From NCBI RefSeq assembly GCF_001641125.1, contig NZ_LWLP01000001.1:2776079-2840078 (forward strand): 64,000 nucleotides of DNA. Reading direction: 5' to 3'. Position 1 is the stretch's first letter, and each line of letters opens with the position of its first letter. This document shows positions 1-64,000 of the stretch, piece by piece. Below the pieces are notes generated by a model, which was not told the origin of the DNA, searched no databases, and saw nothing but the letters and a program-made list of their open reading frames with translations. Origin of the DNA: Arthrobacter sp. OY3WO11. Lineage in GTDB: Bacteria > Actinomycetota > Actinomycetes > Actinomycetales > Micrococcaceae. The position numbers and the translations under genes were made by a program.

Positions 1-283
1 CCGGGGCACCGGTCACCTGGTGCAGCCGTGCAGCACCGGCAGTGTGGTCCGCATGGCGGTGGGTCACGAGGACCAGCTCAACAGGCCCGGCCGCGGCGAG
101 TGCCTGAAGGTGGGCCTCGTCAAGCGGCCCAGGATCGACCACCACGGCACCCGGGTTGCCCGGTGCCCTCAACACGTAGGAGTTGGTTCCCTCCAGGCTC
201 ATGGGGCCGGGATTGGGAGCCAGGACGAACCGCGTCAGGGCGGAGCTGCGCTGCAGGACGGGACCGGAAGCTGAAGTCACCAT
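1..283 (-). CDS. MBL-fold metallo-hydrolase, N-terminal part (cut by window edge)
   Basis: This is the first 94 residues of a metallo-beta-lactamase-fold hydrolase that runs off the left edge. The family signature THRHADHTAG (HxHxDH: His75, His77, Asp79, His80) is intact, so the dinuclear metal site should form. The NPGPMSLEGTNSYVL stretch at residues 24-38 is typical of the LACTB2-like branch of hydrolases and RNases; the substrate cannot be read from this fragment. I start at the ATG at 283. A GTG follows directly at 280, and AAGGA lies 4 bases before the ATG and 7 before the GTG, so the start is uncertain by one codon. It is divergent from the gene at 374. Confidence 0.85.
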   Translation of the reverse strand, partial: MVTSASGPVLQRSSALTRFVLAPNPGPMSLEGTNSYVLRAPGNPGAVVVDPGPLDEAHLQALAAAGPVELVLVTHRHADHTAGAARLHQVTGAP

Positions 284-373
284 CCCATCCTTGCACTGCA
301 TGCTGAGCCAGGTGAGTTTTGCCCGCCGGAATAGAACAGCCCGCGGCCCGGGTTGACCATCAAGGAAGACCAC

Positions 374-1000
374 ATGTTCCCCACCAGGAAGCCGGAACCG
401 GACACCATGAGCACAACCACCCTTGCTGACCTCCTCGCCGATGCTGACGCTGCTGGCCACGACCATGCTGCGACCGAGAAGAACAGCGGACTCCAACACA
501 TCCACAACCACGCGACCGGCAGCATTGTCTGGTTTCCAACGTGGAAGAAGTACCGCGAAACGGCCGATTGGAGCGTAGCCGTGGACGGCCTCACCGGAGA
601 TTTCAGCTCAGGGACGGCCCCAGTGGAGGAATCCGCTTCCGAGCTCCTGGCCCAGGACCTTGACCTGCTGCTGACCAGGGCAGCTTCTTCCGGTGACGCC
701 AACATCTTTGTGCAGGAGAACCTGGTTCAGCACCTGACGCGGACCTGGGCTGTTGGCGACGCCGCCGCGAAAGCCAAGGGGCAGGACCTGCCCACCGGAA
801 GCACTACACCGTCCATATTTGCCGGCTACCCCTACGACGTATACGCCCAGGATGGCGGCGTCTTTGCGACAACGCTGTGGAACGACATCCTTGATGCCCG
901 CCGCAACCAGGCCATCGCCGAAGAGGCGGCCCGGAAGGCGCTGAAGCCGGTTTCCCGGAAGGCGCTGAAGAACGCTGCCCGAAAGGCCGCCCGGCGCTGA
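374..1000 (+). CDS. Hypothetical protein with basic, Lys/Arg/Ala-rich tail
   Basis: I do not recognise this 208-residue protein. It has no signal peptide or membrane segment and is probably cytoplasmic. The middle is mixed alpha/beta-like with aromatic patches (SIVWFPTWKKYRETADW). The last 30 residues are a basic helix with a repeated RKALK/ARKAAR pattern that could bind nucleic acid; that is inference. The ATG at 374 is chosen because AGGAAG sits 5 bases upstream. A TTG at 353 and an ATG at 407 are in-frame alternatives. A strong hairpin at 1030-1061 follows the stop. Confidence 0.7.
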   Translation: MFPTRKPEPDTMSTTTLADLLADADAAGHDHAATEKNSGLQHIHNHATGSIVWFPTWKKYRETADWSVAVDGLTGDFSSGTAPVEESASELLAQDLDLLLTRAASSGDANIFVQENLVQHLTRTWAVGDAAAKAKGQDLPTGSTTPSIFAGYPYDVYAQDGGVFATTLWNDILDARRNQAIAEEAARKALKPVSRKALKNAARKAARR

Positions 1001-1029
1001 TCAGCCGACCGGCATGCTGCCGAACGAAC

Positions 1030-1061
1030 GGCGCCTGCCGGACCCAAGTCCGGCAGGCGCC
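1030..1061. terminator. Bidirectional terminator between convergent genes
   Basis: A perfect 13-bp stem (GGCGCCTGCCGGA at 1030-1042, complement at 1049-1061) encloses a 6-base loop. It lies between the convergent 374-1000 gene and ilvE and probably serves both. There is no long T-run, so it may be Rho-assisted. Confidence 0.75.
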
Positions 1062-1084
1062 GTCGTGCGTTTGCAAATACCCTG

Positions 1085-2197
1085 CTACGCCAGGCGGGTC
1101 AGCCAGCCATGCGTGTCCGGCACGGTGCCGGTCTGGATGCCGAGCAGCTGCTCGCGGATGGCCATGGTGGTCTCCCCTGCCTTGGCCTCCTCCGAGCCGA
1201 TGAACTCGGTGGCGTCCTTGAGGACTCCGATCGGCGTGATCACGGCTGCCGTGCCGCAGGCGAACACCTCGGCAATGTCACCGGAGGCGACGCCGTCGCG
1301 CCATTCATCGAGGGTGATCTTGCGCTCGGTGACGTCGCGGCCCATGTCCTTGGCCACCTGGATGACGGACATCCGGGTGATCCCTTCGAGGATGGTGCCG
1401 GTCAGCGCCGGGGTGACCAGCGAGCCGTCCTTCATCACGAAGAAAACGTTCATGCCGCCCAGTTCCTCGACCGCGTTGTCATTGAACTGGTCGAGGAAGA
1501 GGACCTGCTTGCAGCCGTTGGCCTCAGCCTCCTGCTGGGCGATCAGCGACGCCGCGTAGTTGCCGCCGCACTTCGCATCGCCGGTTCCGCCGCGGCCGGC
1601 GCGGGCGTACTCCCGTGAGATCCAGATGGACACGGGCTTCAGTTCGCCGCCGAAGTAGTTGCCGGCCGGGGAGGCAATCACACGGAAGGAGACTTCCCGT
1701 GCGGCGCGGACGCCCAAGAAGGCCTCGGTGGCGATCATGAACGGCCGCAGGTACAGCGCCTCACCTTCGCCGGCGGGGACCCATTCCTTGTCAATGGCAA
1801 CCAGCTCACGGATTGCCCCGAGGAAGTAGTCGGCCGGCAGTTCGGGAAGGGCGAGCCTGCGGGCGGACTTGTTCAGGCGTGCAGCGTTTGCTTCGGGACG
1901 GAAAGTCCAGATGGAGCCGTCCGCGTGGCGGTACGCCTTGAGCCCTTCGAAGATCTCCTGGCCGTAGTGGAAGACGGCAGCCGACGGGTCCAGGACAATG
2001 GGCCCGTACGCCTCTATCCGGGCATTGTGCCAGCCGCCGTTGCCGTTCTCGTCCACGCTGTAGTCCACGATGGCGGTGTGGTCGGTGAAGTGGTTGCCGA
2101 ATCCCGGGTTGGCCAGGATGGCTGCACGCTCTTCAGCAGACTTCGGGTTGGCCGAGGGCTGCTGGCTGAATTCGACGCCATGGGCAGTCTGAGTCAT
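1085..2197 (-). CDS. ilvE: Branched-chain amino-acid aminotransferase
   Basis: This 370-residue PLP class IV aminotransferase performs the last step of Leu, Ile and Val synthesis, moving the amino group from glutamate to the branched 2-oxo acids. Lys209 in GDAKCGGNYAASL is the expected Schiff-base lysine; the substrate-site stretches YGQEIFEGLKAYR and EELGGMNVFFV are present. The ATG at 2197 is preceded by GGAGGA and is preferred to the longer open frame from 2242. It lies 103 bp downstream of leuB on the same strand, and the rest of the branched-chain pathway follows further along the strand. Confidence 0.95.
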   Translation of the reverse strand: MTQTAHGVEFSQQPSANPKSAEERAAILANPGFGNHFTDHTAIVDYSVDENGNGGWHNARIEAYGPIVLDPSAAVFHYGQEIFEGLKAYRHADGSIWTFRPEANAARLNKSARRLALPELPADYFLGAIRELVAIDKEWVPAGEGEALYLRPFMIATEAFLGVRAAREVSFRVIASPAGNYFGGELKPVSIWISREYARAGRGGTGDAKCGGNYAASLIAQQEAEANGCKQVLFLDQFNDNAVEELGGMNVFFVMKDGSLVTPALTGTILEGITRMSVIQVAKDMGRDVTERKITLDEWRDGVASGDIAEVFACGTAAVITPIGVLKDATEFIGSEEAKAGETTMAIREQLLGIQTGTVPDTHGWLTRLA

Positions 2198-2300
2198 GGT
2201 TCCTCCACGATCGGCCGCCCCGGGTTCAGCGCTGAACGGCAAGGCGGCATTTGGTGATTCGAGACAAGCTTACGCCCGATGCCTGCGGCTCCGGCGCGGG

Positions 2301-3353
2301 TTAGAGTCCGGCCGCGATGGCATCGCCTACGGCACTCGTGCTGCGGGCACCGCCGTCGCGCTTTTCGACGTCGGCAACCACTGCCGCTTCGATCTTGCGG
2401 GCCGCAGCGGCGTAGCCGAGGTGGTCCAGCAGGAGTGCGGCGGACAGGATCGCAGCGGTGGGGTCGGCCTTGCCCTGGCCGGCGATGTCCGGGGCGGAGC
2501 CGTGGACCGGTTCGAACATGGACGGCGCCGTGCGGTCCATGTTGATGTTGCCGGACGCGGCCAGCCCAATGCCGCCGGTCACGGCTGCGGCAAGGTCCGT
2601 GAGGATGTCGCCGAAGAGGTTGTCCGTGACGATCACATCGAAGCGCGACGGATCCGTGACCATAAAGATGGTGGCGGCATCCACGTGCAGGTAATCGTGG
2701 GTGACATCCGGGAACTCGGTGGCCACGGCCTCGACCGTGCGCTTCCACAGGTGTCCTGCGAAGACCAGGACGTTGTGCTTGTGGACCAGGGTGAGGTGCT
2801 TGCGCTCCCGGGCGCTTGCGCGGCGGAATGCATCGCGCACAACGCGCTCCACGCCGTGCGCGGTGTTCAGTGAGACTTCGGTGGCCACCTCGTGGGGAGT
2901 ACCCGCACGCAGGGTGCCGCCGTTGCCGACGTAGGGGCCTTCGGTGCCCTCGCGGACCACGATGAAGTCGATGGCTCCCGGGTTGGCAAGGGGGCTGCCC
3001 ACAGTGCCGTACAGCTTGGAAGGGCGCAGGTTGACGTAGTGGTCCAGGCTGAAGCGGAGCTTGAGCAGCATTTCGCGTTCGATGATCCCTGACGGGATCC
3101 GCGTGTCGCCGGGGGCCGCGCCCACTGCGCCGAACAGGATGGCATCCCGCGTGCGGAGGTCCTCGAGGACTTCGTCGGGCAGGGTCTCCCCCGTGGCCAG
3201 CCAGTGCTCAGCGCCGAGCTTGTAGTGCGTCTGCTTGAGCTCGACGCCCTCCGCCGCCACGGCCTTCTCGAGGACCTTGACTGCCTCGGCAATCACTTCG
3301 GGGCCGATGCCGTCGCCGGGGATAACTGCAAGATCGATGGAGGATGCGCTCAT
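2301..3353 (-). CDS. leuB: 3-isopropylmalate dehydrogenase
   Basis: This 350-residue NAD-dependent beta-decarboxylating dehydrogenase catalyses the third step of leucine synthesis. The N-terminal [14 protein letters not shown], the VNLRP motif and [14 protein letters not shown] belong to the isocitrate/isopropylmalate family. The length and lack of the isocitrate phosphorylation-loop signature favour leuB over icd. The start has no Shine-Dalgarno; TACCCT lies 6 bases upstream, fitting a leaderless message. A palindromic repeat (3418-3518) lies just upstream, between this gene and metG. Confidence 0.93.
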
Positions 3354-3417
3354 ATTTTCAGGGTAGCCAAGTTATCCAAATGCTGGTCAAGCCGTCTCAC
3401 TATCCGAACACCCGGCG

Positions 3418-3518
3418 ACGCTCTCTCACTTAATGCAGGTAAACAAGCAACGCTCTATCACCGCCTGTTCAGCGGTGAGAGAGCATCGGGCAAAAACGCA
3501 CATTAAGTGAGAGAGCGT
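3418..3518. repeat. Nested palindromic repeat (ACGCTCTCTCAC family)
   Basis: A perfect 18-bp inverted repeat (3418-3435 and 3501-3518, ACGCTCTCTCACTTAATG) encloses a second one (3452-3464 and 3472-3484, 13 bp with one mismatch, 7-base loop). All four arms share a GCTCT(C/A)TCAC core. It sits between the metG stop and the leuB start. The element could fold into a long cruciform or RNA hairpin and may act as a terminator for metG. It has no coding capacity for a transposase and looks like a small dispersed palindromic element; copies elsewhere in the genome are expected but not visible here. Confidence 0.75.
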
Positions 3519-3526
3519 GCTGAGGG

Positions 3527-5086
3527 TCAGGGCCCGGCCGGCTCCTCGTACTTGGGGAACACCGGCGAGGGTGCGGGCAGCTCGGTTCCGGAAACAATCC
3601 GCGTGGGGATCGCTGCGAACTGCCGGGCTTCCCCTTCGGGCTGGCCGAGCGTGGCCAGCAGGGCTCCCGTTGCCCGGGGCATGACCGGCTGTGCCAGGAT
3701 GGCGACGATCCGCAGCACCTCGAGGGTCACGTACAGCACCGTATTCATGCGTTCGACGTCGGTCTTCCGCAGCACCCACGGCGCCTGCTCCGCGAAGTAG
3801 GCGTTCGTGTCCCCCAGGACACCCCAGATCGCCTCAAGGGCGCGGCTGAACTCCTGCTTTTCAAAAGCTGCCCGTGCTGCTGCGAGGAGGGCGTCTGCCT
3901 GGGCCAGGATGGCAGTGTCCGCGGCGGTGAACTCCCCCGGGGTGGGAACGCGCCCGCCGCAGTTCTTGGCCACCATGGACAGCGAACGCTGGGCCAGGTT
4001 TCCAAAATTGTTGGCCAGGTCAGAGTTCATCCTGCCCACGATTGCATCGTGGTTGTAGCTGCCGTCCGCACCGAAGGGCACTTCCCGGAGGAAGAAGAAG
4101 CGCACCTGGTCAAGTCCGTACTGCGCCACGAAATCCGCTGGAGCAACCACGTTGCCAAGCGACTTGGACATCTTCACGCCGTTGTTGTGCAGGAACCCGT
4201 GGATCATCACCCGCTTGGGCAGCTCAAGGCCGGCGCTCATGAGGAAGGCGGGCCAGTAGATGGCGTGGAATCGGGAGATGTCCTTGCCGATGATGTGGAC
4301 GTCAGCGGGCCAGTACTTCCGGAATTTCTCCGAGTCCACGTCCGGGTACCCCACGCCGGTGAGGTAGTTGGTCAGGGCATCCACCCATACGTACATGACG
4401 TGCTTGTCGTTGCCCGGAACCGGGACGCCCCAGTCGAAGGTGGTGCGGCTGATGGACAGGTCCTCCAGGCCGCGCTTGACGAAACTGATGACCTCGTTGA
4501 AGCGGGATTGCGGCGCGCCGAATTCGGGCTGGGCCTCGTAGAGGGCAAGGAGCTTCTCCTGGTAGGCCGAGAGCCGGAAGAAATAGCTCTCCTCAGCCGT
4601 CCAGGTCACCTCGGTGTCCGTCTCCTTGGAATACCGCACGCCGTCGTCCTTGACTACGGTGTCGTCCTCGCCGTAGAAGGCCTCGTCCCGGACGGAGTAC
4701 CAGCCCTCGTACTTGGACAGGTAGATGTCGCCGTTGGCTTCCATCTTCTTCCAGATGGCCTGCGACGCGGCGTAGTGGTCCGCGTCGGTGGTGCGGATGA
4801 AGCGGTCGTACGTGATCCCCAGGGCGGCGTGGGCACCCTTGTAGATCTCGGCGTTCCGGTCCACCAGCTCCTTGGGCGTGATGCCTTCCTTTTCAGCCGT
4901 CTGGGCGATCTTCATCCCGTGCTCGTCCGTGCCGGTCAGGAACATCACGTCAAAGCCGTCCAGCCGCTTGAAGCGCGCCATCGCATCGGTGGCAATGTAC
5001 TCATAGGCGTGGCCGATGTGCGGCACACCGTTGGGGTAGGTGATGGCCGTGGTGATGTAGAACGGCGTTTTCTCTGAAGCAGTCAC
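3527..5086 (-). CDS. metG: Methionyl-tRNA synthetase
   Basis: This 519-residue class I aminoacyl-tRNA synthetase charges tRNA-Met with methionine. HIGH is at residues 23-26 ([10 protein letters not shown]), KMSKS appears as [10 protein letters not shown], and TGTDEHGMK is also present. There is no four-cysteine zinc knuckle in the connective peptide and no C-terminal tRNA-binding extension, so this is the short zinc-free form. The GTG at 5086 has no clear ribosome-binding site, but TAACGT ends 7 bases upstream, suggesting leaderless translation. The ABC ATPase gene ends only 34 bp upstream on the same strand. Confidence 0.95.
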
Positions 5087-5120
5087 GTGGAGGACGTTAC
5101 CTTCGGTGGGGAGGGACAGG

Positions 5121-5876
5121 CTAGATGAGTTCGGTCAGGGTATCGCTGAGCCGGACAAGTTCGTGGTCGTGCGAGGCCACCAGCACGGCGATTCCGTCGG
5201 AGGTGGTGTCCTTCAGGATGCTGATGATGCGGTTAGCGGAAGCGCGGTCAAGGCTGGCGGTGGGCTCATCCACCACCAGGACCCGGGTGCCCAGGATCAG
5301 GGCGCGGGCAATGGCCACGCGCTGGCGTTCGCCGCCGGACAGCTGGGCGGGACGGTGCCGCATGCGCCGGCCCAGGCCAACTAGGTCCAGCAGGTCCTTG
5401 GCCATGTCCCGCCGCTGGTCCACTTCGCCGTCGGGAACGGCCGGGAGGAGCACGTTCTCGAGGGCGCTCATTCCGTCGATCAGGGCGCCGCCCTGGTCAA
5501 CGTAGCCGATGAGCGCACGACGGCGGTCCGCAATTTCGTCGTCGCCCATGCTTTCGAGCGAATCGCCTTCCCAGAAGACGCGGCCCGACGTCGGCAGGGT
5601 CAGTCCGGCGCCGACAGTCAGGATACTGGTCTTGCCGGAACCGCTTCGGCCGGCGACACAGTGCATCTCACCGGCGTGCAGGGTCAGGTCGAAGCCTTCC
5701 ACCACGCTGACGGCTTCGGCGCCGCCCTTGCCGCCGCCATAGCGGATAGTGATGTCGCTCAGTTCCAGCGGCGTGGCATGGTCGGCGGCTTTGACGATGG
5801 TGTTGGCCCGGGTCTGCAGGGGGACCTCACCGGAGCCGGACCGGCGGCTCCGGTGGACATTGGTCGGGTTTGTCAT
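5121..5876 (-). CDS. ABC transporter ATP-binding protein (FtsX/MacB-type partner)
   Basis: This 251-residue ATPase has all nucleotide-binding motifs: Walker [10 protein letters not shown] (about residues 77-85), signature [15 protein letters not shown], Walker [13 protein letters not shown] and switch His in ASHDHE. The start at 5876 overlaps the permease stop by four bases (ATGA), so the two are translationally coupled and form one exporter. The class is the LolD/MacB/FtsE type, which usually powers extrusion or membrane-protein release rather than nutrient uptake. Its cargo is unknown. The longer frame from 5942 lies inside the permease gene and is not used. Confidence 0.9.
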
Positions 5877-8668
5877 TGGACCACTTTCGTTGCAATCGGT
5901 ATCCAGCAAAGTACAGCCACGAGGCCGGCCACGCCCGCCCACAGCGCGGCATAGGGTGCCAGCAGCAGGCCGATGCCCAGGGCGCCCAATACGCCCAGGG
6001 GCAGGGCCATGGTTCCCACCAGCGCGTTCTCGAACAAACGGACCTGCCGGAGCATGTCCGGGTTCCAGCCCATGGCCTCGAGGATGCCAAGGTACTGGCG
6101 CTTGGCATTGAGTTCAAACCGCCCGGTGACCAGGGTCAGCACCAGCCCGACGGCAACTCCGGCGAGGGCAAGGAGGATGCTCGGCAAGGCAACGCTGGCC
6201 GCTGCCAAACCGCTCAGTGCACTGGCGCCGGCAGCGCGCGGGATGTCGATGAGCAGGGCGGCCAGGCCGCCTGCTGCAGCCCCGAACACGCCCACGGCTA
6301 CGGCCAGGGACAGGGTGTTGAATTTGTTGGTGCTCAGCTGGCGGTTGGCGAACGTCAGCGGTGAGTCCACCGGAATCAGCCGTTCGTCATGCTGCGGTTC
6401 CTGGTCGACCTCGTCACGGTGGCGCAGCTGCTGTGCGGCGAAGAACGCCGCCGCCGCGTACAGCACCAGGACCGACGCGGACACCAAGGCGGTGGAAAGG
6501 CTCCAGCTGGCCAGGCTCAGAACGATCCCGGCCACGGCCAGCAGGACCGCGCCGACGCCGAATTCCTCCAGCACCCAGCGGCGGATCCGGCCTTGGGTCC
6601 ACCCCATGGCACGCAGGGTTCCGGCTTCGCTCTTGCGCTTGCGGATATAGCTAACCGTGGATGCGCCGGTCAGGAGGGCTGCGCCGCAGAGCGTCAGGAA
6701 GAGCAGGGTGATGTTGGTGCCGGACAGCGACCCGGTGACGGCCTCCGCGGCGTTCTGCCGGACCCAGGACTGCTGGACGGTCCCAAGGGCGGATTCCTTG
6801 CCGGCGTCGTCCTTGCTGTAGCCCGGAACGAAGATGCTGGCATCCTCCCGCGCGGAACCGGCCACGATGGTGGCCTCCAGGCCCATCTCGCGGATCTCGC
6901 CGGCCAGCTGTTCGACGTCGGGCTGCGCTTCCTTCCAGCTGCCGGGCGCCGTTGCACGGACCCGGACGGCGTCGATGACGTTGGCGTTTTCGGTGAGGCC
7001 GCGGGCAGCAGCAAGGCCGTAGTAGTCGGTGATGGCGCCTGCGGACTGGCTGGCGAGCCCGGTGGCGCTCAAGGAGGGTTCAAGTTCCGTGGCGGGGACT
7101 TCGTTGCCCGCAGCGTCCTTGACCAGCGTGAACGGGGTGGGGTCGTAGCCGCCCAGCGGCAGCTTGTTGACGTCCCCGGCGGCAGCGGCAACCGCCGAGG
7201 GATCGAAAGTGCCGTAGACCATGGCGAGCGGGGCGGCTGCCTGCTCCCCTGTTTCCAGGTTCTCCCGGTAGGAGCGCTCATCCACGGGCTCGCGCTGGGT
7301 CTGGTCAACGGGCATGCCGTTGGCGCTCTTCTCGGGAAGCCGGTTGACGGTGACCCATTCACCGGGCACTGCCGTCTTTTGCTCGGCACCGTTGGCGGCT
7401 GCTTCGCCATCGGTGTACTTGGGCGCCGCGGCAAAATCGGTGCTCCAGGTGGCGGGAGTGTAAAGGCCCTGGTTGAAGTTGCCGCTGCTGCCGAGCAGTG
7501 AGGAGTGGTCCGTGGAACCCGGCCAGGACAGGACGAAGGGGTCCTTCGAAACGAAAGGCAGGTAGTCCTTGTCCAGGGAACGGGAGACGGTGCCGACGTC
7601 CTTGATGACCTTGCCGGCGTCGTCAATCTCTTCGATCTTGACGTTGTACTTCAGGTCCAGGGACGTCCCGGACCTGACGATCAGGGGAATGGCCTGGGAA
7701 TCGTCAGTCAGCTGCCCGTTCCGCTTGGCCTGCTGGTACTGGGTCATCAGCGGCGCCCAGTACTTGAGCTTGACGCCGAGGAAATCCGGTCCTTCCTCCA
7801 GCTCGTCCAGGCTGATGCCGTTGGTGAACAGTCCCTCGAGGTACCGTCCCACCGCGCCGGCGTCGCGGGCATCGCCCGGTGGCGCCTTTTCCAGCGGGGA
7901 CAGGAAGTCGCCGGCGGAACCCAGGAGGGCGCGTTCGGCAGCCGGATCGACGGCGACCACGGACTCCGTTATTTCGGGGGCCATGGGCAGCGACACGGAA
8001 AGGTTGAAAAGGTTGTGTTCGGAGCCGCCGGCCGGGGCGGGAAACTTGATCCCGGTTTCGTCCCCGGGCGCTGCGATGCGGATGCTGCTGCCGCCGGCCG
8101 TCTGCTCCTCCACGAGTCTGGCCTTGCCAAGGGTGCCTTCGGCGGTGGACTTGAAGAGGGTCTGCTCGGAGACGCCGTCGGAGCTGACTGCGCTGGCCGT
8201 CAGGCGGTACTTCCTGGTTTCATCGCCCAGGACCGATTCGGCCGCCGGCCACTGGTCCGGGGCGGTTGCCCCCGCGGCCTGGTCCGCGGTGGCGGTGCCG
8301 GCCAGCCCGGCGTTGTAGCCGAGAAAGTCCATTGCGTCGAGGCGCGGGGATTCAAGGTTCTGGGTCACGCGGGAGACCAGGCTGATCGGGGCTGCCACGG
8401 AGGTACCGGTGAGATTCCTGATGGCCTCCAGCTGCTCAAAGCTGATGCCGCCCGAGCCGTTGGCGATCTCGGGCTGCAGGAGCGAACCGGAGGGTGCCTT
8501 CGCCTGGACCAGGACGTCGTAGAGGCCGCGTGAATTTTCATCCACGGTCCTGTTCAGCGCGGCCTGGGATTGGCTTTGGACAAGGACCGACAAGCACATG
8601 GCTGCGATCAAGATGGCCGCGGTCAACAGCAGCACTTTGCTTCTGATGAACCTCTGGACGGCGTTCAT
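5873..8668 (-). CDS. Large FtsX-like ABC transporter permease
   Basis: This 931-residue membrane protein has an N-terminal membrane segment (residues about 9-30, KVLLLTAAILIAAMCLSVL), then a very long extracytoplasmic region of about 600 residues, then two FtsX-like blocks in the last 300 residues. The cytoplasmic motif RKSEAGTLRAMGWT and its degenerate copy YLGILEAMGWNPDML mark the paired FtsX loops. The large outside domain resembles MacB-type mechanotransmission permeases; substrate unknown. The ATG at 8668 is preceded by CAGGGAG. An inverted repeat upstream (8750-8812) may be an operator. Confidence 0.85.
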   Translation of the reverse strand: MNAVQRFIRSKVLLLTAAILIAAMCLSVLVQSQSQAALNRTVDENSRGLYDVLVQAKAPSGSLLQPEIANGSGGISFEQLEAIRNLTGTSVAAPISLVSRVTQNLESPRLDAMDFLGYNAGLAGTATADQAAGATAPDQWPAAESVLGDETRKYRLTASAVSSDGVSEQTLFKSTAEGTLGKARLVEEQTAGGSSIRIAAPGDETGIKFPAPAGGSEHNLFNLSVSLPMAPEITESVVAVDPAAERALLGSAGDFLSPLEKAPPGDARDAGAVGRYLEGLFTNGISLDELEEGPDFLGVKLKYWAPLMTQYQQAKRNGQLTDDSQAIPLIVRSGTSLDLKYNVKIEEIDDAGKVIKDVGTVSRSLDKDYLPFVSKDPFVLSWPGSTDHSSLLGSSGNFNQGLYTPATWSTDFAAAPKYTDGEAAANGAEQKTAVPGEWVTVNRLPEKSANGMPVDQTQREPVDERSYRENLETGEQAAAPLAMVYGTFDPSAVAAAAGDVNKLPLGGYDPTPFTLVKDAAGNEVPATELEPSLSATGLASQSAGAITDYYGLAAARGLTENANVIDAVRVRATAPGSWKEAQPDVEQLAGEIREMGLEATIVAGSAREDASIFVPGYSKDDAGKESALGTVQQSWVRQNAAEAVTGSLSGTNITLLFLTLCGAALLTGASTVSYIRKRKSEAGTLRAMGWTQGRIRRWVLEEFGVGAVLLAVAGIVLSLASWSLSTALVSASVLVLYAAAAFFAAQQLRHRDEVDQEPQHDERLIPVDSPLTFANRQLSTNKFNTLSLAVAVGVFGAAAGGLAALLIDIPRAAGASALSGLAAASVALPSILLALAGVAVGLVLTLVTGRFELNAKRQYLGILEAMGWNPDMLRQVRLFENALVGTMALPLGVLGALGIGLLLAPYAALWAGVAGLVAVLCWIPIATKVVQ

Positions 8669-8749
8669 GGAACTCCCTGAAACCTGGATTGCGTGCGCAC
8701 ATACGCGCCCCGCCCATGCGGACATGGACGGGGACGGATGAGCAAAAGT

Positions 8750-8812
8750 ATTGGCCGGCCTGCCGGCCCGGTCCCGAACCAGGACCCAGCCATTGTAAGC
8801 AGACCGGCCAAT
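8750..8812. promoter_or_regulatory. Inverted repeat upstream of the ABC exporter operon
   Basis: Two 14-base arms, ATTGGCCGGCCTGC (8750-8763) and GCAGACCGGCCAAT (8799-8812), are complementary with one mismatch. Read on the minus strand, the 35-base spacer contains CTTACAATGG, a possible -10 (TACAAT). This arrangement fits a pair of operator half-sites around the exporter promoter. The regulator is unknown. The rest of the 208-bp gap between serA and the permease shows nothing else I can name. Confidence 0.45.
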
Positions 8813-8876
8813 CATACGTGGCCGTGCCGGGACTCGCCGCGGGCGGCCGGCGGTGCGGTGTTTCCCGGAGTGCGGG

Positions 8877-10466
8877 TTAGTCCTCCAGGTCCACTTCACG
8901 CACCATCTCGGCGCCGATGCCGGCCTTGATGGCGTCCAGAACCTGCTGGGGTACGGAGCTGTCGATGGTCAGCAGGGCAAGCACCTGGCCGCCTTCGTCA
9001 GAGCGTGCCACCTGCATGCCGGCGATGTTGATGTTGTTCATGCCCAGGATGTGGCCGATAGTTCCGATGACGCCGGGACGGTCGGTGTAGGCCACCACCA
9101 CGAGGTGCTCGCTGATCGGGATTTCAACTTCGAACCCGTTGATGCCAACGAGCTTCTGGATCTGCTTGGGTCCGGTCAGGGTACCGGCCACGGAGATCTG
9201 GGTGCCGTCGCTGAGGGCGCCCCGGAGGGTCAGGACGTTGCGGTACGACTCGGTTTCGGGTGTGGTGATCAGGCGGACGTTGATGCCCCGCTGCTCAGCG
9301 ATGACCGGAGCGTTGACGTAGGAAACCTGCTCGGTCACGACGTCCGCGAAGATGCCCTTCAGGGCAGCCAGTTCCAGGACCTTGACGTCAAGGGACGAGA
9401 TCTCGCCAGCCACTTCGACGTCGAACTGGGTCAGGGAGGCGTGCGTCAAGGCGGTGAAGATCCGGCCCAGCTTCTCGATCAGCGGGATGCCGGGACGGAC
9501 ATCGGGGGCGATGACGCCGCCGGCCACGTTCACGGCGTCGGGCACCAGTTCACCGGCGAGGGCGAGGCGGACCGACCTGGCGACCGAAACGCCGGCCTTT
9601 TCCTGCGCTTCGTCGGTGGAGGCGCCGAGGTGCGGGGTGACCACCACGTTGTCCAGCTTGAAGAACGGGAGGTCGGTGCTGGGCTCCTTGGAGAAGACGT
9701 CCACGCCGGCGCCGGCGATTTGGCCGTCCTGCAGGGCCGTGAAGAGTGCTTCCTCGTCCACCAGTCCGCCGCGGGCCACGTTGACGACGTAGGCGGTGCT
9801 CTTCATCTTTTTGAAGGCGTCCGCGCCCAGCATGCCCACCGTCTCCGGCGTCTTGGGCATGTGGATGGTGATGAAGTCCGCCTGGGCCAGAAGCTCGTCC
9901 AGTGTCACCAGCTGCACACCAAGCTGGGCCGCGCGGGCTGAGGTGATGTAGGGGTCGTACGCAAGGATCTTGGTGTCAAAGCCCTTCAGCCGGGCGGCCA
10001 CAAGTGCGCCGATCCGGCCCAGGCCGATGATGCCGATCTTCTTTTCGAAGAGTTCGATGCCCGTGTACTTGGAGCGCTTCCACTCGCCATCCTTCAGGGC
10101 TGCGCTTGCCTGCGGGATGTGGCGGGCCAGGCTGAGGATGTGGCCAACGGTGAGTTCAGCTGCCGAAACGATGTTCGAGGTGGGCGCGTTGACCACCATG
10201 ACGCCGGCCTGGGTAGCTGCCTTGATGTCCACGTTGTCCAGGCCTACGCCCGCGCGGGCGATGACCTTGAGGTTCTTCGCAGCCGCGATCGCCTCGGCGT
10301 CCACCTGCGTGGCCGAGCGGACCAGGATTGCGTCAACGTCGCCGATGGCGGAGAGCAGCTGGGAACGGTCGGCACCGTCGGTCTGGCGGATCTCGAAGTC
10401 CGGGCCCAGGGCCTCGACGGTAGCGGGGGAAAGTTCTTCGGCGAGCAGTACTACGGGTTTTGACAC
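8877..10466 (-). CDS. serA: D-3-phosphoglycerate dehydrogenase
   Basis: This 529-residue enzyme oxidises 3-phosphoglycerate with NAD as the first committed step of serine synthesis. It is the long (type I) form: catalytic/NAD core with GIIGLGRIGALVAARLKGF, VNVARGGLVDE and catalytic HLGAST; then an allosteric substrate-binding domain; then a C-terminal ACT domain (GMNNINIAGMQVARSDEGG) that normally binds serine for feedback inhibition. The GTG at 10466 has AGAGGA upstream; the longer frame to 10505 is not needed and the length matches the family. The ilvC terminator lies upstream. Confidence 0.95.
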   Translation of the reverse strand: MSKPVVLLAEELSPATVEALGPDFEIRQTDGADRSQLLSAIGDVDAILVRSATQVDAEAIAAAKNLKVIARAGVGLDNVDIKAATQAGVMVVNAPTSNIVSAAELTVGHILSLARHIPQASAALKDGEWKRSKYTGIELFEKKIGIIGLGRIGALVAARLKGFDTKILAYDPYITSARAAQLGVQLVTLDELLAQADFITIHMPKTPETVGMLGADAFKKMKSTAYVVNVARGGLVDEEALFTALQDGQIAGAGVDVFSKEPSTDLPFFKLDNVVVTPHLGASTDEAQEKAGVSVARSVRLALAGELVPDAVNVAGGVIAPDVRPGIPLIEKLGRIFTALTHASLTQFDVEVAGEISSLDVKVLELAALKGIFADVVTEQVSYVNAPVIAEQRGINVRLITTPETESYRNVLTLRGALSDGTQISVAGTLTGPKQIQKLVGINGFEVEIPISEHLVVVAYTDRPGVIGTIGHILGMNNINIAGMQVARSDEGGQVLALLTIDSSVPQQVLDAIKAGIGAEMVREVDLED

Positions 10467-10522
10467 GGCTGATCCTCTGCGTTGCAGTCCGGGGGATAAA
10501 AACAAGTCTAGGCCGACGGAAA

Positions 10523-10556
10523 GGCCGGGCTCACATTGTTAAGTGTGAACCCGGCC
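10523..10556 (-). terminator. Terminator downstream of ilvC
   Basis: GGCCGGGCTCACA and TGTGAACCCGGCC form a stem with an 8-base loop. On the minus strand it is followed by TTTCC. It separates ilvC from serA. Confidence 0.7.
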
Positions 10557-10592
10557 TCACAGTCTGCCTTTATAACGGCACCTTGGGCAGCC

Positions 10593-11708
<1,116 letters not shown>

Positions 11709-12221
11709 CTAGGCGGAACGCAACGCCCTGTCACTCATGGAGCGGGATCCCCGTCCAACGGCCAGGGTGCCGGACTGCACGATTTCGCGGATGCCGAAGG
11801 GCTCCAGCACTGAGAGCAGCGCTGCAAGCTTCTCCGGAGTACCGGTTGCCTCAATCACCAACGAGTCTGTGGACACGTCGACGACGGCGGCACGGAACAG
11901 GTCTGCAGCCTGGGTCACCTGCAGACGTGTCGCGGCATCCGCACGTACCTTGACCAGGATGTGGTCTCGCTGTACGGAAGATTCAGAGGTCAGCTCAACG
12001 ATCTTGATGACGTTGATCAGTTTGTTGAGCTGCTTGGTGACCTGCTCGATCAGGTCGCCGTCGGCGTCGACGACGACGGTCATCCGGGAGATGCCCGGAA
12101 CCTCGGTGGGGCCAACAGCCAGTGAGTTGATGTTGAAGGCACGGCGGGCGAAGAGGCTCGCGACGCGGGTCAGGACGCCGGGCTTGTCTTCAACCAGGAC
12201 GGAGAGTGTGTGGCGGCTCAT
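11709..12221 (-). CDS. ilvN: Acetolactate synthase small (regulatory) subunit
   Basis: This 170-residue protein binds the catalytic IlvB subunit, activates it and carries the valine feedback site. The N-terminal ACT domain (HTLSVLVEDKPGVLTRVASLF, then FNINSLAVGPTE) is typical, followed by the smaller C-terminal domain (VVDVSTDSLVIEATGTPEKL). The ATG at 12221 has AGAGGA 6 bases upstream and lies only two bases after the ilvB stop, so the two subunits are co-expressed. Confidence 0.96.
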   Translation of the reverse strand: MSRHTLSVLVEDKPGVLTRVASLFARRAFNINSLAVGPTEVPGISRMTVVVDADGDLIEQVTKQLNKLINVIKIVELTSESSVQRDHILVKVRADAATRLQVTQAADLFRAAVVDVSTDSLVIEATGTPEKLAALLSVLEPFGIREIVQSGTLAVGRGSRSMSDRALRSA

Positions 12222-12223
12222 GG

Positions 12224-14131
12224 TCAGTCCTCTTCTTCCCATTCCGGGGTCATGTTGCGGGCAACCTGGATCTGGTCATTGCTCACGCCGGCGGGCACCA
12301 TCGGCCACACCATGGAGTTCGGGCTCACCACGAAGTCGATGACCACAGGCCGGTCGTTGATTTCGAGTGCCTTCTGGATGGTGGCGTCGATGTCCTCGTC
12401 GCGTTCACAGCGGAACGAGGCGCAGCCGTAGGCCTCCCCCAGCTTGACGAAGTCCGGGATGCGGACGGTGTCGTGGCCGGTGTTGAGGTCCGTGTTTGAG
12501 TACCGCCCCTCGTAGAAGAGGGTCTGCCACTGCCGGACCATACCCAGGGAGGAGTTGTTGATCACCGCCACCTTGATGGGGATGTTGTTGATGGCGCAGG
12601 TGGCCAGTTCCTGGTTGGTCATCTGGAAGCAGCCGTCGCCGTCGATGGCCCAGACCACACGGTCCGGCTCGCCGACCTTGGCGCCCATGGCGGCCGGAAC
12701 CGCGTAGCCCATGGTCCCGGCACCGCCTGAGTTCAGCCAGGCGTGCGGACGCTCGTACTTGATGAACTGCGCTGCCCACATCTGGTGCTGGCCCACGCCG
12801 GCAACGTAAACGCCTTCGGGGCCGGTCAGGGCGCCGATGCGCTCAATAACCCGTTGCGGTGCGCTGAGCCCGTCATCGGGTTCGGTCCAGCCCAGCGGGT
12901 AGGTCTCCTTGAGGTTGTTCAGGAAAGCCCACCAGGTGGTGAGGTCCGGTGTTCCGGATGCCTCGAACTGGGTGCGCACAGCGTCGGTAAGCTCGGGGAT
13001 GATTTCCTTGACGGACCCAACGATGGGCACGTCCGCGGTGCGGTTCTTGGAGATCTCGGCGGGGTCGATATCCGCGTGGATAACCTTCGCCATGGGCGCG
13101 AAGGTCTTGAGGACACCGGTGACGCGGTCATCAAAACGGGCACCGAGGGTGATGAGAAGGTCGGACTGCTGCAGAGCAGTCACGGCAGAGACGGTGCCGT
13201 GCATGCCGGGCATTCCCATGTGCTGCGGGTGTGAGTCCGGGAAGGCGCCCTTGGCCATCAGCGTGGTGACAACCGGGGCTCCGGTGGCCTCGGCGAGTGC
13301 CAGCAGTTCCGCCGAGGCGTGCGCCTTGATGACGCCGCCGCCCACGTACAGCACGGGCTTGCTGGCAGCTGCGATCAGCTTGGCGGCCTCGCGCACCTGC
13401 TTGCTGTGCCCGCGGGTAACCGGGCGGTAGCCGGGCAGGTCGATCTTCGGCGGCCAGGAGAAGGTCATCTGGCCAACCTGAGCGTCCTTGGCCACGTCCA
13501 CGAGGACAGGACCGGGGCGCCCGGTGGAAGCGAGGTGGAACGCCTCAGCCATGACATGCGGGATGTCGTTGGGGTCCGTCACCAGGAAGGAGTGCTTGGT
13601 GATGGGCATGGTGATGCCCACGATGTCCGCTTCCTGGAACGCATCGGTTCCGATCACGCCGCTGGACACCTGGCCGGTGATGGCCACCAGCGGAACGGAG
13701 TCCATGTGGGCGTCCATGATGGCGGTGACGAGGTTGGTGGCGCCCGGGCCCGAGGTGGCGATACACACGCCAACCCGTCCGGTCACCATGGCGTAGCCTT
13801 GCGCGGCGTGGCCGGCTCCCTGTTCGTGACGGACCAGCACGTGATTCATGCTGGAGGCCATCAAGGGGTCATAGGTGGGCAGGATTGCGCCACCGGGCAA
13901 ACCGAAAATATCGTCGACGCCGAGTTCTTCGAGCGAGCGGACAATAGCTTGCGAGCCGGTCATCACCGTTGGGGGTACAACGTTGTTCGGCCCAAGGACA
14001 GGAGAGGCAGCAGCAAGGTCGGCAGCGACGACGGCCTGGTCAGCCGCCCGGTCGGCGCGTTCCGGAGCCTTGGTGGCTCCAGCGGACTTAGTAGCCATCA
14101 GCGAGGGGCTGATCGGCGATCCTTTGCTCAT
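12224..14131 (-). CDS. ilvB: Acetolactate synthase large (catalytic) subunit
   Basis: This 635-residue ThDP- and FAD-dependent enzyme catalyses the first common step of Val/Leu/Ile synthesis. It shows the catalytic-Glu region [27 protein letters not shown], and the ThDP/Mg motif starting [15 protein letters not shown] with the conserved NN. An Ala-rich extension of about 50 residues precedes the core, common in actinobacteria. The ATG at 14131 follows AAGGAAG. Expression is probably set by the attenuator and leader peptide directly upstream. Confidence 0.96.
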
Positions 14132-14177
14132 CGGACTCTTCCTTGTGGATCATCTGTGGTTCGTGGAAACTGCAGGA

Positions 14178-14217
14178 AATAAAAAAACCCCTCAGCCTGG
14201 CGGCTCTTCGAGGGGTT
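14178..14217 (-). terminator. ilvBN(C) transcription attenuator
   Basis: On the minus strand AACCCCTC (14217-14210) pairs with GAGGGGTT (14193-14186), with an inner GCC/GGC helix, followed by seven Ts. This is a classic intrinsic terminator placed between a Val/Ile-rich leader peptide and ilvB, inside the 5' untranslated region. It should end transcription when branched-chain aminoacyl-tRNA is plentiful. Confidence 0.88.
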
Positions 14218-14242
14218 GCGCGTGACGGTTCGTTACCCGGGG

Positions 14243-14296
14243 CTAATGTGCCACGCGCTTGGTAAGGACGACGACGATGCCGGTAACGAAAGTCAT
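14243..14296 (-). CDS. ilvB leader peptide (attenuation peptide)
   Basis: This is a 17-residue peptide, MTFVTGIVVVLTKRVAH, ending in TAG. Seven of 17 residues are Val, Ile or Leu, with the run IVVVL at positions 7-11, as in leader peptides whose ribosome stalling controls ilv operons. It ends 26 bases before the attenuator stem. TTGACA (14327-14332) and AAAACT (14303-14308), spaced 18 bases apart on the minus strand, form a plausible promoter whose start point would fall at the ATG, so the leader message may begin with its own start codon. Confidence 0.85.
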   Translation of the reverse strand: MTFVTGIVVVLTKRVAH

Positions 14297-14302
14297 GCGT
14301 TC

Positions 14303-14332
14303 AGTTTTCCCTCTGGGCAAGATGCGTGTCAA
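14303..14332 (-). promoter_or_regulatory. Candidate promoter of the ilvB leader
   Basis: A perfect -35 TTGACA (14332-14327) is followed after 18 bases by AAAACT (14308-14303), a weak -10. The start codon of the leader peptide lies 7 bases further on, so initiation there would give a leaderless transcript. Confidence 0.55.
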
Positions 14333-14389
14333 CGAGCTGCCCCGCGATCTCACCATGTGGACCTCATTGTCCACTCTTTGGCTGGCTCC

Positions 14390-14455
14390 CCCAACTAAGT
14401 AGCAGCAAGTGTCGTTTTGAGCGTCCAAAACGACACTTGGCGCTACCTAGTTGGG
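14390..14455. repeat. Long palindromic repeat (CCAACTA...AAAACGACACTTG family)
   Basis: Two 30-base arms (14390-14419 and 14426-14455) are complementary with three mismatches around a 6-base loop. The core is AAGTGTCGTTTTG and its complement, with outer ends CCCAACTA. It begins 22 bases after the ilvD stop and lies upstream of the ilvB promoter, so it may act as the ilvD terminator. It carries no gene and resembles a dispersed intergenic palindrome rather than an operator. Confidence 0.75.
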
Positions 14456-14477
14456 ATTAGCCGCCGAAACGCAGCTG

Positions 14478-16196
14478 CTACCCGCAGTATGCGCCTGTGC
14501 TGGCGCTGTGCACCAGCTTGGCGTACTTGGCCAGGACGCCCTTCGTGTAGCGTGCGGGCAGGGGCTCCCAGCCCACCTTTCGGGCTTCGAGCTCTGCCTC
14601 GTCCACCAGCAGGTCGAAGCTGCGGGCGGCGATGTCCACGCGGATCCTGTCGCCGTCCTTCACGAAGGCGATGGGGCCGCCGTCGACCGCTTCCGGGGCG
14701 ACGTGGCCGATGCACAGGCCGGTGGTGCCGCCGGAGAACCTGCCGTCGGTGAGGAGCAGGACGTCCTTGCCCAGGCCGGCACCCTTGATGGCGCCGGTGA
14801 TGGCCAGCATTTCGCGCATGCCCGGGCCGCCCTTGGGGCCTTCGTAGCGGATCACGACGACGTCGCCGGCCTGGATCTGGCCGTTGTCCAGTGCGTCCAG
14901 GGCGCCCTGCTCGCGCTCGAACACCCGGGCGGTTCCTTCAAAGACGTCGGCGTCAAACCCTGCGCTCTTCACGACGGCGCCTTCGGGGGCCATAGTGCCG
15001 TGCAGGATGGTGATGCCGCCGGTCTTGTGGATGGGGTTGTCCAGCGCGCGGAGGATCTTGCCGTCCACGTCCGGCGGGTTGATGGCCTCGAGGTTTTCGG
15101 CCACGGTCTTGCCGGTGACGGTGAGGCAGTCGCCGTGCAGCAGGCCGGCGTCGAGCAGTGCCTTCATGATCACGGGCACGCCGCCGATCTTGTCCACGTC
15201 GGTCATGACGTAGCGGCCGAAGGGCTTGAGGTCGCCCAGGTGCGGGATCTTGTCGCCGATTCGGTTGAAGTCATCCAGCGTCAGCTCGACTTCGGCCTCG
15301 CGGGCGATGGCCAGCAGGTGCAGCACGGCATTCGTGGAGCCGCCGAACGCCATGGTGACGGCGATGGCGTTCTCGAAGGCCTTTTTGGTCATGATGTCGC
15401 GGGCGGTGATGCCCTGGCGCAGCAGATTGACGACGGCTTCGCCGGACTTGCGGGCGAACTCGTCACGACGGCGGTCTGCCGAGGGCGGGGCGGCGGAGCC
15501 GGGCAGGGACATGCCGAGCGCCTCGCCGATGCAGGCCATGGTGTTGGCCGTGTACATGCCGCCGCAGGCGCCTTCGCCCGGGCAGATGGCCTTTTCGATG
15601 CGCGTCAGGTCTTCCATGCTCATCTTGCCGGCGGCACACGCGCCCACGGCCTCGAAGGCATCAATGAGGGTGACTTCCTTCTCGGAGCCGTCCTCAAGCT
15701 TGACCCAGCCGGGCATGATGGAGCCGGCGTAGAGGAACACACTGGACAGGTCCAGGCGGGCTGCTGCCATGAGCATTCCGGGAAGCGACTTGTCACAGCC
15801 GGCCAGCAGCACGGATCCGTCGATCCGCTCAGCCTGCATCACGGTCTCCACGGAGTCGGCAATGACTTCGCGGGAAACCAGGGAGAAGTGCATGCCTTCG
15901 TGGCCCATGGAGATGCCGTCGGACACCGAGATGGTGCCGAACTGCATGGGGAAACCGCCGCCCGCGTGCACGCCTTCCTTGGCGCCCTGTGCGAGCCGGT
16001 TCAGGGATAGGTTGCAAGGAGTGATCTCGTTCCACGAACTCGCGACACCGACCTGGGGTTTTGCGAAGTCGTCGTCCCCCATGCCGACCGCGCGGAACAT
16101 GCCACGTGCGGGAGCCGCGTGGATTCCGTCGGTTACAACCCGGCTCCGGGGTTTGATGTCAGGCTTGTTCTCGGTTGCGATGTGGGTGTCACTCAT
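14478..16196 (-). CDS. ilvD: Dihydroxy-acid dehydratase
   Basis: This 572-residue iron-sulfur dehydratase makes the 2-oxo acids that IlvE transaminates. The cluster cysteines sit in [22 protein letters not shown] and [13 protein letters not shown]. It is transcribed in the same direction as ilvBNC but separated from it by a palindromic repeat and the ilvB leader, so it is probably a separate unit. The ATG at 16196 has no ribosome-binding site; TAGACT ends 7 bases upstream, fitting a leaderless message. The 267-bp region upstream up to the next gene shows nothing else I can name. Confidence 0.95.
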
Positions 16197-16463
16197 AGGG
16201 GAAAGTCTATGGCTCCGCCGAACGGCGCAACGACAGATCAGGAACGTTTGGGTGCAAAAAACAGAAAATTTCATTCAGGTTATGGACATGCATCTCAGAT
16301 AATGAGATGAACCGGGGCTGCCCTCCCCCGCCTGTGGCGCGGCCCACTGGGGTTGGCCGCCTGCGCTGGCACCCGCCAACCGCCCCGTCAATCTGGACAG
16401 TTCTGACCGCCGGACGTAGCGTCGGGGAAAGTACACCTTGCCATCCGGACTGAAGGGCTTGCC

Positions 16464-17606
16464 ATGGATTTCGTTTTCTGGATCATTCTGCTTGTTGTCA
16501 TCGTGGGCGTCGTGTGGTGGCTGCTCAAACGCAACAGTTCATCCTCGGCACCGGGGGCCTCCGCCCCGGAGAAGACCCGCGCGGACGGAGCGCTTTCCGG
16601 GGGCAGTGCCGCAGCGTCCGCTGAAGCTGCCGGAACTACTGGGATTGCCGGGGCAGCAGGCTTCGGCCGCCCCGCCGAGCCCGTGGCCCCCACCACCGCC
16701 GATGATCATGCCGGAGCAACGGCATCGGCCCGCGAGGCGGAGACGGCGCAGCCCACCGGCACGAAGGCGCGGGAAGGTTCCGGCGCTTCCTCCGCGGCCG
16801 CCGCAGCAACCGGCGCGTCTGGTGTCTCCGGATCCACCGCCGCCCCGGCAGCGTCCGGGCAGGACGTAAGCCGCCAGGACGACGACGAGTGGGAGACCCA
16901 GTGGTCTGAGGCTTCGGGCTCCTCGGCAGTTTCCCCCGGCGCGGCATCCAGGGGCGGCGGCTCGACGGGCGGCGTTCCCACCCAGGCAGCCCAGGTTAAT
17001 CCGGCCGCCGAAAGCGAGGTGGCCGCTGCAACGGGGCACCAGGCGGAAGCTGCGGCAGCGCCGGATGCGGAATCCCACCGTGCCCCGGTCCACCACCCCG
17101 AGTACACCGAGCCCCACGCTCCCACGCTGCCGGGCGCGGAAACAGCCGCAGTGGAGGGCTTTGACGACGCCGGGACGGCAGCACAGGCTCCGACGCCTGC
17201 GGGTGCCAGCGCACCGCAGCCCTTCCAGGAGGACAGTTCAACGGCGGCCGCGGGGCCCGGCGTTGTGTCCGGACACGCCGCCACCGCTGAAACCGCGGAC
17301 CGCACCCAATCTTCCGCGCTGGTGGAAACCGGAGCGGACCGCACTCAGCAGCAGCCCCAGGCAGCACCAGCGCCGGAACCGGCGGGACACCTGGCAGCCG
17401 ACGAGCCCTATGGCGCCGGTTCGGCGGCCGCCGGAACAGACGGCAGCGGCCCGGACGGGTACACCGTGAAAGGCGATGCCGGAGCCATGGTCTACTACGA
17501 GGACGGACACCCCGACTATGAGCAGGCCCAGGCTGACGTCTGGTTTGAATCGGAGGCGCATGCCGAGGCAGCAGGCTTCCGGGCTCCACGGCGGAGGCGA
17601 TTCTAG
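16464..17606 (+). CDS. Membrane-anchored Ala/Gly-rich protein with C-terminal sunset domain
   Basis: This 380-residue protein opens with one membrane helix (VFWIILLVVIVGVVWWLL, residues 4-21). About 300 residues of Ala/Gly/Ser/Glu/Pro-rich, probably disordered sequence follow. The last 50 residues (GYTVKGDAGAMVYYEDG, then VWFESEAHAEAAGF) resemble the small sunset domain seen in actinobacterial membrane proteins such as ArfC variants. The role is unknown; a cell-envelope scaffold is a guess. The start has AAGGGC upstream. The 3' end overlaps the next gene if that gene starts at 17560. Confidence 0.8.
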   Translation: MDFVFWIILLVVIVGVVWWLLKRNSSSSAPGASAPEKTRADGALSGGSAAASAEAAGTTGIAGAAGFGRPAEPVAPTTADDHAGATASAREAETAQPTGTKAREGSGASSAAAAATGASGVSGSTAAPAASGQDVSRQDDDEWETQWSEASGSSAVSPGAASRGGGSTGGVPTQAAQVNPAAESEVAAATGHQAEAAAAPDAESHRAPVHHPEYTEPHAPTLPGAETAAVEGFDDAGTAAQAPTPAGASAPQPFQEDSSTAAAGPGVVSGHAATAETADRTQSSALVETGADRTQQQPQAAPAPEPAGHLAADEPYGAGSAAAGTDGSGPDGYTVKGDAGAMVYYEDGHPDYEQAQADVWFESEAHAEAAGFRAPRRRRF

Positions 17607-18729
17607 GAGCGCCCAAGCCGGCTCCGGCCAGCCCCTTCCCAGGCCTAACAAGCGCTTGCCTGCTGCCGCTGCGGCCTGCCTCGCGTTGCTTCTGGCAGGC
17701 TGCACGGGCGGACCCGGCGGCGGGCCGACCGGAAGCACCACCCTTCCGGAGGCAACGGAGGTGCGCGTGCCGGACGTCGCCGAACGCCTTGAACTTCAAC
17801 TGGACATCCCATGGTCCGCCGTGTTCCTGCCGGATGGAACGGCCATCATCTCCGAGCGCGATACCGCCTTCCTCAAAGCTGTGCCGGCAGGAGACAGGAA
17901 GGCCGTAACCCTCGGCGAAGTTCCGGGGGTGGCCCCCGCCGGCGAGGGCGGCCTGCTGGGACTTGCGCTGTCCCCCGGCTTTGCGGCTGACCGCTACTTG
18001 TACATGTACTTCACGGCACGGGAGGACAACAGGGTCGCCAGGGTGAGGGTGCAGGAATCCAGGGGCGGCACACTGTCCCTGGACGAGCCCGAGACCATTT
18101 TCACCGGCATCCCGAAGGCCAACACCCATAACGGCGGCAGGATCCGATTCGGCCCGGACGGATTCCTGTACGTGGGAACGGGCGACTCCCAGCGCAGGGA
18201 CCAGCCCCAGGACCCTCAAGCCCTGGGCGGCAAAATCCTTCGACTGACGGCCGACGGCCGTCCCGCACCGGGCAATCCCTTCGGTAACGCGATCTACAGC
18301 CTGGGCCACCGGAACGTCCAAGGACTCGCATGGGACAGCGCAGGTCGATTGTGGTCAAGCGAGTTCGGTCCCGACGTCAATGACGAGCTGAACCTGATTG
18401 TCCCGGGGGGAAATTACGGCTGGCCTGCGGTGACTGGCGCGCCCGGCCGTCCTGAGTTCCAGGACGCAAAAGTCGTGTGGCCTTCAACGGGCGAAGCCTC
18501 CCCCAGCGGGCTGGAGATCGTAGGCTCCACTGCATACCTGGGGGCGCTTCGGGGCCAGCGTTTATGGACAGTGCCCCTGGAGGGCGCTGAAGCCGGGACG
18601 CCTGTGGCCCATTTCACACGCCAGTTCGGCAGGATCCGCGACGTCGTGCGCACCCCGGAGGGCGGATTCTGGCTTCTGACCAACAACGAAAACCCTGATT
18701 TCGTGCTGGTTTTGCCCCCACCTGCGTGA
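17560..18729 (+). CDS. PQQ-type sugar dehydrogenase-like lipoprotein (GSDH/Asd family)
   Basis: This secreted beta-propeller protein resembles soluble aldose (glucose/sorbosone) dehydrogenases. Diagnostic stretches are GEGGLLGLALSPGF, NTHNGGRIRFGPDGFLYVGTGD split around the catalytic-region His, and GHRNVQGLAWD. A lipobox (LLLAGC) predicts a lipid anchor outside the cytoplasmic membrane. Whether it binds PQQ or is a non-enzymatic paralogue cannot be read here. The start is uncertain: ATG 17560 (GGAGG only 3 bases upstream) gives a long basic N-region and 389 residues; TTG 17656 gives a very short signal sequence. Confidence 0.82.
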   Translation: MPRQQASGLHGGGDSRSAQAGSGQPLPRPNKRLPAAAAACLALLLAGCTGGPGGGPTGSTTLPEATEVRVPDVAERLELQLDIPWSAVFLPDGTAIISERDTAFLKAVPAGDRKAVTLGEVPGVAPAGEGGLLGLALSPGFAADRYLYMYFTAREDNRVARVRVQESRGGTLSLDEPETIFTGIPKANTHNGGRIRFGPDGFLYVGTGDSQRRDQPQDPQALGGKILRLTADGRPAPGNPFGNAIYSLGHRNVQGLAWDSAGRLWSSEFGPDVNDELNLIVPGGNYGWPAVTGAPGRPEFQDAKVVWPSTGEASPSGLEIVGSTAYLGALRGQRLWTVPLEGAEAGTPVAHFTRQFGRIRDVVRTPEGGFWLLTNNENPDFVLVLPPPA

Positions 18730-18754
18730 GGCGGGAGCCTGCCAGGATGTCGAT

Positions 18755-18783
18755 TTCACATGGGCAAAAAGTTCGTGTAGAGT
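18755..18783 (+). promoter_or_regulatory. Candidate promoter of tRNA-Lys
   Basis: TTCACA (18755-18760) and TAGAGT (18778-18783) are separated by 17 bases. Transcription would start about 55 bases before the tRNA. Confidence 0.5.
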
Positions 18784-18843
18784 TTCATGTCGTTGCGGAG
18801 GTCAACGGGGAAAGAAAAGCCCGATGACCATAGCAAAGAAGAT

Positions 18844-18919
18844 GCACCTCTAGCTCAATTGGCAGAGCAATTGACTCTTAATCAATGGGTTCCGGGTTCA
18901 AGTCCCGGGGGGTGCACCA
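18844..18919 (+). tRNA. tRNA-Lys (anticodon CTT)
   Basis: The cloverleaf is complete: acceptor GCACCTC pairs with GGGGTGC, the D-arm is GCTCAATTGGCAGAGC, the anticodon stem ATTGA/TCAAT holds loop CTCTTAA with anticodon CTT, and the T-arm is CCGGG-TTCAAGT-CCCGG. The 3' CCA is encoded (18917-18919). Confidence 0.97.
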
Positions 18920-18924
18920 ATGGG

Positions 18925-18968
18925 AAAACAGCCTCCGGCTCGCAGAAACGCGAACCGGGGGCTGTTTT
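18925..18968 (+). terminator. Terminator after tRNA-Lys
   Basis: AAAACAGCC (18925-18933) pairs with GGCTGTTTT (18960-18968), with an inner CCGG/CCGG helix, followed by GTTGTG. It lies 6 bases after the tRNA. The following 200 bp before the next gene show nothing further I can identify. Confidence 0.8.
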
Positions 18969-19165
18969 GTTGTGTGCCGAATTGCAAGCGTGCATGCCGA
19001 CTTTCATTCCGGTTTTCGCTTCAGGCCTGTGGAGTTGGTCGCTGTGTGGCGGCATTCTTTGGTCGCTCCGTGTCGCAGGACTGCGCGTAGGCAAACGCCT
19101 TACGGACGTGGCGGGTCTGGAGAGGCAGGAGTTGGACGCGCTCGTCCGGCGACTAGGCTGGCGCC

Positions 19166-20056
19166 ATGGAGTCCTTGCCCGATGCCGCCCCTGGTGAATG
19201 GCTTAAGCCCTTGTTGGATACCATGTGGCAAGACATGCACGTTGTCGTGCCACGTGGCTTCCCCGCCTACGCCAGGCTCTTCCATCCGGTGGTGCGGGAC
19301 CGCCCGCAGGACACCGGTACGTGGCACGGACATCCCCGAACGGATGTTGTTGCCCTCGACGAGGAACAGGTCCACTGGTCGGTCGTGGCGGCTGCGTTCG
19401 GGACAAAGATGCACCCGTTGGCCCAATTCCACCGCCTCTTTGGGCAAGCACAGAGCCGGCAGGAAGTCCTTGATAGCGACGGCTGGCGTTATTCCGAACC
19501 ACTGACCGGCAACCTTGCACCGGATGCACTAGCAGCAGTGGCTGCTCGCCTCTATGAACACACCTCCACACCAAACATAGGGGTGTCCGCCATTTGGGAG
19601 GGATGGGGAGGCCTGACAAGTTCCGCCGGCTATGCCCAGCTCAGCTTTTCAGACGGCTGGATTCCCCAGGAAGATAGTTCCAACTCCGCTGCCCCGGGAA
19701 CAGGACCGGGTTCGGGCCTACTGCCGGTAGAGGTGGTCAACGGAGAAACACTCCACCTGCCGGGGCGCGACTACTACCTCTTCAATGCTGCGCCACAGTT
19801 TTACCTAGACCCCGGATGGGTGAATCACGTGCCCTGGCACCATTCCCCGCAATTCCCGCAGTCACCGAGCATTCTGTGGCCGGCAGACAGAAGGTGGGTC
19901 ATGGTGTCGGAAATAGACTTCGACTCCACCGTGGTCGCCGGCAGCCATGAGCTCATATCGGCTCTAGTCCGTGACCCTGCCATCGAGGCGCTGCCCGTGG
20001 ACGAGGGAGCAGACCTAACGTGGGACGCCGACATCCACAACCGGCCCGTACAGTAG
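19166..20056 (+). CDS. Hypothetical protein, Trp/His/Pro-rich, cytoplasmic
   Basis: I recognise this 296-residue protein only as a type seen as 'hypothetical' in actinobacteria; I cannot assign a function. It has no signal peptide or membrane segment. Features that look conserved by composition are VVPRGFPAYARLFHPV, WHGHP, DYYLFNAAP and PSILWPADRRWVMVSEIDFD. The high Trp and His content with a DxW-rich C-terminus suggests a compact enzyme or binding fold, which is inference. The ATG at 19166 has no ribosome-binding site; TAGGCT ends 6 bases upstream, as for other leaderless candidates here. Confidence 0.75.
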   Translation: MESLPDAAPGEWLKPLLDTMWQDMHVVVPRGFPAYARLFHPVVRDRPQDTGTWHGHPRTDVVALDEEQVHWSVVAAAFGTKMHPLAQFHRLFGQAQSRQEVLDSDGWRYSEPLTGNLAPDALAAVAARLYEHTSTPNIGVSAIWEGWGGLTSSAGYAQLSFSDGWIPQEDSSNSAAPGTGPGSGLLPVEVVNGETLHLPGRDYYLFNAAPQFYLDPGWVNHVPWHHSPQFPQSPSILWPADRRWVMVSEIDFDSTVVAGSHELISALVRDPAIEALPVDEGADLTWDADIHNRPVQ

Positions 20057-20133
20057 CCAACCCTCACGAGGGACGCCTCTTCCAGGACGCGTCGTTGCCT
20101 CGCTACTTGGTGTGAGCACCGCTTCGAGAAAAC

Positions 20134-20277
20134 CTACAGGAGTTCAGAAGACTCTTCTTCGGTCAACTCAATTTCCTGGCCGTTGTCGCCCACCCAGCGG
20201 TACGCCTGTTGCCCGGCTGCCACGTTGGCTCGCTTATTGAGTGTCTATGTGGAGCCGTCTTGAATCTTTATGTCCAT
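20134..20277 (-). pseudogene. Small ORF interrupted by an amber codon
   Basis: The minus strand carries 48 in-frame codons from ATG 20277 to TAG 20134. They are broken by TAG at codon 11 (20247-20245). The part after the stop reads like a real protein: residues include NVAAGQQAYRWVGDNGQEI and an acidic tail LTEEESSELL. A GTG at codon 19 could still start a 29-residue product. I read it as a decayed small gene, or a very small intact one starting at that GTG; I do not recognise the family. It lies beside another remnant. Confidence 0.4.
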
Positions 20278-20315
20278 GGACCGAGGCTACTGCAGACCCC
20301 CTATGCTGCGTCTCC

Positions 20316-20508
20316 GACCACACGCAGGAGGTGCCGGCCCTGGATAGGGCAATGGCGGGCCAGAGGCCTCGGAAACGCCGAAATCGCCGCTTCAATGGTT
20401 CTCAGTGAAGCCACGGTCAGGTCCCACATCGGCAGCATCCTGGCGAAGCTCAAGCTGAAAAACCGAATCCAGATCGTTGCCATCGCCTACAAAAACAAAA
20501 AGGCGTGA
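20316..20508 (+). pseudogene. Remnant of a LuxR-family response regulator (C-terminal HTH)
   Basis: The last 45 residues (ARGLGNAEIAASMVLSEATV, then RSHIGSILAKLKLKNRIQ) match the GerE/LuxR DNA-binding helix-turn-helix. Upstream in this frame the sequence is unrelated, but a shifted frame reads TQEVPALDRAMAG, resembling the TxREVEVLxLVARG start of that domain. A frameshift around 20355 therefore joins the two halves, and no receiver domain or partner kinase is present. The open frame from 20209 is an accidental extension. Confidence 0.7.
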
Positions 20509-20554
20509 CCGCAGCTGTGAAGCTGTGGCCACGCCTGGGCGCTTGAACCGCGGG

Positions 20555-21025
20555 TTAGCGTGTTGACGGCAAGTTCTCTGCCAGTGCGCCGTCGCCGGGA
20601 GAATTCGCAAACTGGCTCGCGAGTTCCCGCACCACTGCCTGGAGCTCCTGCCGCAGCAGGTCCGGATCGATCGAAGCCGACGCCAGCACGGACCGCTCCA
20701 TTTCCACCGCCGCCGCAACCGCTTCCTTGCCCTGCTCGGTAAGCGACACGACGTGGCTCCTGCGGTCCGAGGTGCTGCGGACCCGGACAATGTGTCCGTG
20801 GGCCTCCAAACGGCTGAGCGTCTTACCCATGGTCTGCGCTTGGACGCGGACGTACTGCGCGAGCTGGGCTTGCGTCATGGGGCCCTGGACATCCAGGACC
20901 TCGATGGCGATAACCCCTGCGTGGGTAAGGCCGATGGCGCCGAGTTTTTCGTTCCAGGAGTGTTCGACGAGGCGCGCAGCAGTGGACAAGAGGCGCCCCG
21001 TGGGCCAGTGATCCATATCAGGCAT
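20555..21025 (-). CDS. MarR-family transcriptional regulator
   Basis: This 156-residue winged-helix regulator has the MarR core: recognition region MTQAQLAQYVRVQAQTMGKT, then LSRLEAHGHIVRVRSTSDRRSHVVSLTEQG split as helix and wing with the DRR wing motif. It lies divergent from a Bcp peroxiredoxin with 87 bp between them, so it may control that gene and sense oxidants; no cysteine is present, so any sensing would be ligand-based. ATG 21025 is used: TATACT ends 7 bases upstream, suggesting leaderless mRNA. A TTG at 21043 is the longer alternative. Confidence 0.88.
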   Translation of the reverse strand: MPDMDHWPTGRLLSTAARLVEHSWNEKLGAIGLTHAGVIAIEVLDVQGPMTQAQLAQYVRVQAQTMGKTLSRLEAHGHIVRVRSTSDRRSHVVSLTEQGKEAVAAAVEMERSVLASASIDPDLLRQELQAVVRELASQFANSPGDGALAENLPSTR

Positions 21026-21112
21026 AGCAGCCAGTATAGCCAAATAGGGATTAGCGCTGGTTCCGGGTGCTTACTAGGCTGGTGTGTCCCGCCTGCAACT
21101 AGGAGAAAAACA

Positions 21113-21586
21113 TTGGCTGAAAGACTCGTTACCGGAGACGACGCGCCCGGTTTTACATTGAAGGATTCGTCGGGCACCGGCGTCAGCTTGTCCCCCCGTC
21201 CGGGCCGCCACACCATTGTGTACTTCTATCCGGCAGCCGCCACGCCGGGCTGCACCAAGGAAGCCTGCGACTTTCGCGACAACCTGTCCTCCCTCCAGTC
21301 GGCGGGCTACGACGTCCTGGGGATCTCCCCCGACCCCGTGGAAAAACTTGCAAAATTCGCAGCCAAAGAAGGCCTGGGCTTCCCTTTGCTCTCGGACGCA
21401 GACCATGCAGTTGCCGACGCATATGGTGCCTGGGGCGAAAAGAAGAACTACGGCAAGACCTATGAGGGGCTCATCCGTTCCACCATCGTTGTGGACCCGG
21501 ACGGGAAGGTTGCGCTTGCCCAGTACAACGTCAGGGCCACAGGCCACGTGGCAAAACTTCGGCGGGACTTGAACCTGGACGCCTGA
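21113..21586 (+). CDS. bcp: Thioredoxin-dependent peroxiredoxin, Bcp/PrxQ type
   Basis: This 157-residue peroxiredoxin reduces hydrogen peroxide and organic peroxides in the cytoplasm with electrons from thioredoxin. The peroxidatic cysteine lies in ATPGCTKEACDFRD; the second Cys five residues later is the resolving cysteine of the atypical two-Cys PrxQ group. GISPDPVEKLAKFA and the distal Arg in IRSTIVVDPDG are also present. The start is TTG 21113 with AGGAG 7 bases upstream; the longer frame from 20753 overlaps the divergent MarR gene and is rejected. Confidence 0.93.
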   Translation: MAERLVTGDDAPGFTLKDSSGTGVSLSPRPGRHTIVYFYPAAATPGCTKEACDFRDNLSSLQSAGYDVLGISPDPVEKLAKFAAKEGLGFPLLSDADHAVADAYGAWGEKKNYGKTYEGLIRSTIVVDPDGKVALAQYNVRATGHVAKLRRDLNLDA

Positions 21587-21684
21587 CAAGGATCCGCTGA
21601 GCCGGGGCCCTGCCGCGGCGACGCTACAATGGACACTGGCATCCGCCGTCGGGCCCTTGTGGGGCAGCAACGGCAGGAAGCCCT

Positions 21685-21766
21685 GCGCGAGTGGTGAAAT
21701 TGGCAGACACGCAGGATTTAGGTTCCTGTGCCTTCGGGCGTGGGGGTTCAAGTCCCCCCTTGCGCA
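21685..21766 (+). tRNA. tRNA-Leu (anticodon TAG)
   Basis: Acceptor GCGCGAG pairs with CTTGCGC. The anticodon stem CAGGA/TCCTG holds loop TTTAGGT (anticodon TAG). A long variable arm (GCCTTCGGGCGT) marks a class II tRNA, and the T-arm is GGGGG-TTCAAGT-CCCCC. CCA is not encoded. Confidence 0.96.
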
Positions 21767-21771
21767 CTGTG

Positions 21772-21799
21772 GTCCCCCGGCTGTGGCCGGGGGACTTTT
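21772..21799 (+). terminator. Terminator after tRNA-Leu
   Basis: GTCCCCCGGC (21772-21781) pairs perfectly with GCCGGGGGAC (21786-21795), followed by TTTT. The 220 bases after it, up to the fasciclin gene, show no other feature I can name. Confidence 0.88.
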
Positions 21800-22019
21800 G
21801 CATTTAAGGCTCCCTCCGCCGCATCCCTTCCGCACTGGCACACACGGTGAATCCGGGCTCCACCGAAAAACTCCAGGGAATTTACCCATCCGCATCCTGC
21901 CGCCGGCCGAATAGCCAGTGAGACACCAGCCAAGGGCAGGTGCCCACCAGGAAGTTTCGAAAGACGCCGCAGGCACCACGCCCGCGGCGGGCAGATGCCA
22001 CAACCCAAGGAGAACCGAC

Positions 22020-22694
22020 ATGCAGACCATCAAGCGCACAACCTTCACCGTCGCAGGCGTTGCAGCAGCAGCCCTGCTCAGCCTGACTGCCTGCGGCGGG
22101 TCCGCAACCACCACCGCCTCCTCCGCCCCGGCAGCCGAGCCGTCCGCGTCCAGCATGGCCCCCTCGCCGTCTGCCAGCGCCTCTGCTGCAGCCATGGACC
22201 CGGCAGCCAACCTGGTTGGCCCCGGCTGCGCCGCCTACGCCGAGCAGGTTCCCTCCGGCGCAGGCTCGGTTGAGGGCATGGCCCTCGACCCCGTTGCCGT
22301 CGCCGCATCCAACAACCCGATCCTCACCACCCTCACCTCGGCAGTGTCCGGGAAGCTGAACCCCAAGGTGGACCTCGTGGACACCCTGAACGGTGGAGAG
22401 TTCACGGTCTTCGCACCGGTGGATGACGCTTTCGCCAAGATCGATGCAGCCACCATCGAAACCCTCAAGACGGACGACGCGCTCCTGAGCAAGATCCTCA
22501 CGTACCACGTGGTTCCGGGGCAGATCACTCCTGACATGATCGCCGGCACCCACGCCACCGTCCAGGGCGGCAGCGTGACCGTTACCGGCAGCGGTGACGA
22601 GCTCAAGGTCGACGACGCCAACGTGATCTGCGGCGGCGTTCAGACCAAGAACGCCACCGTCTACCTGATCGACTCGGTGCTGATGCCCAAGTAG
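22020..22694 (+). CDS. Fasciclin-domain lipoprotein (MPT70/83-like)
   Basis: This 224-residue secreted lipoprotein has signal peptide [21 protein letters not shown] with the lipobox Cys at residue 25, a Ser/Ala/Pro linker, and one FAS1 domain. H1 reads [14 protein letters not shown] and H2 reads [15 protein letters not shown]; the closing strand is [14 protein letters not shown]1 domains mediate adhesion or matrix contact, and this architecture is like mycobacterial MPT83. No sigma/anti-sigma pair is adjacent. The ATG follows AAGGAG. A strong terminator follows at 22720. Confidence 0.93.
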
Positions 22695-22719
22695 TCACCA
22701 GGCAGGCCAGTTCCTTCCG

Positions 22720-22760
22720 GAAAAGCCGGGGGCCGTCCGAAAGGACGGTTCCTGGCTTTT
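22720..22760 (+). terminator. Terminator after the fasciclin gene
   Basis: AAAAGCC...GCCGTCC, a GAAA loop, and GGACGG...GGCTTTT form a long stem with two internal mismatches, ending in TTTT. Confidence 0.85.
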
Positions 22761-22872
22761 CTGCCGTGGCGGGAACCGTCCGGCGGGTTCCAGGTACCTC
22801 CAAGTGGCGTCTATTAGACTGGGCTCCGGTCCGCACGCGGCGGAGCCGGCAAAATCCCGAGGTGATAATCGA

Positions 22873-24543
22873 GTGCCCAGCAGTACATCGCGGCGGACGG
22901 TCATCAAGACCGGCGCTGTTTTCCTCGCCTTGGGCATGACCTCGTGCACCGCCGTCCCGGCCCCCTCGCCGTCCTCCGGCTCCCCCAGTACAACCGCTGC
23001 TCCCGAGCCCTCCGCAACCTTCAATTTCGGAACCGCAGCCCAGCCGCTGGGCCTGGATCCCGCCCTTTCCAGTGACGTTGAGTCCCAGCGCATCACCCGC
23101 CAGATCCTCGAGGGACTGGTGGGCGTGGACCAGATCACCGGGAAACCCACACCACTGCTCGCCACGGAGTGGACCGAATCCGACGAAGGCCGCTCCTACA
23201 CTTTCAAGCTCCGGACCGACGTCGTGTTCCAGGACGGAACCCCGTTCAATGCCGACGCCGTGTGCACCAACTTCAGCCGCTGGTTCGCCTTCTCCCCGGA
23301 TATCAGGCGGCAGGCACCCGGGAGTTCCTTCAAGGGAGTCTTCAAGGCGCACTCGGATGAGCCGGAGCTCTCCATCTTCAAAAGCTGCACGGCCGAGTCA
23401 GCGGACACGGTCCGGATTGACCTCACCCAGCGTTTCACCGCCTTCCTCCAGGCCCTTACCCTGCCTGCCTTCGCCATCGCCTCACCGGCAGCCCTCGCCG
23501 CGGGCACGGCTGATGTCCTGGACCAGAGCCGCGGCGGGCAGCCCGTCTCAGGCTTCGGGACCAATCCGGTAGGAACCGGGCCGTTCAGGCTCGCCTCGTG
23601 GGATGAGGGCAGTGTCACCTTGGCCACCAACACGTCCTACTGGGGGGAACGCGGCCAGATCGCCACCATCAACTTCGTGGCCTATGACCACCCGCAGGCG
23701 CGGCTCCAGGCCCTGCTGGACGGCAAGATCGACGGCTACGATGCCGTGACGGTTGGCAACTTCGACCAGCTGGTCAAGCGCGGGAAGCAGATCGTCCAGC
23801 GTGACCCGTTCTCCGTGATGTACGTGGGCATCAACCAGGACATCCCCGTGCTCAAGAACCTCAAGGTCCGCCAGGCCATCGAAATGGCGATCGATAAGGA
23901 AACGCTGATCCGTCGGTTCTTCATTGACAACACCGCCAAGGCCACGCAGTTCGTCCCGCCCAAGATCAGCGGTTTCAACAACGACGCCCCGGCGCTGGGC
24001 CACGATCCTGCCAAGGCCAAGGAATATCTCGAAGAGGGAGGGTACGCCGGTGAGGAGCTGAAGTTCTACTATCCCCTGAACGTCACGCGCCCCTACCTGC
24101 CCACACCCGAGAAGGTGTACGCCGAGATCAGCCGCCAGCTCACCGCCGTCGGGCTTAACATCCGGCCCGTTCCGGTGGACTGGGCGGACGGCTACCTGCA
24201 GAAGGTGCAGTCCCCCGGCGACCATGCGCTCCATCTGCTGGGCTGGAACGGCTCATACTCCGACGCCGACAATTTCGTGGGCCCCCTCTTCGGGGAAAAG
24301 AACGGTGAGTTCGGCTACCACGATCCGCAGGTCTTTTCGAAGATCAACCGGGCGCGCGGGCTTCCGGAAGGCGAGGAGCGGGATGAGCAATATCACACCA
24401 TCAACGCCCAGATCGCCGCGACCGTACCGGCCGTCCCTGTTGCCTTCCCCATCTCTGCGCTGGCCCTGTCCGACCGCGTACTGAGCTATCCGGCCTCCCC
24501 GGTCTTAAATGAAGTTTTCACGAAGGTGCAACTAAAGCCTTGA
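22873..24543 (+). CDS. ABC transporter substrate-binding lipoprotein (peptide/opine family 5)
   Basis: This 556-residue family 5 extracytoplasmic solute-binding protein belongs to the DppA/OppA type. The N-terminus [20 protein letters not shown] combines a twin-arginine pattern with a lipobox Cys, suggesting Tat export and lipid anchoring. [22 protein letters not shown] and [14 protein letters not shown] are typical of the family. No permease or ATPase gene is near, so it must serve a transporter encoded elsewhere. The GTG at 22873 has GAGGTG upstream; the frame from 22804 is longer but removes the signal from the N-terminus. Confidence 0.9.
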
Positions 24544-24622
24544 CGGGGCGGTCCAATTTCAGTATGTCCGCTGCACGGGGATATTCTGTGACAGCCAGAG
24601 CCGCTGCAATCGGAGACTGATC

Positions 24623-26125
24623 GTGACCTTCATTTCCAAGACCCCACATGCCGACGTCGTCCTGATTGGCGGCGGCATCATGAGCGCCACGCTGGGGGCA
24701 TTCCTCAAGCAGCTTGAGCCGGACTGGACCATCTCCCTGTTCGAGCGGCTGGACCAGCCGGGGCTGGAAAGCTCCGATCCGTGGAACAACGCCGGAACCG
24801 GCCACGCCGCCCTCTGCGAGCTTAACTACTCCCCTGCAGCCAAAGACGGCTCAGTGGACCCCTCCAAGGCGCTGCTCATCAACGAACAGTTCCAGCTTTC
24901 CCGCCAGTTCTGGTCCCACCTGGTGGACCAGAAACTGATCGGATCCCCCAAGGGCTTCATCAATACCGTCCCTCACATGAGCTTCGTCATCGGCGAGGAC
25001 CACTCCCGGTTCCTGAAATCGCGTTACGAGGCCCTCAAGCCCCACACGCTGTTCCGGAGCATGGAATACTCCGAGGACCACGCCCAGATCGCCAAGTGGG
25101 CGCCCCTGATCGTCAAGGGACGCGACCCGAAGCAGCGCGTTGCCGCCACGCGCGCAGCCGAGGGCACCGACGTCGACTTCGGGGCGCTGACCCGGGAGCT
25201 GACCACCTACCTCGGGAACAACGGCGTCGAAATCAACTACGGCCATGACGTCACGGGAATTTCCAGGGCGTCCGACGGCGGCTGGAACCTTTCGCTGAAG
25301 TACCCCAAGTCCGGGGAGCACAGCAAGATCCACGCCAAGTTCGTGTTTGTCGGCGCAGGCGGCGGCGCCCTGCACCTGTTGCAGGCCTCAGGTATCCCGG
25401 AAAGCAAAGGCTACGGCGGGTTCCCGGTCTCCGGGCAGTTCTTCCGCTGCACCGACGAAACCATTGCCGCGCAGCACAGCGCCAAGGTCTACGGCCAGGC
25501 ATCGGTGGGCGCTCCCCCCATGTCCGTGCCGCACCTCGACACCCGGTACGTCGGCGGCAAGCGGTCACTGCTGTTCGGCCCCTACGCCGGATTCTCCACC
25601 AACTTCCTGAAGAACGGCTCGTACCTGGACCTTCCGCTGTCCATCCGGCCCAGCAACATCATCCCCATGCTGGCTGTGGCCAAGGACAACATGGACCTCA
25701 CCGCCTACTTGGTGAAGGAAGTGGCCAAGAAGCATGCCGACAAGGTGGAGGCCCTGCGTGAGTACTACCCGGAGGCCAAGGACGGCGACTGGGAACTGAT
25801 CACCGCCGGCCAGCGTGTACAGATCATCAAGAAAGATCCGCAGAAGGGCGGCGTGCTGCAGTTCGGCACTGAAGTGATCGCCGGCCGTGACGGTTCCATC
25901 GGCGCGCTCCTGGGCGCATCGCCCGGAGCGTCCACTGCGGTACCTATCATGATCGAGTTGCTGAAGAGGACCTTCCCCCGGAACTTCAAGGGCTGGCAGT
26001 CCAAGCTCAAGGACATGATGCCGGGCTACGGGGTCAAGTTGGACGAGAACCCGGACCTGGCTGTCGAGCTGGAAAAGGCAACGGCCGCATCACTTCAGCT
26101 GGAGAGCGTTTCCGCCAGCCGCTGA
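24623..26125 (+). CDS. mqo: Malate:quinone oxidoreductase
   Basis: This 500-residue FAD enzyme oxidises malate to oxaloacetate at the cytoplasmic membrane and feeds electrons to the quinone pool, replacing or supplementing NAD-dependent malate dehydrogenase. The N-terminal [15 protein letters not shown] is the FAD-binding dinucleotide fold; [20 protein letters not shown] and the C-terminal [13 protein letters not shown] are family hallmarks. GTG 24623 has CGGAG upstream. It is apparently monocistronic. Confidence 0.96.
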
Positions 26126-26194
26126 CCCTGAGGGGCCGGCGGCCGGCACCTTGAGGGTCCGTATCCGTCATTCAACCCCACAGGAGATCATGCG

Positions 26195-29100
26195 ATGTTC
26201 CGGCTGGCACAACTTTCACTTGCGAACCGGGCCCTGATCGCACTGATCACAGTCTTCGCCTCCGTCTTCGGCGTGATCACCATGTCGTCGCTGAAGCAGG
26301 AACTCATCCCCTCGATCGAGTTCCCGCAGATCACGGTGCTGACCGCCATGCCCGGCGCCTCCCCGGAGGTGGTGGACAAGCAGGTAAGCGGGCCGCTGGA
26401 GACGGCGCTGAACGGCGTAGAGGGGCTGGAATCCACCTCCTCCACGTCCCGCAACGGCGTCTCGCAGATCACCATGGTGTTCACCTATGGTTCAAACCTG
26501 GACCGTGCGAGGAACCAGATCGACCGCGCCATCTCCAACGCCAAGCGGTCCCTGCCCGAGGATGTCCAGCCGCAGGCAATTGCCGGCAGCATCAGCGACT
26601 TTCCCATCGTTTTCCTGGCTGTGTCCTCGGACAAGACGCTCAGCGAGCTGAACGCCGACCTCCAGCGGCTGAGCGTGCCCCGGCTGCAAAAGATCGACGG
26701 CGTCCGCGGGGCTGATGTGACCGGCGGCGCCTCCCAGCACATCGAGATCCTTCCCCGCGGTGACGCCATGGCCGCGGCGGGTGCGAGCATCACGTCCATC
26801 CGGGACGCGCTGGAGAACAACGGCGCGCTGATCCCGGCCGGCACGCTCGAGGAGCAGGGCAAGACGCTCTCACTGCAGATCGGCAGCCCCGTGGATTCCC
26901 TTGCGGCCATCGAGGCGCTGCCGCTGGGGGGAGCAAAAGGCGGGGCCACCATCGGCAGCGTGGCGGACGTATCGCTGAAGGATGACGAACGGACATCCAT
27001 CACGCGGACCAACGGGGAGGAAACCCTCGCCGTGTCCGTGACCAAGAAGCCTGAGGGCGACACGGTGGGCATCTCGCACGCGGTGCGGGACACGCTGGAC
27101 GAACTTGAGGCGGAACTGGGTTCGAATGCCAAGTTCACTCCGGTGTTCGACCAGGCACCCTTCATTGAGAAGTCCATCAAGGACCTCACCACCGAGGGCC
27201 TGCTGGGCCTGGGCTTCGCCGTTGCGGTCATCCTGGTGTTCCTGATGTCCACCCGCTCCACGCTGGTCACGGCGGTCTCCATTCCGCTCTCGCTCCTGAT
27301 TACCTTCATCGGCCTGTCCGCCACCGGATACTCCCTGAACATCCTGACGCTGGGTGCGCTCACCATCGCCATCGGCCGCGTGGTGGATGACTCCATCGTT
27401 GTGATCGAGAACATCAAGCGGCACCTGAGCTACGGCGAGGACAAAGTCACTGCCATCCTGACTGCCATCAGGGAGGTGGCCGGGGCCATCACCGCCTCCA
27501 CCCTCACCACCGTGGCGGTGTTCCTCCCCATCGCGTTTGTTGGCGAGCTCGCAGGTGAGCTGTTCAGGCCGTTCGCCCTCACGGTCACCATGGCGCTGCT
27601 GGCCTCGCTGCTGGTCTCGCTGACCATCGTCCCCGTGCTGGCCTACTGGTTCCTGAAGAACACCGGTGCCGCAGGGGCGGGGGCGGCCGCTCCCGCAGCT
27701 GCCCGGCGGAACGCTGACGAGGCCCGCGCCAAGGCATTGGAGGCGGAACAGCGCAGCAGGCTCCAGCGCGGTTATCTGCCAATCCTCACCAAAACCCAGA
27801 AGCATCCCGTGATCACGCTGGTGGCCGCAGCCCTGGTCCTCGGTGCCACCGCCGCCATGACACCGCTCCTGGCCACCAACCTCCTGGGCAATTCCGGGCA
27901 GAACAGCCTCACGGTCCGCCAGGTCCTGCCGGCCGGCACCACCCTCGCCGACACCAGCGCGGCAGCCATCCGGCTGGAGGAAGTGCTTCGCGGCATCGAC
28001 GGCGTCAAAGACATCCAGGTGACCTCGGGCAACGCCCAGGCAGGTTTCGCCGCGCTGACCTCCACCGGCTCGTCCAACTCCACGTTCACCGTGGTGACAG
28101 ATGAAAAGGCGGACCAGGAACAGTTGCAGGAGACGGTGCGCAGCGAACTGGCAAAGGTGCCCGATTCCGGCAAGATCTCGGTAGGGACGCAGCAGGGCGG
28201 TTTCGGAACCTCGTCCACCGTGGACATCACCCTCAACGCGGCCAGCTCTGCCGACCTCCAGGAAGCCAGCGACACCATGGTGGCGGCGATGACCGGGGTG
28301 CCCGGCACCAGCGAGGTAGCGACCAACCTCGCAGCCAGCCAGCCCGTGGTCCAGGTCAGGGTGGACCGGGCCAAGACGGTAGCCGCCGGGCTCAACGAGG
28401 AACAGGTGGCCGGGGTCCTGGCCTCCACCATCAGCCCCATCCCCGCCGGAGAAGTCCGGATCGACACCAACGACTTTCCTGTCCAGATCGGCCAGGGCAC
28501 CAGGTTCACCAGCATCGACGCCGTCCGTGGCATTCCGCTCCCGGCAGCGGGCGGGCAGGTGCCGCTGGGAAGCATCGCTTCCGTGGAACAGGTGGATGTG
28601 CCCGTGTCCATCACCGCCAGCAACGGCCAGCGCACGGCACGCGTGTCCGTGACGCCGTCGGACTCCAACCTGGGCGCGGTCAACGCGGAGGTCCAGAAGC
28701 GGCTGGCGGATGTCCAGCTGCCGCCGGGGGTCACCGCTGAAATCGGCGGCGCCACCACCCAGCAGCAGGAATCCTTCCAGCAGCTCGGGCTCGCCCTGCT
28801 GGCCGCCATCGCCATCGTTTACGTGATCATGGTGGCCACCTTCAAATCCCTCATCCAGCCGCTGATCCTGCTGGTATCGGTGCCATTTGCAGCCACCGGA
28901 GCCGTAGCACTGCTCCTGGTGACAGGCGTGCCCCTGGGACTGCCCTCGCTGATCGGCATGCTCATGCTGGTGGGGATCGTGGTCACCAACGCCATCGTGC
29001 TGATCGACCTCATCAACCAGTACCGGCAGCCCCGGGACGGCCGGCCGGGCATGAACGTGGCGGATGCGATCACGCACGGGGCACGGCAGCGCCTGCGCCC

Positions 29101-29425
29101 CATCCTGATGACCGCGCTCGCCACCGTGTTCGCGCTGACGCCCATGGCCATGGGCCTCACCGGCGGCGGCGGCTTCATCTCTCAGCCGCTGGCGGTTGTC
29201 GTCATCGGTGGGCTGATCTCCTCGACCGCCCTGACCCTGGTGCTGGTGCCCGTCCTGTACAGGCTGGTGGAGGGCCGGCGTGAAAAGAAGGCGCTGCTCC
29301 GTGACCTTCAGGCCCGCCACGAATTCGGGCCCGGACCGGACGTGGACGAGGAATTCAGGGACTGGACGACGGGCATGGTTCCCAAAACCAGCGGGCGCCG
29401 CGCGGCCCCCGGCGGCCCCGCCTAG
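26195..29425 (+). CDS. RND-family efflux permease (HAE1/SwrC-like)
   Basis: This 1076-residue proton-driven pump subunit has two repeats, each with a membrane helix, a large outside porter region, and a block of five to six helices. The proton-relay pair is seen in AIGRVVDDSIVVIENI of TM4. The second half carries a helix block ending near TGGGGFISQPLAVVVIGGL. It resembles B. subtilis SwrC (YerP) rather than mycobacterial MmpL. No membrane-fusion or outer-membrane partner gene is adjacent. AGGAG lies 8 bases before the ATG. A 24-bp tandem duplication starts at its last codons. Confidence 0.92.
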   Translation: MFRLAQLSLANRALIALITVFASVFGVITMSSLKQELIPSIEFPQITVLTAMPGASPEVVDKQVSGPLETALNGVEGLESTSSTSRNGVSQITMVFTYGSNLDRARNQIDRAISNAKRSLPEDVQPQAIAGSISDFPIVFLAVSSDKTLSELNADLQRLSVPRLQKIDGVRGADVTGGASQHIEILPRGDAMAAAGASITSIRDALENNGALIPAGTLEEQGKTLSLQIGSPVDSLAAIEALPLGGAKGGATIGSVADVSLKDDERTSITRTNGEETLAVSVTKKPEGDTVGISHAVRDTLDELEAELGSNAKFTPVFDQAPFIEKSIKDLTTEGLLGLGFAVAVILVFLMSTRSTLVTAVSIPLSLLITFIGLSATGYSLNILTLGALTIAIGRVVDDSIVVIENIKRHLSYGEDKVTAILTAIREVAGAITASTLTTVAVFLPIAFVGELAGELFRPFALTVTMALLASLLVSLTIVPVLAYWFLKNTGAAGAGAAAPAAARRNADEARAKALEAEQRSRLQRGYLPILTKTQKHPVITLVAAALVLGATAAMTPLLATNLLGNSGQNSLTVRQVLPAGTTLADTSAAAIRLEEVLRGIDGVKDIQVTSGNAQAGFAALTSTGSSNSTFTVVTDEKADQEQLQETVRSELAKVPDSGKISVGTQQGGFGTSSTVDITLNAASSADLQEASDTMVAAMTGVPGTSEVATNLAASQPVVQVRVDRAKTVAAGLNEEQVAGVLASTISPIPAGEVRIDTNDFPVQIGQGTRFTSIDAVRGIPLPAAGGQVPLGSIASVEQVDVPVSITASNGQRTARVSVTPSDSNLGAVNAEVQKRLADVQLPPGVTAEIGGATTQQQESFQQLGLALLAAIAIVYVIMVATFKSLIQPLILLVSVPFAATGAVALLLVTGVPLGLPSLIGMLMLVGIVVTNAIVLIDLINQYRQPRDGRPGMNVADAITHGARQRLRPILMTALATVFALTPMAMGLTGGGGFISQPLAVVVIGGLISSTALTLVLVPVLYRLVEGRREKKALLRDLQARHEFGPGPDVDEEFRDWTTGMVPKTSGRRAAPGGPA

Positions 29426-29465
29426 AGGCCGGTACGGGCCCCCGCCTAGAGGCCGGTACGGGCCC
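29418..29465. repeat. Two exact 24-bp tandem copies spanning the RND stop codon
   Basis: Positions 29418-29441 are repeated exactly at 29442-29465, and a third partial copy begins at 29466. Each unit starts CCGCCTAGAGG and ends GTACGGGCCC, so the stop codon TAG of the pump gene is duplicated. It looks like a recent slippage duplication. Confidence 0.85.
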
Positions 29466-29536
29466 CCGCCCGGACCGCCCCAAGCCCGCACGGGCTTCAC
29501 GGAATATTTCCCCAAGGGATGCGTTATACCCTGCGG

Positions 29537-29554
29537 TAGATGCAAATGCATCTA
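29537..29554. promoter_or_regulatory. Palindromic operator upstream of the luciferase-like monooxygenase
   Basis: TAGATGCA-AA-TGCATCTA is a perfect palindrome 54 bases before the gene. It lies just upstream of TACACT (29563-29568), a possible -10, so a bound dimer would cover the -35 zone. The MarR protein encoded in the same operon is the obvious candidate ligand. Confidence 0.65.
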
Positions 29555-29608
29555 AATTGAACTACACTGGGACCAAGCCCGGAGAGTCCAGGAAGGGAAA
29601 GGCACATC

Positions 29609-30718
29609 ATGCAGATCGGTGTTTTCAGCGTCAGCGACATCACCACGGACCCCACCACGGGGCAGACCCCCACCGAGAACGAACGCATCAAGGCGTCGGT
29701 CGCCATCGCCAAAAAGGTCGAGGAAATCGGGATGGACGTCTACGCCCTCGGCGAGCACCACAACCGCCCCTTCTTCTCCTCCTCCCCCACCACAACCCTG
29801 GCGTACATCGCCGCCCAGACGGAACGCATCACGCTGTCCACGGCTACTACGCTGATCACCACCAATGACCCGGTCAAGATCGCGGAGGACTTCGCGATGC
29901 TCCAGCACCTGGCCGATGGCCGTGTTGACCTGGTCCTGGGCCGCGGTAACACCGCGCCGGTGTACCCGTGGTTCGGCAAGAACATCCAGGACGGCGTGGA
30001 GCTGGCCATCGAGAACTACAGCCTGCTGCGGAAGCTCTGGGACGAGGACACCGTGAACTGGTCCGGCAAGTTCCGGACGCCCCTGCAGAACTTCACGTCC
30101 ACGCCCCGCCCGCTGGACGGCGTCGCCCCCTTTGTGTGGCACGGCTCCATCCGCACGCCGCAGATCGCCGAAGTGGCTGCCTACTTTGGTGACGGCTTCT
30201 TCGCCAACAACATCTTCTGGCCCAAGGAGCACTACCAGCAGCTGATCGGCCTGTACCGCGAACGCTACGAGCACTACGGCCACGGCAAGGCAGACCAGGC
30301 GATCGTGGGCCTCGGCGGCCAGTTCTTCATGCGGAAGAACTCGCAGGACGCCGTCAAGGAATTCCGCCCGTACTTCGACAACGCCCCGGTCTACGGCCAC
30401 GGCCCCTCGCTCGAGGACTTCACCTCGCAGACGCCGCTGACGGTGGGCAGCCCGCAGGAAGTCATTGAAAAGACCCTGACGTTCCGGGAGTACTTCGGCG
30501 ACTACCAGCGCCAGCTGTTCCTGATCGACCACGCGGGCCTGCCGCTGAAAACCGTGCTGGAGCAGCTGGACCTGTTCGGCGAGGAGGTCCTCCCCGTCCT
30601 GCGGAAGGAGTACGCGGCCCGCAAGCCGGCCCACGTTCCCGAGCCGCCCACGCACGCCGGCCGGGTGGCCGCGCTGCTGGCCGCCCAGGACGCGGAAAAG
30701 TCCGCCGCGGGCGCGTGA
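29609..30718 (+). CDS. LLM-class flavin-dependent monooxygenase, CE1758 type
   Basis: This 369-residue bacterial-luciferase-like TIM-barrel flavoprotein is expected to use FMNH2 or F420 with oxygen. The N-terminal MQIGVFSVSDITTDPTTG, then GEHHNRPFFSSSPTTTLAYI and TPLTVGSPQEVIEKTL, match the CE1758-type subgroup that is usually paired with a dedicated FMN reductase. That partner is not next to it here. The substrate is unknown. It is followed, with stop/start overlap (TGATG), by a MarR gene, and preceded by a perfect palindrome, so local autoregulation is likely. Confidence 0.88.
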   Translation: MQIGVFSVSDITTDPTTGQTPTENERIKASVAIAKKVEEIGMDVYALGEHHNRPFFSSSPTTTLAYIAAQTERITLSTATTLITTNDPVKIAEDFAMLQHLADGRVDLVLGRGNTAPVYPWFGKNIQDGVELAIENYSLLRKLWDEDTVNWSGKFRTPLQNFTSTPRPLDGVAPFVWHGSIRTPQIAEVAAYFGDGFFANNIFWPKEHYQQLIGLYRERYEHYGHGKADQAIVGLGGQFFMRKNSQDAVKEFRPYFDNAPVYGHGPSLEDFTSQTPLTVGSPQEVIEKTLTFREYFGDYQRQLFLIDHAGLPLKTVLEQLDLFGEEVLPVLRKEYAARKPAHVPEPPTHAGRVAALLAAQDAEKSAAGA

Positions 30719-31200
30719 TGGCAGGCAAGAGCGCGGAGTCGCCGGTGCGGCTCGCCGCAGAAACCTGGGAGTCGCTGTTCCGGGCCCAGGTTGCGGTGAT
30801 GCGGAAGCTGCAGTCCGGCCCGGCCTTCCGGAAGCTGGCAGTCAATGAGTACGACGTCCTGTTCACCCTGTCCCGTTGCCCGTCCGGCTGGCTGCGGCTC
30901 AATGAACTCAACGACAACGTCCTGTTGAGCCAGTCCAGCCTCAGCCGGCTGGTGGAGCGGCTTGAGAAGCGGGGGCTTATTGCAAGGATGCCGGCGCCCG
31001 AGGATGGCCGTGGAGTGCTTTTAAAACTGACGGACGAGGGCCGGGAGCTCCAGAAGGAGATTGGCCGTGAGCATGTGCGCGACATCTCCGAACTCATGGG
31101 CCCGGCCCTGACGGCGGCGGAACAAAAGGAACTCATGCGTCTCACCACCAAGCTGCGGAGTTCCCTGGGTCCGCGGCCGCCCCGGCAGGACCCGCGCTAG
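30718..31200 (+). CDS. MarR-family regulator of the luciferase-like operon
   Basis: This 160-residue winged-helix protein has SGWLRLNELNDNVLLSQSSL then SRLVERLEKRGLIARM and a wing with PEDGRGVLLKLTDEG. The ATG at 30718 shares its A with the preceding TGA, so it is translated by coupling with the monooxygenase. The palindrome at 29537-29554 is the likely binding site. The last four bases overlap the stop of the convergent transglutaminase gene. Confidence 0.9.
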   Translation: MAGKSAESPVRLAAETWESLFRAQVAVMRKLQSGPAFRKLAVNEYDVLFTLSRCPSGWLRLNELNDNVLLSQSSLSRLVERLEKRGLIARMPAPEDGRGVLLKLTDEGRELQKEIGREHVRDISELMGPALTAAEQKELMRLTTKLRSSLGPRPPRQDPR

Positions 31201-32003
31201 CCCAGGGCCACGAGCCTGGCGGGGTCCTCCACCGGCAGGCTGCCGTTGACCACGGCCGTGACCTGCATCTGGCTCAAGCTCAGGCTTCCGCCCACCGTGG
31301 ACAGGAATGCGGTGTCGGCTGAGTCCCGGCCGGCCGTGATCCGCAGCATCGACTCCCGCGGGGCCAGGCCCGTGGGATCGATCACGTGCCAGCCGCCTTC
31401 CACGTAGGCTTCTGCGACGGCATGGAAATCCATGGGGCTCAGGCCGGGGGCGTACACGGCGGCCAGGCGTGCCGGAATGTCCTTGGACCTCAGCAGCGCA
31501 ATGGCCAGGTGTGCGAAGTCCCGGCAGACACCGCGGCGGCTCAGGAGGGTTTCCACGGCGCCGTCGGTCCCGCGGGAGGAGCCGCTGATGTACCGCAGCT
31601 CGCCGTTCACCCAGTTCCGGACGGCGTGCAGCAGTTCCGCGCCGGCGGCTCCGTCGAATTCCGCGTACGCGGTGGGCAGGAGGCGGTCCGACTCCGCGTA
31701 GCGGCTGGGCCGGACGTAGCGGATGCGGTCAGCAAGTTCCGCTTCCTCAGGCTGTGCCTTTCCAGCGACCGTGGCGGAGTATTGCACCACCACCTCTGAC
31801 GGTTCCGCGAACTCCATGTAGTGGAGCCGGCCGCCGTGGTGGTCAGGCACCTCGCTCACGGGGACCTGCGTGCCGCTGGCGGTAACGGACAGGTTTTCCT
31901 CGAAGGACGAGTAGCCGGGGTTCCTGGCGGCGGCGATGGCCATGGCCACTTTGGTGTTGGGTGTGGTCTTGAAGACCAGGCGTGCGGAAACAGTGCGTTC
32001 CAT
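31197..32003 (-). CDS. Transglutaminase-like domain protein
   Basis: This 268-residue protein has the papain-like transglutaminase core with a plausible Cys-His-Asp triad: Cys in SRRGVCRDFAHLAIALL, His in SPMDFHAVAEAYV, Asp in WHVIDPTGLAP. The N-terminal half is the beta-rich domain typical of actinobacterial homologues. There is no signal peptide. Members may be cysteine proteases or peptide-modifying enzymes; the substrate is unknown. The ATG at 32003 has GGAGAG upstream with short spacing. Confidence 0.87.
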   Translation of the reverse strand: MERTVSARLVFKTTPNTKVAMAIAAARNPGYSSFEENLSVTASGTQVPVSEVPDHHGGRLHYMEFAEPSEVVVQYSATVAGKAQPEEAELADRIRYVRPSRYAESDRLLPTAYAEFDGAAGAELLHAVRNWVNGELRYISGSSRGTDGAVETLLSRRGVCRDFAHLAIALLRSKDIPARLAAVYAPGLSPMDFHAVAEAYVEGGWHVIDPTGLAPRESMLRITAGRDSADTAFLSTVGGSLSLSQMQVTAVVNGSLPVEDPARLVALG

Positions 32004-32075
32004 GACTCTCCGGGGGTGTCGGCAGGAAAGAAGCCGCCGCTTGTCCCGGCCGGGGATGCGGGCAGGGAACGGGGA

Positions 32076-32888
32076 CTAGTTTTTGATCTCCAGAGACATT
32101 AGCATCCGCTGGACGTTGGCGAAGTCAGCACTCTCGCTGGCGTACTTAGCGGCCTGTTCAAGGGTGTCGAATGCTTTGGCGGGCGCCACTTTTTCATCGG
32201 GCGCAAAGGCCCTGACGGACACCAGGTCACCAAAGGAGTAGTCGCCCTTACCCGCCGGCCCGCGGACTATATTGCGCAGTTCGCAGGCCTGCCCGCCGGC
32301 CCCGCCCACGATGTTCGTGATTCCGTAGGAGCCGAAGTACCGGTACCCCTGGATGACCCGGAAAACCATCCTGGGCGGTATGGTCCCCTCCCCGCCTTCG
32401 GCGGACAGCTCCGCCGGCACACTGGCGATGACGGTGTACGGCCTGCGCGCCCCCTCGGGGCAGTCAGCGGACGACGGCGGGAGTCCCGTCCGCAGGGCCG
32501 CCATGAAGGTGCCGTCCGGCTTCTTGACCTCGATCTTCAAGGCACCGGGAAGGGTCCCCTCCTCAGGTGGGACCGATTGGGCTATCCAGGTATCCGGCAG
32601 TTCGAAGACCACGGTTTTCGCCGGATCCGAAAAGGTCTTCCACGCAGAGGCTGTGGCGGCAGGCTGGGCTGTTGCGGAGCCGGACGCGGCGGGCGTGGCG
32701 GATGGGGATGCCGCAGCCGAAGCCGTCCCTTCCGGCGCAGCGGTGGCGGTTCCGGTGGTGCCGGAGTCACCGGGCTCCGCTGTCCATCCGGGCCCGCTGT
32801 TTGACGGTGTGGAGCAACCCGCAAGGAGTGCGCCGGCCAGGAGCACGGCGGCCCCGGGCAGGACCCCCGCTGATGCGATGCGTCTCAT
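32076..32888 (-). CDS. Putative lipoprotein, unknown function
   Basis: This 270-residue protein has a lipoprotein signal (RRIASAGVLPGAAVLLAGALLAGC, Cys25), then a Ser/Thr/Ala/Pro-rich spacer of about 60 residues. A globular domain follows with FELPDTWIAQSVPPEEG and the C-terminal AFDTLEQAAKYASESADFANV, resembling small lipoproteins that bind at the cell surface. I cannot name the family. The start lacks a ribosome-binding site; TAGGCT ends 6 bases upstream. It is 72 bp upstream of, and in the same direction as, the transglutaminase-like gene. Confidence 0.8.
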   Translation of the reverse strand: MRRIASAGVLPGAAVLLAGALLAGCSTPSNSGPGWTAEPGDSGTTGTATAAPEGTASAAASPSATPAASGSATAQPAATASAWKTFSDPAKTVVFELPDTWIAQSVPPEEGTLPGALKIEVKKPDGTFMAALRTGLPPSSADCPEGARRPYTVIASVPAELSAEGGEGTIPPRMVFRVIQGYRYFGSYGITNIVGGAGGQACELRNIVRGPAGKGDYSFGDLVSVRAFAPDEKVAPAKAFDTLEQAAKYASESADFANVQRMLMSLEIKN

Positions 32889-33046
32889 GCAGCCAGCCTA
32901 ACGGGACAGGGCTGCCGCGGAACCTGACCGGGAGCGGCGTTTCCTGCCACTCCCGCGGGCCGAAAACGAGGGGCCGGCGCCGGGCACCAACGGTGCGTGT
33001 CGCCGTCGGACAGTCAACATCGGCGCCGGGGACTAGGCTGGTGCCT

Positions 33047-33706
33047 ATGGAAGCCCACCAACGCACGGCCGAAGAAGATTTGGCGGACATTTCCCCCGTC
33101 GACGTCGCCGACTGGCGGCTCCGGACTTTCGCCCTGTACGACAATGTCCGCAAGCTCGCGGCGGAAGATCCGGCGGAAGCACATTCCTACTGGCGCCACC
33201 AGCGTGACCTGATGTTTGCCACGCACCCCGCCTCGGCACTGTCCGCAGCAGACAAGGGGCGCTTCTCCGGCCTCAAGACGGCTGACTACGATCCGATCTA
33301 CCGTTTTCACGTCCCGCTGACCAAAGAGGGTGCGGGCCGGGAAATGAGCGTGGAAACCGGAACTGACGGCGTGGTGAATTTCGTCAGGCTGGGCACATTC
33401 GACCTGCCGGAGATGGGGCAGCTCGCCGTGTGGAAGCTGCAGGGATACGGCGGCGGCATCTTCGTGCCCTTCCGGGACGCAACCGCCGGCCAGCCCGGCG
33501 GAAGCTACGGCGCCGGGCGGTACCTTCTGGACACCATCAAGGGCGCGTTCCACGGGGTCAGCGGGACGGGCCCGGACGCCGCTTTCGTCCTGGACTTCAA
33601 CTTCGCCTACAACCCCTCCTGCGCCTACAACGAGGCCTGGGCCTGCCCCCTGCCGGGTCCGTCCAACCGGCTGGCCGTGGAAATCCCGGTCGGCGAGTTG
33701 TACTGA
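33047..33706 (+). CDS. DUF1684 domain-containing protein
   Basis: This 219-residue cytoplasmic protein matches the DUF1684 pattern: ADWRLRTFALYDNVRKLAAE, an FSGLKTADYDPIYRF segment, GAGRYLLDTIKGAFHG, and the hallmark LDFNFAYNPSCAYNEAWACPLP split over the Cys-rich part. The function of the family is not established. ATG 33047 follows TAGGCT by 7 bases with no Shine-Dalgarno, suggesting leaderless translation. The longer frame from 32567 runs antisense to the lipoprotein gene and is not used. Confidence 0.87.
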   Translation: MEAHQRTAEEDLADISPVDVADWRLRTFALYDNVRKLAAEDPAEAHSYWRHQRDLMFATHPASALSAADKGRFSGLKTADYDPIYRFHVPLTKEGAGREMSVETGTDGVVNFVRLGTFDLPEMGQLAVWKLQGYGGGIFVPFRDATAGQPGGSYGAGRYLLDTIKGAFHGVSGTGPDAAFVLDFNFAYNPSCAYNEAWACPLPGPSNRLAVEIPVGELY

Positions 33707-33748
33707 CCGCTGAGGGCAGCAGCACGCCCCAAGTCTTCTGGAGGATGG

Positions 33749-34903
33749 CTAGCCGCCGAGCGCCCGTACGCTCTCCACAGCATGGCGGACCGCCCCCGCT
33801 GCGGTATTGAGGTCCTCCCCCGTGACCGCGGTATCGAAGCTGAACCGGACCGCCGTCTGGGCAACCTCGGCTTCATAGCCCAGCGCCGTGAGGACAGGCG
33901 ACGGAGCATCGGCCCCGGCTGCGCACGCAGATCCGCTGGAGCACACCACACCCTGCCGCTCCAGCTCCAGGAGCACGGATTCGCCGCTGGTTCCCGGGAA
34001 GCAGAACGATGCCACGGACGGCAGCCGGCGGGAAGGATGGCCCGTAAGCACCGCTCCCGGCACGCCGGTGAGAACGGCGCTGATGAACATGTCCCGCAGG
34101 GCCGCCACGCGTCGTCGTTGTTCCTGCTGGCTTGCCTGGGCAAGCGTCAGCGCGGTGGCCATGGCGACTGCACCTGAAACGTTCTCCGTGCCCGACCTGC
34201 GGCCCCGTTCCTGGCCGCCGCCGTGGAGGAGCGGCTCGATCCTGGTGCGGCCACGGACAAAGAGCACGCCGCATCCCTTGGGCGCCCCCAGCTTGTGTCC
34301 CGAGATGCTCATGGCGTCGATGCCCAGCGTCCTGGTATCCAAAGGCAGCCACCCTGCCGCCTGGACCGCGTCCGTGTGGAAGGGAACTCCAGCCTGGCGC
34401 GCAACCGCTGCCAGCTCGGTCACAGGCTGGATGGTTCCCACCTCATTGTTGGCGTACATAACGCTGACCAGGGCGGTTTCCGGACGCAGCGCGGCACGGA
34501 GGGCTTCCGGCGTCACAAGCCCAGCGCGGTCCACCGGCACCACGTCAACGGTAAATCCGTGGAAGCGCTCCAGGTACAGGGCGGACTCCTCCACGGCAGG
34601 ATGTTCGACGGCGCTGATCACCACCCGGTTGAGCTGCGGGTTGGCAGCCTGCCGCGCCAGGGCAATGCCTTTGACAGCCATGTTGTCCGCTTCGGTCCCG
34701 CCGGAGGTAAAGGTCACTTCACCGGGCCTGCAGCCCAGGACGGCGGCCACGGAGTCCCGGGCATCGGCAAGGGCAGCGGCAGCTGATGCTCCCAGGGCGT
34801 GATGGCTGGAGGGGTTCCCGAAGTCACCGGTCATGTACGGCCACATGGCTTCCAGCACCTCGCGGCGGACCGGGGTGGTGGCAGCAGCATCAAGGAAAAT
34901 CAC
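33749..34903 (-). CDS. Cysteine desulfurase, NifS/IscS type, in the NAD operon
   Basis: This 384-residue PLP enzyme takes sulfur from cysteine to a persulfide for Fe-S cluster assembly. The PLP lysine lies in SISGHKLGAPKG, the substrate-site His in AVEHPAVEES, and the mobile-loop active Cys in VVCSSGSACAAG. Its GTG start lies 3 bases after the nadC stop, making it the last gene of nrtR-nadA-nadB-nadC. NadA needs a [4Fe-4S] cluster, so a dedicated sulfur donor for NadA is the likely role (inference from context). Confidence 0.93.
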   Translation of the reverse strand: MIFLDAAATTPVRREVLEAMWPYMTGDFGNPSSHHALGASAAAALADARDSVAAVLGCRPGEVTFTSGGTEADNMAVKGIALARQAANPQLNRVVISAVEHPAVEESALYLERFHGFTVDVVPVDRAGLVTPEALRAALRPETALVSVMYANNEVGTIQPVTELAAVARQAGVPFHTDAVQAAGWLPLDTRTLGIDAMSISGHKLGAPKGCGVLFVRGRTRIEPLLHGGGQERGRRSGTENVSGAVAMATALTLAQASQQEQRRRVAALRDMFISAVLTGVPGAVLTGHPSRRLPSVASFCFPGTSGESVLLELERQGVVCSSGSACAAGADAPSPVLTALGYEAEVAQTAVRFSFDTAVTGEDLNTAAGAVRHAVESVRALGG

Positions 34904-34906
34904 GGC

Positions 34907-35824
34907 TTACCCCGCTGACAGTTCCACGTCCAGGCCAAGGTCCAGGGCGGCCACCGTGTGGGTGAGGGCACCTACGGAGATGACGTCCACGCCGGTGGCT
35001 GCGATTCCCGCCACGGTGTTGAGGTTGACGTTGCCGCTTGCTTCGACCCGCGCCCGGCCTGCAACCAGGGCAACGCCTTTCCTGAGCTCCTCAACGGTGA
35101 AGTTGTCCAGCATGATGGTGTCCACGCCTGCCGCCAGCACAGGTTCGATCTGGTCCAGGCGGTCCACCTCGACTTCGAAGTGCGTGGTGTGTCCCAGCTG
35201 GGCCTTTGCCGCCAGGAGCAGTTCCGTGAGCCTGGCGGGGTCCCCTCCGGTCATCACGGCCAGGTGGTTGTCCTTCGCCAGCACTGCATCGGACAGGCTG
35301 TACCGGTGGTTGGCCCCTCCCCCGCACCGCACCGCGAAGCGTTCCAGGATCCGCAGGCCCGGGGTGGTTTTCCGGGTGTCGGTAATCCTGGCCCGTGTCC
35401 CCTCGGCCAGCAGGACAAATTCCGCGGTTTTGGTGGCTATCGCGGACATCCGCTGGACCAGGTTGAGGGCCACACGCTCGGCGAGCAGGACCGAGCGTGC
35501 CCGTCCGCTGACCCGCGCAAGGTGCGTGCCGGCGTCGAACCTTTCCCCGTCAGCAAGCAGCAGCTCCACGTCCGTGCCGGGGTCCACCAGCTGCATGGCG
35601 TCCCGGAAGACGGTGGCCCCGCTGAACACGCCGGGCCCGCGGGCGTTCAGGACCGCCGTGGCGCGGGCATCGGCGGGAATGAGCAGCTGGGAGGTGATGT
35701 CCCCGGCCGGCGCGTCTTCGGCGAAAGCGCGCTCCAGGATCTCCCGGACGGGAGCCGCCGGCAGGGCGAGGTCCAGGCCAACGGCCCTTGCCGCCACGGG
35801 TGCGATTACGGACTTTTCAATCAT
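34907..35824 (-). CDS. nadC: Quinolinate phosphoribosyltransferase
   Basis: This 305-residue enzyme decarboxylates quinolinate and joins it to PRPP to give nicotinate mononucleotide, the third step of de novo NAD synthesis. NLVQRMSAIATKTAEF, ARITDTRKTTPGLR, VRCGGGANHRYSLSDAVLAKDNH (split) and VEVEVDRLDQ mark the quinolinate/PRPP site. ATG 35824 overlaps the nadB end by 8 bases; the extension to 35890 would lie deep in nadB and is not used. Confidence 0.95.
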   Translation of the reverse strand: MIEKSVIAPVAARAVGLDLALPAAPVREILERAFAEDAPAGDITSQLLIPADARATAVLNARGPGVFSGATVFRDAMQLVDPGTDVELLLADGERFDAGTHLARVSGRARSVLLAERVALNLVQRMSAIATKTAEFVLLAEGTRARITDTRKTTPGLRILERFAVRCGGGANHRYSLSDAVLAKDNHLAVMTGGDPARLTELLLAAKAQLGHTTHFEVEVDRLDQIEPVLAAGVDTIMLDNFTVEELRKGVALVAGRARVEASGNVNLNTVAGIAATGVDVISVGALTHTVAALDLGLDVELSAG

Positions 35825-37649
35825 GGACAAGGCTCGCTTTCGGGCGCAGGCGGGAGTGTTCTTGGAGTTCATCGGCGATGCCGGCGGCATCTGCCGGGCT
35901 GTCGCTCCGGTAATGGGCGCCCAGGGACGCAGTCCGCTCCCGGGCGGCAGCCACGAGCAGCTGAGCGGCGAGCAGCAGGTTGCGGTCCTCGTGCTCCCGC
36001 GGCTCGGCCCCGGCGGCTACGGTTCCGGGAAGTACGACGGCGGCCCACCGGTCAAGGGTTTCCGTCGCCTCCCGCAACAGAACCCCATTCCGAAGCACCC
36101 CGGCCTTGGCAGTCATCAAGCGCCGAAGAGCACCGCGCGAGAACGGGGTTTCCACATTGATACTTCCACCGGAGCTGGCCGGCCGGCTCCCGAACGGGCC
36201 ACCCGACACGGCACCCGCGCCTGCTGAAGCCGCAGGGAAGGTGACGGACAAATGGTCGCCTGAGGGTGCCCCGGAAGCATGCGTAAAGGGGAGGCCGCCC
36301 GCGGCCGACCTAGCATGCGGAGGGGCGCCCTCAGGCGACTCCCAGCCAAAGTCACCGGAGAGGAAATCTTCAACTGCGCGGCGGCCGAAGACGAGTCCCT
36401 CGAGGAGGGAGTTGCTGGCCAGCCGGTTTGCCCCTTGGACGCCCGTGCATGCGGCTTCGCCGGCGGCGTAGAGCCCGGGGATGCTGGTCCTGGCGTGCAG
36501 GTCGGTGAGGACCCCGCCCATCCAGTAGTGGGCTGCCGGTGCCACGGGAACCAGGTCGCGGGTCCAGTCGATACCGGCTGCCAGGGTTTTTTCGGTGAGG
36601 GTCGGGAACCGTTGTGCCAGGAAACCGGCTCCCCTGGCGGCCTCGATGACGCGGGCGTCAAGGTACACGTGGCCGTTGGGGTCGCCGAGCTTGGCCAGGT
36701 GCAGGGCTATGCTGCGGGAAACCACGTCGCGGGGGGCAAGTTCTGCGTCCGGGTGGTACGCCCGCATGAAGCGCTTTCCGTTGCCGTCAACGAGGACAGC
36801 CCCTTCGCCGCGGACGGCTTCGGAAATCAGCAGCGGCTCGCCGGGGTGGCCTCCGGGGGTGGACCCGGCGGACCGGACCAGGCAGGTGGGGTGGAACTGG
36901 AAGAATTCCAGGTCGGCTGTCCTGGCTCCGGCGCGGACCGCGAGCGCGAGGCCGTCGGCGGTGGCAACGGCGGGGTTGGTGGTCTGGGCAAACATCCGGC
37001 CGGCGCCTCCCGTAGCCAGCAGGACGGCGTCGCCGTGCAGCGCTGCGCTCTTCCCGTCCTGCAGGAACTCCACGCCGGTGATTGCGCCGCCGTCGTGCAG
37101 GAGGGAGGTGGCGTGTGCACCGGTGATGACCGTCAGGGCACCTGCGGCCTGCCGGGAGAGCACCGCCTGGATGAGCGCACCGGCCACTTTCGCGCCCGTG
37201 GCGTCGCCGCCGGCGTGGAGGATGCGCGGTGCCGAGTGGGCTGCCTCCAGCCCCAGTGCCGGGCCCCCGGCTGCCTCCACATCGAAGCGCACGCCGAACC
37301 GCTGCAGGCCGGCGATGTCGTGCCGGGCCTCCGTGCACATCAGCCGGACGGCGTCGGCGTTGCAGTGCCCGGCACCTGCCTGGAGCGTGTCGGAGGTGTG
37401 GGCCGCTACGGTGTCACCCGGGAATGGTTCATCCAGCACGGCCGAGATCCCGCCCTGGGCGTACCAGGTGTTGCTGTGGTCCAGCCCGCCTTTCGTCAGG
37501 AGAACCACGGAGGCGCCGGCGTCGGCGGCCAGCAGCGCCGCATACAGCCCGGCAATGCCGCTGCCTACGACGACGAGCCGGCGACCGGCGGGCATCACGG
37601 GCCCGCCGGCCATAAGGGGCCCGCTGGACACTCTGGCCTGGCTAAACAT
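35817..37649 (-). CDS. nadB: L-aspartate oxidase
   Basis: This 610-residue FAD enzyme oxidises aspartate to iminoaspartate, the first de novo NAD step. VVVGSGIAGLYAALLA binds FAD; HSNTWYAQGGISAV, EFFQFHPT and ASNSLLEGLVFGRRAVEDF are family motifs. A Gly/Ser/Pro/Ala-rich insert of about 65 residues (about 440-505) separates the flavin/capping domains from the C-terminal helical domain and makes the protein longer than usual. Its ATG shares one base with the nadA stop (TAATG). Confidence 0.95.
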   Translation of the reverse strand: MFSQARVSSGPLMAGGPVMPAGRRLVVVGSGIAGLYAALLAADAGASVVLLTKGGLDHSNTWYAQGGISAVLDEPFPGDTVAAHTSDTLQAGAGHCNADAVRLMCTEARHDIAGLQRFGVRFDVEAAGGPALGLEAAHSAPRILHAGGDATGAKVAGALIQAVLSRQAAGALTVITGAHATSLLHDGGAITGVEFLQDGKSAALHGDAVLLATGGAGRMFAQTTNPAVATADGLALAVRAGARTADLEFFQFHPTCLVRSAGSTPGGHPGEPLLISEAVRGEGAVLVDGNGKRFMRAYHPDAELAPRDVVSRSIALHLAKLGDPNGHVYLDARVIEAARGAGFLAQRFPTLTEKTLAAGIDWTRDLVPVAPAAHYWMGGVLTDLHARTSIPGLYAAGEAACTGVQGANRLASNSLLEGLVFGRRAVEDFLSGDFGWESPEGAPPHARSAAGGLPFTHASGAPSGDHLSVTFPAASAGAGAVSGGPFGSRPASSGGSINVETPFSRGALRRLMTAKAGVLRNGVLLREATETLDRWAAVVLPGTVAAGAEPREHEDRNLLLAAQLLVAAARERTASLGAHYRSDSPADAAGIADELQEHSRLRPKASLVHD

Positions 37650-38953
37650 TACGGCCTGGCGGCGAGCATGCGCTCGAGGGCTGTCCGGGCATGGTCCTGG
37701 ACGGAGTCTGCGACGGTGATGCGGTTGACCACCCGGCCGGCCACCAGCTCCTCCAGTACCCAGGCCAGGTACCCCGGGTGGATGCGGTACATCGTGGAGC
37801 AGGGGCAGATCACGGGGTCCAGGCAGAAGATGGTGTGCTGCGGGTATTCCGCTGCAAGCCGGTTCACCATGTTGATTTCGGTGCCGATTGCGAAAGTGGT
37901 TGGCTCCGTGGCCGCAGCGATGGCCTTCTTGATGAAGTCGGTGGAACCCGCAGAGTCAGCGGCGTCCACTACTTCCATGGGGCACTCGGGATGGACGATC
38001 ACCTGGACGCCGGGAAAGTCTTTCCTGGCCTTCTCGATCTGCCCCACGTTGAACCGTTTGTGCACGGAGCAGAACCCATGCCACAGGATCACCCGGGAGT
38101 CGAGCAGGGCCTGCGCGTCGTTACCGCCAAGGTCCTTGCGCGGGTTCCACATGGGCATCTGCTGCAGCGGCACGCCCAGGGCTTTGGCGGTATTGCGGCC
38201 CAGGTGCTGGTCCGGGAAGAACAGCACGCGCTGGGCACGCTGGAACGCCCACTCAAGCACGGTCCTGGCGTTGGAGGACGTGCAGACGATGCCGCCGTGC
38301 TCACCGCAGAACGCCTTCAGAGCTGCGGAGGAGTTCATGTAGGTGACGGGGAGGACCGGAACCCGGCCCTCGGCGTCGGGCTCGGTGCCAAAGATCTCTT
38401 CGAGCTGCTCCCAGCATTCGGCCACGGAGTCGGCATCCGCCATGTCCGCCATGGAGCAGCCGGCCGCAAGGTTGGGCAGGATGACTGCCTGTTCCGGCGT
38501 GGACAGGATATCCGCCGTCTCGGCCATGAAGTGGACACCGCAGAAGATGATCGCTTCCGCGTCGGGCCGGGTGAGTGCAGCGTTGGCCAGCTGGAAGGAG
38601 TCGCCCACGAAGTCGGCGTACTGGATCACTTCGTCCCGCTGGTAGAAGTGCCCCAGGATGACGGCACGGTCACCGAGCGCAGCCTTTGCGGCGAGGATGC
38701 GTTCGCCCAGCTCAGCGTCGCTGGCGAGCTTGTACTCCTCCGGCAACTGGCCCTGGCGCGGGGTGGCGGCCGGCGCGACGTCTGCGCTGGAAGCGCCGGG
38801 GCCGTAGGCGGGAATGCCGGCGAGCGCCTCGGCGAGGTCGTAGTCCCACGGGCCCTTGGCCAGGGCGGGACTGCAGGTGCCGCCCTTCGCCGTCGCGCCT
38901 TGTTCCGCCTGTTCGCGCGTGATCAGCTGGATTGCTGTGTTGACGCTGCTCAT
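37649..38953 (-). CDS. nadA: Quinolinate synthase
   Basis: This 434-residue [4Fe-4S] enzyme condenses iminoaspartate with dihydroxyacetone phosphate to quinolinate. AVILGHFYQRDEVIQYADFVGDS (split), IIFCGVHFMAETADIL, a VHPECPMEVVD segment and DPVICPCSTMYRI contain the conserved cysteines and phosphate-binding residues; the length matches the long actinobacterial type. ATG 38953 has AGGAG 6 bases upstream. The regulator gene upstream ends four bases inside it, so nrtR and nadA are coupled. Confidence 0.95.
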   Translation of the reverse strand: MSSVNTAIQLITREQAEQGATAKGGTCSPALAKGPWDYDLAEALAGIPAYGPGASSADVAPAATPRQGQLPEEYKLASDAELGERILAAKAALGDRAVILGHFYQRDEVIQYADFVGDSFQLANAALTRPDAEAIIFCGVHFMAETADILSTPEQAVILPNLAAGCSMADMADADSVAECWEQLEEIFGTEPDAEGRVPVLPVTYMNSSAALKAFCGEHGGIVCTSSNARTVLEWAFQRAQRVLFFPDQHLGRNTAKALGVPLQQMPMWNPRKDLGGNDAQALLDSRVILWHGFCSVHKRFNVGQIEKARKDFPGVQVIVHPECPMEVVDAADSAGSTDFIKKAIAAATEPTTFAIGTEINMVNRLAAEYPQHTIFCLDPVICPCSTMYRIHPGYLAWVLEELVAGRVVNRITVADSVQDHARTALERMLAARP

Positions 38954-39660
38954 GGTGTGCTCCTGTTGTCTGGGTCAAGGCCGGGCCGGCCGGTAAAGCG
39001 GTAGAGGCGCGGCGGGCGGTGCTTGCCGCCCTGGAGGTACTGGCCGGTTTCCTCTATTTCGGGGGTGGATTTCAGCTGCCTTCGGAAGTTCGCCGGATCG
39101 AGCTCGCGGTCCAGCACTGCCTCATAGACCTCGCGGACCTGGGCCAGCGTGAAGTACTCCCCCAGGAGGTGGTAGGCCACGGACCCGTAGGCCAGCTTGT
39201 TGCGCAGCCTCCCGAGGGCGTAGTCCACGATCGCGTTGTGGTCGAAGGCCAGCTCCCCCAGCCGGTCCGCCCGGAACCACCGGACGTTTTCGGACTCATC
39301 GGCGAGCGCGGCTTCCGTCGGCTGGACCAGGGCCCAGTACACGATCGACACCACCCGCTGGGTGGGTGAGCGGTGCAGCCCACCGAACGCATACAGCTGC
39401 TCCAGGTAGCTGGGGGCGAGCCCGGTGGTCTCCCTCAGGTTCCGGGACGCGGCGTCCTGGAGTGACTCCGCGTGGCTGAGCGGACCGCCGGGAAGCGCCC
39501 AGAGCCCCTTGAAGGGCTCCCTGATCCGGCGGACCAAAGGCAGCCAGAGCGTGGGCCGGCCGGAGCTTTCACTGGGCCGGAGGGCAAAGATGACGGTGGA
39601 GATGGCCAGTGAGGGGGGTGCCGCCTGGCGCTCCGATACATTCGCAGAGCTGGAGTACAT
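38950..39660 (-). CDS. nrtR: NrtR-type Nudix-related transcriptional regulator of NAD synthesis
   Basis: This 236-residue protein has a Nudix-like N-terminal domain (PFKGLWALPGGPLSHAESLQDAASRNLRETTGL, read in pieces) followed by a winged-helix domain (FTLAQVREVYEAVLDRELDPANFRRQL). The Nudix box keeps RNLRETTGL but departs from the strict catalytic REUXEE pattern, as in NrtR regulators that sense ADP-ribose. Being first gene of the nadABC operon, with a 27-bp palindrome at 39712-39738 in its upstream region, supports the call over an ordinary Nudix hydrolase. ATG 39660 is preceded by GGAAGG. Confidence 0.9.
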   Translation of the reverse strand: MYSSSANVSERQAAPPSLAISTVIFALRPSESSGRPTLWLPLVRRIREPFKGLWALPGGPLSHAESLQDAASRNLRETTGLAPSYLEQLYAFGGLHRSPTQRVVSIVYWALVQPTEAALADESENVRWFRADRLGELAFDHNAIVDYALGRLRNKLAYGSVAYHLLGEYFTLAQVREVYEAVLDRELDPANFRRQLKSTPEIEETGQYLQGGKHRPPRLYRFTGRPGLDPDNRSTP

Positions 39661-39684
39661 GTTCCACCGCCTTCCTGGCAGCAG

Positions 39685-39707
39685 GGGCCCTTGTTCGGCA
39701 AGGGCCC
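39685..39707 (-). promoter_or_regulatory. Hairpin in the nrtR 5' leader
   Basis: GGGCCCTTG (39685-39693) and CAAGGGCCC (39699-39707) pair perfectly around a 5-base loop. It lies between the putative NrtR site and the nrtR start. With no T-run it is not a standard terminator; it may stabilise the message. Confidence 0.5.
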
Positions 39708-39711
39708 GGTC

Positions 39712-39738
39712 TAGTTATGGTCAGTATGACCAAAACTA
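39712..39738. promoter_or_regulatory. Candidate NrtR operator
   Basis: TAGTTATGGTCA, a 3-base centre GTA, and TGACCAAAACTA form a 27-bp palindrome with one mismatch; the core is GGTCAnnnTGACC. It lies 52 bases upstream of nrtR and contains CATACT, a possible -10, on the minus strand. The core resembles the GTCA/TGAC palindromes known for NrtR; binding here is inferred. Confidence 0.72.
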
Positions 39739-39913
39739 ATTGTACGGGCACGCGCCGTGGAAACACCAAATGTTTCTGCCCGCCTGCCCGGACTTTCCAC
39801 CGGGCACTCCGCTAAGCACTCCACTGCGCCGAATACCGCCGGCGGGACGGAGGCGGTAAATTCAAGTGGTCCCACAAGGAGCCACCACCAGACCCCAAGA
39901 AGGTTCACGGCAT

Positions 39914-41296
39914 ATGACGACGAAGTCCCCCACAGCCCGTCCCAAAGGACACCGCCTGCACCCCGTCCACAGCATGAAGCCCCGGCAGCTCACCATGATG
40001 GGGCTGGGCAGCGCCATCGGCGCGGGACTCTTCCTGGGTTCGGGCGCCGGTGTGCAGGCAGCGGGCCCGGCGGTCCTCATTTCGTACCTGGTGGCCGGCA
40101 CGCTCATCATCCTGGTCATGTGGGCGCTGGGCGAGATGGCTGCCGCGAATCCCAACAGCGGGGCCTTCTCCGTCTATGCCGAACGCGCACTGGGCAAGAC
40201 TGCCGGAGCCACCATCGGCTGGCTGTGGTGGCTCCAGCTGGTGGTGGTGATCGCCGCCGAAGCCCTCGGCGCTGCGGCCCTCCTCTTCTCCGTCTGGCCG
40301 GCCGTTCCGGTCTGGGCCCTGGCGCTGGTGTTCATGGTGGTCTTCACCGGCATCAACCTTGCCGGGGTAAGGAACTTCGGGGAGTTCGAGTTCTGGTTCG
40401 CCATCCTCAAGGTGGTTGCGATCGTATTGTTCCTTGCGGTAGGTGCCGCCCTGCTCCTGGGCCTGCTTCCGGACGTCGCCTCGCCGGGGCTGTCCAACCT
40501 CACCGCTGATTTCGCACCACAGGGCCTCGGCGGCATTGCCTCGGCGCTCTTCGTGGTTATCTTCGCATTTGGCGGTACAGAGATCGTGTCCGTGGCGGCA
40601 GCGGAGACCGAAAACCCCGAGCGGAGCGTGGCCAAAGCCATCCGCACTGTGGTGTGGCGCATCCTGGTCTTCTACATCGGCTCCGTCTTCGTCATCGCCG
40701 CTGTCCTGCCGGCAACCTCCCAGAGCCTGTCCTCACCCTTCGCCGGCGTCCTGGACGCAGCCCGGATCCCCGGCGCCGCCACGGCCATCACCCTGGTGGC
40801 CGTCGTCGCACTCCTGTCCGCACTGAACGCCAACCTCTACGGGGCCTCACGCATGGCCTACTCCCTCGCGCAGCGCTCGGCCGCACCCCGGTTCCTGACG
40901 CGGCTTTACGGCGCGAACGTGCCCATGCTGGCGGTCGGGGTATCGGTGGCGTTCGGATTCATCGCCACCGTCCTGGAACTCCTCTTCCCCGAACGGATCC
41001 TGCCGGCGCTGTTCCAGCTGGTGGGATCCACCTGCCTGGTGGTGTGGGGAAGCGCCCTCGTATCGCAGCTGATCCTGCGGCGCCGCGCTGACCGCGCCGG
41101 CACGCCCCTGCCCCTGCGGATGAAGGGCTTCCCCGGCCTGACCATCCTGGGGCTGGTGCTCCTGGCCATCATTTTCGCCGTGGGTTTCAGCGCTGAAGGC
41201 AGCCGGATCCAGCTGTTCAGCACATTTGCGCTCATCGCCGGCATCGCGCTGGCCTGTGCGCTGGGCGCCCGGCTCACGCAGCGGGCCGGCAGGTAG
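39914..41296 (+). CDS. APC-family amino-acid permease
   Basis: This 460-residue membrane protein has about 12 predicted helices and the first-helix motif GLGSAIGAGLFLGSGAG of the amino-acid transporter (AAT) branch. FGGTEIVSVAAAETENPERS in helix 6 is diagnostic for proton-coupled amino-acid uptake. The substrate cannot be read. ATG 39914 has AAGG about 10 bases upstream. The putative NrtR operator lies 176 bp upstream, so cross-control from the divergent NAD operon cannot be excluded. Nothing else was seen in the gap. Confidence 0.92.
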   Translation: MTTKSPTARPKGHRLHPVHSMKPRQLTMMGLGSAIGAGLFLGSGAGVQAAGPAVLISYLVAGTLIILVMWALGEMAAANPNSGAFSVYAERALGKTAGATIGWLWWLQLVVVIAAEALGAAALLFSVWPAVPVWALALVFMVVFTGINLAGVRNFGEFEFWFAILKVVAIVLFLAVGAALLLGLLPDVASPGLSNLTADFAPQGLGGIASALFVVIFAFGGTEIVSVAAAETENPERSVAKAIRTVVWRILVFYIGSVFVIAAVLPATSQSLSSPFAGVLDAARIPGAATAITLVAVVALLSALNANLYGASRMAYSLAQRSAAPRFLTRLYGANVPMLAVGVSVAFGFIATVLELLFPERILPALFQLVGSTCLVVWGSALVSQLILRRRADRAGTPLPLRMKGFPGLTILGLVLLAIIFAVGFSAEGSRIQLFSTFALIAGIALACALGARLTQRAGR

Positions 41297-41368
41297 AGTA
41301 GCGTTCAAAGCAAGAGGCACCGAAGCGCCGGGTCCGCCTGGGCGCCGTAGTTGATGAGGACTGACACC

Positions 41369-42208
41369 ATGAGCGGCAGGCACAGCGGCCAACAGCAGAC
41401 GCATACCGTGGAGGGCACGGACCCGCAGCTCTACGTGGCGGTGCACGAACCCGCCGCTGACGCCGGGCTCCGCCCCGTGCTGCTGGTGCACGGCTTCTCC
41501 TCGTCGAGCAAGCTCAACTGGGAGGACACCGGCTGGGTGGCCGCACTCCTCGATGCCGGGCGGCGCGTCATCACGGTGGACCTGCCCGGGCACGGCCGCA
41601 GCGGCGCGCCGGAGGATCTGGACTCCTACTCCCCCAGCAGGATCCGGGCGGACCTGCTGCAAACAGCGTTCGACGCCGGCGTCCGGCCTTTGCAGGAGGG
41701 GGAACCTTCCAGCGGCCTTGACGTGGTGGGCTACTCGCTGGGTTCCCGGCTCGCCTGGGAGTTCGGCGCCACCCAGCCGGAAATCACCCACCGCCTGGTG
41801 CTGGGCGGCCCCAACATGGCTGATCCGTTGGCGGAATTCGACCTGCGGGCGGCACAGGACTACCTGGCCGACGGCACGCCTATTGCCGACGAGTCCACGG
41901 CCCAGCTGCTCAAGATGGCCCTCCTGCTGCCCAGCAACAACATCTTCGCGCTGCTCTCCCTGGTGGAGGCCATCAAAGCCGAGCCCTACGATCCCACAGA
42001 GGCCGTCCCCCACGTCCCGATGCTCCTGGTCGCCGGGGACAAGGACGAACGCGCTGGCAGCCTGCCGCAGCTTGCCGAACTAGCGCGGAAAGCCGGAGGG
42101 ACCGCCGAACAGCTCATCCTTCCCGGCCGGAACCATGCAAACGCCGTCACCAGCAGGGCGTTCAAGCAGGCGGCTGTCAGGTTCCTGGCGGGCCAGGAAC
42201 CTGCCTGA
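41369..42208 (+). CDS. Alpha/beta-hydrolase
   Basis: This 279-residue serine hydrolase has the oxyanion-hole region LLVHGFSSSSKLNWEDTGW, nucleophile elbow GYSLGS, acid residue in VAGDKDER and catalytic His in GRNHANAV. No signal peptide is seen, so it is cytoplasmic; the substrate is unknown. ATG 41369 has GAGGA 8 bases upstream and is chosen over the TTG at 41351. It may be co-transcribed with the permease gene 72 bp upstream. Confidence 0.9.
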   Translation: MSGRHSGQQQTHTVEGTDPQLYVAVHEPAADAGLRPVLLVHGFSSSSKLNWEDTGWVAALLDAGRRVITVDLPGHGRSGAPEDLDSYSPSRIRADLLQTAFDAGVRPLQEGEPSSGLDVVGYSLGSRLAWEFGATQPEITHRLVLGGPNMADPLAEFDLRAAQDYLADGTPIADESTAQLLKMALLLPSNNIFALLSLVEAIKAEPYDPTEAVPHVPMLLVAGDKDERAGSLPQLAELARKAGGTAEQLILPGRNHANAVTSRAFKQAAVRFLAGQEPA

Positions 42209-42276
42209 GCGCCGCGTTCTTCCGGCCCGTTCCGGGGACCGGTTCTTCAGCCGGATTCTGCCGGTGCCTGGGGGCG

Positions 42277-42300
42277 CCTACCGTCTCCGCAAACGGTAGG
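42277..42300. promoter_or_regulatory. Palindrome upstream of the phosphoribosyltransferase gene
   Basis: CCTACCGT (42277-42284) and ACGGTAGG (42293-42300) are perfect inverted repeats with an 8-base spacer. TAGGCT at about 42310-42315 could be the -10, so the palindrome would sit over the -35 zone as an operator. An RNA hairpin is the alternative. Confidence 0.45.
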
Positions 42301-42334
42301 GTGAACCTTAGGCTGGAAGAGCCTGGAGGGACTG

Positions 42335-42982
42335 ATGGGCACGTTTTTCGAAGATCGTACGGACGCCGGTGAACGGCTCGCTGCTGTGCTTACGCAGTTC
42401 CGGGAGCGGCCGGACACGGTGGTCCTGGGCCTGGCCCGGGGTGGCATTCCGGTAGCGGCCGCCGTCGCCAAAGCGCTCTACCTGCCCCTCGGAACAGTCC
42501 TGGTCCGGAAGCTGGGGATTCCCGGCCATGAAGAAACGGCCTACGGGGCACTGGCGTGGGTCCGGGGCCGCACCGTTCGGCTGATCAACAAGTCCCTGCT
42601 GGACCGGGTCCTCGAACACGGCGTACGCCAGGAGTGGCTTAACGAGGTGGAGCAGCGCGAGCGGACTGAGCTGCTCCGCCGGGTGGAGCTCTACCCCGGG
42701 GCGGACCTGGATGTGGCGGAAAAGACCGTCCTGCTGGTCGACGACGGGCTGGCCACCGGTGCCACCATGAGGGCAGCGGTAGAAGCAGTGCGTGAGGGCG
42801 GCGCGGCCACCGTCGTGGCGGCCGCCCCGGTGGGCTCCGTGGAGGCGGAGGCGTCCGTGGAGCGGGTCTGCGACGCCGTGATGTGCCTCCACCTGCCCGG
42901 CAAGTTCCGGGCGGTAGGCAGCTTCTACCGGCACTTTGACCAGCTGTCCGACGACGAAGCGATCAGCATCCTCGAGCAGTAA
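42335..42982 (+). CDS. Phosphoribosyltransferase-domain protein
   Basis: This 215-residue type I PRTase-fold protein has the PRPP-binding motif TVLLVDDGLATGATM near residue 135 and the early LGLARGGIPVAAAVAKAL. It matches the stand-alone 'phosphoribosyltransferase family' members whose substrates are not purine bases and are mostly unknown. GGAGGG lies 4 bases before the ATG. It is followed by a strong bidirectional terminator. A palindrome upstream suggests regulated expression. Confidence 0.87.
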   Translation: MGTFFEDRTDAGERLAAVLTQFRERPDTVVLGLARGGIPVAAAVAKALYLPLGTVLVRKLGIPGHEETAYGALAWVRGRTVRLINKSLLDRVLEHGVRQEWLNEVEQRERTELLRRVELYPGADLDVAEKTVLLVDDGLATGATMRAAVEAVREGGAATVVAAAPVGSVEAEASVERVCDAVMCLHLPGKFRAVGSFYRHFDQLSDDEAISILEQ

Positions 42983-43017
42983 CGCCGCGGGCCCTCCTCC
43001 TGGCCTGATACGGCAAA

Positions 43018-43046
43018 GCGGGCCGGACCGCCATGGTCCGGCCCGC
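43018..43046. terminator. Bidirectional terminator between PRTase and MHS transporter genes
   Basis: GCGGGCCGGACC (43018-43029) pairs perfectly with GGTCCGGCCCGC (43035-43046) around a 5-base loop. It separates convergent genes. Confidence 0.82.
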
Positions 43047-43068
43047 TGTCGTTAGGAAGACGGAGGGA

Positions 43069-44397
43069 CTAGTGGCTGACGCCGAGTGGACGCCCCTTGG
43101 TTTCCTTGGCCAGAACCACACCGATGGCGGAGATGACGCACAGGATCATGATGTAGATGCCGATGGAGCCTGTCCACTTGGTGGCCTGCAGCAGGGTTTC
43201 GGCGATGGTCGCCGCGAACGCGCCGCCCAGGATGGCGCCGAACGCGTAGCCGATGGAGATTCCCGAGTAGCGGACGTTGGCCGGGAACATCTCGGCGTAC
43301 ATTGCTGACATCGGTCCGTAGGACAGTCCGAGTCCAATGGTGAGGACAAACAGCGCCAGTCCGTACAGCCAGATGTTCCTGGTATCGATGAGGGCAAACA
43401 TGGGAATCATCCAGGCAAAGATGATGGCGTAACCGGTCAGGAAGGTTTTGACCCGGCCGATCCGGTCGGAGATCCAGCCGCCCGCCAGGGTGAAGATCAG
43501 CCAGCCGAAGGATGCAAGGGTGGTGGCCAGGAGAACCTGGGGCGTGGGCATCTGCAGCGTCCGGGTGGCGTAGGCGATGAAGAACGCGATCAGCAGGTAC
43601 CCGGCGGCGTTGTTGCCGATGAAGATCATGGTGGAGTACAGGACCGGCTTCTTGTAGCTGCGGATCAGTTCTCCGAGCGGAGCTTTGCTTTCCTGCTTCC
43701 GGGCGGCCATCTCCTGGAAGACCGGGCTTTCGGCCACGGCCCGCCGGATCAAGTACCCCACAATGATGAGCACGATGGAGAGCAGGAACGGCACCCGCCA
43801 GCCCCAGGCCGCAAAGTCTTCCTTCGACATGCTGGAGTTGAGGAAGAAGAGCAGGCCGGTGGCCAGGATCATGCCGATCGGCACGCCGATCTGCGGGTAT
43901 GCGCCGAACAGGCCGCGCTTGTTCATGGGTGCGTGTTCCACCGCCATCAGCGCCGCTCCGCCCCATTCACCTCCGGCCGAGAAGCCTTGGATGATGCGGA
44001 GCGTGATCAGCAGGATGGGTGCCCAGGCGCCGATCTGCGCGTAGGTGGGCAGCATGCCGATCAGTGCGGTGGCGGCACCCATCATCACCAGGGTGAAGAC
44101 GAGCATCGCCTTGCGTCCCAGGCGGTCGCCCAGGTGCCCGGCCACCACGGCACCGAGGGGCCGGAAGAGGAAGCTGATGCCGATCAGGGCGAACGAGAGG
44201 ATTTGCGCCAGGCCCGGGTTGGACTGGTTCAGCGGCGCCAGGAACAGCGGTGACAGCAGCGTCGCCGTCAGCTGCGCAAAGATGAAGAAGTCGTACCACT
44301 CGATGGTGGTACCGACGAGGGTGCCGGCGAGGACCTTGCGTTCCTCCCGCCGGGAGCTGGGACCGGCGAGCGTGTCCACCTTGGAAGGTGTGGTCAT
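43069..44397 (-). CDS. MHS-family MFS metabolite:proton symporter
   Basis: This 442-residue, 12-helix transporter resembles KgtP/ShiA/ProP. The amphipathic GTTIEWYDFFIFAQLTATLL start is characteristic of the MHS subgroup; GHLGDRLGRKAMLVFTLVMMG is the MFS motif A and its second copy ISDRIGRVKTFLTGYAI lies in the second half. Such proteins take up organic acids or osmolytes. ATG 44397 has ACGGAG 5 bases upstream. It is divergent from an IclR regulator, which probably controls it. Confidence 0.93.
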   Translation of the reverse strand: MTTPSKVDTLAGPSSRREERKVLAGTLVGTTIEWYDFFIFAQLTATLLSPLFLAPLNQSNPGLAQILSFALIGISFLFRPLGAVVAGHLGDRLGRKAMLVFTLVMMGAATALIGMLPTYAQIGAWAPILLITLRIIQGFSAGGEWGGAALMAVEHAPMNKRGLFGAYPQIGVPIGMILATGLLFFLNSSMSKEDFAAWGWRVPFLLSIVLIIVGYLIRRAVAESPVFQEMAARKQESKAPLGELIRSYKKPVLYSTMIFIGNNAAGYLLIAFFIAYATRTLQMPTPQVLLATTLASFGWLIFTLAGGWISDRIGRVKTFLTGYAIIFAWMIPMFALIDTRNIWLYGLALFVLTIGLGLSYGPMSAMYAEMFPANVRYSGISIGYAFGAILGGAFAATIAETLLQATKWTGSIGIYIMILCVISAIGVVLAKETKGRPLGVSH

Positions 44398-44701
44398 TGA
44401 AACTCCGTTGTTCAAGGCAGCAGTGCTGCCGGGACGCCTTCAGGATTACCGACAGAACGGTCAGTTAGTTAGTAGGGTACACCGAAAATGTGAGGCGGAA
44501 CACGGGCTTCCGGAACTTTCTTGTGCGGCCAGCACATAGTGCGGGTCTCCCCATGGCGCCTGCGGCCCGGCATCCGGCGCCCGTGGACTCGCCGAAGCGC
44601 GAGTTCTATATTTGGAATGCTGTTTCGTATTCAGGACGCGAGCCCGGGTGGCAGGCCCGGTCTCGGGGCGTCGCGCGTACCCGCCACCTAGGATGGACAC
44701 C
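44398..44701. promoter_or_regulatory. Intergenic control region between MHS transporter and IclR genes
   Basis: This 304-bp divergent region contains an AT-rich stretch with GTTAGTTAGTAGGGTA at 44463-44478 (a possible minus-strand promoter TACCCT) and an imperfect palindrome TTCTATATTTGGAA at 44604-44617, close to the TTCC/GGAA style of IclR sites. TAGGAT at 44689-44694 is the likely -10 of the regulator gene. Operator assignments are inference. Confidence 0.45.
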
Positions 44702-45436
44702 ATGAATCCCACCGCCGCAGCCCCGGCCGCAGCAGCGCCGGCGCAGGCTTCCCCCTCCCAGACCCTGTCGAGGGGAATCCGCGCCCTGGAGATCATGGCG
44801 GCAGCATCCGGGCCTTTGACCATCGCTGAACTTGCGGACGCCATGGGCGTGCACCGCTCAGTGGCATACCGGATCCTTCGCACCTTGGAGGACCATTCAC
44901 TCCTGGTGCGTGACGACGCCGGCCGGGTCCAGCCGGGGCCTGGGCTTGCGGTACTGGCGCGCGGCGTGTCCCGCAACCTGCAGGCTGCCGCACTGCCGGA
45001 ACTGACGCAGCTGGCCAATGCCCTGGATATGACGGCGTTCGTCGCTGTCTGGGACCACCACGACTGCATCACCCTGCTCACGGTGGAACCGAGGCATTCC
45101 GGCGCCACGGTGGCGCAGCGTCCCGGCACCCGCCATCCCATCAACGCCGGCGCGCCCGGCATCGCCATCCAGTCCGCGCTCACCGAGGCGGAATGGGACC
45201 GGCTGGCCACGGGAATCCCCTACCGCCCCGAAGCCGCTGAAGCCCGCCGCGCCGGCTATTCCGCGAGCCACGACGAGGTGATCGCCGGGGTTTCCTCCCT
45301 GGCGGCACCGGTCCGGGTTCCTGGCGGCCGCCCCGCTGCGCTGGCCGTCGTCTATATCCGCTCATCCCGTGATCCCGCGGCGGTGGGAGCCGCGCTGGTT
45401 GAGAGCGCGGCAAGGATTGAACGGCAGCTGGCCTAG
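44702..45436 (+). CDS. IclR-family transcriptional regulator
   Basis: This 244-residue regulator has an Ala-rich N-terminus, then a winged helix (SRGIRALEIMAAASGPLTIAELADAMGVHRSVAYRILRTLE, in parts) and the IclR effector domain containing QRPGTRHPINAGAPGIAI and the C-terminal VSSLAAPVRVPGG. It is divergent from the MHS symporter, the usual arrangement for a local catabolic regulator. ATG 44702 follows TAGGAT by 7 bases. The frame to 44612 adds an unlikely Arg/Cys-rich stretch. Its stop overlaps the end of the convergent MFS gene. Confidence 0.92.
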   Translation: MNPTAAAPAAAAPAQASPSQTLSRGIRALEIMAAASGPLTIAELADAMGVHRSVAYRILRTLEDHSLLVRDDAGRVQPGPGLAVLARGVSRNLQAAALPELTQLANALDMTAFVAVWDHHDCITLLTVEPRHSGATVAQRPGTRHPINAGAPGIAIQSALTEAEWDRLATGIPYRPEAAEARRAGYSASHDEVIAGVSSLAAPVRVPGGRPAALAVVYIRSSRDPAAVGAALVESAARIERQLA

Positions 45437-46794
45437 GCCTTCCGGCTAAGAACGACGGCGGCTCCCGCACCCAGGAGTGCCAGCCCGGACGCTGCGCAGA
45501 CCGGGACAAGGAAGGCTGCTGCGTAGCCGTGGCTTTCGGCGAGCTGGCCGCCCAGTGAAGACCCCAGCGCAGTGCCGGCCACGATGCCGCTGGCCAGCGC
45601 CGTCATCACGGTGCCCAGGCGGCCCGCAGGAGCCACAGACCCGCCGACGGCGAAAACTGTGACCATGACCGGCCCCACCGGGAGGCCCAGGATCAGCAGC
45701 GCGGCCACCATCGCGGGCATTGAGGACGGCAGGAGCAGCAACAGGGACAGCGCAGTCATCAGCGCGGCGCACAGCACCCAGCGCCGGGCCGGGCCGAAGC
45801 GTTGCGGCCAGTACGCAACAGACAACGCAGCCACGGCCGAGCTCAGCCCCATCACGGCGTACAGCAGGCCGGCTGCCTCAGAGCCTGCAAAACCTGCCGA
45901 GAAAGAGCTCAGGGCGGTCTGGGTGGAGCCGAAGAATGTTCCCATGCACACCATGGCGAGCACCGGCAACGCCACCGCCGCCGGGAGCCTTCCGGCCCGG
46001 GACGCTGAACCGGCTGGCACCTGGCCTCCCGTGGCGGGCCTGCTTGGCGGAACTGCCCGGTGCGTCCGGTGTACTGCGAAGGCCGGAACAAGGGTGATGG
46101 TCAGTGCAACCGCAACTGCGAGGGGCAGCCAGGGCGCCAAGAGGCTGGCCAGAATGCCCACCAGCGCGGGGCCCAGGACGAAGGTCACCTCATCTGCGGT
46201 GCTTTCGTAGGAAAGGGCCGTGTCCAGGTCCCGTGCCTGGTCCCTGGCCGAGCCGTGGGCGGCCAGGGCCATCCAGCGGACCCTGGCAAGCGGGCCCACC
46301 TGCGGGCAGCTGGCGCCGGAGACGAAGGCGGCGGCCAGGACAGCTGCGGGGACGCCCGGGGATCCCGCCGTTGCCCACACGGCCATTATCAGGGCCACCA
46401 CGGCAATGCTGTTCAGGAGCGCGGCCAGCAGGAGCACCGGGCGTTGTCCCCTGCGGTCGGCAAGTGCACCCAGAACCGGCGCACCCATGGCTGAACCGAT
46501 CCCCACGGCCCCGGCCGACATCCCGCCCAGGGCGTAGGAGCCACTGGCTGACGTGACCAGCGTCAGCGTCCCCACCGTCAGCATGGCCAGCGGCAGCCGT
46601 GCAAACAGGCCCAGGGGGATAAAGGCGCGGCCGGCAAGAAGGGGCAACCTGGCGAACCGGCCGCGGGAAGCCGCAGGCGGTTGTACCGGGACTGGTAGAC
46701 CAGGGGTGGCTGAAGCCGGCGTTGGGGACGGTGACAATTCTCCGGCGGCGGGGCCGGGTACTTGAGTGTTAGCGGGTGAAGCGGGTGTGTTCAA
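45433..46794 (-). CDS. MFS transporter
   Basis: This 453-residue protein has a 45-residue Pro/Ala/Ser-rich cytoplasmic N-terminus and 12 predicted helices; LGALADRRGQRPVLLLAALL is the motif A. The type is like small-molecule or sugar efflux proteins; no substrate can be assigned. The only start in frame near the N-terminus is TTG 46794, without a good ribosome-binding site. An excellent GGGAGGAGGG and ATG lie 27 bases upstream in the same frame but meet TGA after four codons. The start is therefore uncertain. Confidence 0.85.
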   Translation of the reverse strand: MNTPASPANTQVPGPAAGELSPSPTPASATPGLPVPVQPPAASRGRFARLPLLAGRAFIPLGLFARLPLAMLTVGTLTLVTSASGSYALGGMSAGAVGIGSAMGAPVLGALADRRGQRPVLLLAALLNSIAVVALIMAVWATAGSPGVPAAVLAAAFVSGASCPQVGPLARVRWMALAAHGSARDQARDLDTALSYESTADEVTFVLGPALVGILASLLAPWLPLAVAVALTITLVPAFAVHRTHRAVPPSRPATGGQVPAGSASRAGRLPAAVALPVLAMVCMGTFFGSTQTALSSFSAGFAGSEAAGLLYAVMGLSSAVAALSVAYWPQRFGPARRWVLCAALMTALSLLLLLPSSMPAMVAALLILGLPVGPVMVTVFAVGGSVAPAGRLGTVMTALASGIVAGTALGSSLGGQLAESHGYAAAFLVPVCAASGLALLGAGAAVVLSRKA

Positions 46795-46806
46795 TTCCGG
46801 GCTCGT

Positions 46807-46834
46807 TCATGTCGTGCGCATCGTCCCTCCTCCC
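46807..46834 (-). promoter_or_regulatory. Mini-ORF with strong ribosome-binding site ahead of the MFS gene
   Basis: GGGAGGAGGG (46834-46825, minus strand) precedes ATG CGC ACG ACA TGA (46821-46807). It is in frame with the MFS gene but stops after four residues (MRTT). Its stop overlaps a second ATG (46810) in another frame. It could be a translated leader that modulates the TTG start downstream, or the scar of a lost N-terminus. Confidence 0.5.
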
Positions 46835-46919
46835 GATGCGCGCAACCCGGTAACAGTGCAAGTATATCCGGCGCGATTCAGTCCGGTCCGCAGCTCAGCC
46901 GGTTGCAGCGGCCGGCCGG

Positions 46920-49900
46920 TCACACTGGTGCGTCTGCTCCGTCCGATATCCGGAGCGTGGAGCCGTTCCGGCCCTTGATCACCTGGAGTTGGGCGCCGAT
47001 CCGCTGCTTCATCTCTGCGACGTGGCTGACCAGCCCCACCACGCGGCCGCCGTCCCGCAGCCCTTCAAGGGCGTCCATCACCTGTTCCAGGGACTGCTCG
47101 TCCAGGCTTCCGAATCCCTCATCGACAAAGAGAGTTTCAATTTCCACTCCGCCGGCCTCCTGCTGGACGACGTCCGCCAGGCCAAGTGCCAGCGACAGGG
47201 AAGCCATGAACGACTCACCGCCGGACAGGGTGGAGGTGTCCCGGCGGAACCCGGTCCACTGGTCCACCACTTCCAGTCCAAGCCCCGATTTTGCTCCGCG
47301 CGCGGCCTTGGCGTCTGTGTGCTGGAGCAGGTAGCGGCCATCGCTCATGGCCACCAGCCGTTCGGAAGCGGCCACGGCAACCTGCTCCAGGCGGGCAGCC
47401 AGGACATAGCTGTTCAGGCTCATCCGGTAGCTGTTCTCGCCCCGCCCGGCCGCCGCATCAGCCAGCCCGGCCAGCATCTGCGCCCGTTCTGCCGGCTGCC
47501 TCGCTGATCCTGCCAGGTCCTCGTACTCAGCACGGATGCTGCGCAGCGAGGCGAGGCACCGGGCGGCCATGCCGGCAGCCAGGTCAGCATCCCGGGCGTC
47601 CTGGAGGGCCTGCGCCGCAGCTTCACGGAGGGCGTCGAGCCGCTCCCGGTCCATCTCGTAGCCCGCGGACTTCTCCTCCAGCGCCAGCAGGACGTCGTCG
47701 GACACGAACAGCTCGGCCACTCGCGCTTCCTCGTCCTGGGCTGCCCGCACCCGGGCCTCGAGTGCGGCGGCCTCATCGGCGTCGAGCAGTTGCTCACGCG
47801 CCTCGTGTGCGGACGTAAAACCGGCCGCAGGGAGGGCCAGCTCCAGTTGTTCCAGAGCCTCTGCTGCCTGGATCTCCATCCTGTGGAGGTGCGCCTGCGC
47901 CTCAACCGCTTTGTTGAGCACTGTCACCGCGGTCTCCAGTGCACGCCGCCGCTGGGCGAGGCTGCGGTGGGTTCCCCTCAGCCCGGCCAGCGCGTGGTCC
48001 AGGGCCGAGGACTGTTCGGACACGTCGGCAAGTGAGGCCGCGGTCCGGGCCAGCTCGCCTTCGGTACCGGTGCGGGATTCCTGAGCGGCCGCCGCAGCGG
48101 TGTCGAGTTTGCCGAGCCGCAGCCTGACTGCTTCCAGTTCCTTGACTGCCCCATCGGCGTCGGCGGCTGCCCGGCGCGCACCCTCCGTAGCACTGAGGGC
48201 CTCGTCCTCCGCGGTGTCCCCGCCCTGCCCGGCGAGCACGGCCACCAACTGGCTGGCCTCCCCCAGCTCGCGGGCCACCAGGGCAAAGGCGGCTTCCGCT
48301 GCTTCGTGGACCAGCCGGGCTTCTTCCTCTTCCTGTGCAAGTTCCGGGCCGCCGGAGCTTCCTGCGGCCGGGGCGGGGTGGTCCGGGCTGCCGCAGACGG
48401 GGCATTGTTCCCCGTGGACCAGCTTGGCAGCCAGCTCGGCAGCGGCATTGGCCAGCCGCTGCTCCCTCAAATCCAGCCAGCGGCGCTTCGCCTCCAGTTG
48501 CCCGTCACGGCATTCGTCATGGCGGACCTTCACCAGCTCCCGGGCGGCAATGGCTGAGCCGTAGCGCCTGACCACGTCCAGCAGTTCCTCCGCGGCCGCC
48601 GCTTCCTTTTGGCGCAGGGCGGCAGTGGCCGCATGCTGTTCAAGGTCCTGCAGCCCGTCCTGGAGACGGGTCCGTTCGTCCGTCAGTTCCTTGGCACGCT
48701 TGCCTGCCTGTTCCAGGGCGGCGGCTAGCTCCTCCTGATTTTTCAAGAGGCTGCCGTGGCGCTTCCGAAGGGCCTGCAGCCGGTCTTCGTCCGGCAGCCT
48801 GGCTTCGACCACGGCCAGGAGGGAGCGCAGCCGGCCGAGCTCGCTTGCGGCCCCGGCGGCAGGTTTTGCGGCATCCGCAGCGGGGCCCGGCGCTAAGTGG
48901 AGTTCCAGTTCAGCCAGTTCGGGGTCCTCCCCCGCCGCCAGGCTGAGAAGGGTGAAGGCTGACTCCACTGCGGTAGCGGCGCTCCGGGCTTTGGCGGCAC
49001 TGGCATCAACGTTCCGCAGCTGCCCCTGCAGGACCTCGGCCTTCCGGTGCCGGGCCAGCCGGAGGAGGTGATCGTCAAGCAGCTGAGCGCCTTGCTCCAC
49101 CGCCAGTTTCCGGGCCGCGGCGGAATCCAGCTTCCGGCGCCGTTCGGCGCGCAGTGTTTCGACATCAACGGCGTTCCTGCATTCGGTGCTGGCGGCCTCG
49201 ATCTGCCCTGCCTTCCCCGTCAGCTCCTCCAGGCGGGCGGCCACGGCTCCCTCGAGCCAGCCGAGCCGCGCGGCGGTGTTCTCCGGAGAGGGAGCATCGG
49301 AGCCGTCAAGGCTGAGGCGCGCAACCTCGGCCTCCGCGCGGGCTGCCAGGAGTTCGAGCCGTCCCGCAAGGTGGGACACCTCATCCTTTGCAGCCTGCGC
49401 CTGGCGTGACAGTTCCTGCTCCACGGATTCGAACCGCTCGGTACCGAAAAGCTTCTGCAGGAGTTCCAGCCGGTCCGTGGCCTTGGAGCGCAGGAACGCA
49501 GCAAAGTCTCCCTGCGGCAGCATCACCACGCGGGTGAACTGCTCCCGGTCCATGCCCAGCAGGGCCAGGATCTCAGCGCCGGCCTCGTCATTGCGGGCAG
49601 ACTTTTCCGTCCAGGTCCCGTCCACCCGTTCCCGGAGCAGTGTCTTGGCCTGCTGGGTGGTGAATCCGTTCTTCCCCCGGGCGCTCGGTTTGTCCCATGC
49701 CGGGGACCGTGCCACTTCAAACCGGCGGCCCTGGGCAGAGAACTCGCAGGCCACCGCGGGTTCCTGCGCCGGGTCCGCATGGTCGCTGCGGAGGCGCTTA
49801 CCCTCCTGGCGGGCTCCCGGAACGGAACCGTAGAGGGCAAAGCAGATGGCATCCAGGACGCTGGTTTTCCCGGCACCCGTGGGGCCGTTGAGGAGGAAAA

Positions 49901-49988
49901 GGCCGTGTGCGCTGAGCCGGTCGAAATCGATCTCCTCGGTGCCGGCGAAAGGGCCAAACCCGGAAATCAGCAGGCGGTGGATCCTCAT
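46920..49988 (-). CDS. sbcC: Exonuclease SbcCD ATPase subunit (Rad50-like)
   Basis: This 1022-residue SMC-like ATPase works with SbcD to open and degrade hairpin or protein-blocked DNA ends. The N-terminal LLNGPTGAGKTSVLDAICFA is Walker A; the middle is a long coiled coil broken by the zinc hook CPVCGSPDHP; the C-terminus has the signature LSGGESFMASLSLALGLAD and the Walker B FVDEGFGSLD. Its ATG overlaps the sbcD stop by four bases (ATGA). Confidence 0.95.
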   Translation of the reverse strand: MRIHRLLISGFGPFAGTEEIDFDRLSAHGLFLLNGPTGAGKTSVLDAICFALYGSVPGARQEGKRLRSDHADPAQEPAVACEFSAQGRRFEVARSPAWDKPSARGKNGFTTQQAKTLLRERVDGTWTEKSARNDEAGAEILALLGMDREQFTRVVMLPQGDFAAFLRSKATDRLELLQKLFGTERFESVEQELSRQAQAAKDEVSHLAGRLELLAARAEAEVARLSLDGSDAPSPENTAARLGWLEGAVAARLEELTGKAGQIEAASTECRNAVDVETLRAERRRKLDSAAARKLAVEQGAQLLDDHLLRLARHRKAEVLQGQLRNVDASAAKARSAATAVESAFTLLSLAAGEDPELAELELHLAPGPAADAAKPAAGAASELGRLRSLLAVVEARLPDEDRLQALRKRHGSLLKNQEELAAALEQAGKRAKELTDERTRLQDGLQDLEQHAATAALRQKEAAAAEELLDVVRRYGSAIAARELVKVRHDECRDGQLEAKRRWLDLREQRLANAAAELAAKLVHGEQCPVCGSPDHPAPAAGSSGGPELAQEEEEARLVHEAAEAAFALVARELGEASQLVAVLAGQGGDTAEDEALSATEGARRAAADADGAVKELEAVRLRLGKLDTAAAAAQESRTGTEGELARTAASLADVSEQSSALDHALAGLRGTHRSLAQRRRALETAVTVLNKAVEAQAHLHRMEIQAAEALEQLELALPAAGFTSAHEAREQLLDADEAAALEARVRAAQDEEARVAELFVSDDVLLALEEKSAGYEMDRERLDALREAAAQALQDARDADLAAGMAARCLASLRSIRAEYEDLAGSARQPAERAQMLAGLADAAAGRGENSYRMSLNSYVLAARLEQVAVAASERLVAMSDGRYLLQHTDAKAARGAKSGLGLEVVDQWTGFRRDTSTLSGGESFMASLSLALGLADVVQQEAGGVEIETLFVDEGFGSLDEQSLEQVMDALEGLRDGGRVVGLVSHVAEMKQRIGAQLQVIKGRNGSTLRISDGADAPV

Positions 49989-51166
49989 CGTGAACCCTCC
50001 AGGAGCCGGACGTTCTCCAGCGCGGCAGCGAGCGCCGCCTTTTCGGCGTCATCGGGGACCCTGCCCCGCACGTGCTCCAGGAAGCCGCAGCATACCGAGA
50101 GGTCGTCAGGCGCCTCGGCGAGCCTGCTGCTGTAGCTGGAAGCGGCAGCAGGGGTTCCGCCCACCGGATCGAAGCTGAGGACCAGCGTGTCCGGGAACCG
50201 GGAGCGGAGCCGCTCCATGGCCCTGGCTGGGCGCTGGGCGTCGGTCAGCGTGACCTGGCAGTAGGCTGTTTCGGCCCATTGGTGCTCGGGCAGTTCAAGG
50301 AGCTCTTCCAGCGGCCCGCGCAGCACGGCCAGCGCCCGCGGCGCGTCCCACTGGACTTCCTGCACGGAGCTGACGCCCTCCGCGTCCACGTCCACGAGCC
50401 AGCCGCCCTTCCGGTGCGTTGCCTCGGAAAAGGAATACGCCAGCGGCGACCCGGAATACCGGACCTGCGGCGAGAGGGCCTGGCGGCCGTGCAGGTGGCC
50501 CAGCGCGGTGTAGCTGAAGCCGTCGAAGAGGTCCAGCGGAACGGCTCCGACGCCGCCGATGCTGAGGTCGCGTTCGCTGTCCGAGCTGATCCCGCCGCTG
50601 GCAAAGGTATGCGCCAGGACCACGGAGTGGACCGCGGCGGACGCTGAACGCCGTTCGATATCCTCCCGGATCATCGCTGTTGCCGCCCGGGTGACCTCAA
50701 AGTGGCTGGCGGTGTCCACCCCGAGCTGTTCGGCGACAAGACGGGGCTCAAGCCACGGTATGCCGTAGATGGCAAGCACGGCTTCAGCAGTGTTGCCGTC
50801 GGCATCGTCCAGGGGCAGCAGCAGCGGCTGGTCCAGGCTCTCGATCCTGGTCCGGAGATGGACTCCCCCGCGTTCCAGGAGGCGGGAGGCAAAACCCAGG
50901 CGGATCGCGGAATCGTGGTTGCCGCTGGTCAGCACGACCTGTGCGCCCGCAGATGTCAGGCGGACCAGGGCGTCATCCAGCAGGCGCACTACGTCGACGC
51001 CGGGAAGGGCACGGTCATAGACGTCCCCGGCTACCAGGACGACATCGACGCCGTGCTCAGTGACTGTGCGGACCAGCTGGTCAATGAAATCCCGTTGGGC
51101 ATCCAGCATGCCAACGCCGTGGAAGGACCGCCCCAGATGCCAGTCCGATGTATGTAGTAGCCGCAT
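49985..51166 (-). CDS. sbcD: Exonuclease SbcCD nuclease subunit (Mre11-like)
   Basis: This 393-residue calcineurin-like phosphoesterase supplies the Mn-dependent nuclease activity of SbcCD. Metal-binding motifs are seen in order: TSDWHLGRSF, VAGDVYDRALPG, LTSGNHDSAIRL, LAHTFASGG and LGHLHGRQ. It is co-transcribed with sbcC and overlaps it. ATG 51166 has no ribosome-binding site; TAGCTT ends 6 bases upstream. Confidence 0.95.
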   Translation of the reverse strand: MRLLHTSDWHLGRSFHGVGMLDAQRDFIDQLVRTVTEHGVDVVLVAGDVYDRALPGVDVVRLLDDALVRLTSAGAQVVLTSGNHDSAIRLGFASRLLERGGVHLRTRIESLDQPLLLPLDDADGNTAEAVLAIYGIPWLEPRLVAEQLGVDTASHFEVTRAATAMIREDIERRSASAAVHSVVLAHTFASGGISSDSERDLSIGGVGAVPLDLFDGFSYTALGHLHGRQALSPQVRYSGSPLAYSFSEATHRKGGWLVDVDAEGVSSVQEVQWDAPRALAVLRGPLEELLELPEHQWAETAYCQVTLTDAQRPARAMERLRSRFPDTLVLSFDPVGGTPAAASSYSSRLAEAPDDLSVCCGFLEHVRGRVPDDAEKAALAAALENVRLLEGSR

Positions 51167-51223
51167 GTTTCTAAGCTATCGGCTGCCACTGACAGCAGGC
51201 GTAACCGCCGCGTTCACCGCGGA

Positions 51224-52114
51224 TCAGCCCCGTTTGCCGTCGAAGAATTCCTGGGCTTCGCTGGACCCGGTTTCAACCGTTTCGGCGGACTCCCCTGCCT
51301 CATTGGTTTCTCCGGTCCCGGCCTGGACGACGGTTCCGGCGCCGGCATCGGCGGCCGCTCCGAAGCTCCGGAAGACAAGTCCGGCAATAGCAGCCCCCAG
51401 CAGCGGGGCGGCCAGGAACACCCAGAACTGCCCCACGGCCCAGCCCGAGCTGAAGACCGCGGACGCAACGGCGCGGGCAGGATTGAACGGCAGGTTCCCC
51501 ACCGACTGGCCCAGCTGCAGCAGCACCGCAAAGGTCAGGCCGACCGCCACGGGGGCTGCAGACCGGCTGCCCCCGTCCCGGATGTCCCGGCCTGGCGTGC
51601 CCAGGAAGACGGCCACGACAATTGCGGCTCCGAGCATTTCGAGGAGCAGCACTGCCGCCAGCGGCGCCTGGATGATGGAGTGCTCGCCAAAGCCTGCAGT
51701 CACGGTGTCAAAAGCGCTGCGGCTGTCCGCGATGCCCGGCAGGGTGCGCAGGATCCCGTAAAGCGCGAAGGCTCCTGAGAGTCCCCCCACCAGCTGGGCG
51801 CCCACATAGGCAGCAGCAGCGCCGGCCCTGATCCGGCCGGCCACAAGGTGGCCTGCCGTGATGGCGGGGTTGAAGTGGCCGCCCGAAACGTGGGCGAACG
51901 CGAGCATCGCTGCGGTCACGGCCAGGCCCGCGGCAAGTGCTGCAGGAAGGGGGCTGGAATCCGGAATGGTGAACAGGGGCACGCCAAGTCCGGCCACCAC
52001 AATGAACAAGGTGCCGAACGCCTCGGCCCCCAGCCTGGGCAGGAGCCCCGGCCGTGCGGCCTCCGGGCCGCGGGGCAGCAGGACGTCGTGGGGGGCGGGG
52101 GCGGGGGAGCTCAT
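51224..52114 (-). CDS. Aquaporin / MIP-family channel
   Basis: This 296-residue protein has six predicted helices and both pore signatures, HFNPAIT and PFNPARA. The second loop NPAR is typical of MIP channels; residues between the loops do not by eye separate water channels from glycerol facilitators. The acidic C-terminal tail of about 45 residues (ETNEAGESAETVETGSSEAQ) is unusual and likely cytoplasmic. ATG 52114 is preceded by AAAGGG. The frame to 52171 is less supported. Confidence 0.9.
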   Translation of the reverse strand: MSSPAPAPHDVLLPRGPEAARPGLLPRLGAEAFGTLFIVVAGLGVPLFTIPDSSPLPAALAAGLAVTAAMLAFAHVSGGHFNPAITAGHLVAGRIRAGAAAAYVGAQLVGGLSGAFALYGILRTLPGIADSRSAFDTVTAGFGEHSIIQAPLAAVLLLEMLGAAIVVAVFLGTPGRDIRDGGSRSAAPVAVGLTFAVLLQLGQSVGNLPFNPARAVASAVFSSGWAVGQFWVFLAAPLLGAAIAGLVFRSFGAAADAGAGTVVQAGTGETNEAGESAETVETGSSEAQEFFDGKRG

Positions 52115-52273
52115 GGCGGGACCCTTTGATAGACAGAAGATGGCGGTGCTGCCGCCGGGCAACCCGTCCATTATTCCAGCCGACGCTGGACGTTTGCTGG
52201 TGCAGCGCCTTTCGCTGAATGCCGGGGCAGGCGCGCGTCACGGCGCTGCCGGAGGCCGCGGTAAATTTACTGC

Positions 52274-53398
52274 ATGAGCATCGAACCCGGTCCGTCCGTG
52301 CCCGCCCTGAAGTCCCGCATCCACGGCTGCCTGCTGGGCGGCGCGCTGGGCGATTCCCTGGGCTACGCCGTCGGCACGGAGCCGGTTGAGGAGATCCGGC
52401 GCCGCTTCGGCGGGCGCGGCAGCACCGGATCCGGCCGCATGACCGGCAGGTTCTCCGACGAGACCCAGCTGACCCTCTACACGGTGGACGGGCTGGTTGA
52501 GGCCCTGGAATGGGCGAATTCGGGCGTGGGCGCGGACGTGAACGCCTGCCTGTGGCTCGCCTACCTCCGGTGGCTGGCAACCCAGGGGGAGGCCGCTCCG
52601 CCGTCGGCCCCCACACCGCAGCCCCGATGGATTGACGGGCACGCTGTCCTCCGCCAGCGGCGGAACCCCAGCACCACCTGCATCTCCGGGCTGGCAACGG
52701 GTGAAATGGGCACCTCCGTCCGCCCTGTGAACCCCGGTTCGAAAGACTGGGGCACCGTGGTCAGGTCAGCACCGTTCGGGCTGATCCCGCACATTACGCC
52801 GGACGCCGTCTACAAGCTGAGTGCCGACGCCGCCTCCCTGACGCACGGGCATCCCGTGGCGCGCCAGGCTTCCGGAATCTTCAGCCTGCTGGTTCACCGA
52901 TTGGTTTCGGGTGAAGGGCTCACGGACGCCGTCACCGCCGTGACCGCCCACGCCCACACCCTGGGAGGTGTTGCGCCGGAACTGCCCGAACGACTGGCAG
53001 CCGCGCTCTCACTTGCCACCAGGGGCGTGGCCACGCCGGAGGAACTCACCGATGCGCTCGGTGACGGCCGGACCGCCGAGGACGTCCTCGCCGTCGCGCT
53101 GTACGCCGTGCTCGCCACTGTCCCCGGCACCGGGACGGACAACGCCGGGACGGCTAACGCAGGGACGGACGACGACGGCGCGGACACACTGCCCGTCCGG
53201 CACTTCCGGGAGGCGGTGTCCCTGGCGGTGAACCACGGCGGGCAGAGCGACGCCACCGGTTCCCTGGCCGGCAACATCCTGGGTGCCTACTACGGCGAGG
53301 AGTGCCTGCCCGAAGACTGGCTGGAATCACTGGAGGCGCCTGAGGCAATCCGCGGCATGGCCAGTTTGCTGGTGGGAGTTACGTCCGCCGAAGGCTGA
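52274..53398 (+). CDS. ADP-ribosylglycohydrolase-family protein with altered metal site
   Basis: This 374-residue protein has the ADP-ribosylglycohydrolase fold start (RIHGCLLGGALGDSLGYAVG) and acidic motifs. The usual T-D-D-T motif is SDETQ here, and the later G-D-S/T-D-S/T motif reads GGQSDATGSLAG, with Gln for the first metal-binding Asp and Ala for the last position. Activity may therefore be changed or lost; this is inference from the known ARH-family metal ligands. A Gly/Asn/Asp-rich insert (TGTDNAGTANAGTDDDGAD) lies near residue 295. TAAATT ends 6 bases before the ATG. Confidence 0.88.
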   Translation: MSIEPGPSVPALKSRIHGCLLGGALGDSLGYAVGTEPVEEIRRRFGGRGSTGSGRMTGRFSDETQLTLYTVDGLVEALEWANSGVGADVNACLWLAYLRWLATQGEAAPPSAPTPQPRWIDGHAVLRQRRNPSTTCISGLATGEMGTSVRPVNPGSKDWGTVVRSAPFGLIPHITPDAVYKLSADAASLTHGHPVARQASGIFSLLVHRLVSGEGLTDAVTAVTAHAHTLGGVAPELPERLAAALSLATRGVATPEELTDALGDGRTAEDVLAVALYAVLATVPGTGTDNAGTANAGTDDDGADTLPVRHFREAVSLAVNHGGQSDATGSLAGNILGAYYGEECLPEDWLESLEAPEAIRGMASLLVGVTSAEG

Positions 53399-53858
53399 TG
53401 TTGTTGCACGCATCGCAAACATCCTCCGGGATCACTCCGCGGCGCTGCAGGAACCCGAAGACCACGCATCCCAGGCAGAACCCCGCAAAGGCTTCAAGCG
53501 ACGCCGCCACGATGAGGACGCCCAGCACCGCCCACGCCGCAGGCACCGCTCCGGCCACGAACAGGGCAAGGGCTGCTGTGGAGACGGCCGCCCCCATGCC
53601 CTGCGCAAAACGCTTGGGCGGCCCGGCCACCAGCTTCACCCGTCCCAGCCGCGGGGTGATGACCTTGACGGACAACAGTGCCAGCGGCGAAATCTTCGGT
53701 CCGAAGAGCACGCGCAGCCAGAACCCGGCGGCGATGGCCAGCAGGCCCCAGCCTGAGCCGAGGGCAAGCGTCACAACCGCGAGCGCCACCACCAGTCCGG
53801 CAGTGACGCGGGCGGCGTACTCGTTGACCGGATTCGGGAAGGCGAACAGAGAGCTCAT
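53379..53858 (-). CDS. DUF4395 membrane protein
   Basis: This 159-residue membrane protein has about four helices and two Cys-x-x-Cys pairs: FCLGCVVFG and EDVCDACNNI. They match the DUF4395 pattern, which is often linked to thioredoxin-like or sulfur-transfer proteins; no function is proven. The last 20 bases overlap the convergent glycohydrolase gene. The start has no ribosome-binding site; TAGCCT ends 6 bases upstream of ATG 53858. Confidence 0.85.
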   Translation of the reverse strand: MSSLFAFPNPVNEYAARVTAGLVVALAVVTLALGSGWGLLAIAAGFWLRVLFGPKISPLALLSVKVITPRLGRVKLVAGPPKRFAQGMGAAVSTAALALFVAGAVPAAWAVLGVLIVAASLEAFAGFCLGCVVFGFLQRRGVIPEDVCDACNNISLRRT

Positions 53859-53934
53859 GTGCCAAGGCTAGGAGCGCATGGTACCGGGGCAAAGGTTTGT
53901 TGCGCCCTGTGAAGAAGTGGCCGTACCGGCGGCC

Positions 53935-54945
53935 TTAGGCGATGGATGCTGCCGCGAAGTCGCCCACCATCTGCAGGAACTCGCCTTCGGACAGTACCTC
54001 GATGGCCTGCCCCCGCCCGTGGAGCTCCAGCACCCGCCGGGCTTTGCCGGTCAGCCTCCCGGAGCGGAGGTCGGAGGCAACAAAGCCGTCCCCTACCACC
54101 AGGACGGTGGTACGCCCGGTCACCCGGCTCTCCGGCCGGGCGCCGACGTCGGCAGAGCGCCTTTTGGCTTCCGGGCGGCCAATGGACAGCTCCCCGGTGA
54201 AGACGACGGTCTGGCCGTACAGGGGGTGGCCCGGCTCGGCGTCTGGGTTGGGAAGCGGGTTCGCTCCCTCTTCCGGCCAGCCCGCCTGGAAGGGCCGGAG
54301 CGGCGCAGACGTGCCGCCGCCGGCAGCGGCAAGGGCCGCGATGCTGGACTTGGACAGCCCGTCCGTGCCGGGGTCGAAAGCCTGCTGGCGCGGCATCACC
54401 AGCCCCAGCGAAAGGTAGAGTTCGGCGATGCTGTTGGCCTGGTTCCGCCGGGCAATGTCGATCAGGATTCCCGCGCACGCCCGGGCGTCCTCAGCGGCAT
54501 CGTGGTGCTTCACCAACGGCACGCCGGCTTCCTCGGCGGCGAACGGCAGGGAGTTGGATACCAGGGAATAGCACCGCCGGGAAAGCATCACGGTGCACAC
54601 ATAGTCATAGGCAGGCCCCGGAAGGCCGGAGACCTCCAGGCCCGACCGGATCACGCCCAGGTCGAAGGCGGCATTGTGTGCCGCGAGGATGTCATCGCCA
54701 ATGAAGGCGCCGATTTCGGGGAAGAGTTCCCCGAAGCGGGGGTGCCCGGCCACGTCGTCAGCCCGGATGCCGTGGATCCGGACGTTGTGGTAGTCGAAGT
54801 GGTCGTGGTTCGGCGGGGGCCGCATCAGCCATGAAGCCTCGTCCACGATCTGCCCGCCCCGTACCTTCGTCAGGCCCACCGCGCAGGGAGAGCCCCGGAA
54901 GCCGTTCGCAGTTTCAAAGTCGATCGCCGTAAAGTCCAAACCCAC
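53935..54945 (-). CDS. 3'-5' exonuclease (DnaQ type) with C-terminal BRCT-like domain
   Basis: This 336-residue protein joins a DEDDh exonuclease domain (residues 1-170: FTAIDFETAN, DILAAHNAAFDLGV, HDAAEDARACAGI supply the acidic residues and the His) to a C-terminal BRCT-like domain (VVFTGELSIG, VTGRTTVLVVGDG, residues about 240-330). The combination suggests a DNA-repair or proofreading role where BRCT binds a partner or DNA ends. GTG 54945 has no obvious ribosome-binding site beyond a weak AAGG; TAAGGT ends 6 bases upstream. Confidence 0.9.
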   Translation of the reverse strand: MGLDFTAIDFETANGFRGSPCAVGLTKVRGGQIVDEASWLMRPPPNHDHFDYHNVRIHGIRADDVAGHPRFGELFPEIGAFIGDDILAAHNAAFDLGVIRSGLEVSGLPGPAYDYVCTVMLSRRCYSLVSNSLPFAAEEAGVPLVKHHDAAEDARACAGILIDIARRNQANSIAELYLSLGLVMPRQQAFDPGTDGLSKSSIAALAAAGGGTSAPLRPFQAGWPEEGANPLPNPDAEPGHPLYGQTVVFTGELSIGRPEAKRRSADVGARPESRVTGRTTVLVVGDGFVASDLRSGRLTGKARRVLELHGRGQAIEVLSEGEFLQMVGDFAAASIA

Positions 54946-55012
54946 GGCCCAACCTTACCGCCGGAATGCTGCCCCTCCATGCAGGCACAGCTCTGTCAAG
55001 TACCCTTGGAGG

Positions 55013-55804
55013 GTGAACTTTCCTGTGATGAATGACCTCGCCGTGTCCATGCTGGGCGGGGCAGGACCGGTGCAGCCCCAGCTGGCCTCCTTCCTGCCCG
55101 ACTGGCTGAACCCCCAGGTCTTCCTGGCCGATCCCGCCTTGGCTCCCTGGGTGGTCCTGCTGGTTTGCGGCATCGTCTTCGCGGAAACCGGCCTGCTGGT
55201 GGGCTTCTTCCTGCCGGGCGATTCCATGCTGTTCACCGCCGGACTGCTGGTGGCCACGGACACCATCAAGTTCAACGTGTTCCTTTTCGCGCTGCTGATC
55301 ATCATCTCGGCCATCGTGGGGAACCAGACGGGCTACCTCATCGGTTCCAAGGCCGGCCCCGCCATCTTCAACAAGCCCAACTCACGCCTCTTCAAGCGCG
55401 AGAACGTGGAGAATGCGCACGCGTTCTTTGAAAAGCACGGCGGCAAGGCACTGATCCTGGCCCGCTTTGTCCCCATCATCAGGACGTTCGTTCCCGTCAT
55501 CGTGGGCGTGGCCCAAATGAACAAAAAGAAGTTCTTCCTTTTCAACGTCATCGGCGCAGTGCTGTGGGGCGGCGGCGTGACGCTCCTGGGCTACCTGCTG
55601 GGCGACCGCATCCCGTGGGTCCGCGAGAACCTGGACATCATCTTCATCGCAATCGTCCTGGTTTCGGTCCTGCCCATCGGCGTGGAGGTCCTCCGCGGCA
55701 TCTCCGCCAAGCGGCAGGCGAAAGCCTACGGCACCGATCCCGTGGACGAGTTCATCGAAGAGCACGCCCCCGACGACGAACAGAAGACACCCCGCCTTCC
55801 GTAA
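55013..55804 (+). CDS. DedA-family membrane protein
   Basis: This 263-residue protein has the DedA domain: FAETGLLVGFFLPGDSMLFT, a re-entrant GNQTGYLIGSKAGPAIF segment, and the signature RFVPIIRTFVPVIVGVAQM. DedA proteins act in envelope homeostasis as proton-coupled lipid carriers (scramblases). GTG 55013 follows TACCCT by 6 bases and GGAGG sits directly against it, so leaderless initiation is likely; ATG 55028 is the alternative. A strong terminator follows. Confidence 0.92.
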   Translation: MNFPVMNDLAVSMLGGAGPVQPQLASFLPDWLNPQVFLADPALAPWVVLLVCGIVFAETGLLVGFFLPGDSMLFTAGLLVATDTIKFNVFLFALLIIISAIVGNQTGYLIGSKAGPAIFNKPNSRLFKRENVENAHAFFEKHGGKALILARFVPIIRTFVPVIVGVAQMNKKKFFLFNVIGAVLWGGGVTLLGYLLGDRIPWVRENLDIIFIAIVLVSVLPIGVEVLRGISAKRQAKAYGTDPVDEFIEEHAPDDEQKTPRLP

Positions 55805-55820
55805 GGCGCCAGATGCAAAC

Positions 55821-55862
55821 AAAAAGGTGTGCTCCCCGCTACGGCGGGAAGCACACCTTTTT
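55821..55862. terminator. Bidirectional terminator between DedA and rdgB genes
   Basis: AAAAAGGTGTGCT (55821-55833) and AGCACACCTTTTT (55850-55862) pair perfectly, with CCCGC/GCGGG inside, and A5/T5 on each side. It is a textbook intrinsic terminator for both convergent genes. Confidence 0.94.
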
Positions 55863-55895
55863 GGTTAACCGGCCGTTGTTAAGCCTTTGCGTCCG

Positions 55896-56555
55896 TCAGG
55901 CCTCTGCCCGGCGCAGCGCCTCAACGATGGCCGGCAGCAACGCGCGGAATGCCTTGCCGCGGTGGCTGATGGCGTTCTTTTCCTCTGCAGACAGCTCGGC
56001 GCAGCTGCGGTCCTCCCCCGCCGGCTGCAGCACGGGATCGTAGCCGAAGCCACCGCTGCCCCGCGGTTCGCGCAGCAGCACGCCCTCCAGTTGCCCGTAT
56101 TCCACCACCTCGTGGCCGGGCGTGCCGTCCGTGTCCGGCACAGCCAAAGCCGCCGCGCAGACGAAGGCCGCACCCCGGTGGATGTCCGGCACGTCGGAAA
56201 GCTGGCTGAGCAGGAGCCGGAGATTGGCGGCGTCGTCCCCATGCGTCCCGGCCCACCGGGCCGAGAAGATCCCGGGTGCTCCGCCCATCACGTCCACCGC
56301 AAGGCCGGAGTCGTCGGCAATGGCCGCCAGGCCGGTGGCCTCCGCCACGGCGCGGGCCTTCAGCAGCGAATTCTCGGCAAAAGTTACACCGGTTTCGACG
56401 ACGTCCGGGGCACCTGCCGCTGCCGCGTCCACCACCTGGGTGTCGACGTCGAGCCCCGGGACCTGCCCCCGCAGAAGCTCGCGGAGCTCCCGGAGCTTGC
56501 CCTTGTTGTGGGTTGCCAGGACCAGGCGGGGAGCTGGGCCGCCGGCCGGGTTCAC
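55896..56555 (-). CDS. rdgB: dITP/XTP pyrophosphatase (RdgB/HAM1)
   Basis: This 219-residue enzyme hydrolyses non-canonical purine triphosphates (ITP, XTP) to prevent their incorporation into nucleic acids. [16 protein letters not shown], the [22 protein letters not shown] region (split) and [11 protein letters not shown] with SHRGKAF are hallmarks. GTG 56555 overlaps the rph stop by four bases (GTGA), so the two are coupled, as in many actinobacteria. Confidence 0.94.
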
Positions 56556-57310
56556 AGCGTGTCCGCCAGGGTCTCCCGCTGGATGGCGGCAAGCTGCGTG
56601 GTGCCCAGCAGCGCCAGGTCCAGGAGCTGGTCCAGCTCGGTCCGGTCAAAAGGTGCGCCCTCGGCCGTTCCCTGCACTTCCACGAACTTGCCCGACCCGG
56701 TGACCACAACGTTCATGTCGGTTTCGGCCCGGACGTCTTCAACATACGGCAGGTCCAGCATGGGCACGCCGTCGATGATGCCCACGGATACAGCGGCAAT
56801 GGTGTCGATCAGGGGCTGGGCATTCTTTGCGATCAGCTTGTTGTCGCGGGCGAAGCGGATGGCGTCTGCGAGCGCGACGTAGGCGCCGGTAATCGCTGCC
56901 GTGCGCGTTCCGCCGTCGGCCTGGAGGACGTCGCAGTCCAGCACGATGGTGTTTTCGCCCAGGGCCTTGGTGTCGATGATCGAGCGCAGCGAACGCCCGA
57001 TGAGCCGCGAGATTTCGTGGGTGCGGCCGCCGATCTTGCCCTTGACGGATTCGCGGTCGGAGCGGGTGTTGGTGGCCCGGGGCAGCATGGCGTACTCGGC
57101 GGTGACCCAACCGCGGCCTTCCCCCTTGAGCCAGCGCGGTACGCCTGCGGTCAGGGATGCGGTGCACAGGACCCGGGTGTTGCCGAACTCGATCAGGGCG
57201 GATCCCTCGGCCTGGGTGGACCATCCGCGGGTGATGCTGATGGGCCGGAGCTGGTCGGGGGCGCGGCCGTCGGCGCGCACGATGGGTACTGCAGTTGCTT
57301 CAGAAGTCAT
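56552..57310 (-). CDS. rph: Ribonuclease PH
   Basis: This 252-residue phosphorolytic exoribonuclease trims tRNA 3' ends. [64 protein letters not shown] (in parts) and the acidic residues near [11 protein letters not shown] are conserved; phosphate-binding Arg residues are present. It lies between rdgB and the MBL phosphodiesterase. TAAGCT ends 6 bases before ATG 57310, although AAAGG is also there. Confidence 0.96.
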
Positions 57311-57381
57311 GCCTTTAGCTTATCGACTGCACACCCAGCCGACGCCGGCACCCTGATCGAAGGCCTGGCAGAGACAGAAGA

Positions 57382-58179
57382 CTAGATGGTGTAGTGCACT
57401 CCGGCAACCGCCACCGCAACGTCGCCGCCGAACACCGGGCGGGCCTCGGCCATCACCGTGGTCTGCGATGTCCACACCGGAATGTGCGTCAGCAGGAGCC
57501 GGCGTGCCCCCGCCGCCGCAGCGGCCTCCCCGGCACGCTTTCCGGTCAGGTGGACGTCCTTGATGCCGTCGTCGCGGCCTTCCTCGAAGGCTGCCTCGCA
57601 CAGGAACAGGTCGGCGTCCTTGGCTGCTTCCTCAAGCCCGGCGCAGGAATCGGTATCCCCGGAATAGGTCAGGGTCCGGGAGACAAGTGTGCCTTCCTTG
57701 TCCGGCTCCACCACTTCCACCCGCAGGGCATAGGCCTCTTCCACGGGGTGGTTCACTGCAAACGGCGTCACGGTGAAGGGCCCCACGGTCACGGATTCGC
57801 GTTCCGCCCAGTTGGTGAAGTCGAATTCCTCGTGCATCCCGGGGTCCAGCTCCAGGCCGTACGCCGTGGCCATCCGGTCTGCCGTGGCCGCAGGTCCCCA
57901 GACGGGGATCCGGCCGCGGCCCCAGCCGCCGGGCTTCCAGCGGACGGCCACGTGCAGGCCGCACAGGTCCATGCAATGGTCGGGGTGCAGGTGGGTGAGG
58001 AAGATCGCGTCGATGTCCTCCAGGTCGGTGTACCGCTGGATGGCACCCAGCGCACCGCTGCCAAGGTCCATGACCACTTTCCAGGTCCGCTCGCCGTCGT
58101 TCGCGGTCAGGAGGTAGCACGACGCCGGTGACCCGGGGCCGGGAAAGGAACCCGTACAGCCTACGATGGTGAGCTTCAC
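57382..58179 (-). CDS. MBL-fold phosphodiesterase, Rv1339-like
   Basis: This 265-residue metallo-beta-lactamase-fold protein has [13 protein letters not shown] as metal motif and further ligands in [14 protein letters not shown] and LTHIP. Context and sequence match the gene between murI and rph in mycobacteria (Rv1339), reported to act as an atypical class II-like cAMP phosphodiesterase; RNase Z-like activity is the other option. GTG 58179 overlaps the murI stop by four bases. The longer frame to 58677 runs inside murI and is rejected. Confidence 0.9.
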
Positions 58180-59192
58180 TGGCCGGTGCCTCCGGTCGCC
58201 GACGTGCCTACGAAGTTGGAGATCCGCGGCCGCGCCGCAGCGCTCTGGGCGGCGGCGATCATTTCCGGGGTGATCCGGGCCAGGCTTCCCGTGGGGTACT
58301 GGGCGGACACATGGTCCACGTGCCGGACGGAGAGGACCTCGGGCCCCAGGAACCGCCGGGCCAGCGCCTCGAACTGGCCGGCATCGCCGGTGGCCACGAA
58401 GTGGTGCTCCGGCGGCGTTGCCTCCGTGCGCTGCAGGTTGTGGGTGGCCAGGGCGCGGTAGACGTCCTTGGCGGTTTCCTCGGCGCTGGACACCAGAGTC
58501 ACGTCCGCCCCCATGACGTAGGAGATGACGCCGGTGAGCAGCGGGTAGTGTGTGCAGCCCAGGACCACCGTGTCCACGCCAGCCGCCTTGAGCGGGGCGA
58601 GGTATTCCTCGGCGACGGCCAGCAGCGCCGGCCCGGTGGTGATCCCGGCTTCGACGTAGCTGACGAACTCCGGGCACGCCACCGAGGTGATCGCCAGGTC
58701 CGGCGCCGCGGCGAACGTATCCTCGTAGGCGCGCGAGCCGACCGTAGCGGAGGTGCCGATCACGCCAACCCGTCCGCTGCGGGTGGCTGCCACCGCACGC
58801 CGCACCGCCGGCTGGATGACTTCGATGACCGGGATGCCGTACTTGGCCGTGTACCGCTCGCGGGCATCCCGCAGGACAGCGGCCGACGCCGAGTTGCAGG
58901 CTATGGTGAGCAGCTTGACGCCGGAGTCCACCAGTTCGTCCATCACGCCCAGTGCGTTGGCCCGCACCTCCGCGATGGGCAGGGGGCCGTACGGTCCGTG
59001 CGCCGTGTCCCCCACATAGAGGATGGACTCATTGGGAAGCTGATCGATGATGGAGCGGGCCACCGTGAGGCCGCCAACACCGGAGTCGAAAACGCCAATG
59101 GGCCGCGACTCCAGGGCGGCGGCGGGGAGGTCGCTGGCGTCGGACCCCGCTGCAGCGCCGGCTGACGGATCCATGCTTGAGGCTCTACTCAT
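58176..59192 (-). CDS. murI: Glutamate racemase
   Basis: This 338-residue cofactor-independent racemase makes D-glutamate for peptidoglycan. The two catalytic cysteines lie in [11 protein letters not shown] and [26 protein letters not shown] is the usual N-terminal motif, about 45 residues from the start. There are two possible starts: ATG 59192 and ATG 59174. It is the first gene of murI - phosphodiesterase - rph - rdgB, with four-base overlaps at two of three junctions. Confidence 0.94.
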
Positions 59193-59297
59193 GATTATTC
59201 GAGGATAGGTCTTCCCCGCGGCTCCAGTCATGAACCTGTGGCCGGGAGCTCATGTCTGGTGTGTCACAGCGGAGGGACGGGGAGCGGTCCGCGCCGC

Positions 59298-59864
59298 TCA
59301 TCGGCGGGAGTCCAGGGACTGCAGCATGGCCTGGACCAGTGACTCCTGGAGCCAGGTGGCGAAGTTGTAGACCAGGGCAAGGTAGCTCTCCACGTCCTCC
59401 GCCTGGGACCAGTCCTGCATCAGGTGGACGTGTTCGGCGTCCTCCTCGTCCTGGATGTCCAGCCGCTCGGCAAGGACCAGCCGGACATCGTTCAGCGCCA
59501 TGGACCAGTGCCGTGCCCCGTCGGGCGTCAGCACGATCTCATCCTTGTCCAGGTCCAGGGCCGCGGCCCGCAGGGCGCCGATCTTTGTTTCCCGCAGCGA
59601 GCGTTCGGTGAGCTGCCGGAACTCCAGGGATGCGCCGGCGTCGTCCTTCATGACGTTGGGAAGCAGGCGCTTAACGGCCCGGTCAGCAGGCTCTGCCACG
59701 TCCATGTCCAGGCCGATCAGGGCGGCCAGGGGATCCTGGCCGTCGCGGTCCTCCGGCTGGAGCATGGAGATGACGTCATTGATGAGGCTGCGCAGCAGGT
59801 CGCGTTCCGCGGGCTCAAGGTAGCCGGTGATGCCTTTGAGTCCGTACTTGAATGCCTTAGCCAC
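59298..59864 (-). CDS. DUF2017 domain-containing protein
   Basis: This 188-residue protein follows clpS and overlaps it by 8 bases, the usual actinobacterial pairing (like Rv1332 after Rv1331). FKYGLKGITGYLEPAERDLLRSLINDV and the helical C-terminus (ALVYNFATWLQESLVQAML) match the DUF2017 family; function unknown, perhaps linked to protein turnover. GTG 59864 has AGGGG upstream. The longer frame to 60011 is antisense-like extension into clpS. Confidence 0.88.
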   Translation of the reverse strand: MAKAFKYGLKGITGYLEPAERDLLRSLINDVISMLQPEDRDGQDPLAALIGLDMDVAEPADRAVKRLLPNVMKDDAGASLEFRQLTERSLRETKIGALRAAALDLDKDEIVLTPDGARHWSMALNDVRLVLAERLDIQDEEDAEHVHLMQDWSQAEDVESYLALVYNFATWLQESLVQAMLQSLDSRR

Positions 59865-60240
59865 GTTTCCCCTTGCCTTGGCCAGGCCCTCCGGAGTTGC
59901 CGGAGTTGTCGTTGTTCCCGCCGCTGGCTTTTTCCACGGTGGCCCACAGCCCAAACCCGTGCATGGCCACGGCATGGCGTTCCACCTGCTCCTTGCTGCC
60001 GGAGGCAACAATGGAGCGGCCCTTCTTGTGGACCTCCATCATGAGCTTGTTGGCTTTGCTCTCGGAGTAGCCGAAATAGCTTTGGAAAACATAGCTCACG
60101 TAGCTCATGAGGTTGACGGGATCGTTCCAGATCACCAGGTTCCAGGGGATGTCCGGTGCGGTCAGGGAATCTGTGGATTCCACCGTTCCGGTCCGGGTGC
60201 CCTCCTGTGTATCAGGGCCGAGCGCAACGCTTAAGGTCAT
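59857..60240 (-). CDS. clpS: ClpS adaptor for ATP-dependent Clp protease
   Basis: This 127-residue adaptor delivers N-degron substrates to the Clp ATPase (ClpC1 in actinobacteria). The core WNLVIWNDPVNLMSYVSYVF and MMEVHKKGRSIVASGSKEQVE hold the Asn-Asp-Pro and His motifs that bind the N-degron and the ATPase. N- and C-terminal extensions are low complexity. TAGAAT ends 6 bases upstream of ATG 60240 with no ribosome-binding site. It is divergent from pncB with 96 bp between. Confidence 0.95.
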   Translation of the reverse strand: MTLSVALGPDTQEGTRTGTVESTDSLTAPDIPWNLVIWNDPVNLMSYVSYVFQSYFGYSESKANKLMMEVHKKGRSIVASGSKEQVERHAVAMHGFGLWATVEKASGGNNDNSGNSGGPGQGKGKRG

Positions 60241-60336
60241 CTGCCCATTCTATGGGGATGATGGGCCCACGCCGGCGAGGGCCCCGCGGCGAAGCGAAGC
60301 GAGACGCGGGAGCCGGTGGGGACTAGAGTGACTTTC

Positions 60337-61665
60337 GTGAGTACCTCCGCTGGCTGGGAGCATCCCCGCACGTCCTTTTACACCGACCACTACGAGCTGA
60401 CGATGCTGCAGGCATCGCTGCATTCCGGGGCCGCGCACCGCAAGTCGGTGTTCGAGGCTTTTGCCCGGCGGCTGCCGGATGGCCGGCGCTACGGCATCGT
60501 GGCCGGCACGGGACGGCTGCTGGAGGGCATCGCCAATTTTCGCTTCGGGGATGCCGAGCTCGAGTTCCTGGAGCGCACCAAGGTGGTCAACGCGCAGACC
60601 CTGGAGTACCTCGCGTCCTACCGGTTTTCCGGTGACATCTGGGGCTACCCCGAAGGCGAGGCGTACTTCCCGAACTCCCCCATCCTGATTGTCGAGGCCA
60701 CGTTCGCCGAGGCGTGCATGCTGGAGACGTACCTTCTATCCGTGTTGAACCATGACAGCGCCATCGCCTCGGCTGCTTCCCGGATGGTCACCGCGGCTGG
60801 CGGCCGGCCCTGCATTGAGATGGGCTCCCGGCGCACCCATGAGGAAGCAGCCACCGCTTCTGCCAGGGCAGCAATCATCGCCGGGTTCGACAGCACCTCC
60901 AACCTCGAGGCCGGTATCCGCTACGGGATCAAAACGGTGGGCACCGCCGCACACTCCTTCACCCTCCTGCACGACACCGAGCGGGACGCGTTCGAGGCCC
61001 AGATTGCCTCACTCGGGGACCACACGTCCCTGCTGGTGGACACGTACGACGTCGAAGCGGCCGTCCGCACGGCCGTGGACCTCGCGGGTCCACGCCTGGG
61101 AGCAGTCCGGCTGGACTCCGGCGACCTGGTGGCCCAGGCGCAGTGGGTGCGCAGGCTCCTTGACGATCTCGGCAACGAAAACACCAAGATCGTGGTCACG
61201 TCAGACCTCGACGAGTACGCCATCGCCGCCCTGCAGTCCGCTCCCGTGGATTCCTACGGCGTCGGCACCTCCCTGGTCACCGGCTCGGGCGCCCCGACGG
61301 CCAGCATGGTCTACAAGCTGGTCAGCCGCACGGACGACGACGGAACGTTCGTCTCGGTGGCCAAGGCTGCCAAGAACAAGGCCAGCGTGGGCGGCCGCAA
61401 GTACGCGCTGCGCAAGCTTAACGAGCGCGGCATTGCCACTGCGGAAGTGGTGGGCGTCGGCCGCCGGCCGGAGGATGACGGAAATGACCGGCCCCTCCTG
61501 CAGCAGTTCATGAAGAACGGGGAGCTGCTGCCGGGCTGGACCGGCCACGACGGCGTGCTCCGGGCCCGCCAGCGTCATGCGGATTCCATGGCGGAACTGC
61601 CGCCGGTGGTCAACCGCCTGCAGCGCGGGGAAGCCGCCATCCCTACTCTCTATGAAGAAAACTGA
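60337..61665 (+). CDS. pncB: Nicotinate phosphoribosyltransferase
   Basis: This 442-residue enzyme converts nicotinate and PRPP to nicotinate mononucleotide in the Preiss-Handler salvage route. TDHYELTMLQASL near the start, SNLEAGIRYGIKTVGTAAHSFTLL (with the phosphorylated-His candidate in TAAHS), and VRLDSGDLVAQAQWVR are diagnostic. GTG 60337 is chosen since TAGAGT ends 7 bases upstream and no ribosome-binding site exists; GTG 60316 and 60328 are alternatives. It is followed 9 bp later by pncA. Confidence 0.94.
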   Translation: MSTSAGWEHPRTSFYTDHYELTMLQASLHSGAAHRKSVFEAFARRLPDGRRYGIVAGTGRLLEGIANFRFGDAELEFLERTKVVNAQTLEYLASYRFSGDIWGYPEGEAYFPNSPILIVEATFAEACMLETYLLSVLNHDSAIASAASRMVTAAGGRPCIEMGSRRTHEEAATASARAAIIAGFDSTSNLEAGIRYGIKTVGTAAHSFTLLHDTERDAFEAQIASLGDHTSLLVDTYDVEAAVRTAVDLAGPRLGAVRLDSGDLVAQAQWVRRLLDDLGNENTKIVVTSDLDEYAIAALQSAPVDSYGVGTSLVTGSGAPTASMVYKLVSRTDDDGTFVSVAKAAKNKASVGGRKYALRKLNERGIATAEVVGVGRRPEDDGNDRPLLQQFMKNGELLPGWTGHDGVLRARQRHADSMAELPPVVNRLQRGEAAIPTLYEEN

Positions 61666-61674
61666 GGAGAACCG

Positions 61675-62313
61675 ATGTCCCGCGCATTGATCATCGTCGA
61701 CGTCCAGAACGATTTCTGTGAGGGCGGTTCGCTGGCCGTTTCCGGCGGCGCGGACGTGGCCGGCGCCATCAGCGAGTATGTGGACGCCCACCACGGCGAG
61801 TTCGACCACATCGTTGCCACCCAGGACTGGCACGTCGATCCGGGAGAGCACTTCTCGGACACCCCTGACTTCAAGGACAGCTGGCCGCCGCACTGCGTGG
61901 CGGGCACCCCCGGCGCTGAACTGCATCCCGACCTGGACACCGAATACATCCAGGCCTACTTCCAGAAAGGCCAGTTCTCGGCGGCTTACTCCGGCTTCGA
62001 AGGCCTGCTGGCGCCTGAGGATGCGGTGCCCACCGGGGAACGGCAGCCCGGGGCCCTGCCCGGTCCCGCGGACGCCGAGAGGTTCGCTCCGGACGACGAC
62101 GCGATCGGGCTGGACGACTGGCTGCAGAGCCATGACGTGGAGGACGTCGTCGTTGTGGGAATCGCGACGGATTACTGCGTGATGGCAACGGCCCTGGACG
62201 CCGTCCAGGCCGGCTACTCCGTCACCGTCCTCCGCTCCCTGACGGCAGGGATCGCCGAGGACCTGGAAGAAGCGGTGGCCGAGATGGAACTGGGCGGCGT
62301 GGACGTAGCCTAG
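61675..62313 (+). CDS. pncA: Nicotinamidase
   Basis: This 212-residue cysteine hydrolase deamidates nicotinamide to nicotinate, feeding PncB directly downstream in the pathway. Catalytic residues: Asp in IIVDVQNDFCEGG, Lys in FQKGQFSAAYS, Cys in ATDYCVMATA; metal ligands Asp and His in ATQDWHVDPGEHFSD. An extra Pro/Gly-rich stretch of about 30 residues before the Cys makes it longer than the E. coli type. GAGGAG lies just upstream. An intrinsic terminator follows at 62325. Confidence 0.94.
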   Translation: MSRALIIVDVQNDFCEGGSLAVSGGADVAGAISEYVDAHHGEFDHIVATQDWHVDPGEHFSDTPDFKDSWPPHCVAGTPGAELHPDLDTEYIQAYFQKGQFSAAYSGFEGLLAPEDAVPTGERQPGALPGPADAERFAPDDDAIGLDDWLQSHDVEDVVVVGIATDYCVMATALDAVQAGYSVTVLRSLTAGIAEDLEEAVAEMELGGVDVA

Positions 62314-62324
62314 GGCAGCAACAG

Positions 62325-62360
62325 GAGTGGTCCGGTAATAAGCACCGGCCACTTCTTTGT
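62325..62360 (+). terminator. Terminator after pncA
   Basis: GAGTGG-T-CCGGT (62325-62336) pairs with ACCGG-CCACTT (62344-62354), followed by CTTTGTTT. Its right arm is partly repeated 1.2 kb away on the other side of the AAA ATPase gene (63516-63539). Confidence 0.8.
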
Positions 62361-62428
62361 TTCCCCCGCACCTCGATACTGGTGAAGAGAACCCCACCCA
62401 GTCGGGAATCGGGTACTACAGTGGATGC

Positions 62429-63469
62429 ATGGCTCCCAGCCGCCACCCGCTCGACGATCTGCGCGAAACGATCGGCCATCTGGCCGATCAGCTCAAGCTG
62501 CCCGGTTCGGAGCGCGTCGATGACCTGGTCGGCGATCTGATCGGTGCGAGGCCCGGGCCGGCCCGGCCGCTGTCCGCGGTGCAGGCCGAGCTCGACGCTC
62601 TGGTCGGACTGGAGACCGTGAAGGAACAGGTGCGGGCCCTCGTCGCACTGCTCCAGGTTCAGGCCCGCCGTAAGGCGCACGGCCTCCCTGAGGTGGCCAC
62701 ATCACAGCATCTGGTGTTCCTCGGAAACCCGGGCACGGGCAAGACCACCGTGGCGCGCCTCCTGGCCGAGATGTACCGGGCGGTCGGTCTGCTGCAGAAA
62801 GGCCACCTGGTGGAGGTCGACCGTTCGGGACTGGTGGGGCAGTACGTCGGCGCGACCGCCATCAAGACGGACCGGGTGATCCGGCGTGCGCTGGACGGCG
62901 TCCTGTTCATCGACGAGGCCTACGCGCTGGCCCCGGAGGACGGCCGGATGGACTTCGGCCCCGAGGCGATCGAGGTCCTGCTCAAGCGGATGGAGGACCA
63001 CCGCCACCGCCTGGTGGTGATCGTGGCCGGGTACCCGCGGCTGATGGAGTCCTTCTTGCTCTCGAACCCCGGACTGCGCTCCAGGTTCGCCCGCGAGATC
63101 ACGTTCCCCGACTACTCCGTCGACGCACTCCAGACGATCTTCCACCAGATGCTGGCCCAGCACGAGTACACGCTGGGGCCGGGTGCGGACCAGATGCTGC
63201 GCCGCATCCTCACCGGGCTCCATGCGGGCGAGGACTCCGGCAACGCACGGTTCGCCCGCACGCTGTTCGAGCAGGCGCTCAACCGCCAGGCGCTGCGCCT
63301 GTCGCTCGACGAGGAGCACAGCCTCGATGCGCTCGATCGTGAGGCCGTCATGACGCTCACAGCGGACGACCTCGTCGAGGCCGCGCTGGCCTTGGGCGAG
63401 GAACCGGAGCCGGAACCGACGCCGGAACCGGAACCGGAGCAGCCACGCTGGTGGCGCTGGCTGGTCTGA
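62429..63469 (+). CDS. AAA ATPase, CbxX/CfxQ (EccA C-terminal) type
   Basis: This 346-residue ATPase has FLGNPGTGKTTVARLLAEM as Walker A, VLFIDEAYALAPEDG as Walker B, and the arginine-finger region NPGLRSRFAREITFPDYS, placing it in the CbxX/CfxQ group related to EccA of type VII secretion and to rubisco activase CbbX. No secretion or carbon-fixation genes are near. An N-terminal helical stretch of 50 residues and a Glu/Pro repeat tail (EPEPEPTPEPEPEQ) with WWRWLV end are distinctive. TACAGT ends 6 bases before ATG 62429. Confidence 0.88.
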   Translation: MAPSRHPLDDLRETIGHLADQLKLPGSERVDDLVGDLIGARPGPARPLSAVQAELDALVGLETVKEQVRALVALLQVQARRKAHGLPEVATSQHLVFLGNPGTGKTTVARLLAEMYRAVGLLQKGHLVEVDRSGLVGQYVGATAIKTDRVIRRALDGVLFIDEAYALAPEDGRMDFGPEAIEVLLKRMEDHRHRLVVIVAGYPRLMESFLLSNPGLRSRFAREITFPDYSVDALQTIFHQMLAQHEYTLGPGADQMLRRILTGLHAGEDSGNARFARTLFEQALNRQALRLSLDEEHSLDALDREAVMTLTADDLVEAALALGEEPEPEPTPEPEPEQPRWWRWLV

Positions 63470-63515
63470 CGGGATCTGCGGCGGCTCAGGCGAACTTTCG
63501 CGGAGCAGATCACTC

Positions 63516-63539
63516 AGCACCGGGCCACTTTTTGATTCC
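63516..63539. repeat. Partial repeat of the pncA terminator arm
   Basis: Positions 63516-63539 match 62341-62364 (AGCACCGG...CCACTT...TTTG...TTCC) with two one-base gaps and one substitution. Only the right half of the hairpin is present here. The two copies flank the AAA ATPase gene. Confidence 0.55.
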
Positions 63540-63546
63540 GGCCCCG

Positions 63547-64000
63547 CTATTTCCGGCCGATGAACCAGTCCTGGAGCTTCCGCAAGCGCGACTGCAGCTG
63601 CTCCTCGTTCGCCTGGGCAACGGGCGGTCCGCCGCACACTGTGCGCAGTTTGGTGTGGACCACCCCGTGGGGGGTGCCCGTGCGGGCAGACCAGGCGGCC
63701 ACGTTCTTGGCCAGCTCGTTGCGGAGGTCCATCAGCATCCGGTGGTCCGGGATGGCCGGCGCCGGGCTTTCAGCCGCCGCGGGTGCCTTCCGGTTCTTAC
63801 GGTTCAGCTGCTCGTGCTGGCGCTGCCGCAGCAGCGTGCCCACCTGCTCCGCGTCCAGCAGCCCGGGGATGCCCAGGAAGTCCATCTCGTCGTCGGACCC
63901 CACCTCGCCGCCCGTGCCGAACTCGCCGCCATCGAACAGCACGCGGTCAAATGACGCTTGCGAATCCAGGGCCTCGAACTTGCCCTTGGTGAGGCTGTCC
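63547..64000 (-). CDS. C-terminal part of a probable DEAD/DEAH-box helicase (cut by window edge)
   Basis: The minus strand stays open from the right edge (first full codon at 63999) to the stop at 63547, giving 151 residues. It reads DSLTKGKFEALDSQASFDRV and then FDGGEFG and a helical, charged tail ending QLQSRLRKLQDWFIGRK. The tail resembles the C-terminus of superfamily II helicases I know from related genomes, but no helicase motif lies within the fragment, so the product name rests on resemblance only. Confidence 0.5.
   Translation of the reverse strand, partial: DSLTKGKFEALDSQASFDRVLFDGGEFGTGGEVGSDDEMDFLGIPGLLDAEQVGTLLRQRQHEQLNRKNRKAPAAAESPAPAIPDHRMLMDLRNELAKNVAAWSARTGTPHGVVHTKLRTVCGGPPVAQANEEQLQSRLRKLQDWFIGRK

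Follow-up and report, generated by a model that had tools for sequence, protein, structure and literature searches.

The 64,000-nucleotide window, i.e., the whole stretch of DNA analysed, belongs to a Micrococcaceae-type genome, the best relatives of its IlvB protein being those of Arthrobacter and Paenarthrobacter with 92–96% identity. Its minus strand carries the genes ilvB for the large subunit of acetolactate synthase (12224..14131; NF005860, 1108.5 bits against a cut-off of 881), ilvN for the small subunit (11709..12221, start inferred; NF008864), ilvC for ketol-acid reductoisomerase (10593..11618; NF004017) and serA for phosphoglycerate dehydrogenase (8877..10469, start inferred; TIGR01327), the last three likewise scoring over their family cut-offs. 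The leader region that probably controls ilvB is preceded by ilvD, which also scores over the NCBIfam cut-off. Another element between ilvD and ilvB is a 30-nt inverted repeat (14390–14455), with arms located 6 nt apart and 90% complementary. The core palindrome of this repeat is found at five genomic sites, and a single 14-base repeat arm, with at most one mismatch, at 45 places on both strands compared to none for the reversed control. This repeat looks like a REP- or MITE-like element.

Between ilvD and ilvB the minus strand contains, in this order, a TTGACA box, a 17-codon ORF, a gap of 25 bases and an intrinsic terminator with seven Ts, as reported in the preliminary description, whose coordinates were confirmed in the sequence. 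The −35 box TTGACA (14327..14332, minus strand) is located 36 nt 5′ of the ATG, and the probable −10 hexamer AAAACT (14303..14308, minus strand) 6 nt 5′ of it; −10 versions among Micrococcaceae include AACACT, AAGACT, GAAACT, and GAGACT. The ORF (14243..14296, minus strand; ATG at 14296, stop codon at 14245–14243) encodes the leader peptide MTFVTGIVVVLTKRVAH and is probably leaderless. The predicted stall codons, assigned by ribosome-masked folding, are Ile7, Val8, Val9, and Val10 (14267..14278, minus strand). The terminator stem-loop AACCCCUC...GAGGGGUU (14186..14217, minus strand), recognized by sequence and fold, comprises the stem arms AACCCCTC (14217–14210) and GAGGGGTT (14193–14186), and its tract of seven Us (14181..14187, minus strand) shares the last two stem bases. 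Comparison with relatives and covariation define two further segments on the same strand: the putative antiterminator 5′ arm B, GCGCGUGGC (14250..14258), lying within the codons KRVA, and the complementary 3′ arm B′, GUCACGCGC (14218..14226), which ends exactly where the terminator stem starts. The RNA from 14296 to 14178 (119 nt) folds with −42.6 kcal/mol (z −2.50), and 2 of 200 shuffles were as good.

Consensus scans for sigma-70 promoters and for terminators reported neither at the ilvB leader. The promoter was passed over because its −10 hexamer AAAACT is poor, and the terminator because a bulge interrupts its stem, the uninterrupted part enclosing more than the loop limit. Searches with the Rfam covariance models assigned the leader to no riboswitch, T-box or other family, the one match obtained (E value 1.3) scoring 13.2 bits where the gathering score is 49.5; two tRNAs are located elsewhere in the window.

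The distance between the promoter and the ORF is conserved among relatives. At 45 of 48 loci, where the leader was picked without requiring a promoter, TTGAC is located 35–37 nt before the start codon, and of the three exceptions two stem from wrongly picked ORFs and one is the stray locus L142. All 66 Micrococcaceae leaders read have TTGAC 35–38 nt before the start codon, part of them having been read by a pattern demanding this motif at 33–41 nt, while the count of 45/48 is independent. With a −35 box at a distance of 35–38 nt, the ATG or a neighbouring base is the expected transcript start, which makes the ilvB leader of this genome probably leaderless. Corynebacterium glutamicum transcripts are reported to begin one nucleotide away from the start codon of the leader (accessible sections of PMC11857589), and ilvL of Streptomyces is leaderless according to excerpts of PMC8079986. 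The pattern TTGACA-N28-34-ATG was also searched in the genome itself and rejected as too unspecific, with 50 matches versus 35 for the reversed control.

For the comparisons, a Micrococcaceae set of 66 loci (57 distinct sequences, 14 genera) was assembled, excluding L005 (Nesterenkonia, doubtful leader) and L142 (a blastn match that is not a leader); the genus labels of L001–L004 were assigned by sequence. The outside set comprises 35 of the 58 Actinobacteria loci L006–L063, with leaders picked by eye, the other 23 having none or a doubtful one; L064–L080 are not part of this set. Related sequences within these sets are not independent. A covariance model, R1, and the alignment A1 were built from 42 of the 57 distinct Micrococcaceae sequences, 15 with long linkers being excluded, and the structure of R1 consists of the B:B′ and terminator stems.

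Search by blastn with 210 bases gave matches in 63 of 149 Micrococcaceae genomes, and R1 gave matches in 98 of the 149, representing 24 of 32 genera, a figure that includes 39 of the 42 model sequences, which come from the same 149 genomes and match by construction. Nearly all R1 matches (98/100, one in each of 98 genomes) sit 85–294 nt upstream of an ilvB match on the same strand, and the two remaining ones are weak second matches with E values of 0.0026 and 0.0040. The ilvB family itself is matched in all 149 genomes, over the cut-off in 147; 51 of the 149 have ilvB without an R1 match, and 8 of the 32 genera have none. Among class genomes, R1 matched in 115 of 197, and of 28 class loci fetched outside Micrococcaceae, 22 adjoin ilvB and 6 precede a citramalate synthase gene. 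The comparison across relatives, as proposed in the preliminary description, revealed a conserved leader and terminator, with the best match upstream of ilvB in 98 of 149 Micrococcaceae genomes. Conservation of the leader peptide, the promoter-to-ATG spacing and the terminator before ilvB supports the reading of this region as an attenuator of ilvBN(C), as had been suggested there.

The Micrococcaceae leaders (57 distinct) encode peptides of 10–23 amino acids, in the median half of them Val, Ile or Leu. In 56 of 57 Micrococcaceae and 34 of 35 outside sequences, the start of the longest run of branched-chain amino acid (BCAA) codons is located 14–23 nt, most commonly 17 or 20 nt, 5′ of the B core, so that a ribosome with a 12-nt downstream footprint waiting there would just clear B. 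The stall codons of leaders outside Micrococcaceae are strongly enriched in rare codons: of 88 Val codons 46 are GTA, of 90 Leu codons 26 are CTT and of 32 Ile codons 14 are ATT, while in ilvB from the same loci these three make up 1.3%, 3.6% and 4.7%, respectively, of the corresponding codons. In Micrococcaceae leaders GTA accounts for 49 of 254 Val and CTT for 50 of 80 Leu codons, compared with 1 of 62 and 4 of 40 in ilvB of this window. In the window's own leader the Val run is written with GTC, and the uncommon codon is CTT at Leu11.

Several lines of evidence point to the B:B′ helix as a conserved RNA structure. The best helix at this position is reached by no more than 5% of shuffles in 48 of 57 Micrococcaceae and 30 of 35 outside sequences. 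RNAalifold, run on the 42-sequence alignment with no structure supplied, returned the B:B′ helix alone, just 1 of its 8 pairs being changed in both arms; the terminator was not recovered from this alignment because MAFFT misaligned it in several genera. Within Micrococcaceae B:B′ is nearly invariant, and only pairs 4 and 6 show covariation (2 of 500 shuffles each). Anchored covariation analysis of 66 distinct Actinobacteria helices, with registers taken from the best-helix search, showed that 63, 58, and 47 of the 66 form pairs 6, 7, and 9, respectively, against shuffled means of 50.6, 32.1, and 27.2, and none of 500 shuffles reached the observed values. Pairs 1–5 hardly vary, and pairs 10–12 are paired in less than half of the helices. 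L061 and L020, whose helices have no anchor core, are absent from this analysis.

The B segment is retained even where it is not translated. The ORF stops before the B core in 7 distinct Micrococcaceae leaders, which keep GCGCGTG, and in 7 outside leaders, one of which, L020, is without the GCGCG core. This indicates that the conserved KRVA tail serves the RNA rather than the peptide. The reading-frame phase of the B core is identical in all leaders having GCGCG (55/55 in Micrococcaceae, 32/32 outside). In L120, L128, L129, L131, L132, L135, and L141, TAG cuts the leader directly before GCGCGTG, and the leader of L004 is identical; these shortened leaders have a longer linker that is apparently able to form an extra hairpin before B′.

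In the fold predicted without a ribosome, the 5′ part of the leader, segment A over codons 1–6 (14279..14295, minus strand), pairs with A′ (14223..14243, minus strand), which overlaps the 5′ end of B′, so that the candidate anti-antiterminator runs into B′; the Cs at 14240–14239 stay unpaired. The assignment of both A and A′ rests on this minimum-free-energy fold and on comparison of own with swapped partners. In 10 of 14 genera the leader 5′ part prefers its own pre-B′ stretch over those from the other genera, and in six of them strongly so (g1, g7, g31, g8, g26, and g15), and the advantage is absent in four (g32, g25, g29, and g28). The 5′ hairpin therefore seems to change its sequence while retaining its partner in most genera, and to be missing in some. 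B:B′ forms without a ribosome in 15 of 57 Micrococcaceae and in 30 of 35 outside sequences; since it is the default in the latter, the A:A′ anti-antiterminator is not general.

The effect of ribosome position was modelled by excluding from pairing the first 12 bases counted from the start of the A site, together with everything 5′ of them, in RNA cut just inside the terminator 5′ arm. For this RNA, the probability of B:B′ (helix 39–47:71–79) is 0.03 without a ribosome, 0.99 for an A site on Ile7, Val8 or Val9, 0.83 on Val10, 0.01 on Leu11 and 0 on the stop codon, the last value following from the mask by construction. A stall at some BCAA codon gives a probability of B:B′ above 0.5 in 56 of 57 Micrococcaceae and 34 of 35 outside sequences; in L137 and L061 it never exceeds 0.5 at any BCAA stall.

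The preliminary description had proposed to fold the leader for competing helices, and held that the attenuator would be refuted if no antiterminator competed with the 14186–14217 stem. Comparison and folding revealed B:B′, a ribosome-dependent and covarying helix, located flush with the terminator (gap 0) and having no bases in common with that stem. A competitor in the strict base-sharing sense was thus not found: with the 5′ part masked, equilibrium folding gave both B:B′ and the terminator with probabilities above 0.5 in 56 of 57 Micrococcaceae and 33 of 35 outside sequences. Since the two helices co-fold without a shared base, mutual exclusion would need steric or kinetic means. With helix ends permitted between 3 nt within the terminator stem and 25 nt ahead of it, the best helix ended at gap 0 in 45 of 57 Micrococcaceae and 17 of 35 outside sequences (62/92 together), versus about 7% of shuffles (78/1140 and 48/700, respectively). 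The gap lay between −3 and +2 in 52 of 57 and 35 of 35 sequences, versus 271 of 1140 and 237 of 700 shuffles.

Antiterminators sharing bases with the terminator were also sought and rejected as candidates. In own-versus-swapped comparisons, pairing of B with the terminator 3′ arm performed best (9 of 14 genera, 0.5 kcal/mol), and the other pairings of leader, linker, B and B′ with the terminator arms reached 5 to 7 of 14. Applied to the terminator stem itself, the swap test gave −14.9 for own and −14.5 for swapped partners, half of the swaps being beaten, and B:B′ beats 46%; as even the terminator stem gives no signal, this test is powerless for near-invariant helices. In an arrangement of the Corynebacterium ilvB-II type, the terminator 3′ arm would be bound by the C-rich stretch that follows the stop codon, leaving B:B′ no role beyond that of a pausing or timing hairpin. 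This pairing would share terminator bases, as classical models demand, and such linker–terminator pairing is proposed in sections of PMC10272879. In 23 representatives, the linker can form duplexes of −8.5 to −21.3 kcal/mol with the terminator 3′ side; in three genera the z value versus shuffled linkers is below −1.8. However, the mean z over 14 genera is −0.94, compared to −3.82 for B:B′, and the linker pairing has no advantage in the swap test (7/14 genera), a test of little power for conserved segments. We regard this arrangement as unlikely and infer that B:B′ acts as the antiterminator.

The model we favour is as follows. Transcription would begin with the ATG or a base next to it, and the ribosome would load on the 5′ end of the RNA. 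Without a ribosome, A would pair with A′ and keep B out of B:B′, and the terminator would form (OFF state). When Ile- or Val-tRNA is short, a ribosome waiting with one of codons 7–10 in the A site would cover A and leave B free; B could then pair with B′, and the duplex, flush with the terminator base, would prevent the terminator from closing (ON state). When amino acids are ample, the ribosome would reach the stop codon and cover B, and the terminator would form (OFF state). As to the steric step, a duplex ending at the first pair of the terminator may leave no room for that pair beside the RNA–DNA hybrid in the polymerase exit channel. The RNA before ilvB is very probably a valine/isoleucine starvation switch, in which a ribosome waiting on Val codons decides on early stop. 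The complete reading, in which the ribosome controls transcription attenuation of ilvBNC through a leaderless leader peptide and B:B′ is antiterminating, is given a probability of about 0.8.

Attenuators of the enteric ilv, trp and his operons have a leader with a Shine-Dalgarno sequence, and their antiterminator takes over one terminator arm. The likeness to them lies in the principle that ribosome position selects between mutually exclusive states deciding on termination, whereas the leader described here has no Shine-Dalgarno sequence and its putative antiterminator does not take over a terminator arm.

The closest parallels are found in Actinobacteria. Leader peptides and terminators before ilvB of Corynebacterium, Mycobacterium, and Streptomyces were predicted in 2005 (PMC1262725, in part). 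Like the leaders of Corynebacterium ilvBNC and ilvB-II, as described in portions of PMC10272879 and PMC11857589 (Morbach 2000 as cited), the leader has a BCAA-rich peptide, usually of 15–17 amino acids there, and no ribosome binding site. The order of three hairpins, anti-antiterminator, antiterminator and terminator, is also that reported for Corynebacterium ilvBNC in these portions, the first hairpin being weak or absent in some genera. In contrast to the Corynebacterium ilvB-II motif, the Arthrobacter-type sequence matches no Rfam family. B:B′ corresponds to the antiterminator of the three-hairpin model for C. glutamicum (PMC11857589, in part), in which, however, antiterminator and terminator have three common bases (GCC), while here they abut with none in common.

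According to the accessible text of PMC11857589, Val-to-Ala, ATG-to-AGG and terminator mutations support attenuation in C. glutamicum, and the antiterminator mutation G37A slightly raised AHAS (20.0 versus 13.0 units). Loss of antitermination should lower it, and the proof of the antiterminator in C. glutamicum is therefore also thin; its authors reported in the same text that evolutionary analysis was unable to separate the two competing hairpins confidently in their set. The G37A result would agree with a role of B:B′ in stabilizing the terminator by coaxial stacking and so favouring the OFF state, stalling working otherwise, and the helices that abut at gap 0 in 45 of 57 Micrococcaceae and 17 of 35 outside sequences are favourable for such stacking. 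Nevertheless, in Micrococcaceae B:B′ is computed to form mainly with the ribosome stalled upstream, which is the induced state of the C. glutamicum and M. tuberculosis operons in the excerpts available, and the corresponding C. glutamicum hairpin was assigned as antiterminator (PMC11857589, same excerpts), making a stabilizing role highly improbable relative to the antiterminating one.

The M. tuberculosis ilvB1NC leader, as presented in parts of PMC13236596, similarly has a BCAA-rich uORF and a terminator with a U tract, and a ribosome at the stop codon is said there to mask the antiterminator. Its stall codons, LVVI, are different, and in the reporter described in these parts the change of LVVI to AAAA abolishes control. 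The mycobacterial relatives examined have a longer B:B′, which in three of them (L035, L041, and L044) reaches 2–3 nt into the terminator. Streptomyces ilvL, encoding MRTRILVLGKRVG, resembles the leader by its leaderless peptide, which ends with KRVG, and by the terminator, with ilvBHC downstream (sections of PMC8079986 and PMC1262725), and differs in having fewer BCAA codons.

The element belongs to the known actinobacterial kind of ilvB attenuator, to which the flush geometry, the rare stall codons outside the family and the copies before cimA are added. Among the matches listed in a search of the open-licence literature, no description of the Micrococcaceae form of the ilvB leader was found. 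The mechanism tested in Corynebacterium and Mycobacterium is thereby extended to the Arthrobacter family, with comparative evidence on a ribosome-responsive helix.

Citramalate leads to isoleucine only. A citramalate synthase (CimA) match with E ≤ 1e-100 is present in 91 of 118 class genomes, 89 of them over the family cut-off; at this threshold cimA is not matched in the genome from which the window comes. The 30 best-scoring of the 91 loci were fetched regardless of leaders, and at 22 of these 30 (L196–L225) R1 matched with E ≤ 0.05, 36–166 nt upstream of the gene match. The ORFs contain an Ile run or a single Ile codon before B, e.g., MNAQLIISRRVG, MTYSLIIS, and VQSALIIT. An Ile codon was read in all 22 leaders, of which 17 ORFs were printed by a script and six read by eye (five missed by the script, and L197, in another frame), the choices for L218 and L200 being long. 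When codons were counted in a fixed frame, whereby leaders in which the stop changes the frame are overlooked, 14 of 22 had Ile and 7 of 22 had Ile but neither Val nor Leu; by this count Ile alone occurs in 0 of 55 Micrococcaceae and 0 of 34 outside ilvB leaders. In the four genomes with both copies, the ilvB leaders are VQTTLILVLGQRAS, VRIPRLVVG, VRRTRLVVT, and MCFAISVVLGQRAG, and the cimA leaders VTCATRLIIGLRVD, VTPAVVIIG, VTAVIIII, and VAQTLIIE. A TTGAC-like box at the leaderless distance was present in only 5 of the 17 script-picked cimA leaders, so the promoter is not common to these copies. Judging by these sequences, the same attenuator design, with isoleucine codons, stands before cimA in many Actinobacteria; in a limited search of the open-licence literature, no description of a cimA leader was found among the matches listed.

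The cimA codons bear on the question whether valine codons are involved in sensing at all. In the older mutation study of S. coelicolor, changes of the candidate codons were without effect, as reported in the available part of PMC1262725, which for this reason left the mode of regulation open. The same result would fit a real leader and terminator regulated independently of stalling on Val codons, with another signal, e.g., a protein or ppGpp, acting on the same RNA. This is very unlikely: the codon run tracks the pathway, consisting of Val/Leu in ilvB leaders and of Ile in cimA leaders; leaders outside Micrococcaceae show a strong enrichment of rare codons; the leader has no Rfam riboswitch or T-box match; and control is lost on mutation of the codon run in both C. 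glutamicum and M. tuberculosis (PMC11857589 and PMC13236596, each in part).

Returning to the ribosome-controlled attenuator, a wider interpretation is offered tentatively and at somewhat less than even odds: the element may be a modular actinobacterial attenuator, in which the antiterminator barely enters the terminator, the flush duplex sterically blocks hairpin closure in the polymerase exit channel and the codes are Val/Leu/Ile before ilvB and Ile before cimA. If steric exclusion is true, this would be a simple antiterminator design leaving the terminator sequence untouched. The cimA copies suggest that the RNA design is separable from the amino-acid code, which could be useful for building amino-acid sensors.

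Several other loci are of note. Second R1 matches away from ilvB and cimA were found at L190 in a class genome and at L194 and L195 in Micrococcaceae genomes. L193 (G330:C37:283435-283506) is an element-like R1 match, with the ORF MFALVIIM followed by GGCGCGCC...GGCGCGC and a terminator, and the gene behind it matched neither ilvB nor cimA. Further loci listed with cimA leaders are L158, L163, L164, L170, L173, L176, L183, L185, L187, and L189. The cimA leader of L189 has a quite different antiterminator sequence, GCGCACCUG with CAGGUGCGC, which still ends just before the terminator.
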